A DNA stretch of 64,000 nucleotides, taken from Thermococcus sp. Lineage in GTDB: Archaea; Methanobacteriota_B; Thermococci; Thermococcales; Thermococcaceae. The notes under the pieces were generated by a model. The model was given only the letters and a program-made list of their open reading frames with translations. It was not told where the DNA came from and searched no databases. The DNA is taken from contig NZ_JALSLB010000054.1 in assembly GCF_026988555.1 (NCBI RefSeq), positions 62,001 through 126,000 of the forward strand. The letters run 5' to 3'. Positions within the stretch are counted from its first letter, which is position 1; each line of letters begins with the position of its first letter. Shown here one piece after another: positions 1 through 64,000 of the stretch. The translations under genes and the position numbers were made by a program.

Positions 1-1
1 G

Positions 2-802
2 GTCATGATGCCCGACGGCAGGACGCTCCAGATAGGCACCATGCACAACTACCGCCAGAACTTCGCAAAGGCCTACAACATCCAGTACGAGACGGAGAGC
101 GGCGACCACGAGTACGTCCACCAGACCACCTTCGGAATGAGCGAGAGGCTTTTGGCGGCGGTCATGGCCATACACGGCGACGACAGTGGTCTTGTCCTTC
201 CCCCTACCATCGCCCCGATACAGGTCGTGGTCGTCCCGATACCGAAGAAAGACGCCGAGGCCGACGTCTTTGCCTACGCGAGGGAGATAGCGGAAGAGCT
301 CAGGAACGCCGGGATACGCGTCCATGTGGACGAGCGCGATATAAGACCCGGAAGGAAGTACTACGACTGGGAGCTGAAGGGAGTTCCCCTCAGGATAGAG
401 GTAGGCCCGAGAGACGTTGAGGGAAAGAAGGCTGTCCTCGCGAGGCGCGATACGCTCACCAAGGAGGTCATTGATAGGACTGAACTCGTCGATGCCGTCA
501 GGAGGACCTTCGACGAGATCATGGAGAACCTTTACAGCCGTGCGAAGGCGTTACTTGAGAGCCACATCAAGCGCGTTGACACCATCGAGGAAGCGAAGGA
601 AGTTTTCGAGGACAGGCGCGGTATAGTGGAAATCGCGTGGTGCGGTGAGGAGAGCTGCGGGCTTGAGATGGAGGAAATACTGGACGCCAAGATGCTCGGA
701 ACCCCGTATCCGGACGAAGAGGCCAGAGCCCCGGAAGGGAAGAAGTGCCCGGTCTGCGGCAGGGAGGCCAAGTTCATAGCGAGGTTCGCGAGAACCTACT
801 AA
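2..802 (+). CDS. proS: Prolyl-tRNA synthetase, C-terminal part (5' end outside window)
   Basis: Class II aminoacyl-tRNA synthetase that charges tRNA-Pro in the cytoplasm. The reading frame is already open at the left edge, so the true start lies upstream. The visible part holds the end of the catalytic core with motif 3 ([17 protein letters not shown]), then the Rossmann-like anticodon-binding domain starting near [11 protein letters not shown], and a C-terminal domain with a cysteine cluster (CGEESC and CPVCG) that suggests zinc binding. The protein ends in Tyr, as archaeal/eukaryal-type ProRS proteins do. The next gene is convergent, and a short AT-rich gap follows the stop. Confidence 0.95.
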
Positions 803-845
803 ACCTCGATCTCCCTTCTTATTCTACGCTAAATATAAAAGGGAG

Positions 846-1256
846 TCAAAAGCCGAAGGTTTTAGTCCAGTTGATTCCCCTCTCCTGAAGGGCGGTCCTG
901 AGCATATTGATCGCAGCCTCAATGTACAGATATGCCTTTCTTATGTGAATGCTAAAGATCATCCATCCGAAGTCCCGGTAGTCCGTGGGTATGCCGTACT
1001 GCATGGACTCGTTGTATTCCCTACTAGCGTTTGTGTAGAGGTCCATAGCGAGCTCCAGGGTCTTGTTGCTGACGTTTGCCTGGACACTGAGATTGTAGAG
1101 CCCGTTGAATTTCTGGTCATCGCTCCGGTACATGTAGTACCAAGCGAGGGACTGTTTCAGGAAGTTCTTGTAGTTCCACTGGAGCGCTCCGGCGGTTCCT
1201 GCAAGAGGAGCCAAAAGGACAAACGCCGCCAGTATGAGCACAGCGACCTTTCTCAT
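846..1256 (-). CDS. Small exported protein of unknown function
   Basis: I do not recognise the family. The start is placed at the internal ATG (MRKVAVLILAAF) because GGAGGTG lies a few bases upstream, which excludes a longer ORF beginning about nine codons earlier. The N-terminus is a clear Sec signal peptide: basic MRK, a hydrophobic stretch and an AGA/GALQ cleavage region. The mature part of about 110 residues is rich in Tyr, Asn and Met and looks helical, with possible N-glycosylation sequons (NVS, NAS, NES). No lipobox is present, so it is probably secreted or wall-associated. It lies alone between two unrelated genes. Confidence 0.7.
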   Translation of the reverse strand: MRKVAVLILAAFVLLAPLAGTAGALQWNYKNFLKQSLAWYYMYRSDDQKFNGLYNLSVQANVSNKTLELAMDLYTNASREYNESMQYGIPTDYRDFGWMIFSIHIRKAYLYIEAAINMLRTALQERGINWTKTFGF

Positions 1257-1344
1257 AATCCCACCTCCTCCAAATGTATCCATTTGTCAAGACTTTTAAA
1301 TATTCCTCCGTGAAGCTTTAAAAGCCAGGTGTCAATGGACGACT

Positions 1345-2949
1345 ATGCTGCTCGGAATCCACGACGGTCACGACGCCGGTGCGGTTCTCATAGACGGGGA
1401 TAGGTTATTCGCTGTCAATGAGGAGAGACTCAACGGGATTAAAAAATATCGAGGATTCCCGGTCTTGAGCCTGAAAAAGGTCATGGAGATAGCCGGAGCA
1501 GAACCGGAGGACGTTGAGATTATAGCCGTTGCCGGCATATTCAGGAAGAGGAAGCGCCTTCTTGAGATTGAAGAGAACCTCCGCGCGGTTTTTGGGAAGG
1601 AGTTCAAGAGGAAAGTAACTTTTGTTGAGCACCACCTGGCCCACTCAGCCGCGGCCTACTACACCTCGGGCTGGAGAGACGCCCTCTCAGTGAGTATCGA
1701 TGCCGCCGGGGATGGGCTGAGCGCCTCGGTTTACGCCGCGAGAGACGGCGAGATGATACGAATCGCTCAGAGCACTTACCTAGACTCCCTGGGCGACTTC
1801 TACGCCTCAGTTACAGAGCTTCTCGGCTTCAAGCCGATGCGTCACGAGGGTAAGGTGATGAGCTTGGCCGCCTACGGCAGGCCAACCTACGACCTGAGCT
1901 CAATAATCGAGCTGAACGGTCTGAGCTTCGACAACCATCTCAGGTTTATCGGGATTGAGGCCACGAGGAAGCTCGCCGAGCTCTTTGACTACCCCCTCAG
2001 ACACGCCAAGGAGATTGCCCTCCAGATGAAGCGTGGAAATCTTGAGGGTGAGCTCCAGAGGAAGGCCATAGAGATAGCCGCCAGCGCTCAAGCGCATCTG
2101 GAGGAGCTGATTGAGGAGCTCGGGCTGAAGCTCGTAGAGAAAAACCTCCCCCTCGCCTACGCCGGCGGAGTTGCCCAAAACGTCAAGGCAAACGCGGTGC
2201 TGAGGAAAATCTTTGGCGATGATAATCTCTGGGTCTTTCCGGCGATGGACGACGGCGGTTTGGCATTCGGGGCGGTGGTCTTTGTGAAGGCTCAGCTTGA
2301 TAGGCTCGACGGAAGGTGGAGGCCGTTCAGGCTTGAGCACGTCTATCTTGGGCCGGGGTACTCAAAGGAGGAGGTCGAGGAATTCCTGAAGAAGGAAGGG
2401 GTCAAGTACGAAGAGATAGGGAACGCCTCCGGCTTCGTTGCCGATGCTCTCGTTGATGGGAAGCTCGTTGGCTTCTTCCAGGGAGCAATGGAGTTTGGGC
2501 CGAGGGCTCTGGGCAACCGTTCCATTTTAGCCGACCCGAGGGATGAGGGCGTCAAGGATAGGCTCAACGTTGCATTGAAGAGAGACGTCTTCCAGCCCTT
2601 CGCGCCCTCCATGCTCTGGGAGAAAGCCGAAGGATACCTCGAAGACCTCGGCGGGATGCCGAACGAGTTCATGACGATGAGCTACAGCGCGAGTGAAAGC
2701 TTTAGGGAGCTTGCCCCGGCAGTCGTTCACGTGGACGGTACAACGAGGCCGCAGGCGGTGAGGAGGGAGATAAACCCGGATTACTACGAGATCATCAAAG
2801 CCTTCGAGCGGAGAACTGACCTGGGTGCGGTGCTGAACACGAGCTTCAACATACACGGCGAGCCGATAGTCTGCTCACCGAAGGATGCGCTTAGGACTGC
2901 CAAAAAAGCGGGTCTTGACGTCCTTATGATTGAGGGTTTTGCAGTTTGA
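1345..2949 (+). CDS. NodU/CmcH-family carbamoyltransferase
   Basis: Predicted to transfer a carbamoyl group from carbamoyl phosphate to a hydroxyl group via carbamoyl-adenylate; the acceptor is unknown. The length of 534 residues is usual. The N-terminal ASKHA-type domain carries GIHDGHDAGA, the metal-binding HHLAHSAAAYY near residue 105, and YAGGVAQNVKAN. The C-terminal YrdC-like domain begins around residue 350 and includes EFGPRALGNRSILADPR and NTSFNIHGEPIV, both hallmarks of the family. A TATA-like CTTTAAAAG lies about 25 bp before the ATG and no strong ribosome site is present, so translation is probably leaderless. It stands alone and is convergent with the next gene. A role in surface polysaccharide or metabolite modification is inference only. 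Confidence 0.88.
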   Translation: MLLGIHDGHDAGAVLIDGDRLFAVNEERLNGIKKYRGFPVLSLKKVMEIAGAEPEDVEIIAVAGIFRKRKRLLEIEENLRAVFGKEFKRKVTFVEHHLAHSAAAYYTSGWRDALSVSIDAAGDGLSASVYAARDGEMIRIAQSTYLDSLGDFYASVTELLGFKPMRHEGKVMSLAAYGRPTYDLSSIIELNGLSFDNHLRFIGIEATRKLAELFDYPLRHAKEIALQMKRGNLEGELQRKAIEIAASAQAHLEELIEELGLKLVEKNLPLAYAGGVAQNVKANAVLRKIFGDDNLWVFPAMDDGGLAFGAVVFVKAQLDRLDGRWRPFRLEHVYLGPGYSKEEVEEFLKKEGVKYEEIGNASGFVADALVDGKLVGFFQGAMEFGPRALGNRSILADPRDEGVKDRLNVALKRDVFQPFAPSMLWEKAEGYLEDLGGMPNEFMTMSYSASESFRELAPAVVHVDGTTRPQAVRREINPDYYEIIKAFERRTDLGAVLNTSFNIHGEPIVCSPKDALRTAKKAGLDVLMIEGFAV

Positions 2950-2979
2950 CATTGACGACCGTTATCCAATGAACGTCCC

Positions 2980-3906
2980 TCAATCCTCAGAGGAGGATTC
3001 CATCTCGAATACCCTTTCAAAGACCGTCTTGTGGTTTCCAAAGGCCTCGAACATCCTGCTGGAGTAGCTGGTGGACGCGGTTTCAAGAAACTCCCGCAGG
3101 TTTCGACTTATCCTCTCGTTCATAGGAACGTGAAGTGGAGCGGGCTCGTAGTAGTCCAGACCTTTCATGAGGGCCGTTGAGAAGTACCAGAGGGTTTTTC
3201 TGACTTTTCTACCTTTTATCCGGGAGAAACTGGCTTCCATACAGTTGAACGCCGCATGTAGAAGGACTATCATGTCGATTTCAACGCCCTTTCTAAGCAA
3301 CTTTTCCCTCCTTTCATCCCCACTCATGTCTTTGATCCGGTATCCGCTCCTCGTCTGCTCATCGTACGGGACCCTAACGTCGTAGATGCCCTCTACCCTT
3401 GGGTCGTAGACTAGAACCTCGGTCCCACCAATGATGTAGAGTCCTCCTTCCCTAACCTCGACGACGGTGTTCTCGGTGCTCAACACCGGGAGCCCACGGG
3501 CCAGTGCAAGGACGGACATCGTGCTCTTGCCGGTGTGTGGGTAGCCCACGAACAGGACCGCCTTTCCATTCGGTGCAACGACCCCAACGGAGTCGGTTAT
3601 GAACATCCTACCTTCCTTGGCACCCGCCCTAGCAGCCGCCTGGAGGATGAAGAAAATCGGCGCCTCGTTTCCATAGGCGGAGGGGACATCGGATTCAATC
3701 TTGTAAGAATCAACACCTAGGTGATCGTAGCTGGCGCTAAATACACGGAAGTTCCTCCCCTTAAAGCGCTCGACGACAACTTGCGGGCCGCCGGAACGAA
3801 CCTCAACGTCAGGGAGGTACCGTCTCGCAAAAAGCCCAAAGAAACCGTCTTTAAAGCCATCATCGAGCTCACCCGTGAACCGAATATTAACTCCACCCGT
3901 TCTCAT
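2980..3906 (-). CDS. HPr kinase/PEPCK-fold P-loop ATPase-like protein
   Basis: The central P-loop GYPHTGKST, preceded by DSVGVVAPNGKAVLFV and followed by LALARGLPVLSTENTVV, matches the HprK/phosphoenolpyruvate-carboxykinase-like kinase fold. The N-terminal 110 residues resemble the accessory region of stand-alone HprK-like proteins. No PTS gene is visible here, so a classical HPr kinase role is unlikely; small-molecule or protein phosphorylation is possible. The ATG at MRTGGVNIRF is chosen because GGGAGGGTTGGGAGAC precedes it; the longer reading needs a TTG. A TATA-like TTATAAAC lies about 35 bp upstream. The C-terminal 90 residues have no motif I recognise. Confidence 0.6.
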   Translation of the reverse strand: MRTGGVNIRFTGELDDGFKDGFFGLFARRYLPDVEVRSGGPQVVVERFKGRNFRVFSASYDHLGVDSYKIESDVPSAYGNEAPIFFILQAAARAGAKEGRMFITDSVGVVAPNGKAVLFVGYPHTGKSTMSVLALARGLPVLSTENTVVEVREGGLYIIGGTEVLVYDPRVEGIYDVRVPYDEQTRSGYRIKDMSGDERREKLLRKGVEIDMIVLLHAAFNCMEASFSRIKGRKVRKTLWYFSTALMKGLDYYEPAPLHVPMNERISRNLREFLETASTSYSSRMFEAFGNHKTVFERVFEMESSSED

Positions 3907-4026
3907 GTCTCCCAACCCTCCCCGTATGGAGGCCAGTGGGGGTGTTTATAACGTTTCCGTAAAAAGCCATCGTGGGAAGAACGTGTGACATGGGTCTGAA
4001 AATCAAAGTGAAGAAGAGGGCGAGCC

Positions 4027-4707
4027 TCACTCGAGGGCGGCCAGGAGTTTCTCCATAAACATCTTCTCGGGGTAGGCACCCTCAAATTGGATCTTATCCT
4101 CACCGTCCACCTGGATAACTATCTTCGGAACGGCCATGACGCTGTACTGGTCAGCCCACTCCGGGTACTCGATGGCCTCGACCATGTCACCGAGTATCCT
4201 GCCTTTGCCGGCATTGGCGTTCTCGATGGCGAACTTATGAGCCATCCTGACGGCAAGCGGACAGTACGGGCAGGTCGGAGTGACAAAGACCAGTATCCTA
4301 ACGTCCCTCTCTATTTTGGAAAGATCATCCTTGCTCTCCGGCATGAGATCTGTGTTGGTGTTGCTGACGTCCACTATATCTTCAAGGAAGGCCGAGAATT
4401 CGTGTCCAGCAGGAAGGCCAAAGAAGCGGACCCCCATGTCCCTGCCGTCCTGTGTTACGGTCGTTGCGGGAGCGCGGTCGATCCTGTACTTCGCGGCCAG
4501 CTCCTTTCCCTCGTCGGTATCAAAGTCAACGATCTCGTAGTCGAGCTTGTCGCTCAGTTCGGAGAGCTCGCTAACCAGTTGCTTGAGCTGGTCGCAGTAC
4601 TGGCAGTGCTCTTTTCCAATGAACACGATGAGTTTTACGGGGTTGGCCATTTTGGAGAAGAACTCCTCTTTGATGACCTTCTTGTCCCCATCACCGATCA
4701 ATCCCAT
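4027..4707 (-). CDS. pdo: Protein disulfide oxidoreductase (glutaredoxin-like Pdo)
   Basis: Cytoplasmic thiol-disulfide oxidoreductase made of two thioredoxin folds, each with a CxxC centre: CQYC at residues 35-38 and CPYC at 146-149. The cis-proline contexts RAPATTV and AVPKIVI are visible. The length of 226 residues equals that of the characterised Pyrococcus protein. In Thermococcales it forms disulfides in intracellular proteins and accepts electrons from a thioredoxin-reductase-like flavoprotein; it belongs to the sulfur-response regulon. It is divergent from surR, and its promoter region contains an exact extended SurR motif (4722-4738). The start is supported by GGAGGTG upstream of ATG. 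Confidence 0.95.
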   Translation of the reverse strand: MGLIGDGDKKVIKEEFFSKMANPVKLIVFIGKEHCQYCDQLKQLVSELSELSDKLDYEIVDFDTDEGKELAAKYRIDRAPATTVTQDGRDMGVRFFGLPAGHEFSAFLEDIVDVSNTNTDLMPESKDDLSKIERDVRILVFVTPTCPYCPLAVRMAHKFAIENANAGKGRILGDMVEAIEYPEWADQYSVMAVPKIVIQVDGEDKIQFEGAYPEKMFMEKLLAALE

Positions 4708-4721
4708 CCTTACGCACCTCC

Positions 4722-4738
4722 AACTAAAGGTTTATAAC
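4722..4738 (-). promoter_or_regulatory. SurR recognition site overlapping the pdo TATA box
   Basis: Read on the minus strand the sequence is GTTATAAACCTTTAGTT, an exact match to the extended SurR motif GTT-n3-AAC-n5-GTT. The first half (TTATAAA, 4731-4737) is also the probable TATA box of pdo, so bound SurR would compete with TBP. This is the geometry expected for repression of pdo when sulfur is absent. The motif is established knowledge from Pyrococcus; the regulatory outcome is inference. Confidence 0.8.
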
Positions 4739-4778
4739 CATCTGAACGCTATATCATGCAACGGGGACTAATCCCCGA

Positions 4779-4795
4779 GTTTGCAACCTAAGGTT
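4779..4795 (+). promoter_or_regulatory. SurR recognition site upstream of the surR promoter
   Basis: GTTTGCAACCTAAGGTT matches the extended SurR motif GTT-n3-AAC-n5-GTT exactly. It lies just upstream of the surR TATA box (TATATAAG, 4806-4813), a position suited to activation or autoregulation rather than to blocking TBP. Together with the site at 4722-4738 it gives the divergent pdo/surR intergenic region two sites 57 bases apart, start to start. Confidence 0.8.
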
Positions 4796-4844
4796 AAATG
4801 TTCACTATATAAGCTTTACGTCACAGATATGGGTGGTGTGGGTC

Positions 4845-5549
4845 ATGACTGAACCGGATATATTTTACATCTTGGGGAACAAAGTGAGGCGCGATCTTCT
4901 CAGCCACCTCACCTGTACGGAGTGCTACTTCAGCTTCCTCAGCAGCAAGGTCAGCGTTTCTTCAACGGCTGTGGCCAAGCACCTTAAAATCATGGAACGA
5001 CAAGGAATCCTGAAGTCTCACGAGAAGGAGGGACCATTTATCGGACCCGCGAGGAAGTACTACGACATTGCCATATCAAGAACCTACGTTGCCACGGTTA
5101 CCCCGAACGTATTCTGGTACCACGGCTTGGACTTAAAAGACCCAAACGAGGGCACCTTCAACATCGAAGTGAGTCTGCCCGAAACCAAAGACTCCGACCT
5201 CACTGAGCTGGTGACCCAGTTCCTGCGCCTCAACAGGGAGCTCAACAAGGTTCTCCAGGCCCTGGGATCCGTGGAACATGGCCGTGATGTTCTTATGAGC
5301 CGGATAAAAGAACGTTATCTCCGCGAGATAGGTGACATGACCCAGCTGGCCATCCTCCATTATCTGCTCATCGAGGGCACCGCAACCGTTGATGAACTCA
5401 GTGACAGACTCAACTTAAAGGAGAGGGAGGTCGTGGCCAAAGCAGAGGAACTGGGCAGATTTATACCGTTAAGGATAAAAGATGGCGTTATCGAGATTGA
5501 TTCAGAAAGGCTTCAGTCAGAGGGTGAAGGTGATGGTAGAGAAGATTAG
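4845..5549 (+). CDS. surR: Sulfur response transcriptional regulator SurR
   Basis: ArsR-family DNA-binding protein that switches Thermococcales between hydrogen-producing and sulfur-reducing metabolism. The N-terminal winged helix (residues 1-70, with SSTAVAKHLKIMERQGIL as the recognition region) contains the redox switch CTEC at residues 24-27; oxidation of this CxxC by sulfur abolishes DNA binding in the Pyrococcus protein. A second helix-turn-helix-like region sits near the C-terminus (GDMTQLAILHYLL, DELSDRLNLKEREV). The ATG at MTEPDIF is chosen because GGTGGTGTGG precedes it. The gene is divergent from pdo and overlaps the downstream ferredoxin by 17 bases, suggesting one transcript for surR, the ferredoxin and the geranylgeranyl reductase. 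Confidence 0.95.
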   Translation: MTEPDIFYILGNKVRRDLLSHLTCTECYFSFLSSKVSVSSTAVAKHLKIMERQGILKSHEKEGPFIGPARKYYDIAISRTYVATVTPNVFWYHGLDLKDPNEGTFNIEVSLPETKDSDLTELVTQFLRLNRELNKVLQALGSVEHGRDVLMSRIKERYLREIGDMTQLAILHYLLIEGTATVDELSDRLNLKEREVVAKAEELGRFIPLRIKDGVIEIDSERLQSEGEGDGRED

Positions 5550-5736
5550 AATCGTGGTCAACACGGACAGATGCTACCTCTGCGGGGGCTGTGCCGGAGT
5601 TTGCCCAACGCTCGCAATAGAGGTGAGCTCCTCGAGCTGGAACTTCTACCAGGATAAATGCATCTCATGCAGGATATGCGTTAACACCTGTCCCGTTGGG
5701 GCGCTGACCGCCGAACCCCTGGAGGGAGAAGAATGA
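5533..5736 (+). CDS. Two-cluster [4Fe-4S] ferredoxin
   Basis: Small electron carrier of 67 residues starting at [19 protein letters not shown] precedes the ATG. It has two classic ferredoxin motifs, [12 protein letters not shown] near residue 13 and [12 protein letters not shown] near residue 43, each able to bind a [4Fe-4S] cluster. The start lies inside the end of surR and the stop overlaps the start of the geranylgeranyl reductase gene by 4 bases, so the three genes are translationally coupled. The context suggests it donates electrons to the reductase, as ferredoxins are known to do for archaeal lipid saturation; this link is inference. Confidence 0.92.
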
Positions 5737-6923
5737 AAGGGATGAAATATGACGTAGTCGTAGTCGGTGCCGGAATCGCCGGCCCGATAATTGCGAGGAA
5801 CGTTGCCAGAAAAGGATACTCCGTTATTCTAATAGATAAAAAGTGGGCGATCGGTACGCCGAAGCAGTGCGCCGAGGGAATCAGCGTAAAGGTATTCGAG
5901 AAGTACGGGATACCCTACGACAGGCGCTTCATCAACCGCGAGGTGTACGGTGCCAAGCTTTATTCCCCAAGCGGCTACGAACTTGAGATGAGGTACAAGG
6001 ACGTCAGCGGTGTCATCCTGGAGAGGAAGGTCTTCGATAAGATGCTGGCCTACTACGCGGCGAAGGCCGGGGCCGATGTCCTCGCCAGAACTGAGGCGGT
6101 GGACGTCATTAGGAGAGACGGTAGGGTCGCTGGAATTAAGGCCAAGCACGAAGATGAGCCGGTAGAAATCTACGCAGACGTTATCGTCGCGGCAGATGGT
6201 GTGGAAAGCACAATAGCGAGGAAGGCCGGCATAAACACCTACGCTCCGCCACACGAGTTCGATTCGAGCTATGAGTACGAGATGCTCATCGAAGGCTACG
6301 ACCCGGATCTGATACACCTATGGTTCGGCAACGAGGTTGCCCCTAGGGGTTACGTCTGGGTCTTCCCGAAGGACGAGGACAGGGCCAACGTCGGCATAGG
6401 GATCAACTCGGACAACCCGCAGACGGCCAAGTACTACCTCGACAAGTGGCTGGGGGAGAACAGGATTCCGGCTAAGAAGATCCTCGAGGTGAACGTTGGA
6501 GTCGTCCCCGTCGGCGGTTTCGTCAAGGAGCTCGTCAAGGATAACGTTCTCGTCGTTGGAGACGCGGCGAGGCAGGTAAATCCAATGCACGGTGGTGGAA
6601 TGGGTGAGGCCATGGAGGCCGGAACCATCGCGAGCGAGTGGATAATCCAGGCCCTTGAGGAAGAGAACATCACCCTCCTTCAGAACTACGCCAGAGAGTG
6701 GTGGGAGAAGGAAGGGGGGAGACTTGAGAAGATCCTCAAGGTCAGGAAGATTACAGAGAAGCTCACGGATGAGGATCTGGACCTCTTCATCCAGCTCCTC
6801 AGCGGTGCCGACGCCGAGAAGATAGCCGGCGGCAATTACTTTGAGGTCATCAAAGCGCTCCTGAAGAACCCGAAGGTTCTCATGAGTCCAAGGAGGATGA
6901 AGCTCCTCAGACAGCTCCTGTGA
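5733..6923 (+). CDS. Geranylgeranyl reductase family flavoprotein
   Basis: FAD-dependent reductase predicted to hydrogenate the double bonds of digeranylgeranylglycerophospholipids during maturation of archaeal membrane lipids. The N-terminal Rossmann motif is [14 protein letters not shown], followed by IDKK and a conserved CAEGIS segment. Further FAD motifs are VVAADGVES near residue 155 and [16 protein letters not shown] near residue 275, both typical of the family. The length of 396 residues is normal. GGAGG precedes the ATG by 7 bases. The ferredoxin gene immediately upstream is a plausible electron donor, and surR is the first gene of the same run. Confidence 0.9.
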
Positions 6924-6942
6924 TTCTCCTTCTCTTTTCCGG

Positions 6943-9117
6943 TTACTTGGCCTTTCTGGTGCTCCTTCTATAACGGTATTCATCGCAGTTCATGTCCAGA
7001 CAAACCTCATACTCCCGTTCACCCTCACGTATCTTAACGACAGGTGCACCGCCACAGCAGGTTTTGTTGGTTGGTATCACCTCGCCGCGCTGGAGCAGAG
7101 GGTAGGTGACGTTGCACTTTGGCCAGTTGGAGCAACCCACAAACCTCTTTCCGGTTCTCCGGTTGTACCTCACCACGAGGTCGCCACCGCACTTCGGGCA
7201 TTTTCCAACGACGAGGGGCTTTTTCCTCCCTTCCCCTTTGTCAATGGTCTTTTTAACTCCCCTTTCCTCTTCCTCGCTGAGCTCCTTCACGGCGCCGGCC
7301 GTTCTGGCGGCCGTTTTTGAGGTGGTCGCACCGGTTCCAGTAGTCTCCATGAGCATCTTTCCGATGTCGAGCTCCTTCTCCTTGAAGATCTGGAGGATTT
7401 TGATGAGCTGGTTCTTGCTCTCCTCGATGACACCTTCTCTGTCGGCCTTCCCTGCCATAATCTCCTTCATCCTCTCCTCGAAGGCTTTTGTGAGCTCGAC
7501 ACTGACTATGTCGGGCACGTTCCTCTCAAGAGCCTCCACGACCCTCATTCCAAGAGGGGTTACTTTTATCTTTCTCTTACCCTCAATATAGCCGCGGCTG
7601 TAGAGGGTCTCCAGAATCTGGGCGCGGGTGGCCTTGGTTCCTATGCCGAGGTCCTCCATCCTCTTGATAACCGCGGCGGGTGAGTATCTCGCCGGCGGTT
7701 TCGTCTTCTTCTTCTCTCGCTTTATCTGGATTACCTTGACCAGCTCGCTCTCCTTAAACGCGGGGAGGATCACCTCGTCAAACTTGACGTACCTTCCGTA
7801 TACCTTCAGCCAGCCCTCCTTAAGGGTCCTGGCCCCACTCAATAGGAAGCGGTGACCGTTGGAGGTTATGACCACCTTCATTATCTCCCTGACGGCCGGC
7901 TCCATGAAGAGGGCCAGGAAACGCCTGACCACGAGATCGTAGATGTTTTGCTCATCTTTCGTCAGGTCACCTGGCTTTGGAAGCTCTCCCGTTGGGTAAA
8001 TGGCCGGATGAGCAGGGTCGTCCTTCTTCCCCTCAACAGGCCTTAGCTTCTCTCTCCCAAGGAGCTCGTGGGCGAAAGGCTTGTACGCCTCAAGCTTCGC
8101 TAACCTCTGTATTATCGAGCGGAGGTTGAGGTTTTTGGGAAGCTTTTGAGAAGAGGTACGGGGGTAGGACTGGAGACCCTTCTCATAGAGCTTCTGCGCA
8201 AGATCCAGCGTTTTCTTCGGAGAGTAGCCGAATGCTGAGTAGGCCTCCCTCTGGAGGGTTCCAAGATCGAAGGGCACAGGGGGATACCGGTTCTGCTTCT
8301 TGACCTCAACTTTCTCGACGAACGCGGGGCCTTTCTTGGCCTCTTCAACGATGCGTTTGGCCGATTCCTCGTCCAAGATGCGCTCCTTCTCATAGACCGC
8401 CGTGTACTGCCCCCCATCCTTCTCAAGGAGCATTTTGATAACCCAGTAGGGCGTGGGCTTGAAGTTCTGAATCTCTTTCTCCCGGTCCACAAGGAACTTG
8501 AGCGTTGGGCCCTGAACTCGACCCGTGGAAAGAATCATCCACTTGCCGCTCGCACGCTTTATCGCTGATGTTAAGGCCCTTGAAAGGTTGACGCCCCAGT
8601 ACCAGTCAAGGATGTGGCGCGCTATTCCTGCATCAGCCATCCCGAAATTTATGGTGGGTTCAAGGTTGTACCACGCGCGGAGAAGGTCTTTCTTCGTCAG
8701 GGCCGAGAACTTCATCCTCTTTGCCTGGGTGGGGTTGATGCCACAGGCGTACTTGAGGGCCGTGTAACCGATAACTTCACCCTCCGTGTCGTAGTCGCAG
8801 GCCACTACGAACTCGTCCGCCTTCTTCGCCAGAGAGGCCAGGGCGTTGATGTAGTCCTTAGCGTAGCCCTTCCCTTTTTCGGCGACGTGAACGGGGACCC
8901 ACTCCACATCGAATATCGGATAACCGTAAGTCTTTACTCTAGGGGCCAGGGAGAAGAGGTGTCCGACGGCGGGGGCTACCACGGCCTTTTTCCCATCACG
9001 GGTGAACTCGTAATAGTTCGCCTTTCCTATACTCCTCCGCAGAGGTTTTCCCTCAGCGAGTGCGTACGCTATCTTTCTGGCAACGTTTGGCTTCTCCGCG
9101 ATGATGAGCGTGACCAT
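6943..9117 (-). CDS. topA: DNA topoisomerase I (type IA)
   Basis: Relaxes negatively supercoiled DNA by single-strand passage. The N-terminal TOPRIM domain starts [14 protein letters not shown] and has the metal-binding DYDTEGE at residues 108-114. The active-site tyrosine is in SYPRTSSQ (Tyr318). The C-terminus has a four-cysteine zinc finger ([12 protein letters not shown] with CSNWPKC) and a second cysteine set (CCGGAP with CLDMNC). The length is 724 residues. The ATG at MVTLIIAEK is used because GAGGTG lies 5 bases upstream; the frame stays open for another 56 codons upstream, but these are not conserved in family members I know. A TATA-like TTTTTATAG lies upstream. Confidence 0.93.
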
Positions 9118-9501
9118 GGCGACACCTCTATCCCATTGGAGCGGTACTATAAAAATCCTGCGGAAAGCTTTGGGGTGCCCTCCTGAGTTCTGGTGCTCAG
9201 TAAAAGCCTTCAGGATGTCATGAAGTTCAACCCGGTACTCTGGCCGTTGTTCTCCCTCCTGTATTACCCCATTCAATACCGCCATCTGCTGGGGAGAGGC
9301 CAGGAGCGGAACACGAACTGTATGAAGTTGCCAAAATGGAGGTTAACAGATATCAGAATCTGCTGTCGTGGAGCTACTGCTCCTGATGCCACGGCATCGA
9401 CCTCAGGTGCCGCGCTTTTCTAAAGGGCATCCAAATCCCCCTCGGAGTAGATGCCCAACAAAAGAACAAACACTTATAACCACGTACTCTATTCAAGATA
9501 G
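9118..9501. other. Gene-free stretch with possible coding remnants
   Basis: No convincing gene. It contains the topA promoter (TTTTTATAG, minus strand) and the TATA box of the next gene (CTTATAAC, about 9475). Two mutually exclusive open stretches look protein-like: on the minus strand a frame continuous with topA that reads [19 protein letters not shown] from 9285, and on the plus strand a run containing [19 protein letters not shown] that ends at a stop near 9380. Neither has a ribosome site or a family I recognise. The stretch may be a decayed gene. Confidence 0.3.
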
Positions 9502-10011
9502 GTGCGGGATGTGGCTGGAACCGTGAGCAAGATAGTGGGATTTCAGGACGAGGAGGAGTTCATCGATAACATGGACGAGGCTATAGAGCGCTTTTCCTAT
9601 CTGGCGGGCAAATACGGTCGCAACCCCGTTGAGGGAATTCTCCTGTGGGACTACATCGGAGTTCAGGACGACGAAGGGGTAAAAGTCTTCCGCGTTGGTG
9701 AGTTTCCCTACGCTGAGGGAACGCTGAAGGTTGACCTGGAGACTCTCAGAACAATGGAGAGGTACTTCGATGAAATGGAGAGCAAACGGGATGAGCTGAC
9801 CGTTGAGGACATCGCTTACTTCGTAGAGATGCTCAACGAGGCCCTTGGTAAGAAGATCGTCTACTACGAGGCCTACGACCTCGGCTTGGATCGAAACACC
9901 GCTTACATAATTTTAAACCTCGCCAGCCTCCACTACCTCGAGAGCGTTCTCGATGGAAGGGACAGGGAGATACTTGAAGAGGCCGTTGAACTGCTTATGA
10001 GATACATTTAA
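9502..10011 (+). CDS. Conserved-looking acidic protein of unknown function
   Basis: Not recognised. The protein of about 169 residues is acidic, mostly helical in appearance, without signal peptide or membrane segment, so it is cytoplasmic. The start is uncertain: the longest reading begins at GTG 9502, with further GTG codons at 9511 and 9523. The TATA box CTTATAAC lies about 25-30 bases before 9502, so the transcript has little or no leader. Codon use matches the neighbours, which supports a real gene. It is separated from the next small gene by an AT-rich gap of 36 bases containing several TTAAT repeats. Confidence 0.7.
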   Translation: MRDVAGTVSKIVGFQDEEEFIDNMDEAIERFSYLAGKYGRNPVEGILLWDYIGVQDDEGVKVFRVGEFPYAEGTLKVDLETLRTMERYFDEMESKRDELTVEDIAYFVEMLNEALGKKIVYYEAYDLGLDRNTAYIILNLASLHYLESVLDGRDREILEEAVELLMRYI

Positions 10012-10047
10012 GTTATTTAATTAGTTAATCATGCTATTATTTAATTA

Positions 10048-10317
10048 ATGTCGGAGGTGATGATGGTGCTCTTCAAGAAGGGTGGAACCTTCACCGAGGA
10101 GGACGCCCGGAAGGTCATCGAGATCGTGAGCGAAAGGCCCAACGAGCGGGAGATAATCGTTATGGCCGAGCACGTTACAGAGGGAGCCAAAAGGCGCCTC
10201 TGGGACTACGCTAGGGGAGTTCAGCTTATGGCCGATATGACCGGTGAGGACCGGAGCGTAAGAGTCGAGATTCTTGAGGGCTACGTGAGCAAACACATGA
10301 AGGGCATCGAACTCTGA
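10048..10317 (+). CDS. Small cytoplasmic protein of unknown function
   Basis: About 85 residues, not recognised. The sequence is charged and has a regular helix-strand pattern (TEEDARKVIEIV, EIIVMAEHV, VRVEILEGYV) typical of a compact alpha/beta fold; no cysteines, signal or membrane segment. The start is ambiguous: GGAGGTG overlaps the first possible codons, and ATG 10063 or GTG 10066 is better spaced than ATG 10048. It follows the preceding gene on the same strand and is followed by a separate promoter for the next small operon. Confidence 0.65.
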   Translation: MSEVMMVLFKKGGTFTEEDARKVIEIVSERPNEREIIVMAEHVTEGAKRRLWDYARGVQLMADMTGEDRSVRVEILEGYVSKHMKGIEL

Positions 10318-10354
10318 ACATGTTCTCACGCCTTTCCCGTGCTCAATGGGAAGG

Positions 10355-10383
10355 TTTATATAACAGGTAAACAAACATTTACC
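10355..10383 (+). promoter_or_regulatory. TATA box with adjoining palindromic operator candidate
   Basis: TTTATATAA (10355-10363) is a strong archaeal TATA box for the two-gene unit starting at 10432. Three bases downstream lies a perfect inverted repeat, GGTAAA-n6-TTTACC (10366-10383), between the TATA box and the expected transcription start. A dimeric winged-helix protein bound there would block transcription; the second gene of the unit encodes such a protein, so autorepression is a plausible reading. Confidence 0.6.
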
Positions 10384-10431
10384 CGGTAGAATAAACGTTG
10401 ACTGTAATGAAAACTGAAGGAGGAATGAAAG

Positions 10432-10650
10432 ATGCCCGTACCCATGCCTCCAGGGATGGACTTCCTGGGCTGGCTCTTGCTCCTGATGGTTGTTGTGGGC
10501 GTGGTTTTCCTCATAACCCGCTGTTCCGGTCCATCTGAAACATCGAAACCGATAAACCCCGATACGGATGATGCCATGCCTGCCCTGCTTGAGGAGATAA
10601 GGCTTCTCAGAGAGGAAATACGGGAACTGAGGGAGGAACTCAAGGAGTGA
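10432..10650 (+). CDS. Small single-span membrane protein with coiled-coil tail
   Basis: A 72-residue protein with a proline-rich N-terminus, one transmembrane helix (about residues 10-29, FLGWLLLLMVVVGVVFLI) and a cytoplasmic or external tail ending in a charged heptad-like segment (LLEEIRLLREEIRELREEL) predicted to form a coiled coil. GGAGG precedes the ATG. It is 7 bases upstream of an ArsR-type regulator and shares its promoter. The arrangement suggests the membrane peptide and the regulator work together, perhaps with the coiled coil binding the regulator or itself; this is inference. Confidence 0.75.
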   Translation: MPVPMPPGMDFLGWLLLLMVVVGVVFLITRCSGPSETSKPINPDTDDAMPALLEEIRLLREEIRELREELKE

Positions 10651-10657
10651 TGGACTG

Positions 10658-10975
10658 ATGGCCGAGGGGGATGCCGAGGAGAACATCCAGAGACTTTCCG
10701 AGACGTTCAAGATCCTCTCCAGTACAACCCGACTCAGGATACTGATACTGTGCATGGATGCGGAAAAAACCAGCAGGGAGCTCAGGGAAGCACTGGGGAT
10801 ATCAAAGCCCCTGCTCATCTCGCATCTCCGGAAGCTTCTGAATGCAGGATTCCTTGAGTATCGGGCCGAAATGGACGAAAAGCGCATGATAGTCAGGAAG
10901 TACTACCGAACGCGAAGCGATGTTCCGTGCATCGAGGAAATCCGAAGGAGAGTTAGAGATTGGTCTGAAACTTGA
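10658..10975 (+). CDS. ArsR-type winged-helix transcriptional regulator
   Basis: A 105-residue DNA-binding protein. The winged helix runs from about residue 12 to 90: ETFKILSSTTRLRILILC, TSRELREALGISKPLLISHLRKL as the recognition helix region, and the wing FLEYRAEMDEKRMIVRKYYR. Cysteines at residue 31 (ILCMD) and near 90 (VPCIEE) are present but do not form a known metal site. It is encoded right after the coiled-coil membrane peptide and probably binds the palindrome at 10366-10383. The ligand is unknown. Confidence 0.85.
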   Translation: MAEGDAEENIQRLSETFKILSSTTRLRILILCMDAEKTSRELREALGISKPLLISHLRKLLNAGFLEYRAEMDEKRMIVRKYYRTRSDVPCIEEIRRRVRDWSET

Positions 10976-11022
10976 GTGATCGAAAGCCAAACCCTTAAAA
11001 CCGTTCCGACGTATTGTCTGAC

Positions 11023-11784
11023 ATGAAACTCGTAATGGCCGAGGTCTTTAACAGCTGGCAGGGTGAAGGCGGGAGCGTCGAGGGCTCTGCTTTTGGGAGG
11101 AGGCAGATCTTCGTCCGATTCGCCGGCTGCGACCTTAACTGTATTTGGTGTGACTCCAAGGAATACATCAACGCCTCCCACGTTTTCCGCTGGCGCTACG
11201 AGGTGGAGCCCTTCACAGGGAAGTTCGAGTACAGACCAAACCCTGCGGAGCTCGATGATGTCGTCGATGCAATTATACGCCTCGACACAGGGGACATCCA
11301 CTCGATAAGCTACACCGGCGGCGAGCCGACGCTCCAGATAAGGGCGCTCAAGGCGATTATGGAGAAAATGAAAAACCTCGGCTTCAACAACTTCCTCGAA
11401 ACTCATGGGGGCCTTCCGGAGCGGGTTAATGAGGTTGCCCCCCTCACGGACTACGCGAGCGTTGATATAAAGGATGAAACGGCTAAGGCTACTGAGAACT
11501 GGAAGGCTTTGGTTCTCCGCGAGGTCGAGAGCATAAGAACCCTGAAGGAAGCCGGGACAGAAGTTTACGCCAAGCTCGTCGTTACGTCAAAGACGAAAAT
11601 CGAGAACGTTCGATGGTATGCGGAGCTGCTGAAAGGTCTGGCCCCCCTCGTGATCCAGCCGAGGGAGCCGATGGGAATAAGTCAGGAAGGACTCATGGCC
11701 GTTTATCGTGAAGCCGCCGTGGTAATGGGGAGGAAGAACGTCGGCCTGAGCTTTCAGGTTCACAAGTACCTCCATGTGCTTTGA
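11023..11784 (+). CDS. queE: 7-carboxy-7-deazaguanine synthase (radical SAM)
   Basis: Catalyses the radical ring contraction of carboxytetrahydropterin to 7-carboxy-7-deazaguanine, in archaea a step toward the tRNA base archaeosine. The N-terminus has the substrate-binding segment FNSWQGEG and the [4Fe-4S] motif CDLNCIWC (C36, C40, C43), followed by SYTGGEPTLQ, the SAM-binding GGE motif. The length of 253 residues is in the usual range. The ATG at MKLVMAEV is chosen; a TATA-like CTTAAAA about 25 bases upstream and the lack of a ribosome site point to a leaderless message. An earlier TTG in frame is unlikely. Confidence 0.92.
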   Translation: MKLVMAEVFNSWQGEGGSVEGSAFGRRQIFVRFAGCDLNCIWCDSKEYINASHVFRWRYEVEPFTGKFEYRPNPAELDDVVDAIIRLDTGDIHSISYTGGEPTLQIRALKAIMEKMKNLGFNNFLETHGGLPERVNEVAPLTDYASVDIKDETAKATENWKALVLREVESIRTLKEAGTEVYAKLVVTSKTKIENVRWYAELLKGLAPLVIQPREPMGISQEGLMAVYREAAVVMGRKNVGLSFQVHKYLHVL

Positions 11785-11821
11785 GAGAGTTTTTAAAGAC
11801 CTGGTATAACCCTTTCAGGCA

Positions 11822-11872
11822 ATGAGGATATTGGCCTTTGGGGTTAACGATGCCCGCATCGACCACGGCTGA
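11822..11872 (+). pseudogene. 16-codon gene stub with intact promoter
   Basis: An ATG at 11822 lies the right distance behind a good TATA box (TTTTTAAA, 11790-11797) for a leaderless message, but the frame MRILAFGVNDARIDHG stops after 16 codons. The sequence resembles the first beta strand of a Rossmann-fold protein. It may be a truncated gene remnant or a short peptide gene; there is no evidence for function. Confidence 0.3.
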
Positions 11873-11941
11873 GCCGCTCCGTCAAATTTTTAAACCCCTC
11901 CCTCTTTTAGTAACCCTTGGAAAGATTAAGGGGGTGGGAAC

Positions 11942-13264
11942 ATGCCTGTTATCGAGGAGGTCGCCACCAGGAGCTTTGAGAGGGTTGGAAGCCATTCCCA
12001 CATAAGGGGGCTGGGACTTGACGAGAACGGAAAAGCTCCGTTCATGGCGGATGGAATGGTAGGACAGGTAAAGGCAAGGGAAGCTGCAGGGATAGCGGTC
12101 CATCTCATCAAACGCGGCAAGCTGGCTGGAAAGGGGATTCTCCTTGTTGGCCCCACGGGCAGTGGCAAAACCGCCATAGCAATGGGCATAGCAAGGGAAC
12201 TCGGTGAAGATGTGCCATTTGTCCAGATAGCGGGAAGCGAGATTTATTCGGCTGAGATTAAGAAAACAGAGTTCCTCAAAGAGGCCCTGAGGAGGGCAAT
12301 AGGGGTTAGGATAAGCGAGGAGAAGAAGGTCTACGAGGGCGAGGTCAAGGAAATACGGATAAACAAGACGCGGCATCCGTTTAATCCCTACGCGGAGGTG
12401 CCAGAGAGCGTCACGGTAACCCTCCGCACGAAAGACGATGAGAAATCCGTGAGGGCAGGTAGGGAGATAGCGTATCAGCTCATGGAAATGGGCATCGAAG
12501 AGGGAGACGTAATCCAGATAGACGCCGAAACAGGTAGAATATCAAAGATAGGGACAACCAAGGAAGAGGAGGGCCTTTTCTTCAAGAGAAGGGTGAACCT
12601 GCCAGGTGGCCCAGTTCTTAAGATAAAGGAGTTCACGTACACAGTCACGCTCCACGACCTAGACGTGGCCAACGCCCGTGGAAATATCTTTGGCCTGCTG
12701 TTCAGTACAGGAGCAGAGATAAGCGACGAGGTCAGGGCCCGCGTTGATGAAACCGTTAAGCAGTGGATTGAAGAGGGCAGGGCAACGCTCGTTCCAGGGG
12801 TGCTCTTCATAGACGAGTGCCACATGCTCGATGTGGAGGCATTCTCATTCCTGGCTAGGGCAATGGAAGGTGAACTGGCACCGATACTCATCCTGGCCAC
12901 CAACCGCGGGAGAACGAAGATAAGGGGAACTGACATCGAGGCGCCGCACGGCATTCCAATCGACATGCTCGACAGGTTACTTATAATCAACACAGAGCCC
13001 TATGGAAAGGATGAGATCCGCGAGATAGTCAGGATAAGGGCCAGGGAGGAGAATATAGAGGTCAGTGACGAAGCGATGGAGTACCTGGCCGAGCTGGGCG
13101 AAAGAACCAGCCTGCGCTATGCCGTTCAGCTCCTAGCACCGGCCAGTATCCTCGCTGGAAATAACAGGGTCGAGAGGGAGCACGTGGAAAAGGCCCAAGA
13201 GTACTTCGCCGACATTGGGAGGAGCATGGAATTCGTGGAGAGTCTCAAGGGGATGCTGAGCTGA
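11942..13264 (+). CDS. TIP49/RuvBL-family AAA+ ATPase
   Basis: Archaeal homologue of the eukaryotic RuvBL1/RuvBL2 helicase-like ATPases that act in chromatin remodelling and snoRNP assembly. The Walker A motif GPTGSGKT is at residues 70-77 and Walker B FIDECHML has Asp291-Glu292. Between them is the OB-fold insertion domain characteristic of the TIP49 group (about residues 120-230), which bacterial RuvB lacks. The sensor 1 region (LATNRG) and the arginine-containing sensor 2 region (TSLRYAVQLL) follow. The length of 440 residues is typical. GGTGGGAAC precedes the ATG, and a TATA-like TTTTTAAAC lies 50 bases upstream. In archaea the role is not settled. Confidence 0.9.
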   Translation: MPVIEEVATRSFERVGSHSHIRGLGLDENGKAPFMADGMVGQVKAREAAGIAVHLIKRGKLAGKGILLVGPTGSGKTAIAMGIARELGEDVPFVQIAGSEIYSAEIKKTEFLKEALRRAIGVRISEEKKVYEGEVKEIRINKTRHPFNPYAEVPESVTVTLRTKDDEKSVRAGREIAYQLMEMGIEEGDVIQIDAETGRISKIGTTKEEEGLFFKRRVNLPGGPVLKIKEFTYTVTLHDLDVANARGNIFGLLFSTGAEISDEVRARVDETVKQWIEEGRATLVPGVLFIDECHMLDVEAFSFLARAMEGELAPILILATNRGRTKIRGTDIEAPHGIPIDMLDRLLIINTEPYGKDEIREIVRIRAREENIEVSDEAMEYLAELGERTSLRYAVQLLAPASILAGNNRVEREHVEKAQEYFADIGRSMEFVESLKGMLS

Positions 13265-13333
13265 TTTTCTCTTTCCGGGAGTTCTTTCCATAACACTTTT
13301 AAGCTTTAATTTCTTGATGTTATTGGTGAGAGA

Positions 13334-14020
13334 ATGCGCCATGTTAGTGCCATCGCTGTTGTGATGGTTCTCATGGGGGCACTCATGAGCGGGTGCATCT
13401 TGACCTCGGACACGACTCAAACCCGGACCGGTAATATAGGAGGCAGCGTATCAACAGCTTCCACGGGAAGGAATCTCAGTGGGACTTCATCCTTCACGAC
13501 CGCTGTCGGGAGCGCCAAGATAAACGGCACCTTCTCCGGCTGGTTAACTGCCCCTATGGGCCTTTTCAACGAGACCCAGAAACTCCTTGAGGATACCAAC
13601 GCAACACTGTACCTCTTCGAGGTCGAAATCATCGGGAAGGATTTAAACGCGAGTATAACGATTCCTGTTCTGAGACTGGTTCCGCCCTTCGTCCCGGAAA
13701 ACTTAAACATCACCATCAACGGGGAGCCTCTACGTAGAGTCACCTACGTGGCCAATGTCGAGAAGATGCCTGTTTACATTGAGGTTGAAAGTGGTGGAAA
13801 AAGCCTTGGAACAACCTCCTATCTGGACGTTAAGCCCCGGCGCATAGAGAAAGGCTCAGGTGTTTGGAAGGCAGAAGAGCTCAATCTGAAGAACGGCTCC
13901 ACAATAATGAGGATTGACAATCTCAGTCTGACGGTGACCGTCAGAGGACCTGGCAACTACCTCTTTAAGGTCCTCTACAACGGGAGTGAGGTTTCATCCG
14001 GCGGATTGGAGGTGGGGTGA
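13334..14020 (+). CDS. Predicted lipoprotein of unknown function
   Basis: A 228-residue protein with a lipoprotein signal: hydrophobic VMVLMGALMSGC gives a lipobox ending at Cys about residue 21. The next 40 residues are rich in Thr, Ser and Gly, a typical surface linker, and the remainder is beta-rich with two or more likely Ig-like strands and several N-glycosylation sequons (NLS, NGT, NET, NAT). It is therefore probably anchored to the outer face of the membrane. No domain is recognised. It stands alone and is convergent with the PIN gene. Confidence 0.7.
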   Translation: MRHVSAIAVVMVLMGALMSGCILTSDTTQTRTGNIGGSVSTASTGRNLSGTSSFTTAVGSAKINGTFSGWLTAPMGLFNETQKLLEDTNATLYLFEVEIIGKDLNASITIPVLRLVPPFVPENLNITINGEPLRRVTYVANVEKMPVYIEVESGGKSLGTTSYLDVKPRRIEKGSGVWKAEELNLKNGSTIMRIDNLSLTVTVRGPGNYLFKVLYNGSEVSSGGLEVG

Positions 14021-14065
14021 ATTAGGAAACCCCCGTACGCGCTTCCGTTCCTACTCTTTGGAGGC

Positions 14066-15073
14066 TTAGGAGTTCCATCCCCTCATAATTCCCATCAACT
14101 TCCTGCTGAGCCTGAGGTGGAATCCGAACTCATTGTAGATCCTGTCTTCTTTCCCAAAGACCAGCTTCAGCTCGTTTAGGCCCCTTTTCCCGCCGAACTC
14201 TCCAAAAATTAGGGTTCCATTTACCTCGATTACTCCAAAAACAGCCGCGAGATTGAAGAGAAGTGTTCTAAGCTGATACGCCGAGACGCTATGCCTCCCG
14301 ATACTGGCACTGGGATATTGGAACAGGAAGTACTCCAATCCTTCCATCTCGGCGACATCGGTCACTGCAACGTCCGCTGTCAGGAAAACAACAAGAACGG
14401 GGCTTATATCATCGTACCTCTTGAGTGATTTGACTATTATCTCGTCGTTGTTGTGGGCGATTTCGTTTACATTCTCCGCGATGACAACACGATCCTTAAG
14501 GCGCTCGAACTCCTTCAGGGCTATGTATGCCGCCTTGCGGGATTTCTTAACGCGGCGGTTGCTGAGCTCTTTTAACAGCCAAGAGTTTTTCACAGCCCGT
14601 TTCATCTCGTCAAGCTGATTTCGCCGATATTTGTAGTTCATGGCGTTCTCTACTTCCTTCTTCACGCCTTCGGCTATTACAATCTGGTATCCGTCCAGCT
14701 GTCGAAAATTCGAGATAAATCTGTGGTAGAGGACATTTGTATCCGGCGCAAAAGCAACACCCTTCTTCAGGTAATCGTACAGCTCAAGGCTTCGTTTGAA
14801 CTCATCAACGTTATCGTAGAGGATTATCCCCGATGCCATAAATGTCTCGTAAAAGTCGCTGTAAGTTGGAAGTTCGTGGCTCAGGTGCTCAATCCCATGC
14901 ATCGCCTTTGAAAAATCGTGGTAGCCTGCGAGGGCGTCAACAATATACCCATTCTCCCAACGCCTAGCCCTTATAAGAGGGAGCTCGTAGAGTGGAAAGC
15001 TGACCTCGACCTCATCGAGAACGTTCAGGAGGATCTGAAGCTCAGGTTTTCTTATAAGTTCCTCATGGTACAT
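14066..15073 (-). CDS. PIN-domain predicted ribonuclease
   Basis: A 335-residue protein whose central part fits a PIN-domain nuclease: APDTNVLYHRF with Asp111, a glutamate in EGVKKEVE (about residue 140), NNDEIIVKSL with Asp210, and FLTADVAVTDVAE with Asp234 and Asp239. These are the four acidic metal ligands of PIN RNases. The N-terminal 105 residues and C-terminal 70 are not recognised. The ATG overlaps the end of the CARF-like gene by 11 bases, with GGTGGG six bases upstream, so the two are translationally coupled. This suggests an RNase controlled by a sensor protein; the domain call is confident from motifs but the control is inference. Confidence 0.75.
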   Translation of the reverse strand: MYHEELIRKPELQILLNVLDEVEVSFPLYELPLIRARRWENGYIVDALAGYHDFSKAMHGIEHLSHELPTYSDFYETFMASGIILYDNVDEFKRSLELYDYLKKGVAFAPDTNVLYHRFISNFRQLDGYQIVIAEGVKKEVENAMNYKYRRNQLDEMKRAVKNSWLLKELSNRRVKKSRKAAYIALKEFERLKDRVVIAENVNEIAHNNDEIIVKSLKRYDDISPVLVVFLTADVAVTDVAEMEGLEYFLFQYPSASIGRHSVSAYQLRTLLFNLAAVFGVIEVNGTLIFGEFGGKRGLNELKLVFGKEDRIYNEFGFHLRLSRKLMGIMRGWNS

Positions 15074-15542
15074 CGCTGTCCCACCCGAAGACGTTGAGCC
15101 GCTGCATGTGAGCTGGTATCATCATGTAGGGCCGGTTCGGGGAATCCCTGTCAAGGAGGGCCAGGTAGTTGATCTCACCGTTTTTATGCCTCGCCATCTT
15201 GAGTACGGCCAACGCGACCATGGCCTTTCTCCCGGATGTTATGTCGAGTTCTATCGTGTACCCCTCGGAGTCCAGGGAGTCAAAGAGGTTCCTCAGCCTC
15301 TCCTCAGCGTCCTGCAAGTTGTCGTCTTTGATTACAAGGCGACTTATATCGGGGTTGAACGAGTACGCCCTGGATATCTCTTTCAGTGCATCAACGACCT
15401 TTGAAAGTGTTTTCACGTGCCTCTCCCCAGTCACGATGAGGATCCGTTCGGGCTTTTTCCCATTATTGACCACCGCGTAGTATGTGTTCACCAGTGCCCA
15501 CTCTGAGCGTCCCAAAAGTGCGACGTAAGCGATTTTGACCAT
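15063..15542 (-). CDS. CARF-like Rossmann-fold protein, possible nucleotide sensor
   Basis: A 159-residue protein. The N-terminus VALLGRSEWALVNTYYAV, a second strand RILIVTGE, and especially LDITSGRKAM (residues 99-108) followed by a helix and the strand NYLALLD match the pattern of CRISPR-associated Rossmann fold (CARF) domains, in which a D/N-x-TGG-x-K-x-M motif contacts cyclic oligoadenylate. Here the motif reads TSGRK, a variant. No effector domain is fused; the overlapping downstream gene encodes a PIN RNase. No CRISPR array or cas gene is in the window. The ATG at MVKIAYV is chosen from GAGGTGG 7 bases upstream. An alternative is an unrelated Rossmann protein. Confidence 0.6.
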   Translation of the reverse strand: MVKIAYVALLGRSEWALVNTYYAVVNNGKKPERILIVTGERHVKTLSKVVDALKEISRAYSFNPDISRLVIKDDNLQDAEERLRNLFDSLDSEGYTIELDITSGRKAMVALAVLKMARHKNGEINYLALLDRDSPNRPYMMIPAHMQRLNVFGWDSDVP

Positions 15543-15572
15543 GCATCGCCACCTCAAACGGATAATTCCTCT

Positions 15573-16034
15573 CTAATCAACTAGCACCATCCCGTACAAA
15601 ACACTTTCGGAGAAGTCAAGTTCCACAAGGGAAGCGAGTTCTATCCCAACCGCATCGATGCTCGGCCTGACCTTAGTCGGCAGTCTGCAGGCCTCTCCCC
15701 TTTCGAAGGGACAGTCGTCGCAGAGGTTGCAGGAACCGGGGAAGAGGGCTGTTGCATACATTTTTCCCTCCCGGAAGAACTCCTCCTCCCTCTTCAGAAG
15801 ATACCGGAGGACCCCCCGTTTCTCCCTCTCGAAGTTGTCCATGTCTATCTCGAACTTCACTATCATGGCCCTCTTGAAGTGCCGCACCCACTCCCTCACC
15901 TCCGTCCAGTTCGGGGCATGTGGAGGACAGCTCGGTCTTTTGCCGTACATCGGACAGGAGCGGCACTTCCAGACAGGCCTGGGTGAGACGACTATCTCAT
16001 CAGCTGGGATTTCCCCCTCCCACAGCACCTTCAT
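15573..16034 (-). CDS. DUF2284 predicted metal-binding protein
   Basis: A 153-residue cytoplasmic protein with many cysteines: CRSCPMYGKRPSCPPHAPNW near the N-terminus and CNLCDDCPFERGEAC near residue 100, the pattern of the DUF2284 family. These cysteines could bind one or two iron-sulfur clusters. The TATA-like TTTTTAAGC about 25-30 bases upstream of the ATG suggests a leaderless transcript of its own. The CARF-like gene begins 30 bases downstream on the same strand, so read-through is possible. The function is unknown. Confidence 0.8.
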   Translation of the reverse strand: MKVLWEGEIPADEIVVSPRPVWKCRSCPMYGKRPSCPPHAPNWTEVREWVRHFKRAMIVKFEIDMDNFEREKRGVLRYLLKREEEFFREGKMYATALFPGSCNLCDDCPFERGEACRLPTKVRPSIDAVGIELASLVELDFSESVLYGMVLVD

Positions 16035-16071
16035 GGGGCATCAAGAAAAAGATGGAGGAAGAGCTTAAAAA

Positions 16072-16794
16072 TCAATCCATCAGCCTGCCGCCGTTGACAT
16101 CTATAACCTCGCCGGTTATGTGGTCGTTTTCGAGGAGGAATACCACAGCGTGGGCTATCTCCTCCGGTTTGGCTATCTCCCCGGTCAGCGAGAGCGAACG
16201 GAGCCTTTCCTTTATCTCAGGACTTATCAGCTCTGTATCAACCGGTCCCGGGGCCACTGCGTTGACGAGGATGTTGGGAGCAAGATGCCTTGCGAGGTTG
16301 AACGTGAGGGCTATCAGTCCGCCCTTCGAGGCCGCGTAGTGAGGCCCGACCGTTCCACCGTCCTTGCCGGCTATCGAGGCTATGTTAACTATCTTTCCCT
16401 TCTTCATGTACCTGAGAACCTCCTGGGTGACGATGAAGGCCCCCTTGAGGTTGACGCCGAGAACAGCGTCCCAGTCATCGTCGGTGACCTCCATGGGCTC
16501 CAGGGCCTTTCCAAGGATTCCGGCGTTGTTCACGAGGATGTCTATCCTATCAAAACGCTCGATGGTCCCCTCAACCATCTTCCTGACCTGCTTCCTGTCA
16601 GTGACATCCGCCTTTACTAAGAGGGTCTCCGCACCGTGGATCCTGCAGAACTCCGCCGTTTTTCTAGCCTCATTATAACTGTGAGCGTAGTTTATGACAA
16701 CTTTTACCCCCCTCTTAGCAAGCTCAACCGCTATGGCTCTGCCGATTCCCCTTGCAGATCCCGTAACAACAGCCACTTTCCCCTCAAGCCGCAT
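16072..16794 (-). CDS. Short-chain dehydrogenase/reductase (FabG-like)
   Basis: NAD(P)-dependent oxidoreductase with a complete classical SDR signature: the nucleotide-binding TGSARGIGRAIA, NNAG near residue 85, the catalytic Ser in NIASIAG, and YAASK with the catalytic Tyr and Lys. The GPVDTEL segment and C-terminal DVNGG are also typical. The length is 240 residues. It resembles 3-oxoacyl-ACP reductases, but archaea lack the bacterial fatty acid system, so the substrate is unknown. The ATG at MRLEGKV is chosen because GGTGATACCC precedes it. It is divergent from the PEBP lipoprotein gene. Confidence 0.88.
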   Translation of the reverse strand: MRLEGKVAVVTGSARGIGRAIAVELAKRGVKVVINYAHSYNEARKTAEFCRIHGAETLLVKADVTDRKQVRKMVEGTIERFDRIDILVNNAGILGKALEPMEVTDDDWDAVLGVNLKGAFIVTQEVLRYMKKGKIVNIASIAGKDGGTVGPHYAASKGGLIALTFNLARHLAPNILVNAVAPGPVDTELISPEIKERLRSLSLTGEIAKPEEIAHAVVFLLENDHITGEVIDVNGGRLMD

Positions 16795-16877
16795 GGGTAT
16801 CACCTACGACGGTTTCCCATGAAACCTAAAAAGGGTTCGGGCGAAATGTTTTTACGTTTGGAAATACAATTGTTACC

Positions 16878-17435
16878 ATGAAGGCAGTCCCCCTGCTGGT
16901 AGCGTTCGTGGTGTTCCTGGCTGGGTGCCTGTCCTCTACCAATGGAGGTGGTGTTATGAACGCTGAAAAAAGCCTGAAGATTGGTTCTATTTTCCATGAC
17001 GGCAGCTTTATCCCCTCAAAGTTCACCTGCGACGGGGAAGATATCAACCCGCCTATCTACATCGGCAACATAAGCCCCAAGGCCAGGAGCCTGGTCATAA
17101 TTATGGACGACCCAGATGCCCCCAGAGGTACTTTTACACACTGGATAGCATGGAACATTCCGCCAAGAGGCGAGATCCCGGAGAACCTCCCCAAGGTGGC
17201 GGAGGTTAAGAACCCTATGACCCTCATCCAGGGGAGGAACGATTTTGGCAGGGTGGGGTACGGGGGTCCGTGCCCTCCACGTGGACATGGGACACATCAC
17301 TACCGCTTCAGAATATACGCGCTGAACGTGGAGCTCAACCTGAAGCCCGGGTCAACAAGGGAAGAACTTGAAGAGGCCATGAGGAACCACGTGATCCAGT
17401 GGGGAGAGCTGGTAGGCCTATACAAGCGGATATAA
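16878..17435 (+). CDS. PEBP-family (YbhB/YbcL-like) lipoprotein
   Basis: Phosphatidylethanolamine-binding-protein fold. The N-terminus is a lipoprotein signal ending FLAGC (Cys17), so this copy is membrane-anchored and external. The ligand-pocket motifs are DPDAPRGTFTHWIAWNIP and YGGPCPPRGHGTHHYRFRIY, the latter containing the conserved GPxPPxGxHxYxF pattern. The length of 185 residues is usual. Members bind small anionic ligands or inhibit proteases and kinases; the role here is unknown. The TATA or ribosome signals are weak, so the ATG at MKAVPLL is chosen from the signal peptide. It is convergent with the SemiSWEET gene. Confidence 0.88.
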   Translation: MKAVPLLVAFVVFLAGCLSSTNGGGVMNAEKSLKIGSIFHDGSFIPSKFTCDGEDINPPIYIGNISPKARSLVIIMDDPDAPRGTFTHWIAWNIPPRGEIPENLPKVAEVKNPMTLIQGRNDFGRVGYGGPCPPRGHGTHHYRFRIYALNVELNLKPGSTREELEEAMRNHVIQWGELVGLYKRI

Positions 17436-17443
17436 ACATCGAG

Positions 17444-17695
17444 TCACTTTTCTTTAAGCTTTACCACCAGGTTTACCGCACTCTGAAACGCCGATAGGAA
17501 GTTGAGGGTAAAGAAGATCCAATCGCCGATCACGTAGGAGTACACCGTAAGCATCGTCGCGGCGGTCACGTAGATGATTATAAACTTCAGATTAAGAGGG
17601 CACTGTCGCGTTCTTACTGTTTCGATCGTTTGGGGCACCCATGAACTCACCAGCAGTATCATTCCGATTAACCCTATTATCTCTCCACCGTTCAT
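17444..17695 (-). CDS. SemiSWEET-like PQ-loop membrane protein
   Basis: An 83-residue protein with three predicted transmembrane helices and the PQ motif in the first helix (SWVPQTIETVRTR), followed by the conserved small-residue loop. This is the half-transporter layout of bacterial SemiSWEET sugar carriers, which act as dimers. The ATG at MNGGEIIG is chosen because GGGTGACG precedes it; the longer reading with 31 additional residues lacks a ribosome site. Substrate is unknown; sugars are typical for the family. Confidence 0.82.
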   Translation of the reverse strand: MNGGEIIGLIGMILLVSSWVPQTIETVRTRQCPLNLKFIIIYVTAATMLTVYSYVIGDWIFFTLNFLSAFQSAVNLVVKLKEK

Positions 17696-17794
17696 ACTCG
17701 TCACCCAAACGGGAGAACCGTAAAGACAAAAAAGCATTATGCACTTCTTTAAGTTAAAAGTGAGGGAATAATTGGGTGGGATAGGCACTTAAAA

Positions 17795-18259
17795 CTAAAG
17801 TTGACTCGCAAGCCTTGACATCGCCCAGGTCTTTACATCGTCATCGATTATGCCCTCTATGAGGTTCATTGCCTCGGATACCCTTCCTGACCTAGCCAGA
17901 ACCATGGCAACCTCCGCCTGTATCTTGGACTTGTTCGAGAGATCCCTCATGTACTCCGCTATCTTCAGGGCCTCATCCGTGTCTCCCATGTTGAGAAACT
18001 CAAATGCCAGGCTCATCAGGGCTTTAGTGCTCTCCGCTTCGGTTTCTATGTCCAGGGCACTTTTAATGGCCAGCTCAAGGGCGTCCCTGTAGTCACCACC
18101 TTTCCTAGCCAGCTCAAGGGCTATACGGGACATTGCTTTAGAGCGAACAACCTTATCCGGAATGGCCCTGGCCATATTGACAGCTTCATCATAGTTGCCG
18201 GCCTGAATAAGCTTTAAAACCGCTTCGTAAAGGGATCTAGAGCGATACCACTCCTGCAT
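17795..18259 (-). CDS. TPR-like helical repeat protein
   Basis: A 154-residue soluble protein composed of helix pairs about 34-38 residues long with the TPR-like pattern A-x2-L/I-x-A-G-x-Y/A-x-E-A (GNYDEAVNMARAIPD, GDYRDALELAIKSA, GDTDEALKIAEYM, GRVSEAMNLIEGI). Such repeats normally mediate protein binding. The ATG at MQEWYRS is chosen with GGGGG upstream; the longer reading would need TTG. It is on the same strand as the SemiSWEET gene, about 100 bases upstream of it. Partners are unknown. Confidence 0.75.
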   Translation of the reverse strand: MQEWYRSRSLYEAVLKLIQAGNYDEAVNMARAIPDKVVRSKAMSRIALELARKGGDYRDALELAIKSALDIETEAESTKALMSLAFEFLNMGDTDEALKIAEYMRDLSNKSKIQAEVAMVLARSGRVSEAMNLIEGIIDDDVKTWAMSRLASQL

Positions 18260-18385
18260 GGCTACCCCCAAAGGTTTTAGAGCTCAAAGAATTTAAGCCT
18301 CCCGTGGCTAGCGATTGAAGAACCGTGCAGGTCACCAACATCAAGACTTATAACCCTACACGACGAGTGGTAGATAGGTGGGAAA

Positions 18386-18952
18386 ATGAAGAGGTACGCG
18401 ATCTTTATCGTGCTCTTGGTTCTTGGGGGATTTGCGGCCGGATGCATATCGGGCGAAACTTCACCAGGCACTTCAACAACACAGTCGATGGGACCCTCAG
18501 GGTACACGATTATCAACGGCACCAAGATATACTTCAACGAACTCCACTTCTACATGTACGGTATGAAAACGTGCCCGCACTGCAGGCACATGCATACCTT
18601 AATTCCCGCAACCTTCGGTGAGAGAAGTCTGACTTATTATGAACTGGTCGGAAACGCCACAAATGACGAGATATTTAGAGAACTCTCAAGGCTGACTGGG
18701 ATCTCGGGAGTGCCGGCTATTGGAATAACTTACCAGGGAAAGCTTAGAGGGGTCATTGAGGGGGAATTCAACGTAAGCGCCACCCCACAGATAGTGTACC
18801 AAGCCATGAAACATTCGGGGGTCTTTCTTGAGGTGGGAGGAGAGTGGTACATCCTGCCCTACAACGACACGAAGTCCCAGGTGTACATAGGGCAGCTCTA
18901 CACCATCTTCGTCAAGAACCGGCTACCGAAGACGAATCAGACGTCCGGTTGA
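18386..18952 (+). CDS. Thioredoxin-fold lipoprotein
   Basis: A 188-residue exported protein. The signal peptide ends LGGFAAGC, a lipobox with Cys at about residue 20, followed by a Ser/Thr/Gly-rich linker. The mature domain begins with FYMYGMKTCPHC, a CPHC redox centre near residue 63-66, and has a cis-proline segment ISGVPAIGITY. It is therefore probably an outer-face thiol-disulfide oxidoreductase anchored to the membrane. The second half (after residue 130) is not recognised. GGTGGGAAA precedes the ATG and a TATA-like CTTATAACC lies upstream. Confidence 0.85.
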   Translation: MKRYAIFIVLLVLGGFAAGCISGETSPGTSTTQSMGPSGYTIINGTKIYFNELHFYMYGMKTCPHCRHMHTLIPATFGERSLTYYELVGNATNDEIFRELSRLTGISGVPAIGITYQGKLRGVIEGEFNVSATPQIVYQAMKHSGVFLEVGGEWYILPYNDTKSQVYIGQLYTIFVKNRLPKTNQTSG

Positions 18953-18985
18953 TCTCTTTTGGAGTTATTGCACAGTAGGGGGCCA

Positions 18986-19444
18986 TTAAAACACCCTGGC
19001 ATAGCCCCATTTCCTTACACTCATGAGGATGGAGGTCTCGGTGCTCCTTATCCCCCCTATCCTTCCGAGCTTCTCTATAAGGAAGTTTTCAAGCTCCTGA
19101 AGGTCCCTCACCGTGACTTGCATCAGGATATCGTGAGCACCCGTTGCGATCCCCAAGACATCCACCTCAGGGAGTTTACTGAGCTCCTCCGCTGCCATTT
19201 TTATCCTGCTGGCCTCAACATCAACCGCTATAAAAGCGACTATTGAGTAACCCGCCTTGAAGGGATTGATGAGCGCAGAGAACTTTCGTATAACCCCTAT
19301 CTCCTGGAGTTTTTTGACCCGAAGACGCACTGTGGACTCTGGAACCCTCAACCTCCGAGCCATTTCAGAGTAGCTCGCCCTCCCGTTTTCCTGGAGTATC
19401 CGAAGGATGCCCCTATCAAGTTCATCGAGACGAATCTCAGCCAT
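18986..19444 (-). CDS. Lrp/AsnC-family transcriptional regulator
   Basis: A 152-residue regulator. The N-terminal helix-turn-helix is LDELDRGILRILQENGRASYSEMARRL with recognition helix PESTVRLRVKKLQEIGVI, and the C-terminal RAM domain begins around residue 65 (YSIVAFIAVDVE) and contains the ligand-binding glycine-rich ATGAHDILMQV. The ATG at MAEIRLDE follows GGTGG. It is divergent from a PLP-dependent enzyme, and the two TATA boxes (about 19470-19493) nearly overlap, so the regulator probably controls that enzyme and itself in response to an amino acid. Confidence 0.93.
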   Translation of the reverse strand: MAEIRLDELDRGILRILQENGRASYSEMARRLRVPESTVRLRVKKLQEIGVIRKFSALINPFKAGYSIVAFIAVDVEASRIKMAAEELSKLPEVDVLGIATGAHDILMQVTVRDLQELENFLIEKLGRIGGIRSTETSILMSVRKWGYARVF

Positions 19445-19560
19445 ACAAACCACCGATCTTAATATTTCAGCATTTTATTTATAAAGATTTATATGTAATA
19501 CGTAAAATTTAACCGAAATCTCTATTAATTTCTAAGGAGTATAACATCTAGGGTGTGACC

Positions 19561-20892
19561 ATGGACGAGGAGGATGTTGCCAGACGGTACTCCCACATGT
19601 TCCCAACATCATCGCGGGTAACCTACACCCCAATAGTAGGGGTCAAAGCGGAGAACGCGCGTGTTTGGGACATCCGTGGGAGGGAGTACATAGACTTCCT
19701 CAGCGATGCTGCCGTCCAGAACGTTGGCCACAACAACCCCAGGGTGGTGCAGGCAATAAAGGAACAGGCCGACAGACTCGTTCACTTCACGTTTATATAC
19801 GGCTTTCCGATAGAGCCTCTCCTCCTGGCAGAGAAGCTGGCCGAGATCTCACCGATCGAAGACCCAAAGATAGCCTTTGGCCTCAGCGGAAGTGATGCAA
19901 ACGATGGTGCAATAAAGTTCGCCAGGGCGTACACGGGAAGACGTTCAATTCTCAGCTATCTGCGAAGCTACTACGGCTCCACGTACGGCGCTATGAGCCT
20001 TACAGGGCTGGACTTTGAAGCCCGGGCTAAAGTGGGGGAACTCAACGGCGTTCACTTTATCCCATACCCAAACTGCTACCGCTGTCCATTCGGGAAGGAA
20101 CCCCAAAGTTGTAGGATGGAGTGCGTGTCCTACCTGAAGGAGAAGTTCGAAGGAGAGGTACATGCCGAGGGTATCGCCGCCCTCTTTGCCGAACCAGTAC
20201 AGGGGGATGCGGGCATGGTTGTTCCACCCAGAGACTACTTCAAAAGGGTGAAGCGCCTTTTGGACAAGCACGGGATCTTACTGGCCGTCGATGAGGTTCA
20301 AAGCGGGATGGGAAGGACGGGCAGGTGGTTTGCAATAGAGCACTTTGGAGTCAAACCCGACATAGTAACCCTCGCCAAGCCCCTGGGGGGTGGACTGCCC
20401 ATAAGCGCCATCCTCGGACGGAGAGAGATCATGGACACCCTGCCCCCGATGGGACATGCGTTCAGCCTGAGCGGGAACCCCATTGCAAGTCGGGCGGCGC
20501 TGGTGGTCATAGAGGAGATCGAGGAAAGGGATCTCTTAAAGAGGGCCGAGAAACTGGGGACATACGCCAAAAAACGGCTGGAGAAGATGAAGGGAGAACA
20601 TGAACTCATCGGTGACGTTCGTGGCCTCGGCCTGATGCTTGGGATTGACCTTGTGAAGGATAGAGAGACGAAGGAAAGGGCATACTCCGAGGCCAGGAAG
20701 GTCGTCTGGCGGGCCTATGAGCTCGGACTTATACTGGCGTTCCTGCAGGGCAACGTGCTCAGGATACAGCCACCGCTGACGATAGAGGAGGACCTGCTTG
20801 AAGAGGGGCTCAACCGATTGGAACAGGCAATAAACGACGTGGAGGAGGGAAAAGTACCCGATAGGGTGCTCTCAAAAGTTCAGGGATGGTGA
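19561..20892 (+). CDS. PLP-dependent class III aminotransferase-fold enzyme (aminotransferase or amino acid racemase)
   Basis: Cytoplasmic PLP enzyme of 443 residues. Visible are [19 protein letters not shown] (cofactor phosphate loop), [23 protein letters not shown] (Asp contacting the pyridine nitrogen), and the Schiff-base lysine in [10 protein letters not shown] (Lys273). A cysteine-rich insert, [10 protein letters not shown] with CRMEC, is typical of the Thermococcales members of this family, which include ornithine and 4-aminobutyrate-type aminotransferases and broad-substrate, Leu/Met or Ala/Ser racemases. I cannot separate these by eye. The ATG is chosen over GTG 19555. The divergent Lrp regulator supports a role in amino acid metabolism. 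Confidence 0.88.
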
Positions 20893-20898
20893 AGAAGT

Positions 20899-21558
20899 TC
20901 AGAAGATGACCTCATCCATCCCCGTTTCAGTGGAGCCCTCTCCCGGCCTCAACTTTTCAGGCATGTTCGAAAACGCCAGTATCTGGTAGATCGCGGAGAT
21001 CAAGAGTAGAATCGCGCCCACCAGGATTATCAAGGTCAACGCCCCCCACCAGAGCCATTTTGCAGTGTCCGCGAATTCTTTGACACCGGTTATGTCGTAC
21101 ATGGCCTCCCACGCTTTTTTCTGGAAGTAGGCCGCCAGGATGAAGACGACAATAACGGCGATGGCCACGATGACGATCAGACCCAGCACAGTGGAGCTTT
21201 GAGTCCCCTGATCCAGATCGTAGACCACAGATGTTGACTCCCCTATCCCTATAGGATGGGACCCATGGAAAACAACTCCCTCCCCTGAGCTCGGGTGAAG
21301 GGCTAAGACACCGGCCAGCACGATGATAACGGCGAGCACAATACCGCCCACTGCAACTATGAATCCGTAGAGATAGTACCTGAACGGTCTGCCGTCTCCC
21401 GCCTTGTCCCCAACTCCTTTGAGAGCTATCAGTATGAGTACAAAGCCCACCAGAGAGAGGATGCTTCCAAAAACCCCTATGTACGGCACAGCACCGAAAA
21501 ATCCCGCCGCAAGTGCTAGTATGGAACCTATTAGACCAAGGTTCCTTTCACTACTCAC
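20899..21558 (-). CDS. DUF996-like integral membrane protein
   Basis: A membrane protein with six or so hydrophobic segments beginning RNLGLIGSILALAAGF, plus a polar extracytoplasmic loop around residue 95-135. The N-terminal repeated glycine-rich helices and the segment YYLYGFIVAVGGIV match the DUF996 family of archaeal membrane proteins. The start is placed at GTG 21558 because GGAGGT precedes it at a good distance; an ATG eight codons upstream lacks such a site. A TATA-like TTTTTTAAG is near 21604. Its stop lies only seven bases from that of the PLP enzyme, with which it converges. Function unknown. Confidence 0.7.
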   Translation of the reverse strand: MSSERNLGLIGSILALAAGFFGAVPYIGVFGSILSLVGFVLILIALKGVGDKAGDGRPFRYYLYGFIVAVGGIVLAVIIVLAGVLALHPSSGEGVVFHGSHPIGIGESTSVVYDLDQGTQSSTVLGLIVIVAIAVIVVFILAAYFQKKAWEAMYDITGVKEFADTAKWLWWGALTLIILVGAILLLISAIYQILAFSNMPEKLRPGEGSTETGMDEVIF

Positions 21559-21660
21559 GTCAACCTCCACTGATACCACCATAAAATGTAAAGGTGCAAC
21601 TTCTTAAAAAACTTTAGGAGGGGAAAAGCATACACCAACGATGAAAAAAAGCCGGGGGAG

Positions 21661-22347
21661 TTACCCCTTCCCTTTCTCGGTCTTTGAGCCCTCGTCCTTC
21701 TTGCTTGACTCTGCGGATTTCTGAGCAGGTTTTGCGGCAGGTTTAGGTCTCGCCGCGGCAGGGGGCTTAAGGCCGTAGCCAATTACCTTGAACCTGAACT
21801 CTGTTCCGTCCCTCAGGTAGTACGTGGTTTCCTTGGTCTCTTTGTTGAATGTGATCCTCTCCACGGGGAAGCGGTAGTCCCCGAACTTCTCGTTGAGCTC
21901 CTGAACCTTCTTGGGATCGATGGGAACCCAGTCGTACAGCTCCAGGTCTTCCTCCATCCCCGAGGTGGTCAGGTAGCAGTTCTCCACGTGCCCGAGCGCC
22001 CCTGTGGGACACACATCCACACAGAACTGGCAGAAGGTACACCTGCCGTAGTCCACCTTTGGATGCGGTCTCTTCTCAATTTTTCCATCGATCTCTATCC
22101 AAGTCATCTCTATTGCCCTGGCCGGGCATATCTGACCGCAGAAGTTACAGCCTATGCACTTCTTCCAGTCGAGAGTGTGGAACCCCCTGTACTTGGGTGC
22201 CGGCTCTATCTTCTCGAAGGGTATCTTTATCGTGACCGGCTTTTTGAAGAGGTACTTGATGCCCAACCATGGTTTGACGAATGACTTCTTGAGCCTGACC
22301 TTCTCCTCGCCGACGATCCTAACTCGGGGTTTTTTAACGCTCTCCAT
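21661..22347 (-). CDS. mbsN: Mbs complex subunit N, polyferredoxin (NuoI-like)
   Basis: Last gene of the mbs (mbx) operon; the subunit carries electrons between the cytosolic donor and the catalytic module at the membrane. It has two [4Fe-4S] motifs, CIGCNFCGQICP and CTFCQFCVDVCP, as in complex I subunit NuoI/TYKY. The C-terminal 35 residues are Ala, Lys and Pro rich (AARPKPAAKPAQKSAESSKK), a low-complexity tail not needed for the fold. The ATG at MESVKKPRV follows AGGTGATGAAG, the spacing used throughout this operon; the upstream ATG 22353 is an alternative. Confidence 0.88.
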   Translation of the reverse strand: MESVKKPRVRIVGEEKVRLKKSFVKPWLGIKYLFKKPVTIKIPFEKIEPAPKYRGFHTLDWKKCIGCNFCGQICPARAIEMTWIEIDGKIEKRPHPKVDYGRCTFCQFCVDVCPTGALGHVENCYLTTSGMEEDLELYDWVPIDPKKVQELNEKFGDYRFPVERITFNKETKETTYYLRDGTEFRFKVIGYGLKPPAAARPKPAAKPAQKSAESSKKDEGSKTEKGKG

Positions 22348-22352
22348 CTTCA

Positions 22353-23537
22353 TCACCTGTCTATGTCCGGCGGGCAGTTGTCAAGGGTCTTCAGGATGAC
22401 CGGCACGTCCGCGAGGCGTGCTCCCTTAAGCAGTTCCTCGAGCACGGTAACGCCGTGGCTCTGGCTCGGTCCGCGAACGTGGACGCGGTAGGGCTTGTGG
22501 GTTCCGTCGCTGACTACGTAAGCACCAAAGTCACCCTTAGTGCTCTCGACGTGTGCGTAGGCGTCTCCCTTCGGCGGTTTGAACCTCGGTAGTGCCTTGA
22601 GCCTTGGATCCTGTACCATATAAGGTCCGCTTGGCGGCCCCATATCGAGGAGCTGTTCGAGTATGTAAAGGTCCTGCTCAATCTCGTACCTTCTCACAAG
22701 GACCCTCGCGAGACTGTCGCCCTCCTTCAAGACCGGAATCTCGAAGTCAAGCTCAGGGTAGAGATAGTAGGGGTCGTCCTTTCTGACGTCGTAGGGAACA
22801 CCGACCGCGCGAAGGTTCGGCCCGGTGACCGCATGCCTCAGCGCAAACTTCTTGTTCATGACGCCTACTCCCTCGGTCCTCTCTATCGTGATGTAGTTGT
22901 CGAAGAGAATCTCGTCAAAGTCCTTGAGCTTGCCCTTGAGGTACTCGACGGTGTCGCGGAGCTGACGGAGCCACCTGTCCCCGGGTATGTCCCTCCTGAC
23001 GCCACCGGGGACGGTGTAGATGTGGTAAACCCTGCCACCGGTGAGCTCTTCAAAGAGGCGCATGAACCTCTCACGGTAGGCAGCCGCCCACTGACCGGCC
23101 GTGTAGAGGCCTATCTCGTTTCCAAAGCCCAGTACCCAGAACATCCATGCGCTCATCCTCGCCATCTCAAGGACCATCGTCCTTATCCACTGGGCCCTGT
23201 CTGGAACCTCCCAGCCGACTATCTCATCGACTGCCATTGAGTAGATGTTTTCCGGAACGTCACTCTCGGGGACGCATATACGGAGGAGCAGGGCTATATT
23301 CGTGAAGTATGGCCTGCCCTCGGCCAGCTTCTCAAAGCCCCTGTGCAGAAAACCCGGATTGACTATCGCCTTCTCTATCCTGTTGCCGTCCATCTTCAGG
23401 ATTATGCTGAAGTTCTCGGTGGCCATGTGCTGCGGTCCAAAGAACAGTTCGTAGGTGCTCTTGTCTATCGGATGCAGGTACATGTCGTGCCCCTTTGCTT
23501 CTTCCCTAAGTTCCTTCGGTACTTCCAAATCGGCCAT
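22353..23537 (-). CDS. mbsL: Mbs complex subunit L, catalytic subunit with degenerate [NiFe] site
   Basis: Homologue of hydrogenase large subunit and complex I NuoD. The hydrogenase pattern RxCGxC is reduced to LLRICVPESD (Cys88), and the C-terminal DPCxxC pattern to LDNCPPDIDR (Cys388), so only one cysteine remains in each pair and a [NiFe] centre cannot form. The same loss is known in the MbsL/MbxL subunit of the sulfane sulfur reductase of Pyrococcus, where it distinguishes Mbs from the hydrogen-evolving Mbh. It is 394 residues from MADLEV, with GAGGTGATGACC before the ATG. It partners with MbsJ at the catalytic end of the complex. Confidence 0.9.
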   Translation of the reverse strand: MADLEVPKELREEAKGHDMYLHPIDKSTYELFFGPQHMATENFSIILKMDGNRIEKAIVNPGFLHRGFEKLAEGRPYFTNIALLLRICVPESDVPENIYSMAVDEIVGWEVPDRAQWIRTMVLEMARMSAWMFWVLGFGNEIGLYTAGQWAAAYRERFMRLFEELTGGRVYHIYTVPGGVRRDIPGDRWLRQLRDTVEYLKGKLKDFDEILFDNYITIERTEGVGVMNKKFALRHAVTGPNLRAVGVPYDVRKDDPYYLYPELDFEIPVLKEGDSLARVLVRRYEIEQDLYILEQLLDMGPPSGPYMVQDPRLKALPRFKPPKGDAYAHVESTKGDFGAYVVSDGTHKPYRVHVRGPSQSHGVTVLEELLKGARLADVPVILKTLDNCPPDIDR

Positions 23538-23547
23538 GGTCATCACC

Positions 23548-24129
23548 TCATATCACGTAGTTGGTCTTGCTCTCATCGTACCTGTCGAAGTCCTCGCCGT
23601 ATATCCCCTTCACGTACCCAAGCATGTTGAAGTCCTTCCTGAAGGGGTGCTTCTCGTATTCCCTCGGTTCAAGGATGAACGGCCCGAGCCTTGGGTTGCC
23701 CTCGTACATAACTCCGAAGAACTCATGACCTTCGCGCTCGTAAGTCTCCGCCACGGGCCATATATCCATGACCGTCGGGAGTCTGGGGTCCTCACGTGGA
23801 ATCCTAGTCCTTACCGCAGCATGAATGCTCTCATCCACGCTCCAGAGATGGTAGATCACCTCAAACTCCCCCTCCTTGAGCCAGTCCACGACGGTTATCT
23901 GTATGAGCATCTCAAACTTTTTCTGGGCGGTCTCAAGGAATTCTTTTATCCTTTCTGAGGGAACCTTGAACTCAACGCGCCGCTCGCGCCTGACGTTTCC
24001 TTCGGCGTAAGGCGCTTCTCTCAGTATTTCCTCAACGAGCCTCCCCTCTTTGGTCTCGGGAATTTCAGGCTTGGTCTCCTCGGTGTTCGCGACTTTCTCT
24101 TCGACCTTGGGTTTCTCGTTCATATCCAT
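23548..24129 (-). CDS. mbsK: Mbs complex subunit K (NuoC-like)
   Basis: Complex I NuoC-type subunit that packs against the catalytic subunit on the cytoplasmic side. The conserved C-terminal pattern is visible: PAVETYEREGHEFFGV-like segment (WPVAETYEREGHEFFGVMY), followed by NPRLGPFILEP and KHPFRKDF. The N-terminal 45 residues are charged and low complexity. The ATG at MDMNEK follows GGAGGTGGCTGGC, and the gene overlaps the end of mbsJ by 10 bases, so the two are coupled. Confidence 0.9.
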   Translation of the reverse strand: MDMNEKPKVEEKVANTEETKPEIPETKEGRLVEEILREAPYAEGNVRRERRVEFKVPSERIKEFLETAQKKFEMLIQITVVDWLKEGEFEVIYHLWSVDESIHAAVRTRIPREDPRLPTVMDIWPVAETYEREGHEFFGVMYEGNPRLGPFILEPREYEKHPFRKDFNMLGYVKGIYGEDFDRYDESKTNYVI

Positions 24130-24710
24130 GCCAGCCACCTCCTCGCTTCTTTCTCACGCCAGTCTTCACCAAAAAGCTCATCCTGGTTCTTCCTGTAGTA
24201 CTCGTAGTTCTCCCGGTACCTCTTCCATCCGTCAGCGGTTCCCTCATCTATCTTGCGCATTATCTCCATTATCCCGTCCATAACGGCTTCGGCCCTCGGC
24301 ATGCAGCCCGCTATGGCAACATCAACCGGCAGGTATCTGTCGAACTGCTTCACCACGTTATAGGAGTCCCAGTAAACGCCGCCGTTTATCGGGCATGATC
24401 CGTGTATCATGATGTACTTCGGGTCCTGCATCAGCTCGTAGGTTATGATGATCCTCTTGAGGGTCTTCGGGGTGACGTAGCCTGTGATGAGGAAGAGGTC
24501 ACCCATCCTCGGCGCAGGGTTGGGCATTACTCCAAAGCGCTCGAAGTCATATCTGGCTGTGGCAAGGGGTGGCATCTCGATACCGCCGCACCCCGTACAG
24601 AACGCCACTATCCAGAGGCTCTTCTTTCTGGCCCATCGAAACAGGGGCTCGAAGAGTTTGAACTCCTGGAGCTCGTAGCTTATGAAATCGTCATTTTTCT
24701 TCTCGCTCAT
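24120..24710 (-). CDS. mbsJ: Mbs complex subunit J (NuoB-like, proximal [4Fe-4S])
   Basis: Complex I NuoB/hydrogenase small-subunit-like protein that holds the proximal cluster next to the active site of MbsL. The four ligands are visible as CTGCGG (Cys38, Cys41), GSCPI (Cys106) and AGCMPR (Cys136). The length of 196 residues is slightly longer than NuoB because of a charged C-terminal tail (ENYEYYRKNQDELFGEDW). GGTGATGTGA precedes the ATG. The order M-J-K-L-N at the end of the operon is the Mbs/Mbx order rather than the Mbh order. Confidence 0.92.
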   Translation of the reverse strand: MSEKKNDDFISYELQEFKLFEPLFRWARKKSLWIVAFCTGCGGIEMPPLATARYDFERFGVMPNPAPRMGDLFLITGYVTPKTLKRIIITYELMQDPKYIMIHGSCPINGGVYWDSYNVVKQFDRYLPVDVAIAGCMPRAEAVMDGIMEIMRKIDEGTADGWKRYRENYEYYRKNQDELFGEDWREKEARRWLAWI

Positions 24711-24720
24711 TCACATCACC

Positions 24721-25617
24721 TCACACCGTCAGCAACACGGCTATTATTCCGATTATCGTCGGCCACTTCCAGAAGAACTTCGCAGCCTGGTCGATGGTGA
24801 ACCTCGGGTAGATACTGGCCACGAATATCGCAATGAACAGCACCGCTATCTGCTTGATGAGCAACTCAAGGAGGTTGCTCGCTCCGCCGAGGAACAGTAT
24901 GGCGAAGAACGCCGTCTCAGCGAAGAGCTGAACCGCGTGCTGGGTGAAGAGTATCGCCGCCTGTTTGCCGCCGTACTCAAGCATTGGACCCATAGAGATT
25001 TCCGCTGGGGCGGTTATGATGTCGAAGGGTTCCAGCCCGATCATCGCTTGGAAGACTATGTCAAAGACTATCATCGCCAGCAGGAGTGCAGGAACCAGGA
25101 TACTCCATCCGTGGATCTGCTGAAGGGCCACTATCTCGCCCAACTTGAACGTTCCGAAGTGCTGGACGATGGCGATTATCGCAAGGCCGTAGGGGAGTTG
25201 CATGGCAACCATTGTGAGGAGGCCACGCTGAACACCGAGAGCCGAGTACGGGTTTCCAGAGCTCATGGCACCGAGCATTATACCGAGCATCGGCACCTCA
25301 AGGAGGTACGCGACGACTATGAGGTCCGCGTTGCTGCTGAAGAGTTGGAAGTTTGCCAGGGGAAGGAAGAGCAACGCGGTTATGCTGGCGCCGAGGGCAA
25401 ATATCGGACCGAAGTCGTAGATGAAGCCGTGGCTGATGCTCTCCTTTTTTCCAAGCAGTTTGAGGGTGTCTATAATCGGCTGGTATATCGGCGGACCGAC
25501 CCTTCTCTGTATCCTCGCCATCGCCTTTCTCTCGATTCCCATAAATATGAAGCCCATGAAGGTGGCGTAGAGCAGCATTCCGATAACTTCAAGGACTAGC
25601 CTGACGTCGAAGTTCAT
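24721..25617 (-). CDS. mbsM: Mbs complex subunit M (NuoH-like membrane anchor)
   Basis: Membrane subunit that connects the peripheral arm to the ion-translocating arm, homologous to complex I NuoH. Its 298 residues form about eight transmembrane helices, and the conserved cytoplasmic loop RRVGPPIYQPIIDTLKLLGKKE is visible near residue 38. A second conserved loop, GLEPFDIITAPAEIS near residue 195, carries the acidic residues typical of NuoH. It begins two to three bases after the mbsH' stop, implying coupled translation. Confidence 0.92.
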   Translation of the reverse strand: MNFDVRLVLEVIGMLLYATFMGFIFMGIERKAMARIQRRVGPPIYQPIIDTLKLLGKKESISHGFIYDFGPIFALGASITALLFLPLANFQLFSSNADLIVVAYLLEVPMLGIMLGAMSSGNPYSALGVQRGLLTMVAMQLPYGLAIIAIVQHFGTFKLGEIVALQQIHGWSILVPALLLAMIVFDIVFQAMIGLEPFDIITAPAEISMGPMLEYGGKQAAILFTQHAVQLFAETAFFAILFLGGASNLLELLIKQIAVLFIAIFVASIYPRFTIDQAAKFFWKWPTIIGIIAVLLTV

Positions 25618-27501
25618 TCACAACACCCCCCACAGTGCGAGTATCAGCAGCACTATTGCAAGGTACCATGAGTAGGACTGAACGTTGCCGTTGTAGACGC
25701 TCTTCCTGAGAACGTCGGCAAAGTCCTCCGATAACTGGCCCAGCCTCTCGTAGAACCTGTCCCAGCTGTACTTGAGCCAGAAGTCAAGGGCCTCGGCGAG
25801 CGGCCTGTAGAAGTTCCACCTTATGCTGAGGTTGTAGTCCTCCGTGACAGGGTTACCCGACTGGTATGTGTCCGTGACCGGAACCTTCCTAGCTCTGGCT
25901 CCGTACACGTACAGAAGCCCCGCTATCACTATACCTGCAACGAGCACCAGAGCAACACTCAGGGCGTTGTAGGTTCCGTTGGGGGTTATCATCTTGTAGT
26001 AGTTTCCGGTGATGACCGGCTTCCTGAACAGCTTGTTGATGTACTCAACGACCAGACCCGGGGCTATTCCAAAGACTATGTTCAGTATTCCAAGTATGCC
26101 CATTCCGATGAGGAGGGGTGCTGGTGCTTCTTTAACGTCGTCAAGGTCACTCGGTCTCTGCCCGAACCACAGAGAGTACAGGAACCTAACAACGTAGGCA
26201 AACGCCAGCGCGCTTCCGAGGAATATCGCACCGGCCACCAGGGGCATGTGCGCCTGGATTGCCGCCTCGTAGATCAACCACTTACTGGCGAAGCCGGCCA
26301 TCGGTGGTATTCCCGCGAGGCTGAGCACCGCCACGAGGCCCATTGCGAAGGTTATCGGCATCTTCTCAGCCAGTCCTCCGAAGTCCTCGAACCTAGTCTT
26401 TCCAGTTCTTAGTATGACCGCGGCGGTCACGAGCCAGAACAGCCCCTTGAATATCGCGTGGCTGAGGACGTGGAAGAGCGCCCCGCTAAAACCAAGGGCG
26501 GTACCGGTTCCTATCGCCAAGAGGATGTAGCCGACCTGTCCGACCGAGGAGTAGGCAAGGAGCTTTCTGAGGTCCTCCTGAAGCACCGCAAGGAAGCTGG
26601 CCACCACAACGGTTATCGCCCCTATCCAAGCGATGATGTAGAGAAAGAGCGGATGGCCGTGGAAGGTCCCGAGGCTGAAGTAAAGCTTGGCACCCATCAT
26701 CATGAGGAGGACGTAGAATATACCGTAGACTCCAGCTTTGCTGAGAACACCGCTGAAGAACGTGGTGTAGCTCTGATCCGTCTCACTGTAGGCGTCGGGT
26801 GCCCAGACGTGGAGTGGAAATGCTCCCGCCTTGACACCGAACGCCGTCAGGAAGAACGTGAACAACAGGATCATGTCGGTTCTGCTGAACGTGAGTGTGG
26901 CGTGGTAACCCATGCCGGAGAGTCCGGTGAGCTGGGCATCCTTGGCAAATATCTGGGATATCGTGGTGAAGTCAAGGGCCCCCGTTCTGGCGTACACAAG
27001 GGCGATTCCAAGGAGCATCGAGTAGGCACCGATGACGCTGAGGACGAAGTACTTTAACGAAGCGTGCCTGTTGTACTTGAGCACCATCATAAAGCTGGCG
27101 AACGTCATGAGCTCCCAGAACAGGAAAAAGCTCACGAAATCCTGGGCTGTGAAGACACCGAGCACGGCTGTGAAACTCATGAGGGCAAATAGCCAGTTGT
27201 AGCCGCTTTTCGCGGTCGACACCATGCCGAGTGCCATTGTAAGGCCCAGAACTGCCCCAATGATGGCGAAGTACCACGTCATGGTGTTCAGGGCGAAGCT
27301 CATGTTAAAGCTCCCCAGGGTGAAGGAGTAGGTGATGGACTTCCCATCCGCCACCGTGGGGTAGGCTTTTATGAGGTAAGCCACCGGGACGACCGCACCC
27401 GCAAGGCCGATGAGCTCCCGCACGCCCTTAACATCGAGCACCCAGGCAAGGATCCCCGCCAATATCGGGACGAAGAGGATTATTGTAACCTCGTTGATCA
27501 T
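25618..27501 (-). CDS. Mbs complex subunit H', MrpD/NuoL-like antiporter-like subunit
   Basis: A 627-residue membrane protein with about 16 transmembrane helices, homologous to the proton-pumping subunits NuoL/M/N and Mrp antiporter subunit D. The conserved lysine helix SVGQVGYILLAIG and the segment FLFWELMTFASFMMVLKY containing the conserved Glu are visible; HVWAPDAYSETDQSYTTFFS matches the broken-helix ion pathway. It is the second of two such subunits in tandem, which is what separates Mbs (H and H') from Mbh (a single H). Overlap with mbsH of 4 bases shows coupling. Standard name in the literature is MbsH' or MbxH'. Confidence 0.9.
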   Translation of the reverse strand: MINEVTIILFVPILAGILAWVLDVKGVRELIGLAGAVVPVAYLIKAYPTVADGKSITYSFTLGSFNMSFALNTMTWYFAIIGAVLGLTMALGMVSTAKSGYNWLFALMSFTAVLGVFTAQDFVSFFLFWELMTFASFMMVLKYNRHASLKYFVLSVIGAYSMLLGIALVYARTGALDFTTISQIFAKDAQLTGLSGMGYHATLTFSRTDMILLFTFFLTAFGVKAGAFPLHVWAPDAYSETDQSYTTFFSGVLSKAGVYGIFYVLLMMMGAKLYFSLGTFHGHPLFLYIIAWIGAITVVVASFLAVLQEDLRKLLAYSSVGQVGYILLAIGTGTALGFSGALFHVLSHAIFKGLFWLVTAAVILRTGKTRFEDFGGLAEKMPITFAMGLVAVLSLAGIPPMAGFASKWLIYEAAIQAHMPLVAGAIFLGSALAFAYVVRFLYSLWFGQRPSDLDDVKEAPAPLLIGMGILGILNIVFGIAPGLVVEYINKLFRKPVITGNYYKMITPNGTYNALSVALVLVAGIVIAGLLYVYGARARKVPVTDTYQSGNPVTEDYNLSIRWNFYRPLAEALDFWLKYSWDRFYERLGQLSEDFADVLRKSVYNGNVQSYSWYLAIVLLILALWGVL

Positions 27502-28985
27502 GCTCCCACCCCCATCAAGGGCACGTTCTTAATGTACTGGGCGACGTTGAAGATATCGGCCCCGGCTTTCTGGGCAAGGTTCCAGACGTAGTCCGGGTAG
27601 ACGCCGATGACTATTACAACGGCCACCAGAAGCAACATTATGGCACCCAGTGCAGCGCTCTCTGTGATCCTCTCCCCGCTTCTCTCGAACCACATCACGT
27701 GTAGCAGCCTCAGGTAATAGACCGCCTCCACGACGCTGGCTATCAGCACGAGGGCCGCGGCCCACGTGTAGCCGACGTCAACTGTCGCCAGTATTATCCT
27801 CAGCTTGCTCCAGAACACGTTAAACATCGGGATTCCAATGACCGCCAGTGAGCCGATCGTTATACTGAACGCCGTGATCGGCATCCGCCTCCCGAGCCCT
27901 CTGAAGTTCTCCACCTCGTCACCCCCCAACTCCACCGCAACGTAGCCGACGGCGATGAAGAGGAGAGCCTTGACTATCGCGTGGTTCACCATATGGAAGA
28001 CCCCAGCGTCAACGCCAGCCTGGGTCCCAAGGGCAAGCGCTAGGGCTATGAAGCCCACCTGGGATATGCTGGAGTAGGCTATCATCCTCTTGACGTTCCT
28101 CTGTCTCAAGGCCGAGAACTCAGCCACGATCACCGTCAGGGTCGCCATGATGACCACCAGTTTGAGCACGGAGTGCCAGCTGCCCACAGCCTGCATGAGG
28201 TAGAGCAGTCTCGCGGCCGCGTAGAGACCCGCCTTGACAACGAACGCTGAAAACATGACGGTCACGGGGTGCGGCGCGGCCTGGTAGGCGTCGGGTGCCC
28301 ACGCATTGAGCGGGAAGAGCTCGGCCTCAACCGCAAGGCCAAAGATAAGCAGGGCCAGTCCAGCCTGAGCGGCGGTGGCGTTCATGGAACCTGCCAGTTG
28401 GGCGATCTGTGCCATGTTCAGGGTCCCAAGGGAGCCGTAGATGATGGCTATGCCTATCAGGAAGAAGCTTGAACCTATGCCACCCAGGATCATGTACTTC
28501 ATAGAGGCTTCTGCCGCTTCCCCAGTCTTGTTGTAGGCGGTGAGCGCGTACGCGGTTATTGACGTTATCTCCATAAAGACGAAGAGGTTGAAGATATCGC
28601 CCGTTGCTATCATCCCAGTTGCCCCAAGCATAAGCAACAGGAACAGCATGGCGTACTTGTCGATCGGCTCGATTTTGATTGTCTTGAAGTTGTATATGCT
28701 GAGCAGAAAACTTACCGCGGCTACTATGAACACGAACAGCGCCGCAAAGTGGCCGATGTAAAGGTCGATTCCAATGGGGGGCTGCCATTTACCCGCCATG
28801 ACGATTATTGGCTTTCCTGTGGTGTAGACCTCATTGAAAACCCATGCAGCCGCTGCCGTCTGAACCGCCGTGACAAGCACCAGAAACGGCATCACTGCCT
28901 TCTTGCTTGCGGCCTTGATTACCGGAACGAAGAACGCACTTATCAGGGGTATAGCTATGAGGAGTGATGCGTACTGACCGTTCAT
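27498..28985 (-). CDS. mbsH: Mbs complex subunit H, MrpD-like antiporter subunit
   Basis: A 495-residue membrane protein with about 14 helices, homologous to Mrp antiporter subunit D and complex I NuoN/M. Ion-path features visible are LFVFMEITSITAYALTAYNK with the conserved glutamate, FPLNAWAPDAYQAAPHPVTVMFSAFVVKAG with a lysine, and YSSISQVGFIALALALG. It is part of the ion-translocating arm that builds a sodium or proton gradient from sulfane sulfur reduction. Overlaps by 4 bases with mbsG upstream and mbsH' downstream. Confidence 0.9.
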   Translation of the reverse strand: MNGQYASLLIAIPLISAFFVPVIKAASKKAVMPFLVLVTAVQTAAAAWVFNEVYTTGKPIIVMAGKWQPPIGIDLYIGHFAALFVFIVAAVSFLLSIYNFKTIKIEPIDKYAMLFLLLMLGATGMIATGDIFNLFVFMEITSITAYALTAYNKTGEAAEASMKYMILGGIGSSFFLIGIAIIYGSLGTLNMAQIAQLAGSMNATAAQAGLALLIFGLAVEAELFPLNAWAPDAYQAAPHPVTVMFSAFVVKAGLYAAARLLYLMQAVGSWHSVLKLVVIMATLTVIVAEFSALRQRNVKRMIAYSSISQVGFIALALALGTQAGVDAGVFHMVNHAIVKALLFIAVGYVAVELGGDEVENFRGLGRRMPITAFSITIGSLAVIGIPMFNVFWSKLRIILATVDVGYTWAAALVLIASVVEAVYYLRLLHVMWFERSGERITESAALGAIMLLLVAVVIVIGVYPDYVWNLAQKAGADIFNVAQYIKNVPLMGVGA

Positions 28986-29332
28986 CCTCTCAACCTCCTT
29001 ATCTCCTCGATGTTAAGGGTTCCGTACTTCTCGTACAGGATTATGGCGGCACTAAGGGCCATGGCGGTCGTTGCAACGCCGATGACGATTGCGGTGAGGA
29101 CAAGGGCCTGGGGAATGGGGTCAACGGCGCCCTTAGGGCCGACCCCCTCGCTGAGAATTGGGGCACTCTTCCCATTGATGTACCCGATGCTTATGAGGAG
29201 CAGGTTGACCCCCGTCTCCATGATGCTCAGGCCCACGAGCATCTTGAGCAGGTTCTTCTTGACCAGCACAGCGTACAGGCCGATCATTATCAGGGCTATA
29301 GCTCCGAAATAGTAGGCGCTGATTTCAATCAT
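28982..29332 (-). CDS. mbsG: Mbs complex subunit G, MrpC/NuoK-like
   Basis: A 116-residue membrane protein with three helices, homologous to Mrp subunit C and complex I NuoK. The conserved VKKNLLKMLVGLSIMETGVNLLLI segment, with the membrane glutamate in METG, is visible. The ATG at MIEISAYY follows GGGGTGAGTGGCA, and it lies inside the end of mbsF. The C-terminal tail (YEKYGTLNIEEIRRLRG) is cytoplasmic and also typical of MrpC. Confidence 0.9.
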   Translation of the reverse strand: MIEISAYYFGAIALIMIGLYAVLVKKNLLKMLVGLSIMETGVNLLLISIGYINGKSAPILSEGVGPKGAVDPIPQALVLTAIVIGVATTAMALSAAIILYEKYGTLNIEEIRRLRG

Positions 29333-30041
29333 TGCCACTCACCCCTTCCTTGAGCATGTTATCTATGATTCCGCTGAGCTCGGTTCCAACCTTGAGGCCT
29401 ATCAGGATGTAGATTATTGGAATGAAACCGCCACTGAAGAGCTTTCCAACGGTTCCAACATGCCAAGTCTGCCATATCCAGTCGTACAGGAAGTAGCTGC
29501 CTATGAGCAGCCCGATAAGGCCGACCGCTACGTAGCTCATCCCGACCAGTCCCTCGGTCACCTCGAAACCCTTGTGCGGTATCTCGTACACCGTGAACGC
29601 CATGTACAGGAGCAGGAAACCCGTTGCTATAGTGGCACCACCAGGGAAGCCTCCTCCCGGAGTGAGGTGTCCGTGGATGAATATGTAGGCACCGAAGAGC
29701 ACTATGAACGGGAACAGAAACCTCGTACCCGTGGTGAGCACGACGCTTCCAGGGACTCTAGCCGTCCTCTCCCTCTTTCTTTTCCAGAGCAACGCTCCAA
29801 CGCCGGTGGATGCTATGAAAAGCACCGTGACCTCACCGAGCGTATCGAATCCACGGTAGTTGACGACTATCGCGGTAACGGCGTTTACCGCACCAGTTTG
29901 GTCTTTAACGTGGTTGAGGTAGTACTGGCCGACCAGCATCTTATCCTGACCAAAGGGGATGTGGGACATCGCCACGGCCAGCCAGTATCCGATTATCAGT
30001 ATCGTAATGATGGCAAGAGAGCGTTTCAGGATGCTCACCAT
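29325..30041 (-). CDS. mbsF: Mbs complex subunit F, MrpB-like
   Basis: A membrane subunit of about 238 residues with six helices. It has an N-terminal MbhE-like part, including NYRGFDTLGEVTVLFIASTGVGALL, and a C-terminal MnhB domain with the conserved HGHLTPGGGFPGGATIATGFLL, which in Mrp antiporters lines the sodium path. In Mbs the E and F parts are fused, unlike Mbh. The ATG at MVSILKRSLA follows GGTGGGTGAG. It overlaps mbsD and mbsG at its ends. Confidence 0.88.
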   Translation of the reverse strand: MVSILKRSLAIITILIIGYWLAVAMSHIPFGQDKMLVGQYYLNHVKDQTGAVNAVTAIVVNYRGFDTLGEVTVLFIASTGVGALLWKRKRERTARVPGSVVLTTGTRFLFPFIVLFGAYIFIHGHLTPGGGFPGGATIATGFLLLYMAFTVYEIPHKGFEVTEGLVGMSYVAVGLIGLLIGSYFLYDWIWQTWHVGTVGKLFSGGFIPIIYILIGLKVGTELSGIIDNMLKEGVSGND

Positions 30042-30319
30042 CTCACCCACCACCCTGGCTTTTCTTCCTCCTCGGTTTCAAACCTCCTCGTCCGCTTTAT
30101 GGCGAATATAAAGACGGCCCCGCTGAGGGCGGCACCTATGGCGGCCTCGGTCATGGCAACGTCGGGTGCCTGCAGGAAGAAGAACAGCAGCGACGCAAAC
30201 AGGCTGACCGCCGCCATACCAACCACTGCCGCCAGCAGGTCCCTCCACTCCACCGCAAACACTGCTGAGAGTACCATAATCCCTATGATGATGTAGTCGA
30301 TACAGCTGATGCAGTTCAT
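30035..30319 (-). CDS. mbsD: Mbs complex subunit D (DUF4040/MrpA C-terminal-like)
   Basis: A 94-residue membrane protein with three helices. The segment LFFFLQAPDVAMTEAAIGAALSGAVFIFAIKRTRR, shortened here as FLQAPDVAMTEAAIG, is the hallmark of the DUF4040 domain found at the C-terminus of MrpA and in MbhD. The gene overlaps mbsC by 4 bases. It forms part of the ion-translocating module together with subunits E/F and G. Confidence 0.9.
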   Translation of the reverse strand: MNCISCIDYIIIGIMVLSAVFAVEWRDLLAAVVGMAAVSLFASLLFFFLQAPDVAMTEAAIGAALSGAVFIFAIKRTRRFETEEEEKPGWWVRW

Positions 30320-30681
30320 TCCTCTCCCCCCTCCTGCTTCAAGTGCTCCCCGTACTTGTCAAGGACGCTGCCATGCCACAGCGGGATGCCCTTCTTGTAA
30401 GCTGCCCTTATCAGCGCATGGGCGCTTATGGGGTTCGTCAGCAGGAGAAATGTGGCTATGGTTATCGTCTTCACCAGCCATGACCAGCTTCCGTAGCTGG
30501 TTCCAATGGCCCAGATTCCAGTGCCAACCACAACACCGAGTGAACCGAGTGTGGCGCTCTTAGTTGAAGTCTGCATCCTGTTGTAAACATCCGGCATCCT
30601 GATGAGACCCAGCGCTGAGAGGAAGTAGAAGAACGTACCTATCAGCACCAGGGCTTCTCCGATTACGGCCGCGGCGTTCAT
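30316..30681 (-). CDS. mbsC: Mbs complex subunit C, MrpG-like
   Basis: A 121-residue membrane protein with three helices, homologous to Mrp antiporter subunit G. The segment ALGLIRMPDVYNRMQTSTKSATLG near residue 24 is the conserved MnhG/PhaG motif. The C-terminal tail is cytoplasmic and charged. GGAGGGAT precedes the ATG, and the gene overlaps both neighbours by 4 bases, so this part of the operon is read as one coupled unit. Confidence 0.92.
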   Translation of the reverse strand: MNAAAVIGEALVLIGTFFYFLSALGLIRMPDVYNRMQTSTKSATLGSLGVVVGTGIWAIGTSYGSWSWLVKTITIATFLLLTNPISAHALIRAAYKKGIPLWHGSVLDKYGEHLKQEGGEE

Positions 30682-30932
30682 ATCCCTCCCTCCAAGTAGC
30701 GCGCGAAGGCGATGACGCCTCCAAAGGCCAGGACCGCGTACACCAGTGCAACGTCGAGGAATATCATCCTCTTGTAGTAGAGTGCGAAGAGAACCATGAG
30801 GCCGGCGGTTATGGTTGTCATGATGTCCACCGCCACCAGCCTGTCAACCGTGGTCGGCCCCCTGAATACCCTGTACATGCTGAGCAGAAGCGCGATCGCT
30901 ATCAGGACAAGATAAACGTTGACTCCCATCAT
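30678..30932 (-). CDS. mbsB: Mbs complex subunit B, MrpF-like
   Basis: An 84-residue protein with three transmembrane helices, homologous to Mrp antiporter subunit F. The conserved YRVFRGPTTVDRLVAVDIMTT is visible near residue 20. Two adjacent ATG codons are possible starts (MMGVNVY); the first overlaps the end of mbsA by 4 bases. Together with subunits A and C it forms the sodium/proton antiporter-like end of the complex. Confidence 0.92.
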   Translation of the reverse strand: MMGVNVYLVLIAIALLLSMYRVFRGPTTVDRLVAVDIMTTITAGLMVLFALYYKRMIFLDVALVYAVLAFGGVIAFARYLEGGI

Positions 30933-31462
30933 CCGAAGATCACCTTCAGGAATTTTTCAAAGGGCACCGTTATTGCGGAGGATGCGTTTTTTACATGCTC
31001 ATCCTCAGTCTCTGCGTGGAGGACTTCATCCGGAACCCATATCCAGTGTATGAAGTAATCGTCGTCGTCCACGTCGAGTGTTATCGTTCCAGGCGTCAGG
31101 GTGATTGAGTTTGCTAGCGCCAGTTTTCCGGCGTCGGTATTCAGTACCGTCCTGCAGTGAACGATCCCAGGGCGTATCGGGCGCTTTGGATGGAGAACCC
31201 GGTACGCCACGTCAAGGTTGGCCACTATCATGGCCCACAGAAAGTACGGTATGTACGCCGCAGCGTAGATGATCTTCTTTGGATGGAGGTTCGCCAGCCC
31301 CCCGGTGGTGAAGATCTCGTACGTAAAAGCCGCCACTATAAGCGACAGCAGCAAACCGAATCCCAGCTCCTGTGGGTCGATACTGGCCGTTAGGAACAGC
31401 CATATTATGAACAGCACGATCACAGTGTACAGATACCTACTTACTCTGCTTGCTTCCCCCAT
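30929..31462 (-). CDS. mbsA: Mbs complex subunit A, MrpE-like
   Basis: First gene of the 13-gene mbs operon. It is a 177-residue membrane protein homologous to Mrp antiporter subunit E, with N-terminal hydrophobic helices (VIVLFIIWLFLTASI) and the conserved C-terminal segment KLALANSITLTPGTITLDVDDDDYFIHW. GGAGGG precedes the ATG by 7 bases. The promoter region upstream (31516-31538) has a TATA-like element and a near-match to the SurR motif. Confidence 0.92.
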   Translation of the reverse strand: MGEASRVSRYLYTVIVLFIIWLFLTASIDPQELGFGLLLSLIVAAFTYEIFTTGGLANLHPKKIIYAAAYIPYFLWAMIVANLDVAYRVLHPKRPIRPGIVHCRTVLNTDAGKLALANSITLTPGTITLDVDDDDYFIHWIWVPDEVLHAETEDEHVKNASSAITVPFEKFLKVIFG

Positions 31463-31515
31463 TGAACAACCCTCCAGTTGAGTTTCAGCTCGAAGCTAGC
31501 AGTAGCTACAGGTGA

Positions 31516-31538
31516 CTTTTAAACAATTACTTATAAAC
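31516..31538 (-). promoter_or_regulatory. mbs operon promoter with near-consensus SurR site
   Basis: On the minus strand GTTTATAAGTAATTGTT (31538-31522) fits the extended SurR motif GTT-n3-AAC-n5-GTT with one mismatch (AAG for AAC). It abuts TTTAAAAG (31523-31516), a TATA-like element about 55 bases before mbsA; TTATAAA... the upstream half (31537-31531) is a second TATA candidate. If the upstream one is used, SurR binding would block TBP. SurR control of mbx is known from Pyrococcus; the exact site here is inference. Confidence 0.5.
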
Positions 31539-31695
31539 GTTTCCGGAAAAACCCCAGGTTTAGAACTTTTGGTTAAGGTGCCGGCGCCAAAAATGTCCCC
31601 CTTTGCAGAAAAGAGTGCGTTAGAGCCAACGAATGGTCAAGTATGCCCCGCGGAGTTTCACGGGAAAGGGCGTCAAAGGGGAAAAAGACACCGGT

Positions 31696-32196
31696 TCAAT
31701 AGATTGAAATCCTCTTAACACCCTCAAGTTTGGAGAGCTCGTTGATCAAATCCCCCGCCACGGGCCTCTCCGTGATTATCGTCAGGGTTGCCTCCGGGTA
31801 CAGTTCCGGATCCTCCGCGACAACCTGGACTATGTTGATATCCCGTTCGGCTATTTTCTGTGCGATCTTGGCCAGGATGCCGATGGCACGCGGCTCGGGC
31901 TCTATCTCGATGACACCGTATCCAACGTGTCTCCCGACGTACTTCATGTGCACCGTTGGTTCAAGGTTCATGTATATGTCCCTGAGTTCCGGAATCTTGA
32001 GTATCATACCCACCGTTTCCTTGACAACCCGTCGGTCAACGTCTAGGGCCTTGGCTATTTTGGTGTAGGGGACCTCAATATCACCGGCTTTGATCTTCAT
32101 ATCATCCGAAACCTTGAGACCGTACTTCAGAAGTGTCTTTGCGATCTGTTTTCTCACAGGGTATTCATCAAAGTAATGCTCCACCTTTCCCCACAT
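31696..32196 (-). CDS. Predicted amino acid metabolism regulator, HTH plus ACT domain
   Basis: A 166-residue protein with an N-terminal DNA-binding region (VPYTKIAKALDVDRRVVKETVGMIL resembles a helix-turn-helix, about residues 45-70) and a C-terminal ACT domain from about residue 88 (YGVIEIEPEPRAIGILAKIAQKIAERDINIVQVV) that normally binds an amino acid. This is the arrangement of the archaeal COG2150-type regulators. The ATG at MWGKVEHYF follows GGTGGTTGAG. It is on the same strand as mbs but separated from it by a 230-base gap; the target genes are unknown. Confidence 0.82.
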   Translation of the reverse strand: MWGKVEHYFDEYPVRKQIAKTLLKYGLKVSDDMKIKAGDIEVPYTKIAKALDVDRRVVKETVGMILKIPELRDIYMNLEPTVHMKYVGRHVGYGVIEIEPEPRAIGILAKIAQKIAERDINIVQVVAEDPELYPEATLTIITERPVAGDLINELSKLEGVKRISIY

Positions 32197-32383
32197 CTCA
32201 ACCACCCATAGTAGTCCATCGCTAGACTCTTTAATTCAATAATATTAAAATGTTTCCATGCCAGCATGCTCACACTGGTTAAAGCTTTAAAAACTTTTGG
32301 TATCCCTGAGCATCCACGAACATCCCTGGACGGATATTTTAGCCATCGCCGTATTTTTAAATGCCCCTCTGTAGTCCATAAAC

Positions 32384-33643
32384 ATGATACGGCTCAGGCT
32401 ACCCCACTCCAGATTTGAAGAGGCCGATGATAGAATCAGACTGATATGGCGGAACACCCTTTATGCAGACTTTGAGAAGAGCGAGCTTGAGGAGATCATC
32501 CGGAGAAAATTTCGAGTGAGCCCCCTAATCTCCGTTGATGACGGGGCCCTAATCGTGGGAACGGACTATGAAAGAGTTGAAAAGTTCATCGCCCTTTTCC
32601 TCCAGAATAACCTTGGCAGTCGCCTGATGAACGTGTACACCGGACGGTCGATCGTCTACATTCACGAAGGCATGGATGTCCCACTCCTGGGCTACAACGC
32701 GTTCGGGCTCATCGACAGGGGCACCAACCTCATTCAGGTACGCGGTGTCACAGGCTGCAATCTCTCCTGCGTATTCTGCTCGGTCGATGAGGGTCCTTAT
32801 TCCAGGACGAGAAAGCTCGACTACGTCGTTGACATTGATTATCTCTTGGAGTGGTTTAACAACGTTGCGAGGATCAAGGGAATGGGCATTGAAGCCCATC
32901 TTGACGGGCAGGGGGAACCGCTCCTCTATCCTTTCCGCGTAGAGCTCGTCCAGGCCCTCCGGGAACACCCCAACGTATCGGTTGTCTCCATGCAGAGCAA
33001 CGGCGTTCTACTAACGGACAAACTCGTCGAAGAGCTGGCAGAGGCCGGCCTCGACAGGGTTAACCTTTCCATCCACTCCCTCAATTCAGACAAGGCAAAG
33101 ATGCTCATGGGGATGAGGAGATACGACCTTGATCACGTCCTTGACATGGCCGAGGCCCTGGTAAACGCGGGGATAGACGTCCTCATAGCTCCGGTCATAA
33201 TCTTTGGAATCAACGACGATGAGGCCGAGGCATTCATAGAGTTCGCCCGGAGGATTGGGGCAGGGAAACGCTGGCCCGCCATCGGATTTCAGAACTACGT
33301 ACCCTACAAATTCGGAAGGAATCCCACAATAGCCCGAGTGGTTCCGTTCAGGGAGTTCTACGGATGGCTTAGGGGACTGGAGAAAAAGACGGGCATGAGG
33401 CCCCTCGTCCTCAAACCAGGCCACTTCGGCATGGAAAAACGGGAGTTCATACCCCTCTCCTTCAGGCCAGGTGAGGTTGTTAAGGCTGAAGTCGTCCTCC
33501 CGGGTAGAATAAAGGGGGAGATGCTTGCAAAGGCCCGCAACAGGCTGATAGAGGTAATCAACACGGAGGCTGAAGTGGGGGACAGGATAAGGGTGAAAAT
33601 AGTACGGACGAGGCATGGAATCTACATTGGAACCCCATTTTAG
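32384..33643 (+). CDS. Radical SAM protein with C-terminal TRAM-like domain
   Basis: A 419-residue enzyme. The cluster motif CNLSCVFC (Cys125, Cys129, Cys132) lies unusually far from the N-terminus behind an uncharacterised 115-residue domain. It is followed by HLDGQGEPLLYP (the GGE-equivalent SAM-binding region) and SMQSNGVLL. The C-terminal 70 residues (EVVLPGRIKGEMLAKARNR with VGDRIRVKIVRTRHGIYIG) look like an OB-fold TRAM domain, suggesting RNA binding. This matches the archaeal COG2100 group. A TATA-like TTTTTAAA about 25 bases before the ATG indicates a leaderless message. The substrate is unknown; an RNA modification is a reasonable guess. Confidence 0.82.
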   Translation: MIRLRLPHSRFEEADDRIRLIWRNTLYADFEKSELEEIIRRKFRVSPLISVDDGALIVGTDYERVEKFIALFLQNNLGSRLMNVYTGRSIVYIHEGMDVPLLGYNAFGLIDRGTNLIQVRGVTGCNLSCVFCSVDEGPYSRTRKLDYVVDIDYLLEWFNNVARIKGMGIEAHLDGQGEPLLYPFRVELVQALREHPNVSVVSMQSNGVLLTDKLVEELAEAGLDRVNLSIHSLNSDKAKMLMGMRRYDLDHVLDMAEALVNAGIDVLIAPVIIFGINDDEAEAFIEFARRIGAGKRWPAIGFQNYVPYKFGRNPTIARVVPFREFYGWLRGLEKKTGMRPLVLKPGHFGMEKREFIPLSFRPGEVVKAEVVLPGRIKGEMLAKARNRLIEVINTEAEVGDRIRVKIVRTRHGIYIGTPF

Positions 33644-33659
33644 CGGGCGGAAAGGATCC

Positions 33660-34793
33660 CTAGATAAACCTGGAGGTCGTTACCTTTAACTCCCCATTCT
33701 CCCAGAGATTCAGAAGGGCCTTGGCTATCCTCTCGCCGGCCTTTCCATCGCCGAAGGGATTGGGTGCAGTTGCCATCATACTGTAGAACCCCTCATCAGT
33801 GAGCAATTTATCTACATAATGAAGGACCCTATCCAATTCAAGCCCGACAAGGACGTTTCCACCGGCTTTTACCGTTTCCGGTCTCTCGGTGTTGTAGCGG
33901 AGCGTCAAGCATGGCACATTTAAGATTATGGCCTCCTCTTGAATTCCCCCAGAATCCGTCATGATGAGCCTCGCGTTCCGTTCCAGCCTCAAGAAGTCAA
34001 GATAACCGAGGGGCTTTGTTATCATCAAGTTGTCGATAACCTCAACGCGCCTCATGAGGCCGAACTCCCCAAGTTTGCCCCTCGTACGCGGATGCATTGG
34101 ATAAACCGCCTTGATAGGAAGGTTCTCCAATATCTCGACTAGCTTCTCAAGATTTTCCTTTCTGTCGGTGTTCTCGGCACGGTGAGCAGTTACGAGGATG
34201 TATTTCCCCGATTTCAGGCCAAGGCGTTCAAGAACGTTGCTTTTTTTCTCTGCCAGTTCCGAGTTCTGAAGAACGGCATCAACAACCGTGTTTCCGACAA
34301 CGTAAACGTTCTCCACTATCCCTTCCCGTTCAAGGTTTTCTCTGGCCTCCTCCGTTGGAGCAAAGAGGATCTCACTTGCGTGATCCGCCAGAACCCTGTT
34401 TATCTCCTCCGGCATCGTCCTATCGAAGCTCCTCAATCCTGCTTCAACGTGAGCCACCGGAATCCTCAGCTTGACACTCGCCAGAGCTCCAGCCAGAACA
34501 GTATTTGTATCACCTTGGACGAGAGTTACGTCCGGTTTCTCGTCCATCAAAACCCGTTCTATCCCCATCATTGCCCTTCCGGTTTGTTCGGCCTGGGTTC
34601 CAGAGCCAACTTCTAGGTGGTGGTCTATGTCGTCCAGTCCGAGTTCTTCAAGGAACACCCTGCTCATCTCATAGTCGTAGTGCTGGCCGGTGTGTATTAG
34701 AAGGGATTCAACCCCCAGTTCATCAAAAGCCCTTACAACTGGCGCGAGCTTTATTATCTCCGGCCGGGTGCCGAATACGAAGGCGGGCCTCAA
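33660..34793 (-). CDS. wecB: UDP-N-acetylglucosamine 2-epimerase (non-hydrolysing)
   Basis: Converts UDP-GlcNAc to UDP-ManNAc for surface glycan synthesis. Family motifs visible are FGTRPEIIKLAPVV at the N-terminus, HTGQHYDYEMS, VQGDTNTVLAGALA, HVEAGLRSFDRTMPEEINR, and TDSGGIQEEA near the C-terminus. The length of 377 residues is normal. The start appears to be TTG at 34793 overlapping the wecC stop by 4 bases, with GAGGGGGGAG just upstream; no ATG is near. Coupled to wecC, it forms a two-step path from UDP-GlcNAc to UDP-ManNAcA. Confidence 0.93.
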   Translation of the reverse strand: MRPAFVFGTRPEIIKLAPVVRAFDELGVESLLIHTGQHYDYEMSRVFLEELGLDDIDHHLEVGSGTQAEQTGRAMMGIERVLMDEKPDVTLVQGDTNTVLAGALASVKLRIPVAHVEAGLRSFDRTMPEEINRVLADHASEILFAPTEEARENLEREGIVENVYVVGNTVVDAVLQNSELAEKKSNVLERLGLKSGKYILVTAHRAENTDRKENLEKLVEILENLPIKAVYPMHPRTRGKLGEFGLMRRVEVIDNLMITKPLGYLDFLRLERNARLIMTDSGGIQEEAIILNVPCLTLRYNTERPETVKAGGNVLVGLELDRVLHYVDKLLTDEGFYSMMATAPNPFGDGKAGERIAKALLNLWENGELKVTTSRFI

Positions 34794-36076
34794 TACTCCC
34801 CCCTCCCGACGCCCTTAAAGAGGAAGCCCCTCGGCGGGTTCTCGACGACGTGCCTGCCGTCTATCAGGATTCTCGTTCTCATGAGCTTCCCGAGCTCCTC
34901 CCAGTTGAGGGACTTAAAGGCGGAATGGTCGGTTGCTATAACGACCGCATCGCTTCCTTCAGCGGCTTCCTCGATACTTCTGCTCGTGCCCGGGACTAAG
35001 GGATCGTAGGTTCTAACCTCAGCGACGTCTTCCCTGATACCCTCAACGAAGGTAAGTGCCGGCGAGTTCCTCGTGTCGTCGCTGTCGCCCTTGTAGGCTA
35101 TCCCAAAGACAGCCACCTTCGCCTCTTCCGGCGGAATGTTGAGAGTTTTCAGGGCTTCGAAAAGAAGGTCCTTCGTGAAGAGGGGCATCGAATCGTTTAT
35201 CTCCCTCGCAAGCTTTATCAGACCAAAATCCTCCTTGGCCGGCCAGACCAAAAGGTGCGGATCCTTCGGAAGACAGTGACCGCCAACGCCTATCCCCGGG
35301 GTGTGGATCCTGACCCGGGGGTGCGTGTTGGCGAGCTCTATGGCCTCAAAGACGTCTATCCCGTACTGGTGTGCAAGAAAGGCGAACTCATTGGCCAGCG
35401 CTATGTTAACGTCCCTGAACGTATTCTCCATCAGCTTTACAACCTCACTAACGGTTGAACTGGTTTTGAAGGTCTGGCCCTTGACAAAGGAGCGGTAGAG
35501 CAGTTCCGCCAGCTCGGCACTCTCTGGGGTCACACCGCCGAAAATGCGTGAGTTGTACACCAGCTCCTTGAATATCCTGCCGGGCATGACCCTTTCCGGG
35601 GCGTGAACCATGTAAAAATCGTCACCACGTTTGAGTCCGGTGAGTTCCTCGATGAGCCCCGCCATCTTGAGGGTCGTAAGAGGGGGTACCGTGCTCTCTA
35701 TGATTATGAGGGAACCTTTTTTCATGGCCTTTGCGGCGGTCTTGACCGCACTCTCCAGGTAGGATAGGTCCGGGGTGCCATCGTCGCCAAGGGGGGTCTG
35801 GACGCACACCACATAAACATCCCTGTCCCTTATGTCCTCGGGATTGGATGTAGGGTTCAGCCTGCCGCTTTCAATGGCTTCCCCAAGGAGGTCCTCGATT
35901 CCGGGTTCAGCTATGTGAGACGTGCCGTTTTTGAGTCTCTCAACGACCTCCTCCCTCACCTCAAAGCCGGTGACCTCAAAGCCGGCACTGGCGAACATTA
36001 TCGCCGTGGGCAGACCTATGTAACCTAGACCGATAACCGCGATCCTTGCGTTTCTGCTCTCTATAAGTTCCCTCAT
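34790..36076 (-). CDS. wecC: UDP-N-acetyl-D-mannosamine dehydrogenase
   Basis: Oxidises UDP-ManNAc to UDP-ManNAcA with two NAD+. It has the N-terminal NAD motif IAVIGLGYIGLPTA, the segment ESTVPPLTT, the catalytic-cysteine motif GVGGHCLPKDPHLL, and the C-terminal UDP-binding domain with GIAYKGDSDDTRNSPAL. The length is 428 residues from ATG 36076, which follows GGTGAGG; a GTG three codons upstream is an alternative. It overlaps wecB. Nucleotide-sugar dehydrogenases differ in substrate; the adjacent 2-epimerase supports ManNAc. Confidence 0.9.
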   Translation of the reverse strand: MRELIESRNARIAVIGLGYIGLPTAIMFASAGFEVTGFEVREEVVERLKNGTSHIAEPGIEDLLGEAIESGRLNPTSNPEDIRDRDVYVVCVQTPLGDDGTPDLSYLESAVKTAAKAMKKGSLIIIESTVPPLTTLKMAGLIEELTGLKRGDDFYMVHAPERVMPGRIFKELVYNSRIFGGVTPESAELAELLYRSFVKGQTFKTSSTVSEVVKLMENTFRDVNIALANEFAFLAHQYGIDVFEAIELANTHPRVRIHTPGIGVGGHCLPKDPHLLVWPAKEDFGLIKLAREINDSMPLFTKDLLFEALKTLNIPPEEAKVAVFGIAYKGDSDDTRNSPALTFVEGIREDVAEVRTYDPLVPGTSRSIEEAAEGSDAVVIATDHSAFKSLNWEELGKLMRTRILIDGRHVVENPPRGFLFKGVGRGEY

Positions 36077-36359
36077 GAACCTCACCGCAGAAGATTTTCG
36101 ATCAGGGGATAAAAGTCTTTTCCAGAAAACGGTTTCAAAAGGGTCTTTAAGTTTTTTCCGAGGTTTAAACCACTTTCGTAGTTCGAAAGAGCCGGGTTGC
36201 CCACGTTCATTTCTACCATCTCCGGTTTCACCGAGAGAAAGCGTTAGGACTGGGTTAAGGCCAAACGGAAAGATGGGGAACCATGTGAAACGGGGATTAA
36301 AAACCGTTTTTGGGAAACCCTTATATTGAACAGAGTTGTCCAGTAGTATGGTGGGTAGA

Positions 36360-37496
36360 ATGAAGGTATGGGTGGATATAACTAACGCTCCTCACGTTCA
36401 CTTTTTCAAAGGGGTGATCCGGGAACTTGAAAGATCAGGCCACGAGGTTCTCGTGACAGCGCGAGAGTTCGACGGCCTGACCGACATTCTTGACATGTAC
36501 GGCTTCGATTACTACGCCGTGGGTCAGCACGGGGGTGCCACACTGGAGGGCAAGCTCCTGATGAGCGCCGAAAGAATGTACAAACTATCGAAACTCATCA
36601 TCGAGGAGAAGCCGGATATTGCCCTCTACAAACATTCCACGGAGGCCCCTAGAGTCGCCTTCGGGCTAAAGGTCCCAACCATAGGCTTCGTTGATAACGA
36701 GACCGCAGTTGCACAGAACAAGCTTATCCTCCCGTACACGAGCCTTCTCGTCTACCCTAAGGCCATAGATGCCTACGAGCTTCTCAGGTGCGGCGCCGAC
36801 CCCAACGGCATGCGCCCCCTGAATGGTTTCGCTGAGCTCGCCCATCTCTACGGTTTTACCCCGGATGACGGCGTCCTTAAGGAGCTCGGATTGAAGCGCA
36901 ACGGTTACCTCGTTATGCGCACCGAGCCCATTAAGGCCAACTACTTCACGGGCGACGCCGAAAAGAGCATCTTGGAGGACGTGATTCCTCTCCTCCCGGA
37001 CATTCAGATAGTGCTGTTCCCACGTACCGAAGGGCAGAAAAAGCGGCTGGAACATTTCTCAAACGTTATAATACCAGACCATGCCGTGGACAGTTTGAGC
37101 CTTCTGTACTACGCAAAGATTATGATAGGAGCAGGGGGGACGATGAACCGGGAAGCGATAGCCCTTGGAACCCCGACCATCTCAACTTACCCCGGAAAAC
37201 TGCTGGCGGTTACCGAGTGGCTGGTTTCCAAGGGGTTGAAATTTCACTCGACTGACCCACTGGAGGTTGCCCGTGCCGCCGAGGAAATGATGGAGATGAA
37301 CGGTAGCTACCGAGCCTACATTCGGAGCATTGTCGCGGGCCTAGAGAACCCGATGAACGTGCTGCTCAGGGAAATAGAATCCTACGAGGAATCGGGGACC
37401 TTCACAACTGTAAAAATAGAAGAGCTATCCCAGACCGGCAACCCTGGGGGTTATATAGGCCTCAACAAACGCCGCAACGAGAAGGAGCAGAACTGA
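36360..37496 (+). CDS. DUF354 family protein (GT-B/2-epimerase-like)
   Basis: A 378-residue protein with the N-terminus VWVDITNAPHVHFFKGVIREL that defines the DUF354 family. The fold resembles GT-B glycosyltransferases and UDP-GlcNAc 2-epimerase; the second-domain motif GAGGTMNREAIALGTPTIS corresponds to the nucleotide-sugar site. It is transcribed away from wecC/wecB, so a shared role in surface sugar metabolism is possible. The ATG at MKVWVDI follows GGTGGGTAGA. Its last 72 bases overlap the convergent SpoIIM-like gene. Confidence 0.83.
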   Translation: MKVWVDITNAPHVHFFKGVIRELERSGHEVLVTAREFDGLTDILDMYGFDYYAVGQHGGATLEGKLLMSAERMYKLSKLIIEEKPDIALYKHSTEAPRVAFGLKVPTIGFVDNETAVAQNKLILPYTSLLVYPKAIDAYELLRCGADPNGMRPLNGFAELAHLYGFTPDDGVLKELGLKRNGYLVMRTEPIKANYFTGDAEKSILEDVIPLLPDIQIVLFPRTEGQKKRLEHFSNVIIPDHAVDSLSLLYYAKIMIGAGGTMNREAIALGTPTISTYPGKLLAVTEWLVSKGLKFHSTDPLEVARAAEEMMEMNGSYRAYIRSIVAGLENPMNVLLREIESYEESGTFTTVKIEELSQTGNPGGYIGLNKRRNEKEQN

Positions 37497-38003
37497 TGCC
37501 GCAAAGAGCTTCAGAGCTCTCACTGCCCCTTCCTGGAATCTTTTACCCGCCTCACCATCACCCCCAACGATCTCCCTGTACCATACTATCCCTGCGGTTC
37601 CGGCCAGGGCCAGGGCCGGTATCTCAAACACACCATGGGGAATGAGCCCCAGGAGGATACGCTCCATTGAGAACCCCCGTACACTCTGAACCACCCTAAC
37701 CACCACCCCCACCACGAAGCCGTTGAACCCCATTATGAGCCAGGGGCCCAGGCCGAAGAAGAGCCCAGATATCATCATAAAGAAGGCAACCGTAACGTTG
37801 TTCGTGAATATCTTGAGGAAGTTCCTGAAACTCGAGTCGTAAAGGGGGCCCATCCTCTGTGCTATAGACCGTGTAACGGTCAGAGCACCGCTGTTGTTTA
37901 ACGCCGCGAAGGCGTAGCCCAGAAAGCTAACCCCTAGGAAAATGCCCAGCAGAAGAAGAAATGACCTGCCCGGAGAGAATCGCTTTGAGTTCCCTTCGCT
38001 CAC
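37425..38003 (-). CDS. SpoIIM-like (DUF95) membrane protein
   Basis: A 192-residue membrane protein with four or five helices and the family pattern FTNNVTVAFFMMISGLFFGLGPWLIMGFNG followed by GLIPHGVFEIPALALAGTAG, shortened here for length: the conserved pieces are NNVTVAFF, NGFVVG and PHGVFEIPA. Bacterial SpoIIM acts in engulfment during sporulation, but stage II M-like proteins are widespread in non-sporulating archaea and their role is unknown. It overlaps the upstream lipoate-ligase-like gene by 4 bases and the 3' end of the convergent DUF354 gene by 72 bases. Confidence 0.85.
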   Translation of the reverse strand: MSEGNSKRFSPGRSFLLLLGIFLGVSFLGYAFAALNNSGALTVTRSIAQRMGPLYDSSFRNFLKIFTNNVTVAFFMMISGLFFGLGPWLIMGFNGFVVGVVVRVVQSVRGFSMERILLGLIPHGVFEIPALALAGTAGIVWYREIVGGDGEAGKRFQEGAVRALKLFAASVLLLLVAAFVEAYITPRVAGLG

Positions 38004-38284
38004 CGTCCACCCTCCAACGCCCTTTTTAAAGCTATCTTGAAGTCCTCCAAGTTCACGTAGGGTGTTTCCACGTCAAGTCTAAGTGCAAAAAACTCGTCTA
38101 TCATGCCATCCAGCTCGGCTACCCTTTGGCCCTCCAGTCTTCTTTCCAGTTCTGCAAGCGCGTCTTCGGGGTGCATGAAAAAATCCCCCGTTATCTTAAC
38201 GTGTCTAGCGATCCCGTTCTCCTCGTCGAACTCAATCCTTATGAGGCCCTTTTTTGCTTTGTGTTCGCCCACCCTGTGTTCCAT
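38000..38284 (-). CDS. Lipoate-protein ligase C-terminal domain-like protein
   Basis: A 94-residue protein resembling the accessory C-terminal domain of lipoate-protein ligase A, which in Thermoplasma-type systems is encoded separately and is needed for lipoyl-AMP formation. The recognisable pieces are KKGLIRIEFDEE, HVKITGDFFMHPEDALAELE and the C-terminal LEDFKIALKRAL. No large LplA subunit is seen in this window. The first gene of a two-gene run with the SpoIIM-like gene. The ATG follows GGTAGGTAGG. Confidence 0.7.
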   Translation of the reverse strand: MEHRVGEHKAKKGLIRIEFDEENGIARHVKITGDFFMHPEDALAELERRLEGQRVAELDGMIDEFFALRLDVETPYVNLEDFKIALKRALEGGR

Positions 38285-38356
38285 CCTACCTACCCCTAGA
38301 GTAAATTAGCGGGAGAAGTTTTTAAAGGTTGGGCCCAAGTGGGAGCGGTGGTGTGA

Positions 38357-40282
<1,926 letters not shown>

Positions 40283-41356
40283 TCACTCCCTCAGCACTTT
40301 TTCCACCACGGGGTCTATTATCCTGTATCCCCCGTTCTCCTTTTTTATCCACCCCATCTTTTCCAAGTTCCTGATGAGATTGGTCAGCCTGGCGTTCGTT
40401 ATGGGGCCACTCTTTGCTTCCACGTAGTCCTTTAACTCGGACCATCTTGATAGTCCGATGGAGACCGCGCGTAGGATGAGGGTGTACCTCGGGGAGCGTC
40501 TTTCAAGTTCTAGTAGTTCCTCCCGTATCATGCTCCTCGCCTTTGCCATCGTGGTTTCCAGGGCCTTTTCTGGGTCTCCCTTTTTCCAGTAATTGAATCC
40601 AAACTCAACGAGCCACCCGGGTATTCCATCCAGCTCGTCAACGGCCCTTCTGATGTCGTCCTTCGGTACGTTCAATCCAACCTCTGAGAAGCCCACTCTA
40701 AGGAACTCCTCGGAAAGCTCCCTCGGAAACGGTCTGACCTCAACCTCCTCGTAGATTCTTCCGTAGAGGGGGCTTGAGTAGTCATCCAGTCCCAGAAAGT
40801 CGTGGAGAAGTCCAACCTCCGAGCCTGTGAATACAAAACCCAGGTTGGGCATTGAGTCGTAGGCGTGGGCTATGGCAGCCAGCAGATCCTTTCCACCCCG
40901 GGAACCGTAGAATCTTAGATACTGGGCTTCGTCAAAGGCCAGGATGGCCTTATGGCCCGTTTTTTCCCCAATCCTGTTGATAACCTCAATGACGTCCATA
41001 AACCCCATGTCGCGGGATTTGATCTGGATTCCCCCAATGTTCACCTTCTCAATGCTCATGCCCCTGAGAAATCCAAAACGGCCCCTTCCAATGAGTATTC
41101 TACTGAGCTCGTCCGTTATCACTGAGGCGCTTATGTTTCCGCTCCCTGCCGCGTAGAGCCTGCGGGCATCGAGGTAGAGTCCGACTCCCTGATATTCGTT
41201 AAGGGCCGCCTTTAGAAGGGAGCTCTTACCCACGCGGCGGATTCCTATGATAAGGGTTATTGGGTACTCCCCCATGCCTCTGAGGATGGCTTCAAGTTCC
41301 TCCTCTCTGTCAAACATCTCCTCCCTTCTCTCCTTTGGTCTCGGGTCAAAGAGCAT
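40283..41356 (-). CDS. Archaeal ATPase (pfam01637-type P-loop) with C-terminal winged helix
   Basis: A 357-residue STAND-like AAA+ ATPase of a family greatly expanded in Thermococcales. The N-terminal start MLFDPRPKERREEMFDREEE is typical; Walker A is GIRRVGKSS, Walker B AILAFDEAQYL, and the sensor segment FVFTGSEVGLL. The C-terminal 90 residues form a winged-helix-like DNA-binding region (LSRWSELKDYV, ITNARLTNLIRNLEKMGWI). Function in this family is not known; some are linked with mobile elements or defence. The ATG follows a palindrome cluster (41358-41393) that overlaps the promoter and suggests autoregulation. A TATA-like TTTTTAAG is at about 41395. Confidence 0.82.
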   Translation of the reverse strand: MLFDPRPKERREEMFDREEELEAILRGMGEYPITLIIGIRRVGKSSLLKAALNEYQGVGLYLDARRLYAAGSGNISASVITDELSRILIGRGRFGFLRGMSIEKVNIGGIQIKSRDMGFMDVIEVINRIGEKTGHKAILAFDEAQYLRFYGSRGGKDLLAAIAHAYDSMPNLGFVFTGSEVGLLHDFLGLDDYSSPLYGRIYEEVEVRPFPRELSEEFLRVGFSEVGLNVPKDDIRRAVDELDGIPGWLVEFGFNYWKKGDPEKALETTMAKARSMIREELLELERRSPRYTLILRAVSIGLSRWSELKDYVEAKSGPITNARLTNLIRNLEKMGWIKKENGGYRIIDPVVEKVLRE

Positions 41357-41357
41357 A

Positions 41358-41393
41358 GGTATCGCCCCCGATACCAGGTATCGGTACCGGTAC
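41358..41393. promoter_or_regulatory. Cluster of inverted repeats at the ATPase promoter
   Basis: Three copies of the heptamer GGTATCG/CGATACC occur back to back: GGTATCG (41358-41364), CGATACC (41369-41375) and GGTATCG (41377-41383), forming perfect 7-n4-7 and 7-n1-7 inverted repeats. They are followed directly by the 10-base palindrome GTACCGGTAC (41384-41393). The cluster lies between the TATA-like element and the ATG of the ATPase gene, and its other side faces the DapA-family gene. It has the look of a multi-site operator. Confidence 0.65.
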
Positions 41394-41450
41394 TTAAAAA
41401 CTTCCCGGAACCCTAAAATACCCCTTTCTCCAACACCTCCCGGTGGTTCC

Positions 41451-42332
41451 ATGCGCGGTGTTATAGTGCCCCTTGTAACGCCCTTCAACGAGGACTACTC
41501 CATTGATGTTCCGGCCCTCGAGGAGCACATCGAGTTTCTCCAGAAGGTCGGCGTCCACGGGATATTCATCAACGCGACGACCGGTGAGTTCACGAGCCTG
41601 AACACCGAAGAGATGAAGTTCCTTGCCGAGAAGGGGCGCGAACTGGTCACTTCATCGTTCTATCTCGTGGGAACCACATCTTCCAACACCGTTGAGGTCG
41701 TTGAGCTTACGAAGCATGCCCAGGACATCGGCGCGGACTACGTCGTGATAGCGCCCCCCTACTACTGTCCCCTGGACGACAACGCCCTGTTCGCCCACTA
41801 CTCGATGATCGCTGAAAAAACTGATATCCAGATCATCCCCTACAACATCCCCTCCTGCGCCAACCCGCTCAGCGTTTCCCTCATCAAGCGCCTGGCCCTA
41901 GAATATTCAAACATCGCCGGCGTAAAGGAGACCATCGACAGCATAAACCACATCAGAGACGTTATCCTTGATGTCAAGGGCGAGAGGAATGACTTCAAGG
42001 TCTTCACCGGCCTAGACCAGCACTTCCTTAACACCCTAATTCTCGGTGGGGACGGGGGGATAATGGCCTGCGCCAACTTCGCCCCAGAGGTTCACCTGGT
42101 CCTCTGGAAGGCGTTCCAGGAGAAACGGTTTGAGGATGCCTTTGAGCACGCCAGGAGGCTGGCAAAGCTATCCCGGGTCTACGACGTTGCATCATCCTTC
42201 GGCTCCGCGATAAAGCTGGCGATGTCGGTGAGGGGCTTTTCAATAAAACCGATTTTGAGGCCACCTTACGCTGTAGACGGGCCGGAGGTAAAGGAGAGGA
42301 TAGAAAAACTCCTCACGGAGGTTCTTGGTTGA
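41451..42332 (+). CDS. DapA-family (dihydrodipicolinate synthase/KDG aldolase-like) lyase
   Basis: A 293-residue class I aldolase-fold enzyme. The N-terminus GVIVPLVTPFNEDYSID, the motif NATTGEFTSL, the YNIPS segment with its conserved Tyr and the Schiff-base lysine in IAGVKET are all present. Members include dihydrodipicolinate synthase, N-acetylneuraminate lyase and 2-keto-3-deoxygluconate aldolase; sequence alone does not fix the substrate, and Thermococcales do not use the DAP lysine route. The ATG at MRGVIVP follows GGTGGTTCC. It is divergent from the ATPase gene; an in-frame extension of 68 codons upstream is not coding. Confidence 0.87.
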   Translation: MRGVIVPLVTPFNEDYSIDVPALEEHIEFLQKVGVHGIFINATTGEFTSLNTEEMKFLAEKGRELVTSSFYLVGTTSSNTVEVVELTKHAQDIGADYVVIAPPYYCPLDDNALFAHYSMIAEKTDIQIIPYNIPSCANPLSVSLIKRLALEYSNIAGVKETIDSINHIRDVILDVKGERNDFKVFTGLDQHFLNTLILGGDGGIMACANFAPEVHLVLWKAFQEKRFEDAFEHARRLAKLSRVYDVASSFGSAIKLAMSVRGFSIKPILRPPYAVDGPEVKERIEKLLTEVLG

Positions 42333-42341
42333 AAACTACCT

Positions 42342-43589
42342 TCACAGAATTTTATACCTCAGAAAAGCCGCTATTCCACCGAAGGCCTTGTAGAACTGCT
42401 GACCCTCCTCGGTGTCGAGGGATATTATCTCAACGTCCGCACCGCTATCCTCAGCCATCTTTATGAGCTCCTCCGCCACATCCCACTTTTCAACCGCAAC
42501 GTTCTGACTGCCGCACTTGGGGCAGTGGGTGAGCTGTTTTCTGTAAACGTGGAATTCGGGCTCGTTCATCGTCTTGAGTTCCTCCCAGCCGCAGTTGTTG
42601 CACTTGGCCTTCACGCGCACCTTGTCGTAACCCTCACTGATAAGAAGCTTGTCCACCGCGCCAAGCTCCAGGGCTTTTCGAACCTCGTTCTCACCGTAGG
42701 TTATCATTCCGGTGTCCTTAACGAGATGGCGGAAGAACCCCTGGATGAGGTGGCGCTCCTTTATGGCCTCGTGTTCGCTGAGTATATCACTGGCCTTCTC
42801 AACCAGTTCCTTAAGGCCGTACTCTCCACTGTAACTTATATCGACGACACCTATTATCTTCTTTCTGAGCTCATGGTGAAGGTACTCCTTCTCTATGAAG
42901 TCCTCCTTGGTCGGGCCGGGGCCGCCGATTATTATACCCTTTAGCTCCCCCTTTTCGAGAAGCGGAAGGAAGGCATTCGCCGCGTGATCCGCTATGCGCT
43001 TCATGAATTCGTGGGTCTCCTGCTCGCGAATCCTCTCGTAACGCCTCGCAGACTGTCCACCGGCTCGGGTCTTTCCGGGGACATTCGACGTGAGGTCATC
43101 TATGAGCTCTATCCTCTTTCCCCTAAGCAGACCGATGGTCGCTTCGTTCTTCTCAACGGTGATGAGGCCATAGGCATCTTTGACGCGGAGCATCTCCTCC
43201 AGGGGCTCGGTAATGAACGTCTGGTCGCATCGGTAGAGGCGAACCCTGAGCGGCTCGGGCGGGACTATGGCCCAGAGCCTTATGTCGCTCACTCCCTCCT
43301 GCTCACTAACGTTGCCGGTGAACAGTGCCAGGCCATTCTTGGGTGTCTGTCTGTAGAGTTTGAGATGTTGCATGGCCCTTTCCAGTGCCCCGAGGACGTT
43401 TTTTCGCGTTGACTTGCTTTTGATGTTCTGAGCGGTACCGTATTCTTCTCTGAGCTGCTGCATAACCTTGTTTATATCGTAGCCGTCGGGAATGTAGAGA
43501 CTGACGAGTTCAGTTGCTCGACCTCGATAACCTTTCAGTTCCTCCACCTTTTTTTTGAGTTCGTACATCTCTGCTGACTTATGAGACAT
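42342..43589 (-). CDS. prf1: Peptide chain release factor aRF1
   Basis: Recognises all three stop codons and triggers release of the nascent protein. The NIKS motif is at residues 55-58 and the GGQ motif, in [10 protein letters not shown], at 177-179. Domain 3 includes a CxxC...CxxC zinc-like region (CNNCGWE and CPKCGSQ) often kept in archaeal members. The length is 415 residues from the ATG at MSHKSAEM, which follows GGTGATCCTC. It is convergent with the aldolase gene. Confidence 0.95.
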
Positions 43590-43661
43590 GAGGATCACCT
43601 TCCGAACCTGTTCTTCTCGCCAAGGGAAGCACGAAAACGGAATTTATAAAGGTTTGGAAAG

Positions 43662-43901
43662 CTAAATCAGGGAGAGAAAGATCAGGATAAACACGCCCAC
43701 GACACCGCCCACGGCTATTATAAAGAAATTTATCAAGGTCAGATGGATGTTTGTGACGCCGAGGAAGTTCAAAACGCCCACCAGAAGAAGGCCCACAATG
43801 GCGTTGACGGCAAGCCACTTGATTATCGCCAGCGTGAGCTTCAAAACTATCCACACAACGAATATCAACAGAAGGATGAGCAGGAGGGACGGCAGTATCA
43901 T
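43662..43901 (-). CDS. BofA-like small membrane protein
   Basis: A 79-residue protein with two or three hydrophobic helices. The pattern KWLAVNAIVGLLLVGVLNFLG followed by a short loop and FFIIAVGGVVGVFILIF matches the SigmaK-processing regulator BofA family: the conserved core NAIVGLLLL-GVLN and IAVGG-VGV is visible. In Bacillus, BofA restrains an S2P protease; an S2P-family protease gene is about 2 kb away in this window, but a link is inference. The ATG follows GGTGAGGGGAG. It is the second gene behind the HEAT-repeat protein, 6 bases away. Confidence 0.75.
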   Translation of the reverse strand: MILPSLLLILLLIFVVWIVLKLTLAIIKWLAVNAIVGLLLVGVLNFLGVTNIHLTLINFFIIAVGGVVGVFILIFLSLI

Positions 43902-43907
43902 CTCCCC

Positions 43908-44468
43908 TCACCCGAGTTTTTCGAGGGACTCACGCGCGATTTCGCCGAGTGGAACCCATTTCTTGCCCTCAAAGGGCAGTATGACCTTTTCCTCCACGTC
44001 CACCAGACCCTCCAGCTTTGGAACGGCCTCGATGGCATTTAGCTCTCCAAGTATAAAGGCTGCAAACGCTTTCGTCGTGCTGTCCCCCTCGTCGATCTCT
44101 TCGATCAGCTCATCAACGACTTCGCCCCTCAGGGTTCCAAGTTCCGTGGGGAGCTCCCTAATCATGCCATAGAGGAGCACCATCGCGTTCTCCTTGACGT
44201 AGGGATTCCTGTTCCTTGTCATCTCCAGTGCTTTTAGGAGAACGACCTTAACATGAGGCTTCAGGACGTCGCGGTTCTGCCTGAGAACCTCCCCCAGGAG
44301 AAGGAGCGTATCCCCCCTTATCCCCGGCGCAGGATCGTCCAGCAGTTCAACAAGCCCGTTGAGTGCCTTTTTGTCCTTGATGACCATCGGGAGCACTTCA
44401 TCAAAGCGCTCATTCATTATGAGCTTCTTTATCTTATCCCTCTTCGAACCAAAGGAAAGGAACGCCAT
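43908..44468 (-). CDS. HEAT-repeat protein
   Basis: A 186-residue soluble protein made of helix pairs in HEAT-repeat style: ALNGLVELLDDPAPGIRGDTLLLLGE, KALEMTRNRNPYVKENAMVLLYGMIRE and TTKAFAAFILGELNAIEAVPKLEGLV, shortened here by pieces; the Asp-Pro and Arg/Lys at fixed places are typical. These repeats mediate protein binding or, in archaea, phycocyanobilin-lyase-like or chaperone roles. It is the first gene of a two-gene unit with the BofA-like protein. The ATG follows GGTGATCT. Confidence 0.78.
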   Translation of the reverse strand: MAFLSFGSKRDKIKKLIMNERFDEVLPMVIKDKKALNGLVELLDDPAPGIRGDTLLLLGEVLRQNRDVLKPHVKVVLLKALEMTRNRNPYVKENAMVLLYGMIRELPTELGTLRGEVVDELIEEIDEGDSTTKAFAAFILGELNAIEAVPKLEGLVDVEEKVILPFEGKKWVPLGEIARESLEKLG

Positions 44469-44520
44469 AGATCACCACCCAGATAACGCTAAAACGACAA
44501 CCTAAAAAGGTTTGTCCCCC

Positions 44521-44712
44521 TCATCCAGTACTGCTGTTGCTTAAATTATGAAGATTTTCGGAGATTTCGTTGCCGGTGGTGTTCATCTTGGACCCCGCCC
44601 ATATCGCAAGCCCCTTAACCCCTATCAGCTTGTAAATTATTACAGCCGCTATTAACATCCCTACAGCAAACATCAGTATATACTCCAGGGATGCCTGAGC
44701 TTTTCTACCCAT
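44521..44712 (-). CDS. Small class III signal peptide (type IV pilin-like) protein
   Basis: A 63-residue secreted or fibre-forming protein. The N-terminus MGRKAQASLEYILMFAVGML fits the archaeal class III signal (basic region, cleavage before Q, then the conserved QxSxEY followed by a hydrophobic helix). The short tail (GSKMNTTGNEISENLHNLSNS) has N-glycosylation sequons. Such proteins are processed by the prepilin peptidase and assemble into or around pili. The ATG follows GGGTGGCTAGTA; the longer reading upstream is not supported. A related mini-protein lies just upstream on the same strand. Confidence 0.78.
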   Translation of the reverse strand: MGRKAQASLEYILMFAVGMLIAAVIIYKLIGVKGLAIWAGSKMNTTGNEISENLHNLSNSSTG

Positions 44713-44792
44713 TACTAGCCACCCATGTACATTCGTTGGTGCACGAACAGAAGGAACTACATGAATAGAAAAATAAAACGATAGTCCAAAGA

Positions 44793-44969
44793 TCAACCAC
44801 TCTGGTTCAGCTGGTTGAGGGTGCTGTTAAGCTCAGTCCCCGTGCTGTTTATGGTGTTGGTGGCACTCTTTGTCCTACCCCTGAGCTGCCTGACCACGAT
44901 CAGGATTATTATCAGGGCAGCTGCAATCATAAACAGGTACTCAATTGCACCCTGGGCCTTTCTCTTCAT
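44793..44969 (-). CDS. Mini type IV pilin-like protein (58 residues)
   Basis: A short gene of 58 residues read as MKRKAQGAIEYLFMIAAALI at its N-terminus, again a class III signal: KRKAQ with Q-G-A-I-E-Y and a long hydrophobic helix. The short tail is Ser/Thr/Asn rich with sequons NST twice. GGAGGTGAAACC precedes the ATG exactly as expected, and a TATA-like ATATATATAAG is near 45020. It is probably a minor pilin or an adaptor. It is divergent from the helix-turn-helix gene at 45087. Confidence 0.75.
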   Translation of the reverse strand: MKRKAQGAIEYLFMIAAALIIILIVVRQLRGRTKSATNTINSTGTELNSTLNQLNQSG

Positions 44970-45086
44970 GGTTTCACCTCCAGAGGGATTACTTCATCCA
45001 CTAATGCACAGAAAAAGCTTATATATATTTCTGCTCAGATTTGTGAGTAATGTACTCAATATTGCCGGGTGAACAGGGGTGGTCAC

Positions 45087-45650
45087 GTGCAATTGATTAG
45101 TATCCAATGTGAATCGGCTAGTGTTGAGGATTGTGTAAATACCATTGTAATTAAATCAAAAGAGATACTTTCCTCTGCACCAGGTTTCATATATTCATCC
45201 AAAATTTCCCTAAGCTTTGGGGCGTTTATGAACCTGAACGTGACCATATTGCTCGACACGACGGTTACAATGGCTAAAGGGGTTCTGGTAGAACACGCAA
45301 CCGGCAGAAACAGAGGGGATGCAGTCTCTAAAGCTCTTGAGCTCCTCAATGCGAAGCTGCCGGAAGAGGCGAAGGTGGTCGACTTTGAGGTTGGAACTTA
45401 CACCACCCCCGTTACCCGAAGAACCTACGGTGTTGCCGTGGCTATTTACAACATATCCCCAGAGCACAGGGCACTTCCGAACCTGACGATAAAGGAGCGG
45501 AGGGCCCTGCTGGCCAATGTCCTCCGGATATTCAACTACAACCCTAGGGTCCTGAACATCTCGGAACTGGCGAGAACGTTTGGGGTCTCACGGGACTCGA
45601 TATACTACGATATCGAGCAGATATTGAAGGAGAACGGACTCAGCCGGTGA
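45087..45650 (+). CDS. Predicted transcriptional regulator with C-terminal helix-turn-helix
   Basis: A 187-residue protein whose last 50 residues form a helix-turn-helix (NISELARTFGVSRDSIYYDIEQILKENGL). The first 130 residues form an alpha/beta domain I do not recognise, with repeated strands such as FMNLNVTILLDTTVTM. The start is set at GTG 45087 (MQLISIQCES) because GGGGTGG lies upstream; the longer reading from GTG 45069 is less likely. It is divergent from the two pilin-like mini-genes and may control them, which is inference. Its end overlaps the convergent S2P gene by 11 bases. Confidence 0.7.
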   Translation: MQLISIQCESASVEDCVNTIVIKSKEILSSAPGFIYSSKISLSFGAFMNLNVTILLDTTVTMAKGVLVEHATGRNRGDAVSKALELLNAKLPEEAKVVDFEVGTYTTPVTRRTYGVAVAIYNISPEHRALPNLTIKERRALLANVLRIFNYNPRVLNISELARTFGVSRDSIYYDIEQILKENGLSR

Positions 45651-46905
45651 CCCAGAATGGCCTGGGTGTGGCCGAGAGTACGAAGATTATAACGGCAATG
45701 AGCGCCAGTACCACCCTCCTCCTAGATATTGGACTCGCCTCATCCAGAGCCCCGGGATTTCCCATGGCACCCATCATCAGGACGAGGATCCCCCACAGGG
45801 CCCACCCGACCCACAGGTAGCTCATGGCCAGCATGCCGAGCCCCAGTGCCAGAGTGAAGTAGTAGTGCGCCTTCTCCCCAAGGAACGCCCTGGCTATATG
45901 CCCCCCATCCAGCTGGGCGGCCGGGACGAGGTTCAGAAACGTCACGAGGATACCCACCCAGCCGGCAATCGCCACGGGATGAAGGAAGACGGTGCCGTTC
46001 TGAGGAAAGTTAACGATGTATTTCTCTAGCAGGATGAAGAACAGATTCTCGCCGAACAGGATACTCTTACTGGTGGCGGGCATCGACACCCCTGGGACCA
46101 CCGCTGAGAGCCGCAGTCCTATCACACTTACGGGAATCGCAACGAGAAAACCCGCGATGGGCCCGCTGACGCCGAGGTCTATCGCAGCGTTTCTTGTTGG
46201 AAGGGGTGATTTAACCCGTATGATGGCCCCTAGAGTACCCAGAAAGTTTGGAAACGGGATAAAGTACGGAAAAGTTGACCTTACGTTGTGGTAGGCGGCG
46301 GCCACCTTATGCCCCATCTCGTGGGTTCCCAGTATGGCCATGAGGCTGACCGAGAACGCAATCGCATCCAGCCATGGGTTTCTGATCCCGGGTAACCCGT
46401 ACTCATCGAGCAACGCGATGTAGTTCACGGCCAGGTAGTAGCCGGCTAGAAGCGTTGTTGCTATAGTGGCCAAGAGGAAAGCGATCGGAAGCCAGAGGTT
46501 GTCCTTTTTAGGTGCCTGGGCTGGAAAAACGAAGAGAAGGGTCTTGCCTTCGCGTCTTTTGAGGGCCGCCCAGTAGCCCGTCTTCTCCAGTTCTCCAAGG
46601 ATCATCTCAAAGTTCCGCTCAAATATCTCATGAACCTCATAGACAAACACGCTGCCGTCCGTCTTAATGAGTTCTGCATTGTAAAAGCGTTTGATTGTCT
46701 CCGCGACCTCCCGGGGAAGGACCGGAGGGCCGGCGGGTACCGGGAGCTCCAACGGCTGTACGGGCACTTTCTCCCCGTTCCTCGCATAACCCACCAGCAC
46801 CATGTCCCCGCCGCACTTGGGACAGGCCCCCTCAAGCAGGGGTTCGTTTGAATCCACTTCCTCTCTGTGGCCGCAGTTTATGCACTCGTAAATTCCCCGG
46901 ACCAT
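45640..46905 (-). CDS. Site-2 protease family intramembrane metalloprotease (M50)
   Basis: A 421-residue intramembrane zinc protease. The N-terminal 35 residues are a zinc ribbon (YECINCG with CPKCGG), followed by a cytosolic region, and then the membrane core with the catalytic HEMGH (His195-Glu196-His199) and the second motif NLVPAAQLDGGH (Asp as third zinc ligand). About seven transmembrane helices are present. It probably cleaves membrane-bound regulatory proteins. The ATG follows GGGAGGCAAAA. The BofA-like protein at 43.7 kb could be a regulator of such a protease by analogy to Bacillus. Confidence 0.9.
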   Translation of the reverse strand: MVRGIYECINCGHREEVDSNEPLLEGACPKCGGDMVLVGYARNGEKVPVQPLELPVPAGPPVLPREVAETIKRFYNAELIKTDGSVFVYEVHEIFERNFEMILGELEKTGYWAALKRREGKTLLFVFPAQAPKKDNLWLPIAFLLATIATTLLAGYYLAVNYIALLDEYGLPGIRNPWLDAIAFSVSLMAILGTHEMGHKVAAAYHNVRSTFPYFIPFPNFLGTLGAIIRVKSPLPTRNAAIDLGVSGPIAGFLVAIPVSVIGLRLSAVVPGVSMPATSKSILFGENLFFILLEKYIVNFPQNGTVFLHPVAIAGWVGILVTFLNLVPAAQLDGGHIARAFLGEKAHYYFTLALGLGMLAMSYLWVGWALWGILVLMMGAMGNPGALDEASPISRRRVVLALIAVIIFVLSATPRPFWVTG

Positions 46906-46947
46906 TTTTGCCTCCCGATAAGGAAGAAGGTGGAGGGGTTAAAAACC

Positions 46948-47349
46948 CTACTCCCCAGAGTTGAGAACCTCCACCTCCCCCGAGTCTCCGTTTACCCTAA
47001 CCCTCGCCCCGTTCTTAAGCTTCGAAACGTCTATTCCATCCACCATCGGAATCTCCGCTATTATTGCTCCGGTTGCGACTATGGTCTCAGCCTCACCAAC
47101 TATTATCGCTCTGGGGGCCTTGCCGTTCTTTTTAAGCGCGTAGATGACGTAGGACCCAACGGTCGAACCCTTTCCCCGGGGAAACGCCAGAACCTTCCCG
47201 GCTATGTTCTGTCCTTTAATATCGCTCTCCGCGTCGGTCACCACCCCAGTCTCAGGGTCAACCCCACCCAGAAACGAGAGGGGTTTTTTAGAGACCACAA
47301 GCTCCCCCTCAGCAGTTCCTCCCACCACTCTTCTTCCCTTAAGTCTCAT
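46948..47349 (-). CDS. Aconitase X swivel domain, phosphomevalonate dehydratase small subunit
   Basis: A 133-residue DUF126-family protein. It forms the swivelling domain of aconitase-X-type enzymes. The motif LKGRRVVGGTAEGELVVSKKPLSF at the N-terminus and GKVLAFPRGKGSTVGSYVIY near residue 60 are typical; pieces shown are VVGGTAEGELVV and FPRGKGSTVGS. In archaea this pair dehydrates mevalonate 5-phosphate to trans-anhydromevalonate phosphate in the modified mevalonate route to isoprenoids. It follows the large subunit by 9 bases, with GAGGTGAGAGC upstream of the ATG. Confidence 0.88.
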   Translation of the reverse strand: MRLKGRRVVGGTAEGELVVSKKPLSFLGGVDPETGVVTDAESDIKGQNIAGKVLAFPRGKGSTVGSYVIYALKKNGKAPRAIIVGEAETIVATGAIIAEIPMVDGIDVSKLKNGARVRVNGDSGEVEVLNSGE

Positions 47350-47358
47350 GCTCTCACC

Positions 47359-48519
47359 TCACGGGGATTCCATGATCAGCTTCTCGACATCGTCGAGTCT
47401 CACACTGAAGCCAAAGGAGCGGAAGTAGAATGCGCTCTTCCCGCTGTTGGTCGCTATGCCGTTATACCAGCCCCTGACGGGTGAAACCACAAAGCACGCA
47501 TCAACTAGGATCCACCCGTTGTACCTCTCTATAACCTCCGTGTAACCAAGGGAATCCGCCAGGGCCTTCACCGCCCGACTAGCGGTTATGAAAAGGGGTA
47601 TCCTGAGAGGTCTTCCACGCAGTCTCAGGAGTTCCGCGATCTCCTTAACCTCGGGAAGCGACGCGTGTGGACACCCAACGAGTACCATATCTATCTCGCT
47701 CCAGTCATCCGAGAAAGCTTCTTTTACGGCCCGTATGTCGCTCCTCTCCACTGATATCGTTTCAAGTTTATCGACAACGACCTGGCGATACTCCGGGGTC
47801 TCCCCCTCCACGTGGTAGAGCGCTATCGAACCGCTCGCTGCCATAGCCGCCCCCATCTCCTTGAGAAACTCGGTTCTCTCAGGCTTCAACCCTTTAAAGT
47901 AAGGCACATCGTTGCCGAGCGTCCTGCCCAGGTGATAGCCAAGGGCCGCGTAATCAACGAAGGTCCTAACTTCAGCCCCCACGTCCACGACCACGGTCGC
48001 CCGTCTGTTCTCATCAAGATGTAGACCGTAATTTGGGGTTTTACCGACTATTGCGGCGGCCAGACTCGATGGGCCACCCTCCCTGTTTGTTCTGGCCCCA
48101 ATTATGGAGTTTGCGAAACTCACCGCGGAACTCTCACTCCACGCAAGATGATCGCCGAACTTTGGCAGGTTGGCACCGTAGTAGGGGGTGCAGGTGGAGG
48201 TTGTTTCTACACCCATTGATCTGTAGAGCTCAAGCACCCTTTTCTGCTTCTCCATAAATCCTTCGTCACCTATTCCGGCTGGATTCAATGTTGTGTAGAC
48301 CGAGACCCTTGCCCCAGTGTTAACAAAATCCTCCAGAAACTCTATTCCTGCATCCCCGATGTTCTTATAGGAAACGCCGGCAACCTGAGCACTCTTGATG
48401 GGAATGAGGCGGTCGGCATCGTAGATCTCCCCAAGCGCCACGAGTATCTCCATCGCCTTCTGGAGGGCGTAGCCATACTCTCCCTCCAGAACCATCTCCT
48501 CCTCCTTGGTCAGGTACAT
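47359..48519 (-). CDS. Aconitase X catalytic subunit, phosphomevalonate dehydratase large subunit
   Basis: A 386-residue iron-sulfur dehydratase. Features include MYLTKEEEMVLEGEYG at the start, the segment STCTPYYG with a cluster cysteine, WSESSAVSFANSIIGARTNREGG with conserved arginine, and later GCPHASLPE and VDACFVVSPV with the remaining cysteines. Together these form the [4Fe-4S] site of the aconitase X superfamily. With the small subunit it is expected to act in the archaeal mevalonate pathway that feeds membrane lipid synthesis. The ATG at 48519 follows GGTGGTGTG. Confidence 0.88.
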   Translation of the reverse strand: MYLTKEEEMVLEGEYGYALQKAMEILVALGEIYDADRLIPIKSAQVAGVSYKNIGDAGIEFLEDFVNTGARVSVYTTLNPAGIGDEGFMEKQKRVLELYRSMGVETTSTCTPYYGANLPKFGDHLAWSESSAVSFANSIIGARTNREGGPSSLAAAIVGKTPNYGLHLDENRRATVVVDVGAEVRTFVDYAALGYHLGRTLGNDVPYFKGLKPERTEFLKEMGAAMAASGSIALYHVEGETPEYRQVVVDKLETISVERSDIRAVKEAFSDDWSEIDMVLVGCPHASLPEVKEIAELLRLRGRPLRIPLFITASRAVKALADSLGYTEVIERYNGWILVDACFVVSPVRGWYNGIATNSGKSAFYFRSFGFSVRLDDVEKLIMESP

Positions 48520-48709
48520 CACACCACCTATATCCCTGAGATTTCAGGGTTTATAGGCATTTTCTTCCAAATATCGTGAACATTCAATTTGTGCCATATG
48601 CTCAATTTTGGGATTAACTAAAACTAATAGTTCAATGTCAATTTGTGTACTTATAAACTTCGAAAGGTTTTTATACTTTGAGCACAAAGAACAGGATGAG
48701 GGGGGCTCT

Positions 48710-49151
48710 ATGAATATGTTGAAGTTGGGGACAATTGTTTTTTTTTGGAACAGTTATGATGTTGTTGGCTGATACCGCCGCCGTGGTAGCTTACGCTCCA
48801 ACATACGATGTTGTTCTCTCAGACAACGGCCCCGATTTCTACGCAACTACCACCGTTGGGATATGGCCATTCCATTACGAATTCAAGATGCAGGGTACGT
48901 TAGGAACATACACAACATCCTGGTATCAAGGTTCTGGATGGAGTTCAATATTCATCCCGTTCTTGGGCACATTTTCCCTCGACGTTGCAACTGCCCATCT
49001 GACCAACACAGAAGGATTTGATATGTTCAAGACGTACTCAGCACCCGGATTCACGGAGAGCTTCTTCTATCCCTACCCTCGGGACGATGAGGGCGGTCCC
49101 AGCTCAAAGCTGGTTATTGGATGGCATTACGTTAACGTTCAGGAGGAATGA
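48710..49151 (+). pseudogene. Exported protein gene with a frameshift in a T9 run
   Basis: From the ATG at 48710, preceded by GAGGGGGG and the TATA-like TTTTTATAC, the frame codes MNMLKLGTIVFF and then hits a stop at 48760. A run of nine T (48738-48746) breaks it: with ten T it would read through as a complete signal peptide MNMLKLGTIVFFFGTVMML followed by ADTAAVVAYA and a mature region of about 118 residues ending at 49151 without recognised domain. The downstream frame alone (from TTG 48735) lacks a charged N-terminus. It is a sequencing slip, a true mutation, or a slippage-controlled gene. The next gene begins 3 bases after its stop. Confidence 0.7.
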
Positions 49152-49154
49152 GGT

Positions 49155-49859
49155 ATGAGAAAGATTCTGGTCGCGTTTGGGATTCTGCTCCTAGTGGGGA
49201 GCACCTTGGGGGTGGCTTACGCCCTCGCGGAGCCGCCGTCAAAGGAGGCCCTCCTCAGGGGCATTGAAGGAGTGAACCACTACTCATTCACCAGGGAGGT
49301 CACCTTTGAGCAGTTCCACGTTAAGGGCATATACAACGGAACCTCAGGGCACGTGGAGAAGAGGTTCGCGTACGCCGGGAAAGTCGTGGCTAGGGGTAAG
49401 GTTGATCTAACCAGCGGGACGGTGGAGGAATACGAGGAGTTCTACATGAATGGTACGCTCGTGATGAGCGGGAACGTTACGGTCAACCTCAGGACCGGAA
49501 ACGTAGGCGGCAGGGTGAAGCTGGCCAACGGAACGGTGATGGACGTCGTTGACTTCTGGAAAGGATACTTCGGAATCTCTAGGGAAGAAGCCATGCTGAT
49601 GTTTCAGGAAAACCTCCCTCTCGTGTCCCTCCGTGAGAGGCTCCAAGAAGGTGGGAAGATTGAGATAGTCGAGAACGATCCGGTTGGGAACAGAATTCTG
49701 AGGGGTCTCGGCCTTGAAGGAAAAACGTATTCATACGACATAAAAACGCCCTCCGGAACGACCTGGACCCTCACAGTGGACAACAGAGGAAGACCTGTGA
49801 GGTTCGCCTCCGAGGGGAGGAACGCAAAGGTCGCGGTGGTGATAGAACCCACCGGGTGA
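49155..49859 (+). CDS. Exported protein of unknown function
   Basis: A 234-residue protein with an N-terminal Sec signal peptide or anchor (MRKILVAFGILLLVGSTLG). The mature part is beta-rich with strands such as TFEQFHVKGIYNGTSGHVEK and RGKVDLTSGTVEEYEEFY and several sequons; it resembles archaeal surface proteins with repeated antiparallel sheets, but I do not recognise a family. No lipobox. It starts 3 bases after the frameshifted exported gene, with AGGAATGAGGT before the ATG, so the two were probably an operon. It is followed by the initiator tRNA gene. Confidence 0.72.
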   Translation: MRKILVAFGILLLVGSTLGVAYALAEPPSKEALLRGIEGVNHYSFTREVTFEQFHVKGIYNGTSGHVEKRFAYAGKVVARGKVDLTSGTVEEYEEFYMNGTLVMSGNVTVNLRTGNVGGRVKLANGTVMDVVDFWKGYFGISREEAMLMFQENLPLVSLRERLQEGGKIEIVENDPVGNRILRGLGLEGKTYSYDIKTPSGTTWTLTVDNRGRPVRFASEGRNAKVAVVIEPTG

Positions 49860-49952
49860 AAGTCTTTTCTGTTTGCCCTTATTTACCGGTGTCTCGGTGA
49901 TCCTCCGCAAGATTTATAAACCCTGCACGGTTCACTACCTAACGGGTCGAGC

Positions 49953-50030
49953 AGCGGGGTGGGGCAGCTAGGAGTGCCCGCCGGGCTCATAACCCGGAGG
50001 TCGGAAGTTCAAATCTTCCCCCCGCTACCA
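49953..50030 (+). tRNA. Initiator tRNA-Met (CAT), CCA encoded
   Basis: Folds into a complete cloverleaf: acceptor stem AGCGGGG pairing with CCCCGCT, discriminator A and encoded CCA (50028-50030). The anticodon CAT is at 49988-49990 in the loop CTCATAA. Initiator hallmarks are the A1-U72 first pair and the three G-C pairs at the base of the anticodon stem (GGG/CCC). There is no intron. A TATA box TTTATAAA (49913-49920) lies about 33 bases upstream. Confidence 0.95.
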
Positions 50031-50104
50031 GTTGTTTACCGGGATGATATTTTTCTGGTGTCCTGTACTAATAGCTCTCAAGATTACAATTGTGGAGCAC
50101 AGTG

Positions 50105-50576
50105 ATGATCTATGGGGCGGGCCAAGGTTTAATTGAGTACCCGTTTATGCTTACCGCTGCAATTGGCATAGTTGCCTTTACAATATTACGTAGTGATAGA
50201 GCTCTTGTCCACAAATTCCGAAAACTCCAAGGTCGTTATTTCCTATGTGGAGTACAACCCCCGGCAGCGACGTGAGCGGTGGATACATCCTTATAACGAA
50301 CGAGGGATCCGCCGACGTTGGGATGGGTGGAGGGAGGCTGATGGACGAAAGCAATCATGTTTATATTTTCCCCGCAGGTTTTATTATAAAGACGGGGGCC
50401 GAGTGTTAAGGTTCACCCGGCGAGGGTACGGACACTGAAACGGATCTATACCGGGCAGGAAGCAAGCAGTATGGAACAACGACGGGGACACCGCCTGCCT
50501 GTACGATGTCGAGGGAAACCTTGTGGACAGTTGCAGCTGGAGTGGAAAGGAAGGAGGAGCCGTCAGCTGTCACTGA
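50105..50576 (+). pseudogene. Decayed pilin-like lamin-tail-domain gene
   Basis: The first part resembles a class III signal peptide (GQGLIEYPFMLTAAIGIVAF) and the rest, once frames are joined, a lamin tail domain: VVISYVEYNP, then [40 protein letters not shown] and finally [20 protein letters not shown]. The joins need at least four 1-base changes (near the C5 run at 50259, around the TAA after GAEC, in the Pro/Gly stretch, and before WNNDGD). No frame is open throughout. The gene was probably a surface fibre protein that is now inactive. It fills most of the 630-base gap between the tRNA and rps15. Confidence 0.75.
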
Positions 50577-50580
50577 CGGC
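50559..50580 (+). terminator. Hairpin at the end of the lamin-tail pseudogene
   Basis: GCCGTCAG (50559-50566) and CTGACGGC (50573-50580) form a perfect 8-base stem with a 6-base loop. It overlaps the pseudogene stop and is followed by AAACTTTTTAAAC. The T-run could aid termination, but the same element is the likely TATA box of rps15, so the role is uncertain. Confidence 0.45.
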
Positions 50581-50659
50581 AAACTTTTTAAACTCCTCCT
50601 TCTACGCCGATGCGAAGGGGCGGCTGGCGGGAGCTGGCCGTCACCAGGAGGGGTATGAT

Positions 50660-51115
50660 ATGGCAAGGATACACGCGAGAAAGAGGGGTAAGTCTGGTTC
50701 TAAGAGGCCACCGAGGACCGCTCCGCCGACCTGGGTCGAGTACACGGCGGAGGAGGTCGAGGGGCTCGTTATCAAGCTCAGGAAGGAAGGCTACAGCGCT
50801 GCCATGATAGGGACGATCCTCAGGGACCAGTACGGCATTCCGAGCGTCAAGCTTATCACCGGCAAGAAGATAACCAAGATCCTTGAGGAGAACGGCCTCG
50901 CTCCGAACATCCCCGAGGACCTCATGTCACTCATCAGGAAGGCCGTCAAGCTCAGGAAGCACCTTGAGATGCACCCGAAGGACAGGCACTCAAGGCGCGG
51001 ATTACAGCTCACCGAGAGCAAGATCAGGAGGCTCGTCAAGTATTACAGGAGAACCGGCAAGCTGCCCGCCAAGTGGAGGTACGATCCGGAGCAGGCCAAG
51101 CTCTTGGTTCGCTGA
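50660..51115 (+). CDS. rps15: 30S ribosomal protein S15 (archaeal S15/S13e)
   Basis: Small-subunit ribosomal protein of 151 residues. The N-terminal archaeal/eukaryal extension [19 protein letters not shown] is clear, followed by the S15 helical core with [36 protein letters not shown] precedes the ATG; a longer in-frame ORF upstream is not coding. The TATA-like TTTTTAAAC (about 50584-50592) gives a leader of roughly 50 bases. It heads the conserved cluster rps15, gan, pcc1, rps3ae. Confidence 0.96.
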
Positions 51116-51143
51116 CCTCTCTCCTTTCTTATAAGGTGGTAAA

Positions 51144-52574
51144 ATGGACAGGGGCGCTTTCTTAGAAAAGGCCCGTGAGGGAGCAGAGCTAATCAAAATG
51201 CACATCGAGTTAGGACACACTATCCGCCTCATCTCCCACCGCGACGCGGACGGTATAACAGCGGGTGCAGTGCTGGCGAAGGCCATAGCCAGGGAGGGAG
51301 GAAGCTTCCAGTTAAGTATCGTGAAGCAGGTCAGTGAGGGCCTTGTTAAAGAACTTGCACGCGAAAAACACCGAATCTACGTTTTCAGCGACCTGGGTAG
51401 CGGGGCGATGGGCTGGATAGAGTCATACCTGAACGATGCCACGGTCGTCGTTGCCGACCATCATCCGCCTGAGAGAGAGGAGTTCACGAATGACTCCCAT
51501 CTACTCGTGAATCCAGTACCCTTTGGTGCCAACAGCGTCCGGGATCTCAGCGGTTCCGGTGTTGCCTACTTCGTCGCCAGGGAGATGAGTGATAAGAACC
51601 GTGATCTGGCGTATATTGCCCTCGTCGGTGCCGTTGGTGATATGCAGGAGATAGACGGAACCTTCCACGGGATGAACCTCGACATTATCGAAGACGGTAA
51701 AGGGCTTGACATCCTAGAGATCAGAAAAGAGCTCAGACTCTTCGGCAGAGAGAGCCGCCCTCTGAGACAGATGCTTGCCTACGCGACTAACCCGGAGATA
51801 CCAGGGATAACTGGGGATGAGAGGAATGCGATCCAGTGGTTAAGGGCCAAGGGCTTTGACCCCGATGCCCACTACTGGCAGCTCCGTGAGGAGGAGAAGA
51901 GAAAGCTCCACGACGCCCTCATAATCCAGATGATAAAGTATGATGCGCCCAAGGAATCCATAGACCGCCTCATTGGAGACGTGGTCGTAAGTCCCCTGTA
52001 TCCGGAGGGGGACGTGAGGCACGAGGCCAGGGAGTTCTCCACGCTGCTGAACGCCACCGGAAGGCTCAACGCTGGAACGCTAGGGGTTGCGATATGCCTC
52101 GGGGATGAGGAAGCCTACAGGAAAGCCCGGAAGATGTTAGACGATTACAAAAAGGAGCAGGTTGAGGCCAGAAGGTTCATAATCCAGAACTGGAACATGG
52201 CTGACGAGGGGGAGCACGCCTACGTGTTCTATGCGGGCAGGAACATCAGGGACACGCTGGTCGGGATAGCCGCCAACATGGCCATAAACTCCGGGCTGGT
52301 GAACCCCGAGAAACCGGTTGTGATCCTGGCCGACAGCGACGAGGATGAGAACCTGGTGAAAGGATCTGCAAGAACCACAGAGAGGGCCCTCGCGAAAGGC
52401 TACCATCTTGGGGAGGCCCTGAAATACGTTGCAGAGAGGCTGGGAGGAGAGGGAGGAGGACATGCAATAGCTGCTGGAATCCGCTTCCCGAAATCAAAGA
52501 TCGACGAGTTCGCCAGGCTCCTCAACAGAATTCTAGGGGAGCAAGTGGACGGGGGAAAGACGAATGGAGATTGA
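51144..52574 (+). CDS. DHH-family exonuclease, GINS-associated nuclease (archaeal RecJ/Cdc45-like)
   Basis: A 476-residue DHH/DHHA1 phosphoesterase. Motifs are [14 protein letters not shown] (motif I) near residue 31, FSDLG near 80, ADHHPP (DHH) near 112, and [10 protein letters not shown]. The C-terminal DHHA1 domain ends with [14 protein letters not shown]. In Thermococcus the orthologue, encoded beside rps15, is the GAN nuclease that binds the GINS complex of the replisome and is a 5'-3' single-strand exonuclease. Its end overlaps pcc1 by 11 bases. Confidence 0.9.
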
Positions 52575-52824
52575 GGCAAACGTGGAGATAACATGGCATT
52601 ACGGGGGCGAGGAACTCGCAAGGGCAATAGCGGAGGCCATCCACGTTGACAACACCTCAATACCAGGCCGGCTAAAGAAAAGTTTAAATGTGAAAACCCT
52701 ATGGGTTGATGGAGACGCCATAACAAAGGTTAAATACTCGGGTGAGATTGAAACCCTCATCAAAGCGCTGGATGATTTGGTGTTTTCGATCAAAATCGCT
52801 GAAGACGTCACTGAAAAGGTGTGA
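52564..52824 (+). CDS. KEOPS complex subunit Pcc1
   Basis: An 86-residue protein of the KEOPS complex that installs threonylcarbamoyl on tRNA A37. The family pattern is visible: [24 protein letters not shown] followed by [19 protein letters not shown], given as pieces [10 protein letters not shown] and LIKALDDL. Pcc1 forms the dimerisation base of the complex. It overlaps the GAN gene and precedes rps3ae, an arrangement kept in Thermococcales. Confidence 0.9.
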
Positions 52825-52842
52825 AGGATTGGAGGTGTTAAG

Positions 52843-53445
52843 ATGGCAAAGACTAACCCAAGGAAAAAGGCTGCCGCAACCAAGGATAAGTGGAAGTCGA
52901 AGGAGTGGTTCGTGGTTTACGCTCCAGACTTTTTCGGAAGCAAGGAGATAGGTTTGACCCCGGCGGATGAACCGGAGAAGGTTGTGGGGAGGGTAATCGA
53001 GACAACACTCAAAGACCTCACCGGAGACTTCACCAAGGGACAGGTTAAGCTCTACTTCCAGGTTTACGACGTCAAGGGACAGAACGCATACACCAAGTTC
53101 AGGGGACACACCCTTGCGAGGAGCTACATAAGGAGTCTCGTCAGGAGAAGAAGCACGAGGATCGATGGCATCTACAACGTCACTACTAAAGACGGTTACA
53201 AGCTCCGCGTAATGGGTATGGTCATAGCCTACAGGCGCATCCAGACCAGCCAGGAGAGAGCCATACGTGACATCATACACGACATCATCTACAGGAAAGC
53301 CGAGGAACTTACATACAGGGATTTCGTAACCGAGGCCGTAACCGGCAAGATGGGCGCTGAGATGGCCAAAGAAGCCAAGAAGATATACCCAATAAAGCGC
53401 GCCGAGATCAGAAAGATAAAGGTTCTCGCCGAACCGGAGGCTTGA
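52843..53445 (+). CDS. rps3ae: 30S ribosomal protein S3Ae (S1e)
   Basis: Archaeal/eukaryal small-subunit ribosomal protein, 200 residues. The segments [42 protein letters not shown]-like ([20 protein letters not shown]) and the C-terminal [14 protein letters not shown] are conserved. GGAGGTGTTAAG precedes the ATG. It closes the rps15-gan-pcc1 cluster and is followed by a convergent membrane protein gene. Confidence 0.96.
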
Positions 53446-53483
53446 CGCCTCCACCCTCTTCTAGGTTTGAAGTCTTGGTTCCA

Positions 53484-54230
53484 TTATCCGCTGGGCATCA
53501 GGAGATAGTACACAACCGCCCCGGTAAGGCCGCCAAGGAAAGAGGCTAAAAAGTTCGTGGAGTTGTTATCAGTTATCCCCCGGTTCTCAAGGGTTGCACC
53601 TATCAAACTGTCCAGATTTACCCCGATGAAGCCTCCCACAACAACGGCCAGGAGCATCAGCATTTTATTTCCGGTTAGGGGAAGGGCAAAGATAGCAATT
53701 GCAAATGAGCCGGCAAGGGCAAACAACTCGCCGACAAGGGTGACGCCACCGTTGGTCCCCGCTTTCACGGGTTGGAGGTTCGTTATAAGGCGGGGCCTCC
53801 CACCAAATATCTTACCCAGTTCGCTTGCTAGGGTGTCCCCGTTGGCAGTGGCTATCGCCGCAAAGGACGCCGCCCAGAATACGTCCCTCCGGGAGACGTA
53901 CTCAAACAGGATAAAGATGAGGGCACCAAGCCCGTTCCCCAGAACGTTGCCCCAGCCCCTGACCCCGTGGTTGTGTTGGGCTATACCAAGCCTGGATTTC
54001 TCATGAAAACGATACTTCGTGGCCATGACGCCAAGGATAACGAAGAACAGCAGTGCCAGGAATGGATAAACACCACCGAACTCCAGTATTAAAAGGCCCA
54101 AAAAGGCAGCGGCAAGACAGCCCTTTCTATCGAGGGCCCCCGATCTGTACGCAAGTGTAGCCAACAGGCCAACTATCACCGAGCTCTCTGCCAGTCCCTG
54201 GAGCACCAATACCACCTTGTCCTGATTCAA
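53484..54230 (-). CDS. DUF92/VTE6-like membrane protein, possible prenyl-phosphate kinase
   Basis: A 248-residue membrane protein with seven or so helices and the DUF92 signatures HNHGVRGWGNVLGNG, FAAIATANGDTLASELGK and VKAGTNGGVTLVGE. The plant homologue VTE6 phosphorylates phytyl phosphate; in archaea a role in geranylgeranyl phosphate recycling is plausible but unproven. The start is uncertain: the longest reading begins at TTG 54230, and GTG codons at 54215 and 54206 are alternatives. It is convergent with rps3ae. Confidence 0.8.
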   Translation of the reverse strand: MNQDKVVLVLQGLAESSVIVGLLATLAYRSGALDRKGCLAAAFLGLLILEFGGVYPFLALLFFVILGVMATKYRFHEKSRLGIAQHNHGVRGWGNVLGNGLGALIFILFEYVSRRDVFWAASFAAIATANGDTLASELGKIFGGRPRLITNLQPVKAGTNGGVTLVGELFALAGSFAIAIFALPLTGNKMLMLLAVVVGGFIGVNLDSLIGATLENRGITDNNSTNFLASFLGGLTGAVVYYLLMPSG

Positions 54231-54290
54231 GCGATGCTTTATTACCTTTTCTGCAGACCATCGTTAAAAATAAAAACTGAGCCCGAACGC

Positions 54291-54740
54291 TCAGAGGGTC
54301 TCGAATTTAATCGTGTCAGTAACAAACGTTATGTCAAGGCAGTCTATCGCGTGCACTTTCTTAGTTATCTCAGAGAGTATTCTATCCATCTCCTTCATGT
54401 CCTTTGGACCCGCCACGTGGAGGATGAGGTTGTGTGACCCTATCGCCTTCTGGATCACCTTCACGTTCTCGTTTTCTTTCAGCACCTCGATGACACTATC
54501 TACATCCGTGCCGGGCTTTAGTGTTATGCCCAGGAGGGCGTACATGTACCCCAGGGAATCATAATCGGGGATAACGGTGTACTTCTTGATGATACCGTTC
54601 CTCTCGAGCCGGTCCATCCTGCGGGAGACCCTCTGCCTGGTAGTGTCAAGAAGCTCGGCCAGATCCTTATAGGTAAGCCTAGCGTTCTTTGCCAAGAGCT
54701 TCAAAATCCTGATATCGATGCCGGTTATTTTATCGGCCAT
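54291..54740 (-). CDS. Lrp/AsnC-family transcriptional regulator with upstream SurR-like site
   Basis: A 149-residue regulator with N-terminal helix-turn-helix (GIDIRILKLLAKNARLTYKDLAELL, TTRQRVSRRMDRLERNGII) and a C-terminal RAM domain (MYALLGITLKPGTDVDSV, IGSHNLILHVAGP). The ATG at MADKITGID follows GAGGTGGGTGAG. The TATA box TTTTATATAG is at about 54792-54783, and an exact extended SurR motif lies some 40 bases further upstream (54828-54844), suggesting activation by SurR. The target genes are unknown. Confidence 0.9.
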   Translation of the reverse strand: MADKITGIDIRILKLLAKNARLTYKDLAELLDTTRQRVSRRMDRLERNGIIKKYTVIPDYDSLGYMYALLGITLKPGTDVDSVIEVLKENENVKVIQKAIGSHNLILHVAGPKDMKEMDRILSEITKKVHAIDCLDITFVTDTIKFETL

Positions 54741-54827
54741 CTCACCCACCTCGACCATCTTTAGTTTTCAATAATGCCGGAGCTATATAAAAGTTTTTCC
54801 GTTATCTTGTAAACTTTTCAACAACTT

Positions 54828-54844
54828 AACCTTTAGTTCACAAC
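54828..54844 (-). promoter_or_regulatory. Extended SurR motif upstream of the Lrp-family gene
   Basis: On the minus strand the sequence GTTGTGAACTAAAGGTT fits GTT-n3-AAC-n5-GTT exactly. It lies about 40 bases upstream of the TATA box of the Lrp gene (starting 54740), the geometry of an activator site. The gap between this gene and mazG holds no other promoter facing it. The motif is established for SurR in Pyrococcus; binding here is inferred. Confidence 0.65.
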
Positions 54845-54938
54845 TTTTAATAAAATGCAACGTATCCCCTGACAGGAGCATGACATTACGTCACTATTTA
54901 GGACCTTGAAACGGGGGAAAGGGGGGCCAAATGTTACT

Positions 54939-55229
54939 TTAAGTTCCATTTCTCATATCCCGCCGCCTGTACTTCTCAATGCTCTCTCCAAGGGCCTCTT
55001 CCAGGTCAATCCCGTAGTGGTTGGCTATGCAGGAGAGGGCGAACATAACGTCACCCACCTCTTCCCGAAGCCTCACCAAATCCCCACCACTTTTTACGCC
55101 CTCCACCTTTAGCATCTCATCCGCCAGTTCTCCAACCTCCTCAACAAGCGCAGCTATCATCTTAAATGGTGTCCAGTACCCACCCAGTTCCTGGATCAGC
55201 TCATCAACCTTGACCTGCTCATTTTTCAT
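54939..55229 (-). CDS. MazG-like nucleotide pyrophosphohydrolase
   Basis: A 96-residue all-helical enzyme predicted to hydrolyse (d)NTPs to monophosphates, a house-cleaning role. The metal-binding pattern EExxE with a second ExxD is visible in VEEVGELADEM (residues near 28-39) and LREEVGDVMFAL. GAGGGTGCCGTT precedes the ATG. It lies 10 bases downstream of the ArsR gene and probably shares its transcript. Confidence 0.9.
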   Translation of the reverse strand: MKNEQVKVDELIQELGGYWTPFKMIAALVEEVGELADEMLKVEGVKSGGDLVRLREEVGDVMFALSCIANHYGIDLEEALGESIEKYRRRDMRNGT

Positions 55230-55239
55230 AACGGCACCC

Positions 55240-55617
55240 TCAAACGATCTCGGTCGTTATTCGTTCAAGATAGTTCTTGATGGCCTCGGAGTTCGTTCTG
55301 TAAAAACGCATTTTTCCCTCTCTCCTCTCCTCCAGCAGCCCTGACTCCTTCAAAACACGCAGATGGTGGCTTATGAGAGTCTGGTCTTTTTCAAGTATCT
55401 GCGATATAAGACAGACGCACAGCCATGTGTCCTTAAGAAGCTTGAGCATCTGGAGGCGTGTAGGGTTTGAAACGGCCTTCAGGAAAGTAAGGGCATTGGG
55501 ATTGACGTTGGGGTCTACCTCAGTGTCGAGGTCAAGGATATCGCATGATTCTGCACAGCGAAGCACGGTGCTCTTCTGACCGGCACTCAGTTTCTCAACG
55601 ACTTCCGCAAGTCTCAT
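55240..55617 (-). CDS. ArsR-family metal- or thiol-sensing regulator
   Basis: A 125-residue winged-helix regulator with the classical ArsR core: NPTRLQMLKLLKDTWLCVCLISQIL, DQTLISHHLRVLKESGLLEERREG. The CVC in the third helix matches the ELCVCDL metal site, and another pair, CAESCDIL, occurs in the N-terminal extension, so the protein may sense a soft metal or thiol oxidation. The ATG at MRLAEVVEK follows GGTGAGGAAG, with a TATA-like CTTAAAG upstream. Followed by mazG. Confidence 0.9.
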   Translation of the reverse strand: MRLAEVVEKLSAGQKSTVLRCAESCDILDLDTEVDPNVNPNALTFLKAVSNPTRLQMLKLLKDTWLCVCLISQILEKDQTLISHHLRVLKESGLLEERREGKMRFYRTNSEAIKNYLERITTEIV

Positions 55618-55740
55618 CTTCCTCACCGTAACCAGTTAGTCCTCAAACCTTTAAGAATTTTTGCTCACATGAAAATAATTAGGGAGTACGGGACGATCAA
55701 CATCTCGCTCTTTCAGGCCTCACCTTGTGGTGTGAGAGGA

Positions 55741-56115
55741 TCAATCAACTATCAACACCTTCATAGGACCGCCATCACTTCCGTAGGCCACGATGCTCTC
55801 CTCGGTGAAGGGGTACGCGATTATTATATGGACTCCCCCAAACTTCGAGAAGAACTGGAGATCCGCCGTCGAAGGGCGTGCGTTTGGTACTGGATGTGAG
55901 TGCACGGTACCCTTGATGTTCTCGTCCATGGGAAGCATCCAAGTGTTGAAAAAGGCGGAGTTCCTCCCAAAGTGGCCCGCAGGGGCTATAAGGACTTCCT
56001 CAAACACCCCCTCCCTCTCCCGCAGGAACCCTGCAAACTCGTTGGGGTAGAAGTCCCTAGCGAGTTCAAGCAAGTACTCCAAGAGTTCTCTTCTTATCCT
56101 CACGCTCGTTTTCAT
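55741..56115 (-). CDS. JAMM/MPN-domain metalloprotease
   Basis: A 124-residue stand-alone JAMM protein. The zinc motif is complete: GTVHSHPVPNARPSTADL (H-x-H followed by S and D), with an upstream glutamate in NEFAGFL. Archaeal JAMM proteases remove ubiquitin-like SAMP modifiers; in Thermococcales the substrate is not established. The ATG at MKTSVRIR follows GGTGAGTGGC. It comes 25 bases after ridA on the same strand. Confidence 0.9.
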   Translation of the reverse strand: MKTSVRIRRELLEYLLELARDFYPNEFAGFLREREGVFEEVLIAPAGHFGRNSAFFNTWMLPMDENIKGTVHSHPVPNARPSTADLQFFSKFGGVHIIIAYPFTEESIVAYGSDGGPMKVLIVD

Positions 56116-56140
56116 GCCACTCACCTATTTAACCGCAACC

Positions 56141-56524
56141 TTAAAGAACGGCAATGGCGTCGATTTCAATTTTTGCCCCTTTTGGGAGATGCGACACCTC
56201 AACAACCGCTCTGGCTGGTCTGGAAGTGCCGAAGTACCCTTCGTACACATTGTTGAACTTCTCAAAGTCCCTCAAGTCGATCATGTACACGGTCACCTTC
56301 ACGACGTTATCGGAGCTTCCACCGGCGGCCTTAACAGTAGCAAGGACGTTCTCTATAGTGATCCTCGCGGCCTCCTCTATGGGCCCCTGCACGAGCTCCC
56401 CCGTCCTAGGATCTATGGGTATCTGGCCGGAAACGAAGAGCAGCTGCCCTTCCCCCACTACTCCCTGGCTGTACGGGCCTATCGGTTGAGGGGACTCGTT
56501 CGTGGATATAAAGCTTTTACCCAA
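56141..56524 (-). CDS. RidA/YjgF-family enamine/imine deaminase
   Basis: A 127-residue trimeric protein that hydrolyses reactive enamines and imines from PLP enzymes. Family signatures are PQPIGPYSQGVV, LLFVSGQIPIDP with the conserved Gln, and the C-terminal ARAVVEVSHLPKGAKIEIDA with the substrate-binding Arg. The start is likely TTG 56524, preceded by GGGGTGATACCA, since no ATG is near; GTG 56533 is the alternative. The PLP enzyme at 19.6 kb is one possible source of such intermediates. Confidence 0.92.
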   Translation of the reverse strand: MGKSFISTNESPQPIGPYSQGVVGEGQLLFVSGQIPIDPRTGELVQGPIEEAARITIENVLATVKAAGGSSDNVVKVTVYMIDLRDFEKFNNVYEGYFGTSRPARAVVEVSHLPKGAKIEIDAIAVL

Positions 56525-56548
56525 TGGTATCACCCCGTTAGTGTGCCG

Positions 56549-57340
56549 TCACCCTGCCTTTTCAAGGTACTTCTCAAGGGACTTTGCCGGGATATCGAGG
56601 GGTAGTCCTATCTTTTCGAGGGCTTTTCTGAGTGCGTAAATCCTGGCGTGTTCCACAAACTCCCTCCCAGCGTAGTTGGAAGGGACAAAATGCCGGTACT
56701 TTTCAAGAACGAGCGGTATCTCAGACTTTCTCACCTTTTTAAACTCCCCAAACCATGCGTCTATGCCCTTCACATCGATCCCAGCGTAGGTGGGGAGCTT
56801 GAGGGTTACCGTCTCGTTTATACTTGCTAGTAGCCTCGCTACCTCCGCCATTGGGGTGTTCTCGTCTATCATGATTCTTTTAACCACTATCCATCCTCCA
56901 TGTTTGGCCGTGAAGTTCACGTGATCCTCCGGAAACGGAAAGACGACACTGACATCGGTAATCGGCCTCTCAGGATACTGAACCGTCATCTTCCTGGAAA
57001 GGGTTTCCCTGACGAGCAGGGCCCTCGCCACGTCCACAAGATGCTTCCTTATCTTCTTGTTTTCCTCAAAGACCAGCGAGCCCAGTTTCCTGGAGATCCC
57101 CGGTGATTTCATGGCGACTACCGCGTCCGCAAAATCCTTCGTTGAGAGCTCCTCCGCCAAGCTCAGAATACCAGCGACGTTCATGATCCCAGTCAAATAT
57201 TCGGGTATCTTGGGGTTTACCGTGTTGGCAACACTCGCCAAGAAATGGGCCACGTTTTCATCCCTTAAGTCCAGGAGCTTGTCTCCAGCCTTCCATTCTC
57301 CATGTCTAACCGTGAACATTACATGATCCTCTACCCTCAT
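56549..57340 (-). CDS. DUF2666 protein with internal duplication
   Basis: A 263-residue cytoplasmic protein of a family known only from archaea. Two tandem repeats are obvious: EDHVMFTVRHGEWKAG near residue 4 and EDHVNFTAKHGGWIVV near residue 139, each followed by a helix-rich half (VAHFLASVANTVNPKIP and VARLLASINETVTLKLP). No catalytic motif is known. The ATG at MRVEDHV follows GGTGGAGACG. It heads a minus-strand run with ridA and JAMM. Confidence 0.72.
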   Translation of the reverse strand: MRVEDHVMFTVRHGEWKAGDKLLDLRDENVAHFLASVANTVNPKIPEYLTGIMNVAGILSLAEELSTKDFADAVVAMKSPGISRKLGSLVFEENKKIRKHLVDVARALLVRETLSRKMTVQYPERPITDVSVVFPFPEDHVNFTAKHGGWIVVKRIMIDENTPMAEVARLLASINETVTLKLPTYAGIDVKGIDAWFGEFKKVRKSEIPLVLEKYRHFVPSNYAGREFVEHARIYALRKALEKIGLPLDIPAKSLEKYLEKAG

Positions 57341-57452
57341 CGTCTCCACCATGAATACTTTCGGGTCCCCGTATTTTAGCTTTTCCTCTCATTGAAAAAA
57401 GTTATAAATCGCCCTGAGAATGCGGGTTCAGAGGGTGAGAGAGGGAGAGACT

Positions 57453-59366
57453 ATGGGCGAGGACGAAAGTATCAATATGGAAGCTCAATCTCAGCCGGTA
57501 TACGGGGAAACCCTTGATTTGGGACTCGATTTCAAAACCACCGAGGACATAGAGGTACCTGAGAAACTCATAGACCAGGTCATCGGTCAAGAGCACGCGG
57601 TTGAAGTGATAAAGACCGCCGCAAACCAAAAGAGGCATGTCCTTCTTATCGGTGAGCCGGGAACCGGAAAATCTATGCTTGGTCAGGCGATGGCCGAGCT
57701 CCTTCCTGTTGAAAGTCTGGAGGACATCCTCGTCTTTCCGAATCCAGAAGACGAGAACATGCCCAAAATAAAGACCGTACCAGCGTGTCAAGGAAAGCGT
57801 ATAGTGGAGCGTTACCGCGAGAAAGCCAAGGGACAGGAGAACATCAAGTCGTACCTCCTTCTGATGGTGATATTCACCGTGATGATGGCCCTGTTTCTGC
57901 AGTTCAATGCAACGACGCTCCTCATGGGTATCTTCGTTATAATAATAACCATAATGGCTTTATCCAACATGCGCATGCGGACGTCCGTTCTGGTTCCAAA
58001 GCTCCTTATAGACAACTGTGGGAGGGGTAAAGCCCCATTCGTCGATGCAACAGGTGCCCATGCTGGGGCGCTCCTCGGCGATGTGCGCCATGATCCGTTC
58101 CAGAGCGGTGGTCTGGGTACACCCGCCCATGAGAGGGTTGAACCCGGTATGATACATCGCGCCCACAGGGGCGTCCTGTTCGTGGACGAGGTGGCAACGC
58201 TGAGTCTCAAAATGCAGCAGAACCTCCTCACCGCAATGCAGGAAAAAAGATTCCCAATAACCGGACAGAGCGAGATGTCCAGCGGCGCCATGGTCCGGAC
58301 GGAACCGGTTCCCTGCGACTTCATCCTGGTGGCGGCCGGGAATCTCGATACCGTCGATAAGATGCATCCAGCACTGCGTTCCCGTATTCGCGGATACGGT
58401 TACGAGGTGTACATGAGGACCACGATGCCTGACACAATAGAGAACAGAAGAAAGCTCGTTCAATTCGTTGCACAGGAGGTCAAAAGGGACGGCAAGATAC
58501 CTCACTTCACCAAGGAGGCCGTTGAAGAAATAGTCCGCGAAGCCCAGAAGCGCGCCGGCAGAAAAGGGCACCTCACGCTCCGCCTTCGTGATCTGGGCGG
58601 TATAGTAAGGGCCGCAGGGGATATAGCAATTAAGAAGGGCAGGAAGCACGTTGAACGCGAGGACGTCCTAGAGGCAATGAAAATGGCAAAACCGCTTGAG
58701 AAACAGCTCGCAGATTGGTACATAGAGATGAAGAAGGAGTACCAGGTCATCAAAGCGGAAGGGAACGAGATAGGCCGTGTCAATGGTCTGGCGGTCATAG
58801 GGGAGCAGAGCGGTATAGTCCTCCCCATAGAGGCGGTCGTTGCCCCGGCCGCGAGCAGGGAAGAGGGCAAGATTATAGTCACCGGGAAGCTTGGCGAGAT
58901 AGCAAAGGAGGCCGTGCAGAACGTTTCGGCGATAATCAAGAGGTACAAAGGAGAGGACATCAGCAAGTACGACATCCACGTTCAGTTCCTGCAGACATAC
59001 GAGGGTGTTGAGGGGGACAGTGCTAGCATAAGCGTTGCCACCGCAGTTATCTCGGCACTTGAGAACATCCCAATAAGACAGGATGTTGCGATGACCGGCT
59101 CCCTCAGTGTCAGGGGTGAGGTGTTACCGATAGGGGGCGCCACGCCGAAGATAGAAGCGGCGATCGAGGCGGGAGTAAAAACCGTCATAATCCCCAAGTC
59201 CAATGAAAAGGACGTTTTCCTGAGCAGGGACAGGGCAGAGAAGGTGGAGATAATCCCCGTTGAGACGATAGATCAGGTTCTTGAGATAGCGCTGGAAGAA
59301 GGGGGGAGAAAGGAGACCTTGCTCCACCGCATAAAAGATGCCCTCCCACTCAAAGGGGCGGATTGA
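57453..59366 (+). CDS. Membrane-anchored Lon protease (archaeal LonB)
   Basis: ATP-dependent protease of 637 residues. The AAA+ domain has Walker A GEPGTGKS near residue 67 and a Walker [12 protein letters not shown]; two transmembrane helices (about residues 132-170, [17 protein letters not shown] and [11 protein letters not shown]) inserted in the AAA+ domain anchor it to the membrane as in all LonB proteins. The C-terminal protease domain has the Ser-Lys dyad: Ser523 in EGDSAS and Lys566 in ATPKIEAA. The ATG at MGEDESIN follows GAGGGAGAGACT. A TATA-like TTATAAAT lies about 50 bases upstream. Confidence 0.93.
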
Positions 59367-59479
59367 TCCCCCCTTTCCCTTTTCACAGTCGACCACCTAT
59401 TGGGTTCTGCGGCTGGTTCACAAATGTGGCCAGAAATTCTTAAAAACGTCCTATCAACGTTACCCACGGAGGTGAGATA

Positions 59480-60226
59480 ATGCTCAAAGTTGAGAACCTT
59501 CACGTCACCGTAGAGAACAGGGAGATTCTTAGGGGAGTTAACCTCGAAGTTAAGTCAGGAGAGTTTCATGTTGTCATGGGACCAAACGGGAGCGGAAAAT
59601 CAACTTTGGCCCTCACGGTAGCCGGTCACCCGAAATATTGGGTTACGGGGGGCAGGATACTCCTCGGGGAGGAGGATATAACTGCCCTAAGCCCCGACGA
59701 AAGGGCAAGGCGTGGGGTGATGCTGGCATTTCAGAACCCTCATGAGGTGGAGGGCGTTAGGATCATTGATTTCCTTCAGCAGGTCCTCGTTGAACTTAAG
59801 GGTATGGATCCGGTCCGGGCTTATGACGTTATACTCGAAAAAGTTAGGGACCTGTGGTTCAAAGAGGGGGACATCTACCGCTACGTCAACGTCGGATTCT
59901 CAGGAGGGGAGAGGAAAAGACTTGAACTTCTGCAGGCCCTTCTTATGGAGCCAAAGCTGCTCATCCTGGACGAGCCGGACAGCGGCGTCGACGTTGATTC
60001 ACTCAGCATCATCAGCCGGAAGATAGACGAGCTCCACAGGAACGGAACTGCGATCCTGCTAATAACGCACTACGGAAGGATACTCAGGCACCTCGACCCC
60101 AGCAGTTTCACCGTGCACGTGATGAGGAACGGCAGGATAGTCCTTGAACGGGGTGGGGAGTTCGTTGACGAGATAGAGAAGAAGGGTTTCCAGACCATAT
60201 TTGAGGAGTGTGGTTGCGATGAGTGA
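59480..60226 (+). CDS. sufC: SufC, ABC-type ATPase for Fe-S cluster assembly
   Basis: Cytosolic ATPase that drives the SufBC(D) scaffold. Walker A MGPNGSGKST near residue 34, the ABC signature FSGGERKRLELLQ near 136, Walker B LLILDEPDSGVD near 158, and the H-loop LLITHYGRIL are all visible. The length is 248 residues. GGAGGTGAGATA precedes the ATG. It overlaps sufB by 8 bases, so the two are translationally coupled. Confidence 0.95.
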   Translation: MLKVENLHVTVENREILRGVNLEVKSGEFHVVMGPNGSGKSTLALTVAGHPKYWVTGGRILLGEEDITALSPDERARRGVMLAFQNPHEVEGVRIIDFLQQVLVELKGMDPVRAYDVILEKVRDLWFKEGDIYRYVNVGFSGGERKRLELLQALLMEPKLLILDEPDSGVDVDSLSIISRKIDELHRNGTAILLITHYGRILRHLDPSSFTVHVMRNGRIVLERGGEFVDEIEKKGFQTIFEECGCDE

Positions 60227-61559
60227 GACCATAACGGTTAAAGACGCCAAAGGCATCATTGAGGGCGAAATAGAGAATCTTGCGAAGAGAAACGGCGAAC
60301 CGGAGTGGATGACGCGGATAAGATACAGGGCCGTAGAAGCCTTCGAGAAAGCCCCTCACAACGATCCAATGATAAGTGAGGAAGAGTTGCTCAAGTTCAT
60401 CGCAAAGCCGGAGATAGCAGGCATCCCAGAAAAAGTTGAGAGCCTTGAGGACCTGCCACCGGAGATGAAGGCCCTCCTTGACAGGCTAGGGATAAACGAG
60501 GTCGAGCAGAAGTACGTTGCCGGCCTCGCAGTCCAGACAGATACGGGCATAGTTTACAATCAGTTCCTTCAGGAGTGGGCAAAAAAAGGGCTGATAGTCC
60601 TTCCGATGGAAGAAGCCGTTAGGAAGTACCCCGATGTCGTTAAGAAGCATTTCCTTCGGATGTTCCGGGCGGAGGAAAGCAAGCTAGCGGCATACCATAC
60701 GGCCGTTTGGAACGGGGGGATATTCCTCTACGTCAAAGAGGGGTTGAAGGTGCCTTTCCCTCTTCATCTGTTTTTCCTCATTCAGGAAAGCGCACTTGCG
60801 CAGGCGCCCCATATAATGATAATCGCGGAACCGAAAAGTGAGTTCCATCTTATAGAGGGGTGCACGGCGCCGATACTCGTAAGACACTCACTCCATCTTG
60901 ACATGACGGAGGCCTACATCCGTGATGGGGCAAGGGCCCAGCTCACCGTGCTCCAGAACTGGCCTGAGTACGTTCACACGAGGCCGATGACGAGGGCGGA
61001 GCTCGGTAAAGGGGCCCGTTTCATAAACACCACCGTGGGCCTCGGAACGGGCAGGAGCAACGTGGCCAATCCAAAGTACTGGGTCGATTCTGGTGGTTAC
61101 GTTGAGCTCAACGGGATTCTTCTAGGCCAAAAGGACTGGTACGTTGACCTGGGTGGGGAAATGTACCTCCGGGGCGAGGGCGCGGCAGGGATAAACGCCA
61201 GCAAATCCGTTATAATGGACGAGAGCACCATCATAACTAGGGGCAAGATAGTGGCCGAGGCGCCGAAAACGAAGGGACACATAAGCTGCGACGCGCTCCT
61301 CATGAGCGACGGGGCGACGATGGAGACCTACCCCGGCCTGGTCAGCAGGGTTGACGACGCCGAGCTGAGCCACGAGGCCGCGATAGGCAAGATACGTGAG
61401 GAGGAGCTGTTCTACCTGATGTCGCGCGGTCTCAGCGAGGAGAAGGCGACGCAGCTCATAGTCAAGGGTTTCCTTGAGCCCATGCTCAAGGACATCCCAA
61501 TGGAGTTCCTCGTGGAGATAAGGCGGATAATTGAACTTGCAGTGAGCGGGGGCATGTGA
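60219..61559 (+). CDS. sufB: SufB/SufD-family Fe-S scaffold protein
   Basis: A 446-residue scaffold of the SUF system. The beta-helix core has the family pieces HIMIIAEPKSEFHLIEGC, QLTVLQNWPEYVHT, YWVDSGGYVELNGILLGQ, and the C-terminal helical domain MSDGATMETYPGL... with DDAELSHEAAIGKIREEELFYLMSRGL, given here only as fragments; AELSHEAAIGKI is the strongest. The ATG at MSETITVKD lies inside the sufC end. Many archaea have only SufB and SufC, and no separate SufD is seen here, so this protein probably forms a homodimeric scaffold. Confidence 0.93.
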   Translation: MSETITVKDAKGIIEGEIENLAKRNGEPEWMTRIRYRAVEAFEKAPHNDPMISEEELLKFIAKPEIAGIPEKVESLEDLPPEMKALLDRLGINEVEQKYVAGLAVQTDTGIVYNQFLQEWAKKGLIVLPMEEAVRKYPDVVKKHFLRMFRAEESKLAAYHTAVWNGGIFLYVKEGLKVPFPLHLFFLIQESALAQAPHIMIIAEPKSEFHLIEGCTAPILVRHSLHLDMTEAYIRDGARAQLTVLQNWPEYVHTRPMTRAELGKGARFINTTVGLGTGRSNVANPKYWVDSGGYVELNGILLGQKDWYVDLGGEMYLRGEGAAGINASKSVIMDESTIITRGKIVAEAPKTKGHISCDALLMSDGATMETYPGLVSRVDDAELSHEAAIGKIREEELFYLMSRGLSEEKATQLIVKGFLEPMLKDIPMEFLVEIRRIIELAVSGGM

Positions 61560-61576
61560 GCCCCCCGGTGATCCTC

Positions 61577-62221
61577 ATGTATCGGGAAAAGTACAACAGG
61601 CTAGGGCGGCAGTACGACATCCTGGAGAGGCCGCTTGAGGGATTCTTTGAACCCCTCAGGGAGAGGGCCCTCTCGTTTGCCCGGGGTAGAACCCTTGAGG
61701 TGGGCGTTGGGACGGGTAAAACACTCCCCCATTATCCCCAAGGAGTGGAGATTTACGCCATCGACGGTAGTGAGAAGATGCTCGAAGTTGCCAAAAGAAG
61801 GGCTAAGGAGCTCAGGATTGACGTGAAGTTCTACCTCACGGAAGCTGAGAATCTCCCGTTTCCGGACGCGTATTTTGAGACCGTTGTCTCCTCGTTCACC
61901 TTCTGCACGGTTCCTCATCCGGAGAGGGCTATGAAAGAACTTCACAGGGTTTTAAAGCCTGGAGGACGGGCCATCTTCCTCGAACACACAAAAAGTGACA
62001 GCACCACCATTAACGTCCTCTTCCTTTTGCCCCTGAATCTCTTCCTGAAGTTCCTTGTCGAGGACAGCACTTTGAGGGAAACTCACGTCCTTGTGAGGCG
62101 GTTCTTTGAAGTCGAGCTGGAGGAGACCCATCACCACGGGATTGTACGCCTTATACTTGCCAGGAAAGCGAGCAAAAGAACCTTCCGTGAGAAACCTTTC
62201 GATCGTTACATGTCTTTTTGA
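61577..62221 (+). CDS. Class I SAM-dependent methyltransferase
   Basis: A 214-residue methyltransferase. Motif I is LEVGVGTGKTLPHYP near residue 40, then YAIDGSEKMLEVAKRRA and FPDAYFETVVSSFTFCTVP with LHRVLKPGGRAIFLEH (motif III), the pattern of UbiE/phosphatidylethanolamine-type methyltransferases. The substrate is unknown. The ATG at MYREKYNRLG follows GGTGATCCTC; the longer frame begins at a GTG overlapping the sufB stop. It converges with the hydrogenase protease gene and overlaps it by 16 bases. Confidence 0.85.
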   Translation: MYREKYNRLGRQYDILERPLEGFFEPLRERALSFARGRTLEVGVGTGKTLPHYPQGVEIYAIDGSEKMLEVAKRRAKELRIDVKFYLTEAENLPFPDAYFETVVSSFTFCTVPHPERAMKELHRVLKPGGRAIFLEHTKSDSTTINVLFLLPLNLFLKFLVEDSTLRETHVLVRRFFEVELEETHHHGIVRLILARKASKRTFREKPFDRYMSF

Positions 62222-62676
62222 TCGGTGGTTAACCCACACAATCTTTCAACGAGCTCAACCACCTCGGGGATGGCCCCCTCAACCTCATCGCTCAGGTCCA
62301 TCCCGAGGTCTATCTCCTTGGCAACGACGCCGATGAAGTGAATATCTGCTTTGGCAAGGCGTTCGTCCATCGCCATCAGGAGTTTGAGGCCGTCGATGGC
62401 TCCCATAAAGTGGGCACTCCTTATCTCGCCCTTGAGCTTCTCAAAAACTTCCTTTCCTCGCAGATGCACTATCTCCCCCGACGGGAATTCCCCGCTCAGA
62501 ATGGCATCGATGATTATCAGCCTTTCCTCGCCGTTGTAGTGGTTTGAAAGCTTGAGGATGTCGGTGCCGACTTCTAAGACGTTGCAACCCCTCCCGACGA
62601 GCCTCCTTCCAACCTCAAGGCCAACGCCGTCGTCCTTCATTAGCTCGTTGCCGAGGGCGAGGATGATGGTTCCCAT
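62206..62676 (-). CDS. Hydrogenase maturation protease (HycI/HyaD family)
   Basis: A 156-residue nickel-dependent endopeptidase that trims the C-terminus of the [NiFe] hydrogenase large subunit once nickel is in place. The pattern IILALGNELMKDDGVGLEVGRRL contains the first metal ligand; the conserved Asp of IIIDAILSG and a His in IRSAHFMGAIDG complete the site (metal ligands Glu/Asp/Asp/His in the family). The ATG is preceded by GGGAAGCAAG. A cytosolic hydrogenase large subunit whose C-terminus would be a substrate is encoded at the right edge of the window. Confidence 0.92.
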   Translation of the reverse strand: MGTIILALGNELMKDDGVGLEVGRRLVGRGCNVLEVGTDILKLSNHYNGEERLIIIDAILSGEFPSGEIVHLRGKEVFEKLKGEIRSAHFMGAIDGLKLLMAMDERLAKADIHFIGVVAKEIDLGMDLSDEVEGAIPEVVELVERLCGLTTDQKDM

Positions 62677-62785
62677 CTTGCTTCCCTTCAGAAGTTCTCC
62701 CCGGTGTTTATAAGTCTTGTCGGAACCTTTATATACTATGATTAATAGTTATAACTACCCCGGATTCAAAAGGAGGTATGTTCCA

Positions 62786-63508
62786 ATGCTGAAGAAGGTT
62801 GCACCCCTAGTGCTGGTGCTCGTCGTTTTTTCTGCTGGATGTCTCATTCATGTGGAACGGGAAACGACTGCCCCCGGTTTCTCCCTTAACGTCACCTACG
62901 CTCCTTTCAAGGCCCCCGTTAATGTGACCGCCCTCACCGTTAACATAAGCGCGAACTTCATTGGGTATCGCCATATCGTCGTCAACTACTCCTATCCTGT
63001 GATTCTAATAAAGGCTGGCCCGGGCGTCCGCAACGTCTCGGCCTTCAGGCTCTCGAAGGATGTCTACCTCGTTCCCTACTACACCTTCAATAACACCGAA
63101 GGAATGACGTCGGTGACCCTGCAGTTGGAGAACGGCTCGATGACATTTGCAAACATCAAGGTTTTCGGAACGCCGGCGAAAGTCGTTGACATTACCGTTA
63201 ACTACGAGGTTGAAAAGAACGGAACGCACCACATCGTTAGGCCCCTGGGCTGGTCGGTGAATACCCTGAGGCTCTGGAACGAGACGTTCAACGCCACGGT
63301 GGAACTGGGGGAGCCAATCCAGATTGCCAACGCTCCAAGGGTGGAGTTCAAAAACGGCACCTACGTCCTCCCAACGGTCTGCAAATCCACTGACGGAGGT
63401 CTCACGGTCATCTACAGGTACTCCGTTGCCTCGGTCTACATCGTTGGACCCGCTGGAGACGGCTTCGTCGGGAAAGTCTACTTCCCCTGCGAAGAGACAA
63501 CCGGGTGA
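62786..63508 (+). CDS. Predicted lipoprotein of unknown function
   Basis: A 240-residue lipoprotein. The signal is LVLVLVVFSAGC with Cys about residue 20. The mature part is beta-rich with many N-glycosylation sequons (NVT, NAT, NGT, NVS) and two C-terminal cysteines (VCKST, FPCEE) that could form a disulfide. No domain is recognised. The ATG at MLKKVAPL follows GGAGGT at 8 bases; the longer ORF upstream is not supported. It is convergent with hydA. Confidence 0.75.
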   Translation: MLKKVAPLVLVLVVFSAGCLIHVERETTAPGFSLNVTYAPFKAPVNVTALTVNISANFIGYRHIVVNYSYPVILIKAGPGVRNVSAFRLSKDVYLVPYYTFNNTEGMTSVTLQLENGSMTFANIKVFGTPAKVVDITVNYEVEKNGTHHIVRPLGWSVNTLRLWNETFNATVELGEPIQIANAPRVEFKNGTYVLPTVCKSTDGGLTVIYRYSVASVYIVGPAGDGFVGKVYFPCEETTG

Positions 63509-63584
63509 CTTATGAAACCAGCCCTACATTTTCATTTCTGCCGGCTCAGTGTGAAATAATGACAAAAATTGAGAGGCGAAAAAC

Positions 63585-64000
63585 TCAGAGCCTCGCCACG
63601 TGAACAGAACAGGAGATGCACGGGTCGTAGGCCCTTACTACCATCTCGGTGAGGTACTTGAGCCTTTCTGGGTCGTCGTTGTAGTGCTTCTCCGCCATCA
63701 TCCTGACGTGGACCTCCATCATGGCGAGGTTAAACGCTGTGGGAGTTATGATGTCCGCGTAAGCTACCCTTCTGTCCTTGATTCCGAGGGCGTAAACGAG
63801 GATTCCGCGCGGGGCCTCGGTCGTGCTAACGCCGAAGCCATCCCTTATCTCGACCTCGTCCTTCGGCCTTATCAGCCACTTCGCGAGGGCCTCGTCTATG
63901 AGATCTATGCCACGCTCGATGAAGTAAACCAGCTCAAGGGCCTGAGCCAGGTTGTTGGCGAAGGGGTTGGTTGACCTGAGCAGGTCTCTGTGGCTCTCGT
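63585..64000 (-). CDS. hydA: Cytosolic [NiFe] hydrogenase alpha (large) subunit, C-terminal part
   Basis: C-terminal 137 residues of the large subunit of a group 3 cytosolic (sulf)hydrogenase; the rest lies beyond the right edge. The end AYDPCISCSVHVARL is the second nickel-binding motif (DPCxxC) followed by the H-V cleavage site for the maturation protease and a 4-residue tail. Upstream pieces STTEAPRGILVYALG and ITPTAFNLAMMEVHVRMMAE are typical for hydA of Thermococcales. As hydA is the last gene of the hydBGDA operon in this group, the other subunits should lie to the right. Confidence 0.93.
   Translation of the reverse strand, partial: ESHRDLLRSTNPFANNLAQALELVYFIERGIDLIDEALAKWLIRPKDEVEIRDGFGVSTTEAPRGILVYALGIKDRRVAYADIITPTAFNLAMMEVHVRMMAEKHYNDDPERLKYLTEMVVRAYDPCISCSVHVARL

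Follow-up and report, generated by a model that had tools for sequence, protein, structure and literature searches.

The window, a 64-kb stretch of Thermococcus sp. DNA, includes a gene for an Lrp/AsnC-family regulator, designated lrp here, and, upstream on the same strand, a MazG-like gene (54939–55229) that ends ~95 nt from a candidate SurR operator (Table 1). As the two genes are co-oriented, the only possible target of this site other than lrp is a transcript that is not annotated. The gene for the presumed binder, surR, is also found in the window, and the CxxC motif of its product is CTEC, within the N-terminal wHTH. Two genes upstream of lrp, 55240–55626 encodes a regulator of the ArsR/SmtB type that contains a CVC motif and scores above the cut-off of NCBIfam HTH_metalloreg.

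Table 1. Features of the lrp locus and of the control sites in the window
Feature	Coordinates	Strand	Remarks
lrp, Lrp/AsnC-family regulator, 149 aa	54291..54740	-	Pfam HTH_24, HTH_AsnC-type; nearest solved structure PH0061 (2dbb)
BRE/TATA of lrp, GGAAAAAC-TTTTATATA	54784..54800	-	aligns with cGAAACATTTTTATA of orthologs
15-bp near-perfect palindrome TTGAAAAGTTTACAA, probable Lrp autoregulatory operator	54807..54821	.	ortholog counterpart TTGGAAATnnTCCAA
SurR-type operator, candidate, GTTGTGAACTAAAGGTT	54828..54844	-	104 to 88 nt upstream of lrp start
surR, CxxC winged-helix regulator, presumed binder	4833..5549	+	Pfam PF0095-like_C; start probably ATG 4845
SurR site, divergent pdo/surR promoter (positive control)	4722..4738	-	exact match
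SurR site upstream of surR (positive control)	4779..4795	+	kept in 25/25 relatives examined
Overlapping SurR site pair (AACn5GTTn3AACn5GTT), positive control	31550..31574	.	upstream of MnhE-led (mbs/mbh-type) cluster

The HTH_24 and HTH_AsnC-type domains were found in Lrp above the Pfam cut-off and AsnC_trans_reg below it (E 3.6e-4), and the protein thus has the AsnC-type HTH and C-terminal RAM-like domain of the Lrp/AsnC family. A phmmer match to PH0061 (PDB 2dbb; E 3.6e-37) covered residues 4–148, and this nearest archaeal Lrp/AsnC (feast/famine) regulator is of the same length and has the same domain order. Lrp differs from such regulators in the sub-cut-off score of its ligand-binding domain. 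As this domain scores below cut-off, no NCBIfam equivalog cut-off is reached and PH0061 is itself only a 'putative' regulator, a role in amino acid metabolism is an assumption. No paper tying PH0061/PF0054 to SurR was found.

The candidate site, GTTGTGAACTAAAGGTT, reads GTT GTG AAC TAAAG GTT on the minus strand and matches GTTn3AACn5GTT exactly, bearing out a preliminary description of this DNA that had placed an exact motif before an Lrp-family gene. The likely lrp start is the ATG at 54740, which is preceded by GAGGTGGG, and an in-frame ATG at 54758 is a possible alternative. The TATA box TTTTATATA was located at 54784–54792 and the BRE GGAAAAAC at 54793–54800; the SurR-type site is therefore upstream of BRE/TATA, the position expected for activation, as had been described, but 35 nt and not ~40 nt from TATA. 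The corresponding gap is 9–10 nt at surR and ~27 nt at the MnhE-led promoter in locus L205, all gaps being read by eye from the sequence; a TATA scorer trained on lrp orthologs was biased and was not relied on for these gaps.

The palindrome TTGAAAAGTTTACAA lies 6 nt (54822–54827) from the SurR-type site and is the sole match in the genome to the pattern TTGNAAANTTTNCAA. In the orthologous loci (L036–L123) BRE/TATA is shared and a palindrome, for example TTGGAAACATTCCAA or TTGGAAATnnTCCAA, is found ~30 nt upstream in many; another genus of the family has a similar one (L117, L120). We infer that the palindrome is probably the operator of Lrp itself, which would be a likeness to archaeal Lrp/AsnC regulators, with an autoregulatory element beside the regulator's own promoter. 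However, it is located upstream of the BRE, whereas the operator of Pyrococcus furiosus LrpA overlaps the transcription start (PMC6316755). A separate conserved ATAACCTAATG block adjoins the palindrome in many Thermococcus orthologs, giving AACCnnnnGGTT.

About half a match to the long motif had been predicted by chance for the window. The expectation was indeed low (0.33 in shuffled sequence), and five exact matches were observed, a number reached in no shuffle. The other four are located at pdo/surR (two) and at the Mrp-antiporter-led (mbs/mbh-type) promoter (two). The genome-wide census was made by pattern searches with reversed-pattern and altered-spacer controls, and identified 38 exact matches compared with 8 for the reversed pattern, 31 for GTTn3AACn6GTT and 19 for GTTn4AACn5GTT. 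When one simple ORF-based rule was applied alike to motif and controls, 21 of the 38 true matches were intergenic, compared with 5 of the 30 classified matches to GTTn3AACn6GTT and 2 of the 19 to GTTn4AACn5GTT. From these control counts, ~10–25% of the intergenic exact matches may be due to chance.

The eight unconstrained positions of the lrp site scored 4.2 bits in a leave-one-out analysis, the site itself being excluded from training, and this score is reached by 1.3% of random sequences, while most intragenic matches score below zero. The match of the lrp site to the SurR motif of this genome is thus good at more than its nine fixed bases. Nearly all of the 21 intergenic matches are at promoters of hydrogen/sulfur (H2/S0) genes, namely those for formate dehydrogenase, an F420-hydrogenase-like subunit, an iron alcohol dehydrogenase (Fe-ADH), Nfn/sulfide-dehydrogenase-like proteins, sulfhydrogenase 2 beta, a CoA-disulfide-reductase-like protein (nsr type), hypF, hypA, hydrogenase-4 subunit D, two MnhE-led clusters, pdo, surR and CbiM. 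The outliers are lrp and a phosphopantothenate-synthetase-type gene of CoA biosynthesis, which has an exact SurR-type site 94 nt before it (L200:1501–1517; G000:C61:3256–3272). This second site is of interest as NSR, a SurR-controlled sulfur reductase, is described as CoA-dependent.

Three matches classified as intragenic (L023, L004 and L201) score level with promoter sites, and may reflect misplaced gene starts or internal promoters. Overlapping pairs of the long motif were found at four promoters (31550–31574; G000:C16:9530–9554; C30:10726–10750; C65:29883–29907), with one GTTn3AAC in common to form a symmetric AACn5GTTn3AACn5GTT unit, and the asymmetric 17-mer may be half of a full SurR site.

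With the Lrp protein as the query, a contig scan recovered only three loci, and a family search found an ortholog in 91 of 94 genomes. Among the 89 orthologous lrp promoters with at least 200 nt of upstream sequence, the long motif was present in two, those of this genome and of its nearest relative, G064, in which Lrp is 99% identical; the promoter in the named record L001 is the same as that of G064. In the next closest lineage, identity of Lrp is down to ~72%. A 26-base search over the family agreed with this restriction. The motif was absent from the other 87 promoters, and only 3 of these had the short core within 250 nt upstream. In contrast, all 25 surR promoters tested have kept the long motif, with little variation in its position, 5 of the 30 loci having been left out as they were not placeable by start pattern. 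A degenerate SurR site in the lrp orthologs was also considered and rejected, as the best scores were barely above those of shuffles (8/9 in 11 promoters versus 5.6 expected, a count drawn from related and hence non-independent species), and the AACCnnnnGGTT sequence common to orthologs has the wrong spacing for such a site.

Conservation at orthologous promoters had been put forward as the check on the site, and on this point (2/89 for lrp against 25/25 for surR) the idea of a SurR-Lrp cascade general to the Thermococcales is unsupported, while a version restricted to one clade could still hold. Conservation is a supporting criterion for SurR targets and not a strictly defining one, and a lineage-specific target need not satisfy it.

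All 17 bases of the site are identical in the nearest relative. Relative to L001, the proximal promoter (54741–54869) has 1 change in 129 nt and the distal intergenic part ~12 changes in 69 nt, and 110 of 511 fourfold-degenerate sites differ when lrp and the neighbouring genes are pooled. This low proximal divergence suggests constraint on the lrp promoter. However, no change is seen in the initial 92 nt of lrp coding sequence either, and part of the proximal footprint could be a low-divergence tract reaching into lrp. A comparison of SurR-site conservation between this genome and G064 is biased, the G064 loci having been fetched for the presence of the motif. The surR gene was not found in the assembly of the nearest relative, which is 75% complete.

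The divergence pattern bears on the possibility that AT-rich intergenic sequence spelled the motif by chance and that the relative kept it only through low promoter divergence, which is low on either side of the lrp start. The 87 lrp promoters that do not carry the motif and the two and five intergenic matches still given by the altered-spacer patterns are also what such a chance origin would predict. However, it would not account for the agreement of the eight unconstrained positions with the SurR preference of this genome, for the placement of the site close upstream of BRE/TATA, or for the association of almost every other intergenic match with an H2/S0 gene, and we consider a chance match unlikely, though to be taken seriously. 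The lrp site is probably a real SurR operator, as judged from these sequence features, and we have reasonable confidence that SurR binds there.

What bound SurR would do is less certain. SurR activates from positions upstream of TATA and represses from positions downstream, and its binding is abolished when sulfur oxidises its CxxC motif (PMC12162507). The first rule predicts that reduced SurR makes lrp more highly expressed when sulfur is absent, and activation rather than repression is the outcome that we lean towards. Two points tell against it: the BRE/TATA of lrp itself looks strong, so that an activator may not be needed, and the gap to TATA exceeds that at surR, though it is near that in L205. 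Bound SurR might instead have little effect on lrp, or hinder Lrp autorepression through antagonism at the palindrome, without recruiting the transcription machinery. The 6-nt separation of site and palindrome and the apparent strength of the unaided core promoter would suit this alternative, which we regard as improbable, as binding of both SurR and Lrp is a prediction only, and a position upstream of TATA is usually an activating one in the literature (PMC12162507). The ortholog sequence AACCnnnnGGTT, formed with the ATAACCTAATG block, slightly resembles AACTAAAGGTT here, which would suit an element of another regulator, for example a second Lrp dimer site that extends the operator upstream of the palindrome and is only SurR-like. 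We regard this as very improbable, since AACCnnnnGGTT has n6 and not n5 spacing, the n6 form is unenriched at promoters of this genome, and the ortholog block is 8–9 nt closer to TATA.

On balance, a genuine, recently acquired and clade-restricted SurR operator, from which reduced SurR raises lrp expression in the absence of sulfur, is the reading that we favour by a modest degree. Without elemental sulfur, reduced SurR would bind 35 bp upstream of TATA and increase lrp transcription. With sulfur, oxidation of the CxxC motif would release SurR from the lrp promoter, and lrp would then return to the level set by Lrp via the palindrome, which is flanked by the SurR site on one side and by the BRE on the other. 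Control of Lrp regulators by SurR is an idea already known in general, as growth of Thermococcus onnurineus on sulfur lowers at least three Lrp/AsnC regulators, which the authors drew under SurR (PMC4463584). More tentatively, SurR may have captured an otherwise conserved Lrp-type regulator in one lineage, so that sensing of elemental sulfur would feed into the Lrp regulon in a cascade of two tiers, SurR and Lrp acting at neighbouring operators only 6 nt apart.

The locus resembles the SurR regulon of the Thermococcales, as described for P. furiosus (PF0095; GTTn3AAC and GTTn3AACn5GTT), in several respects: the long motif is exact and precedes BRE/TATA, SurR is encoded in the genome, and the H2/S0 genes expected to carry the motif do so. 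It differs in that the target is a regulator gene and not a hydrogen or sulfur enzyme, that the site is kept in one close relative only, and that the gap to TATA is 35 nt. If the favoured reading is true, the lrp promoter would be one defined case of a second regulator coming under the control of a sulfur sensor, and the SurR regulon would have been rewired quickly between closely related Thermococcus species. It would also call for caution in carrying SurR targets over from one species to another on the motif alone, since genome-wide lists of SurR sites, such as the 170 promoters listed for T. piezophilus (PMC8595942), probably combine sites that are conserved with others that are lineage-specific or due to chance.
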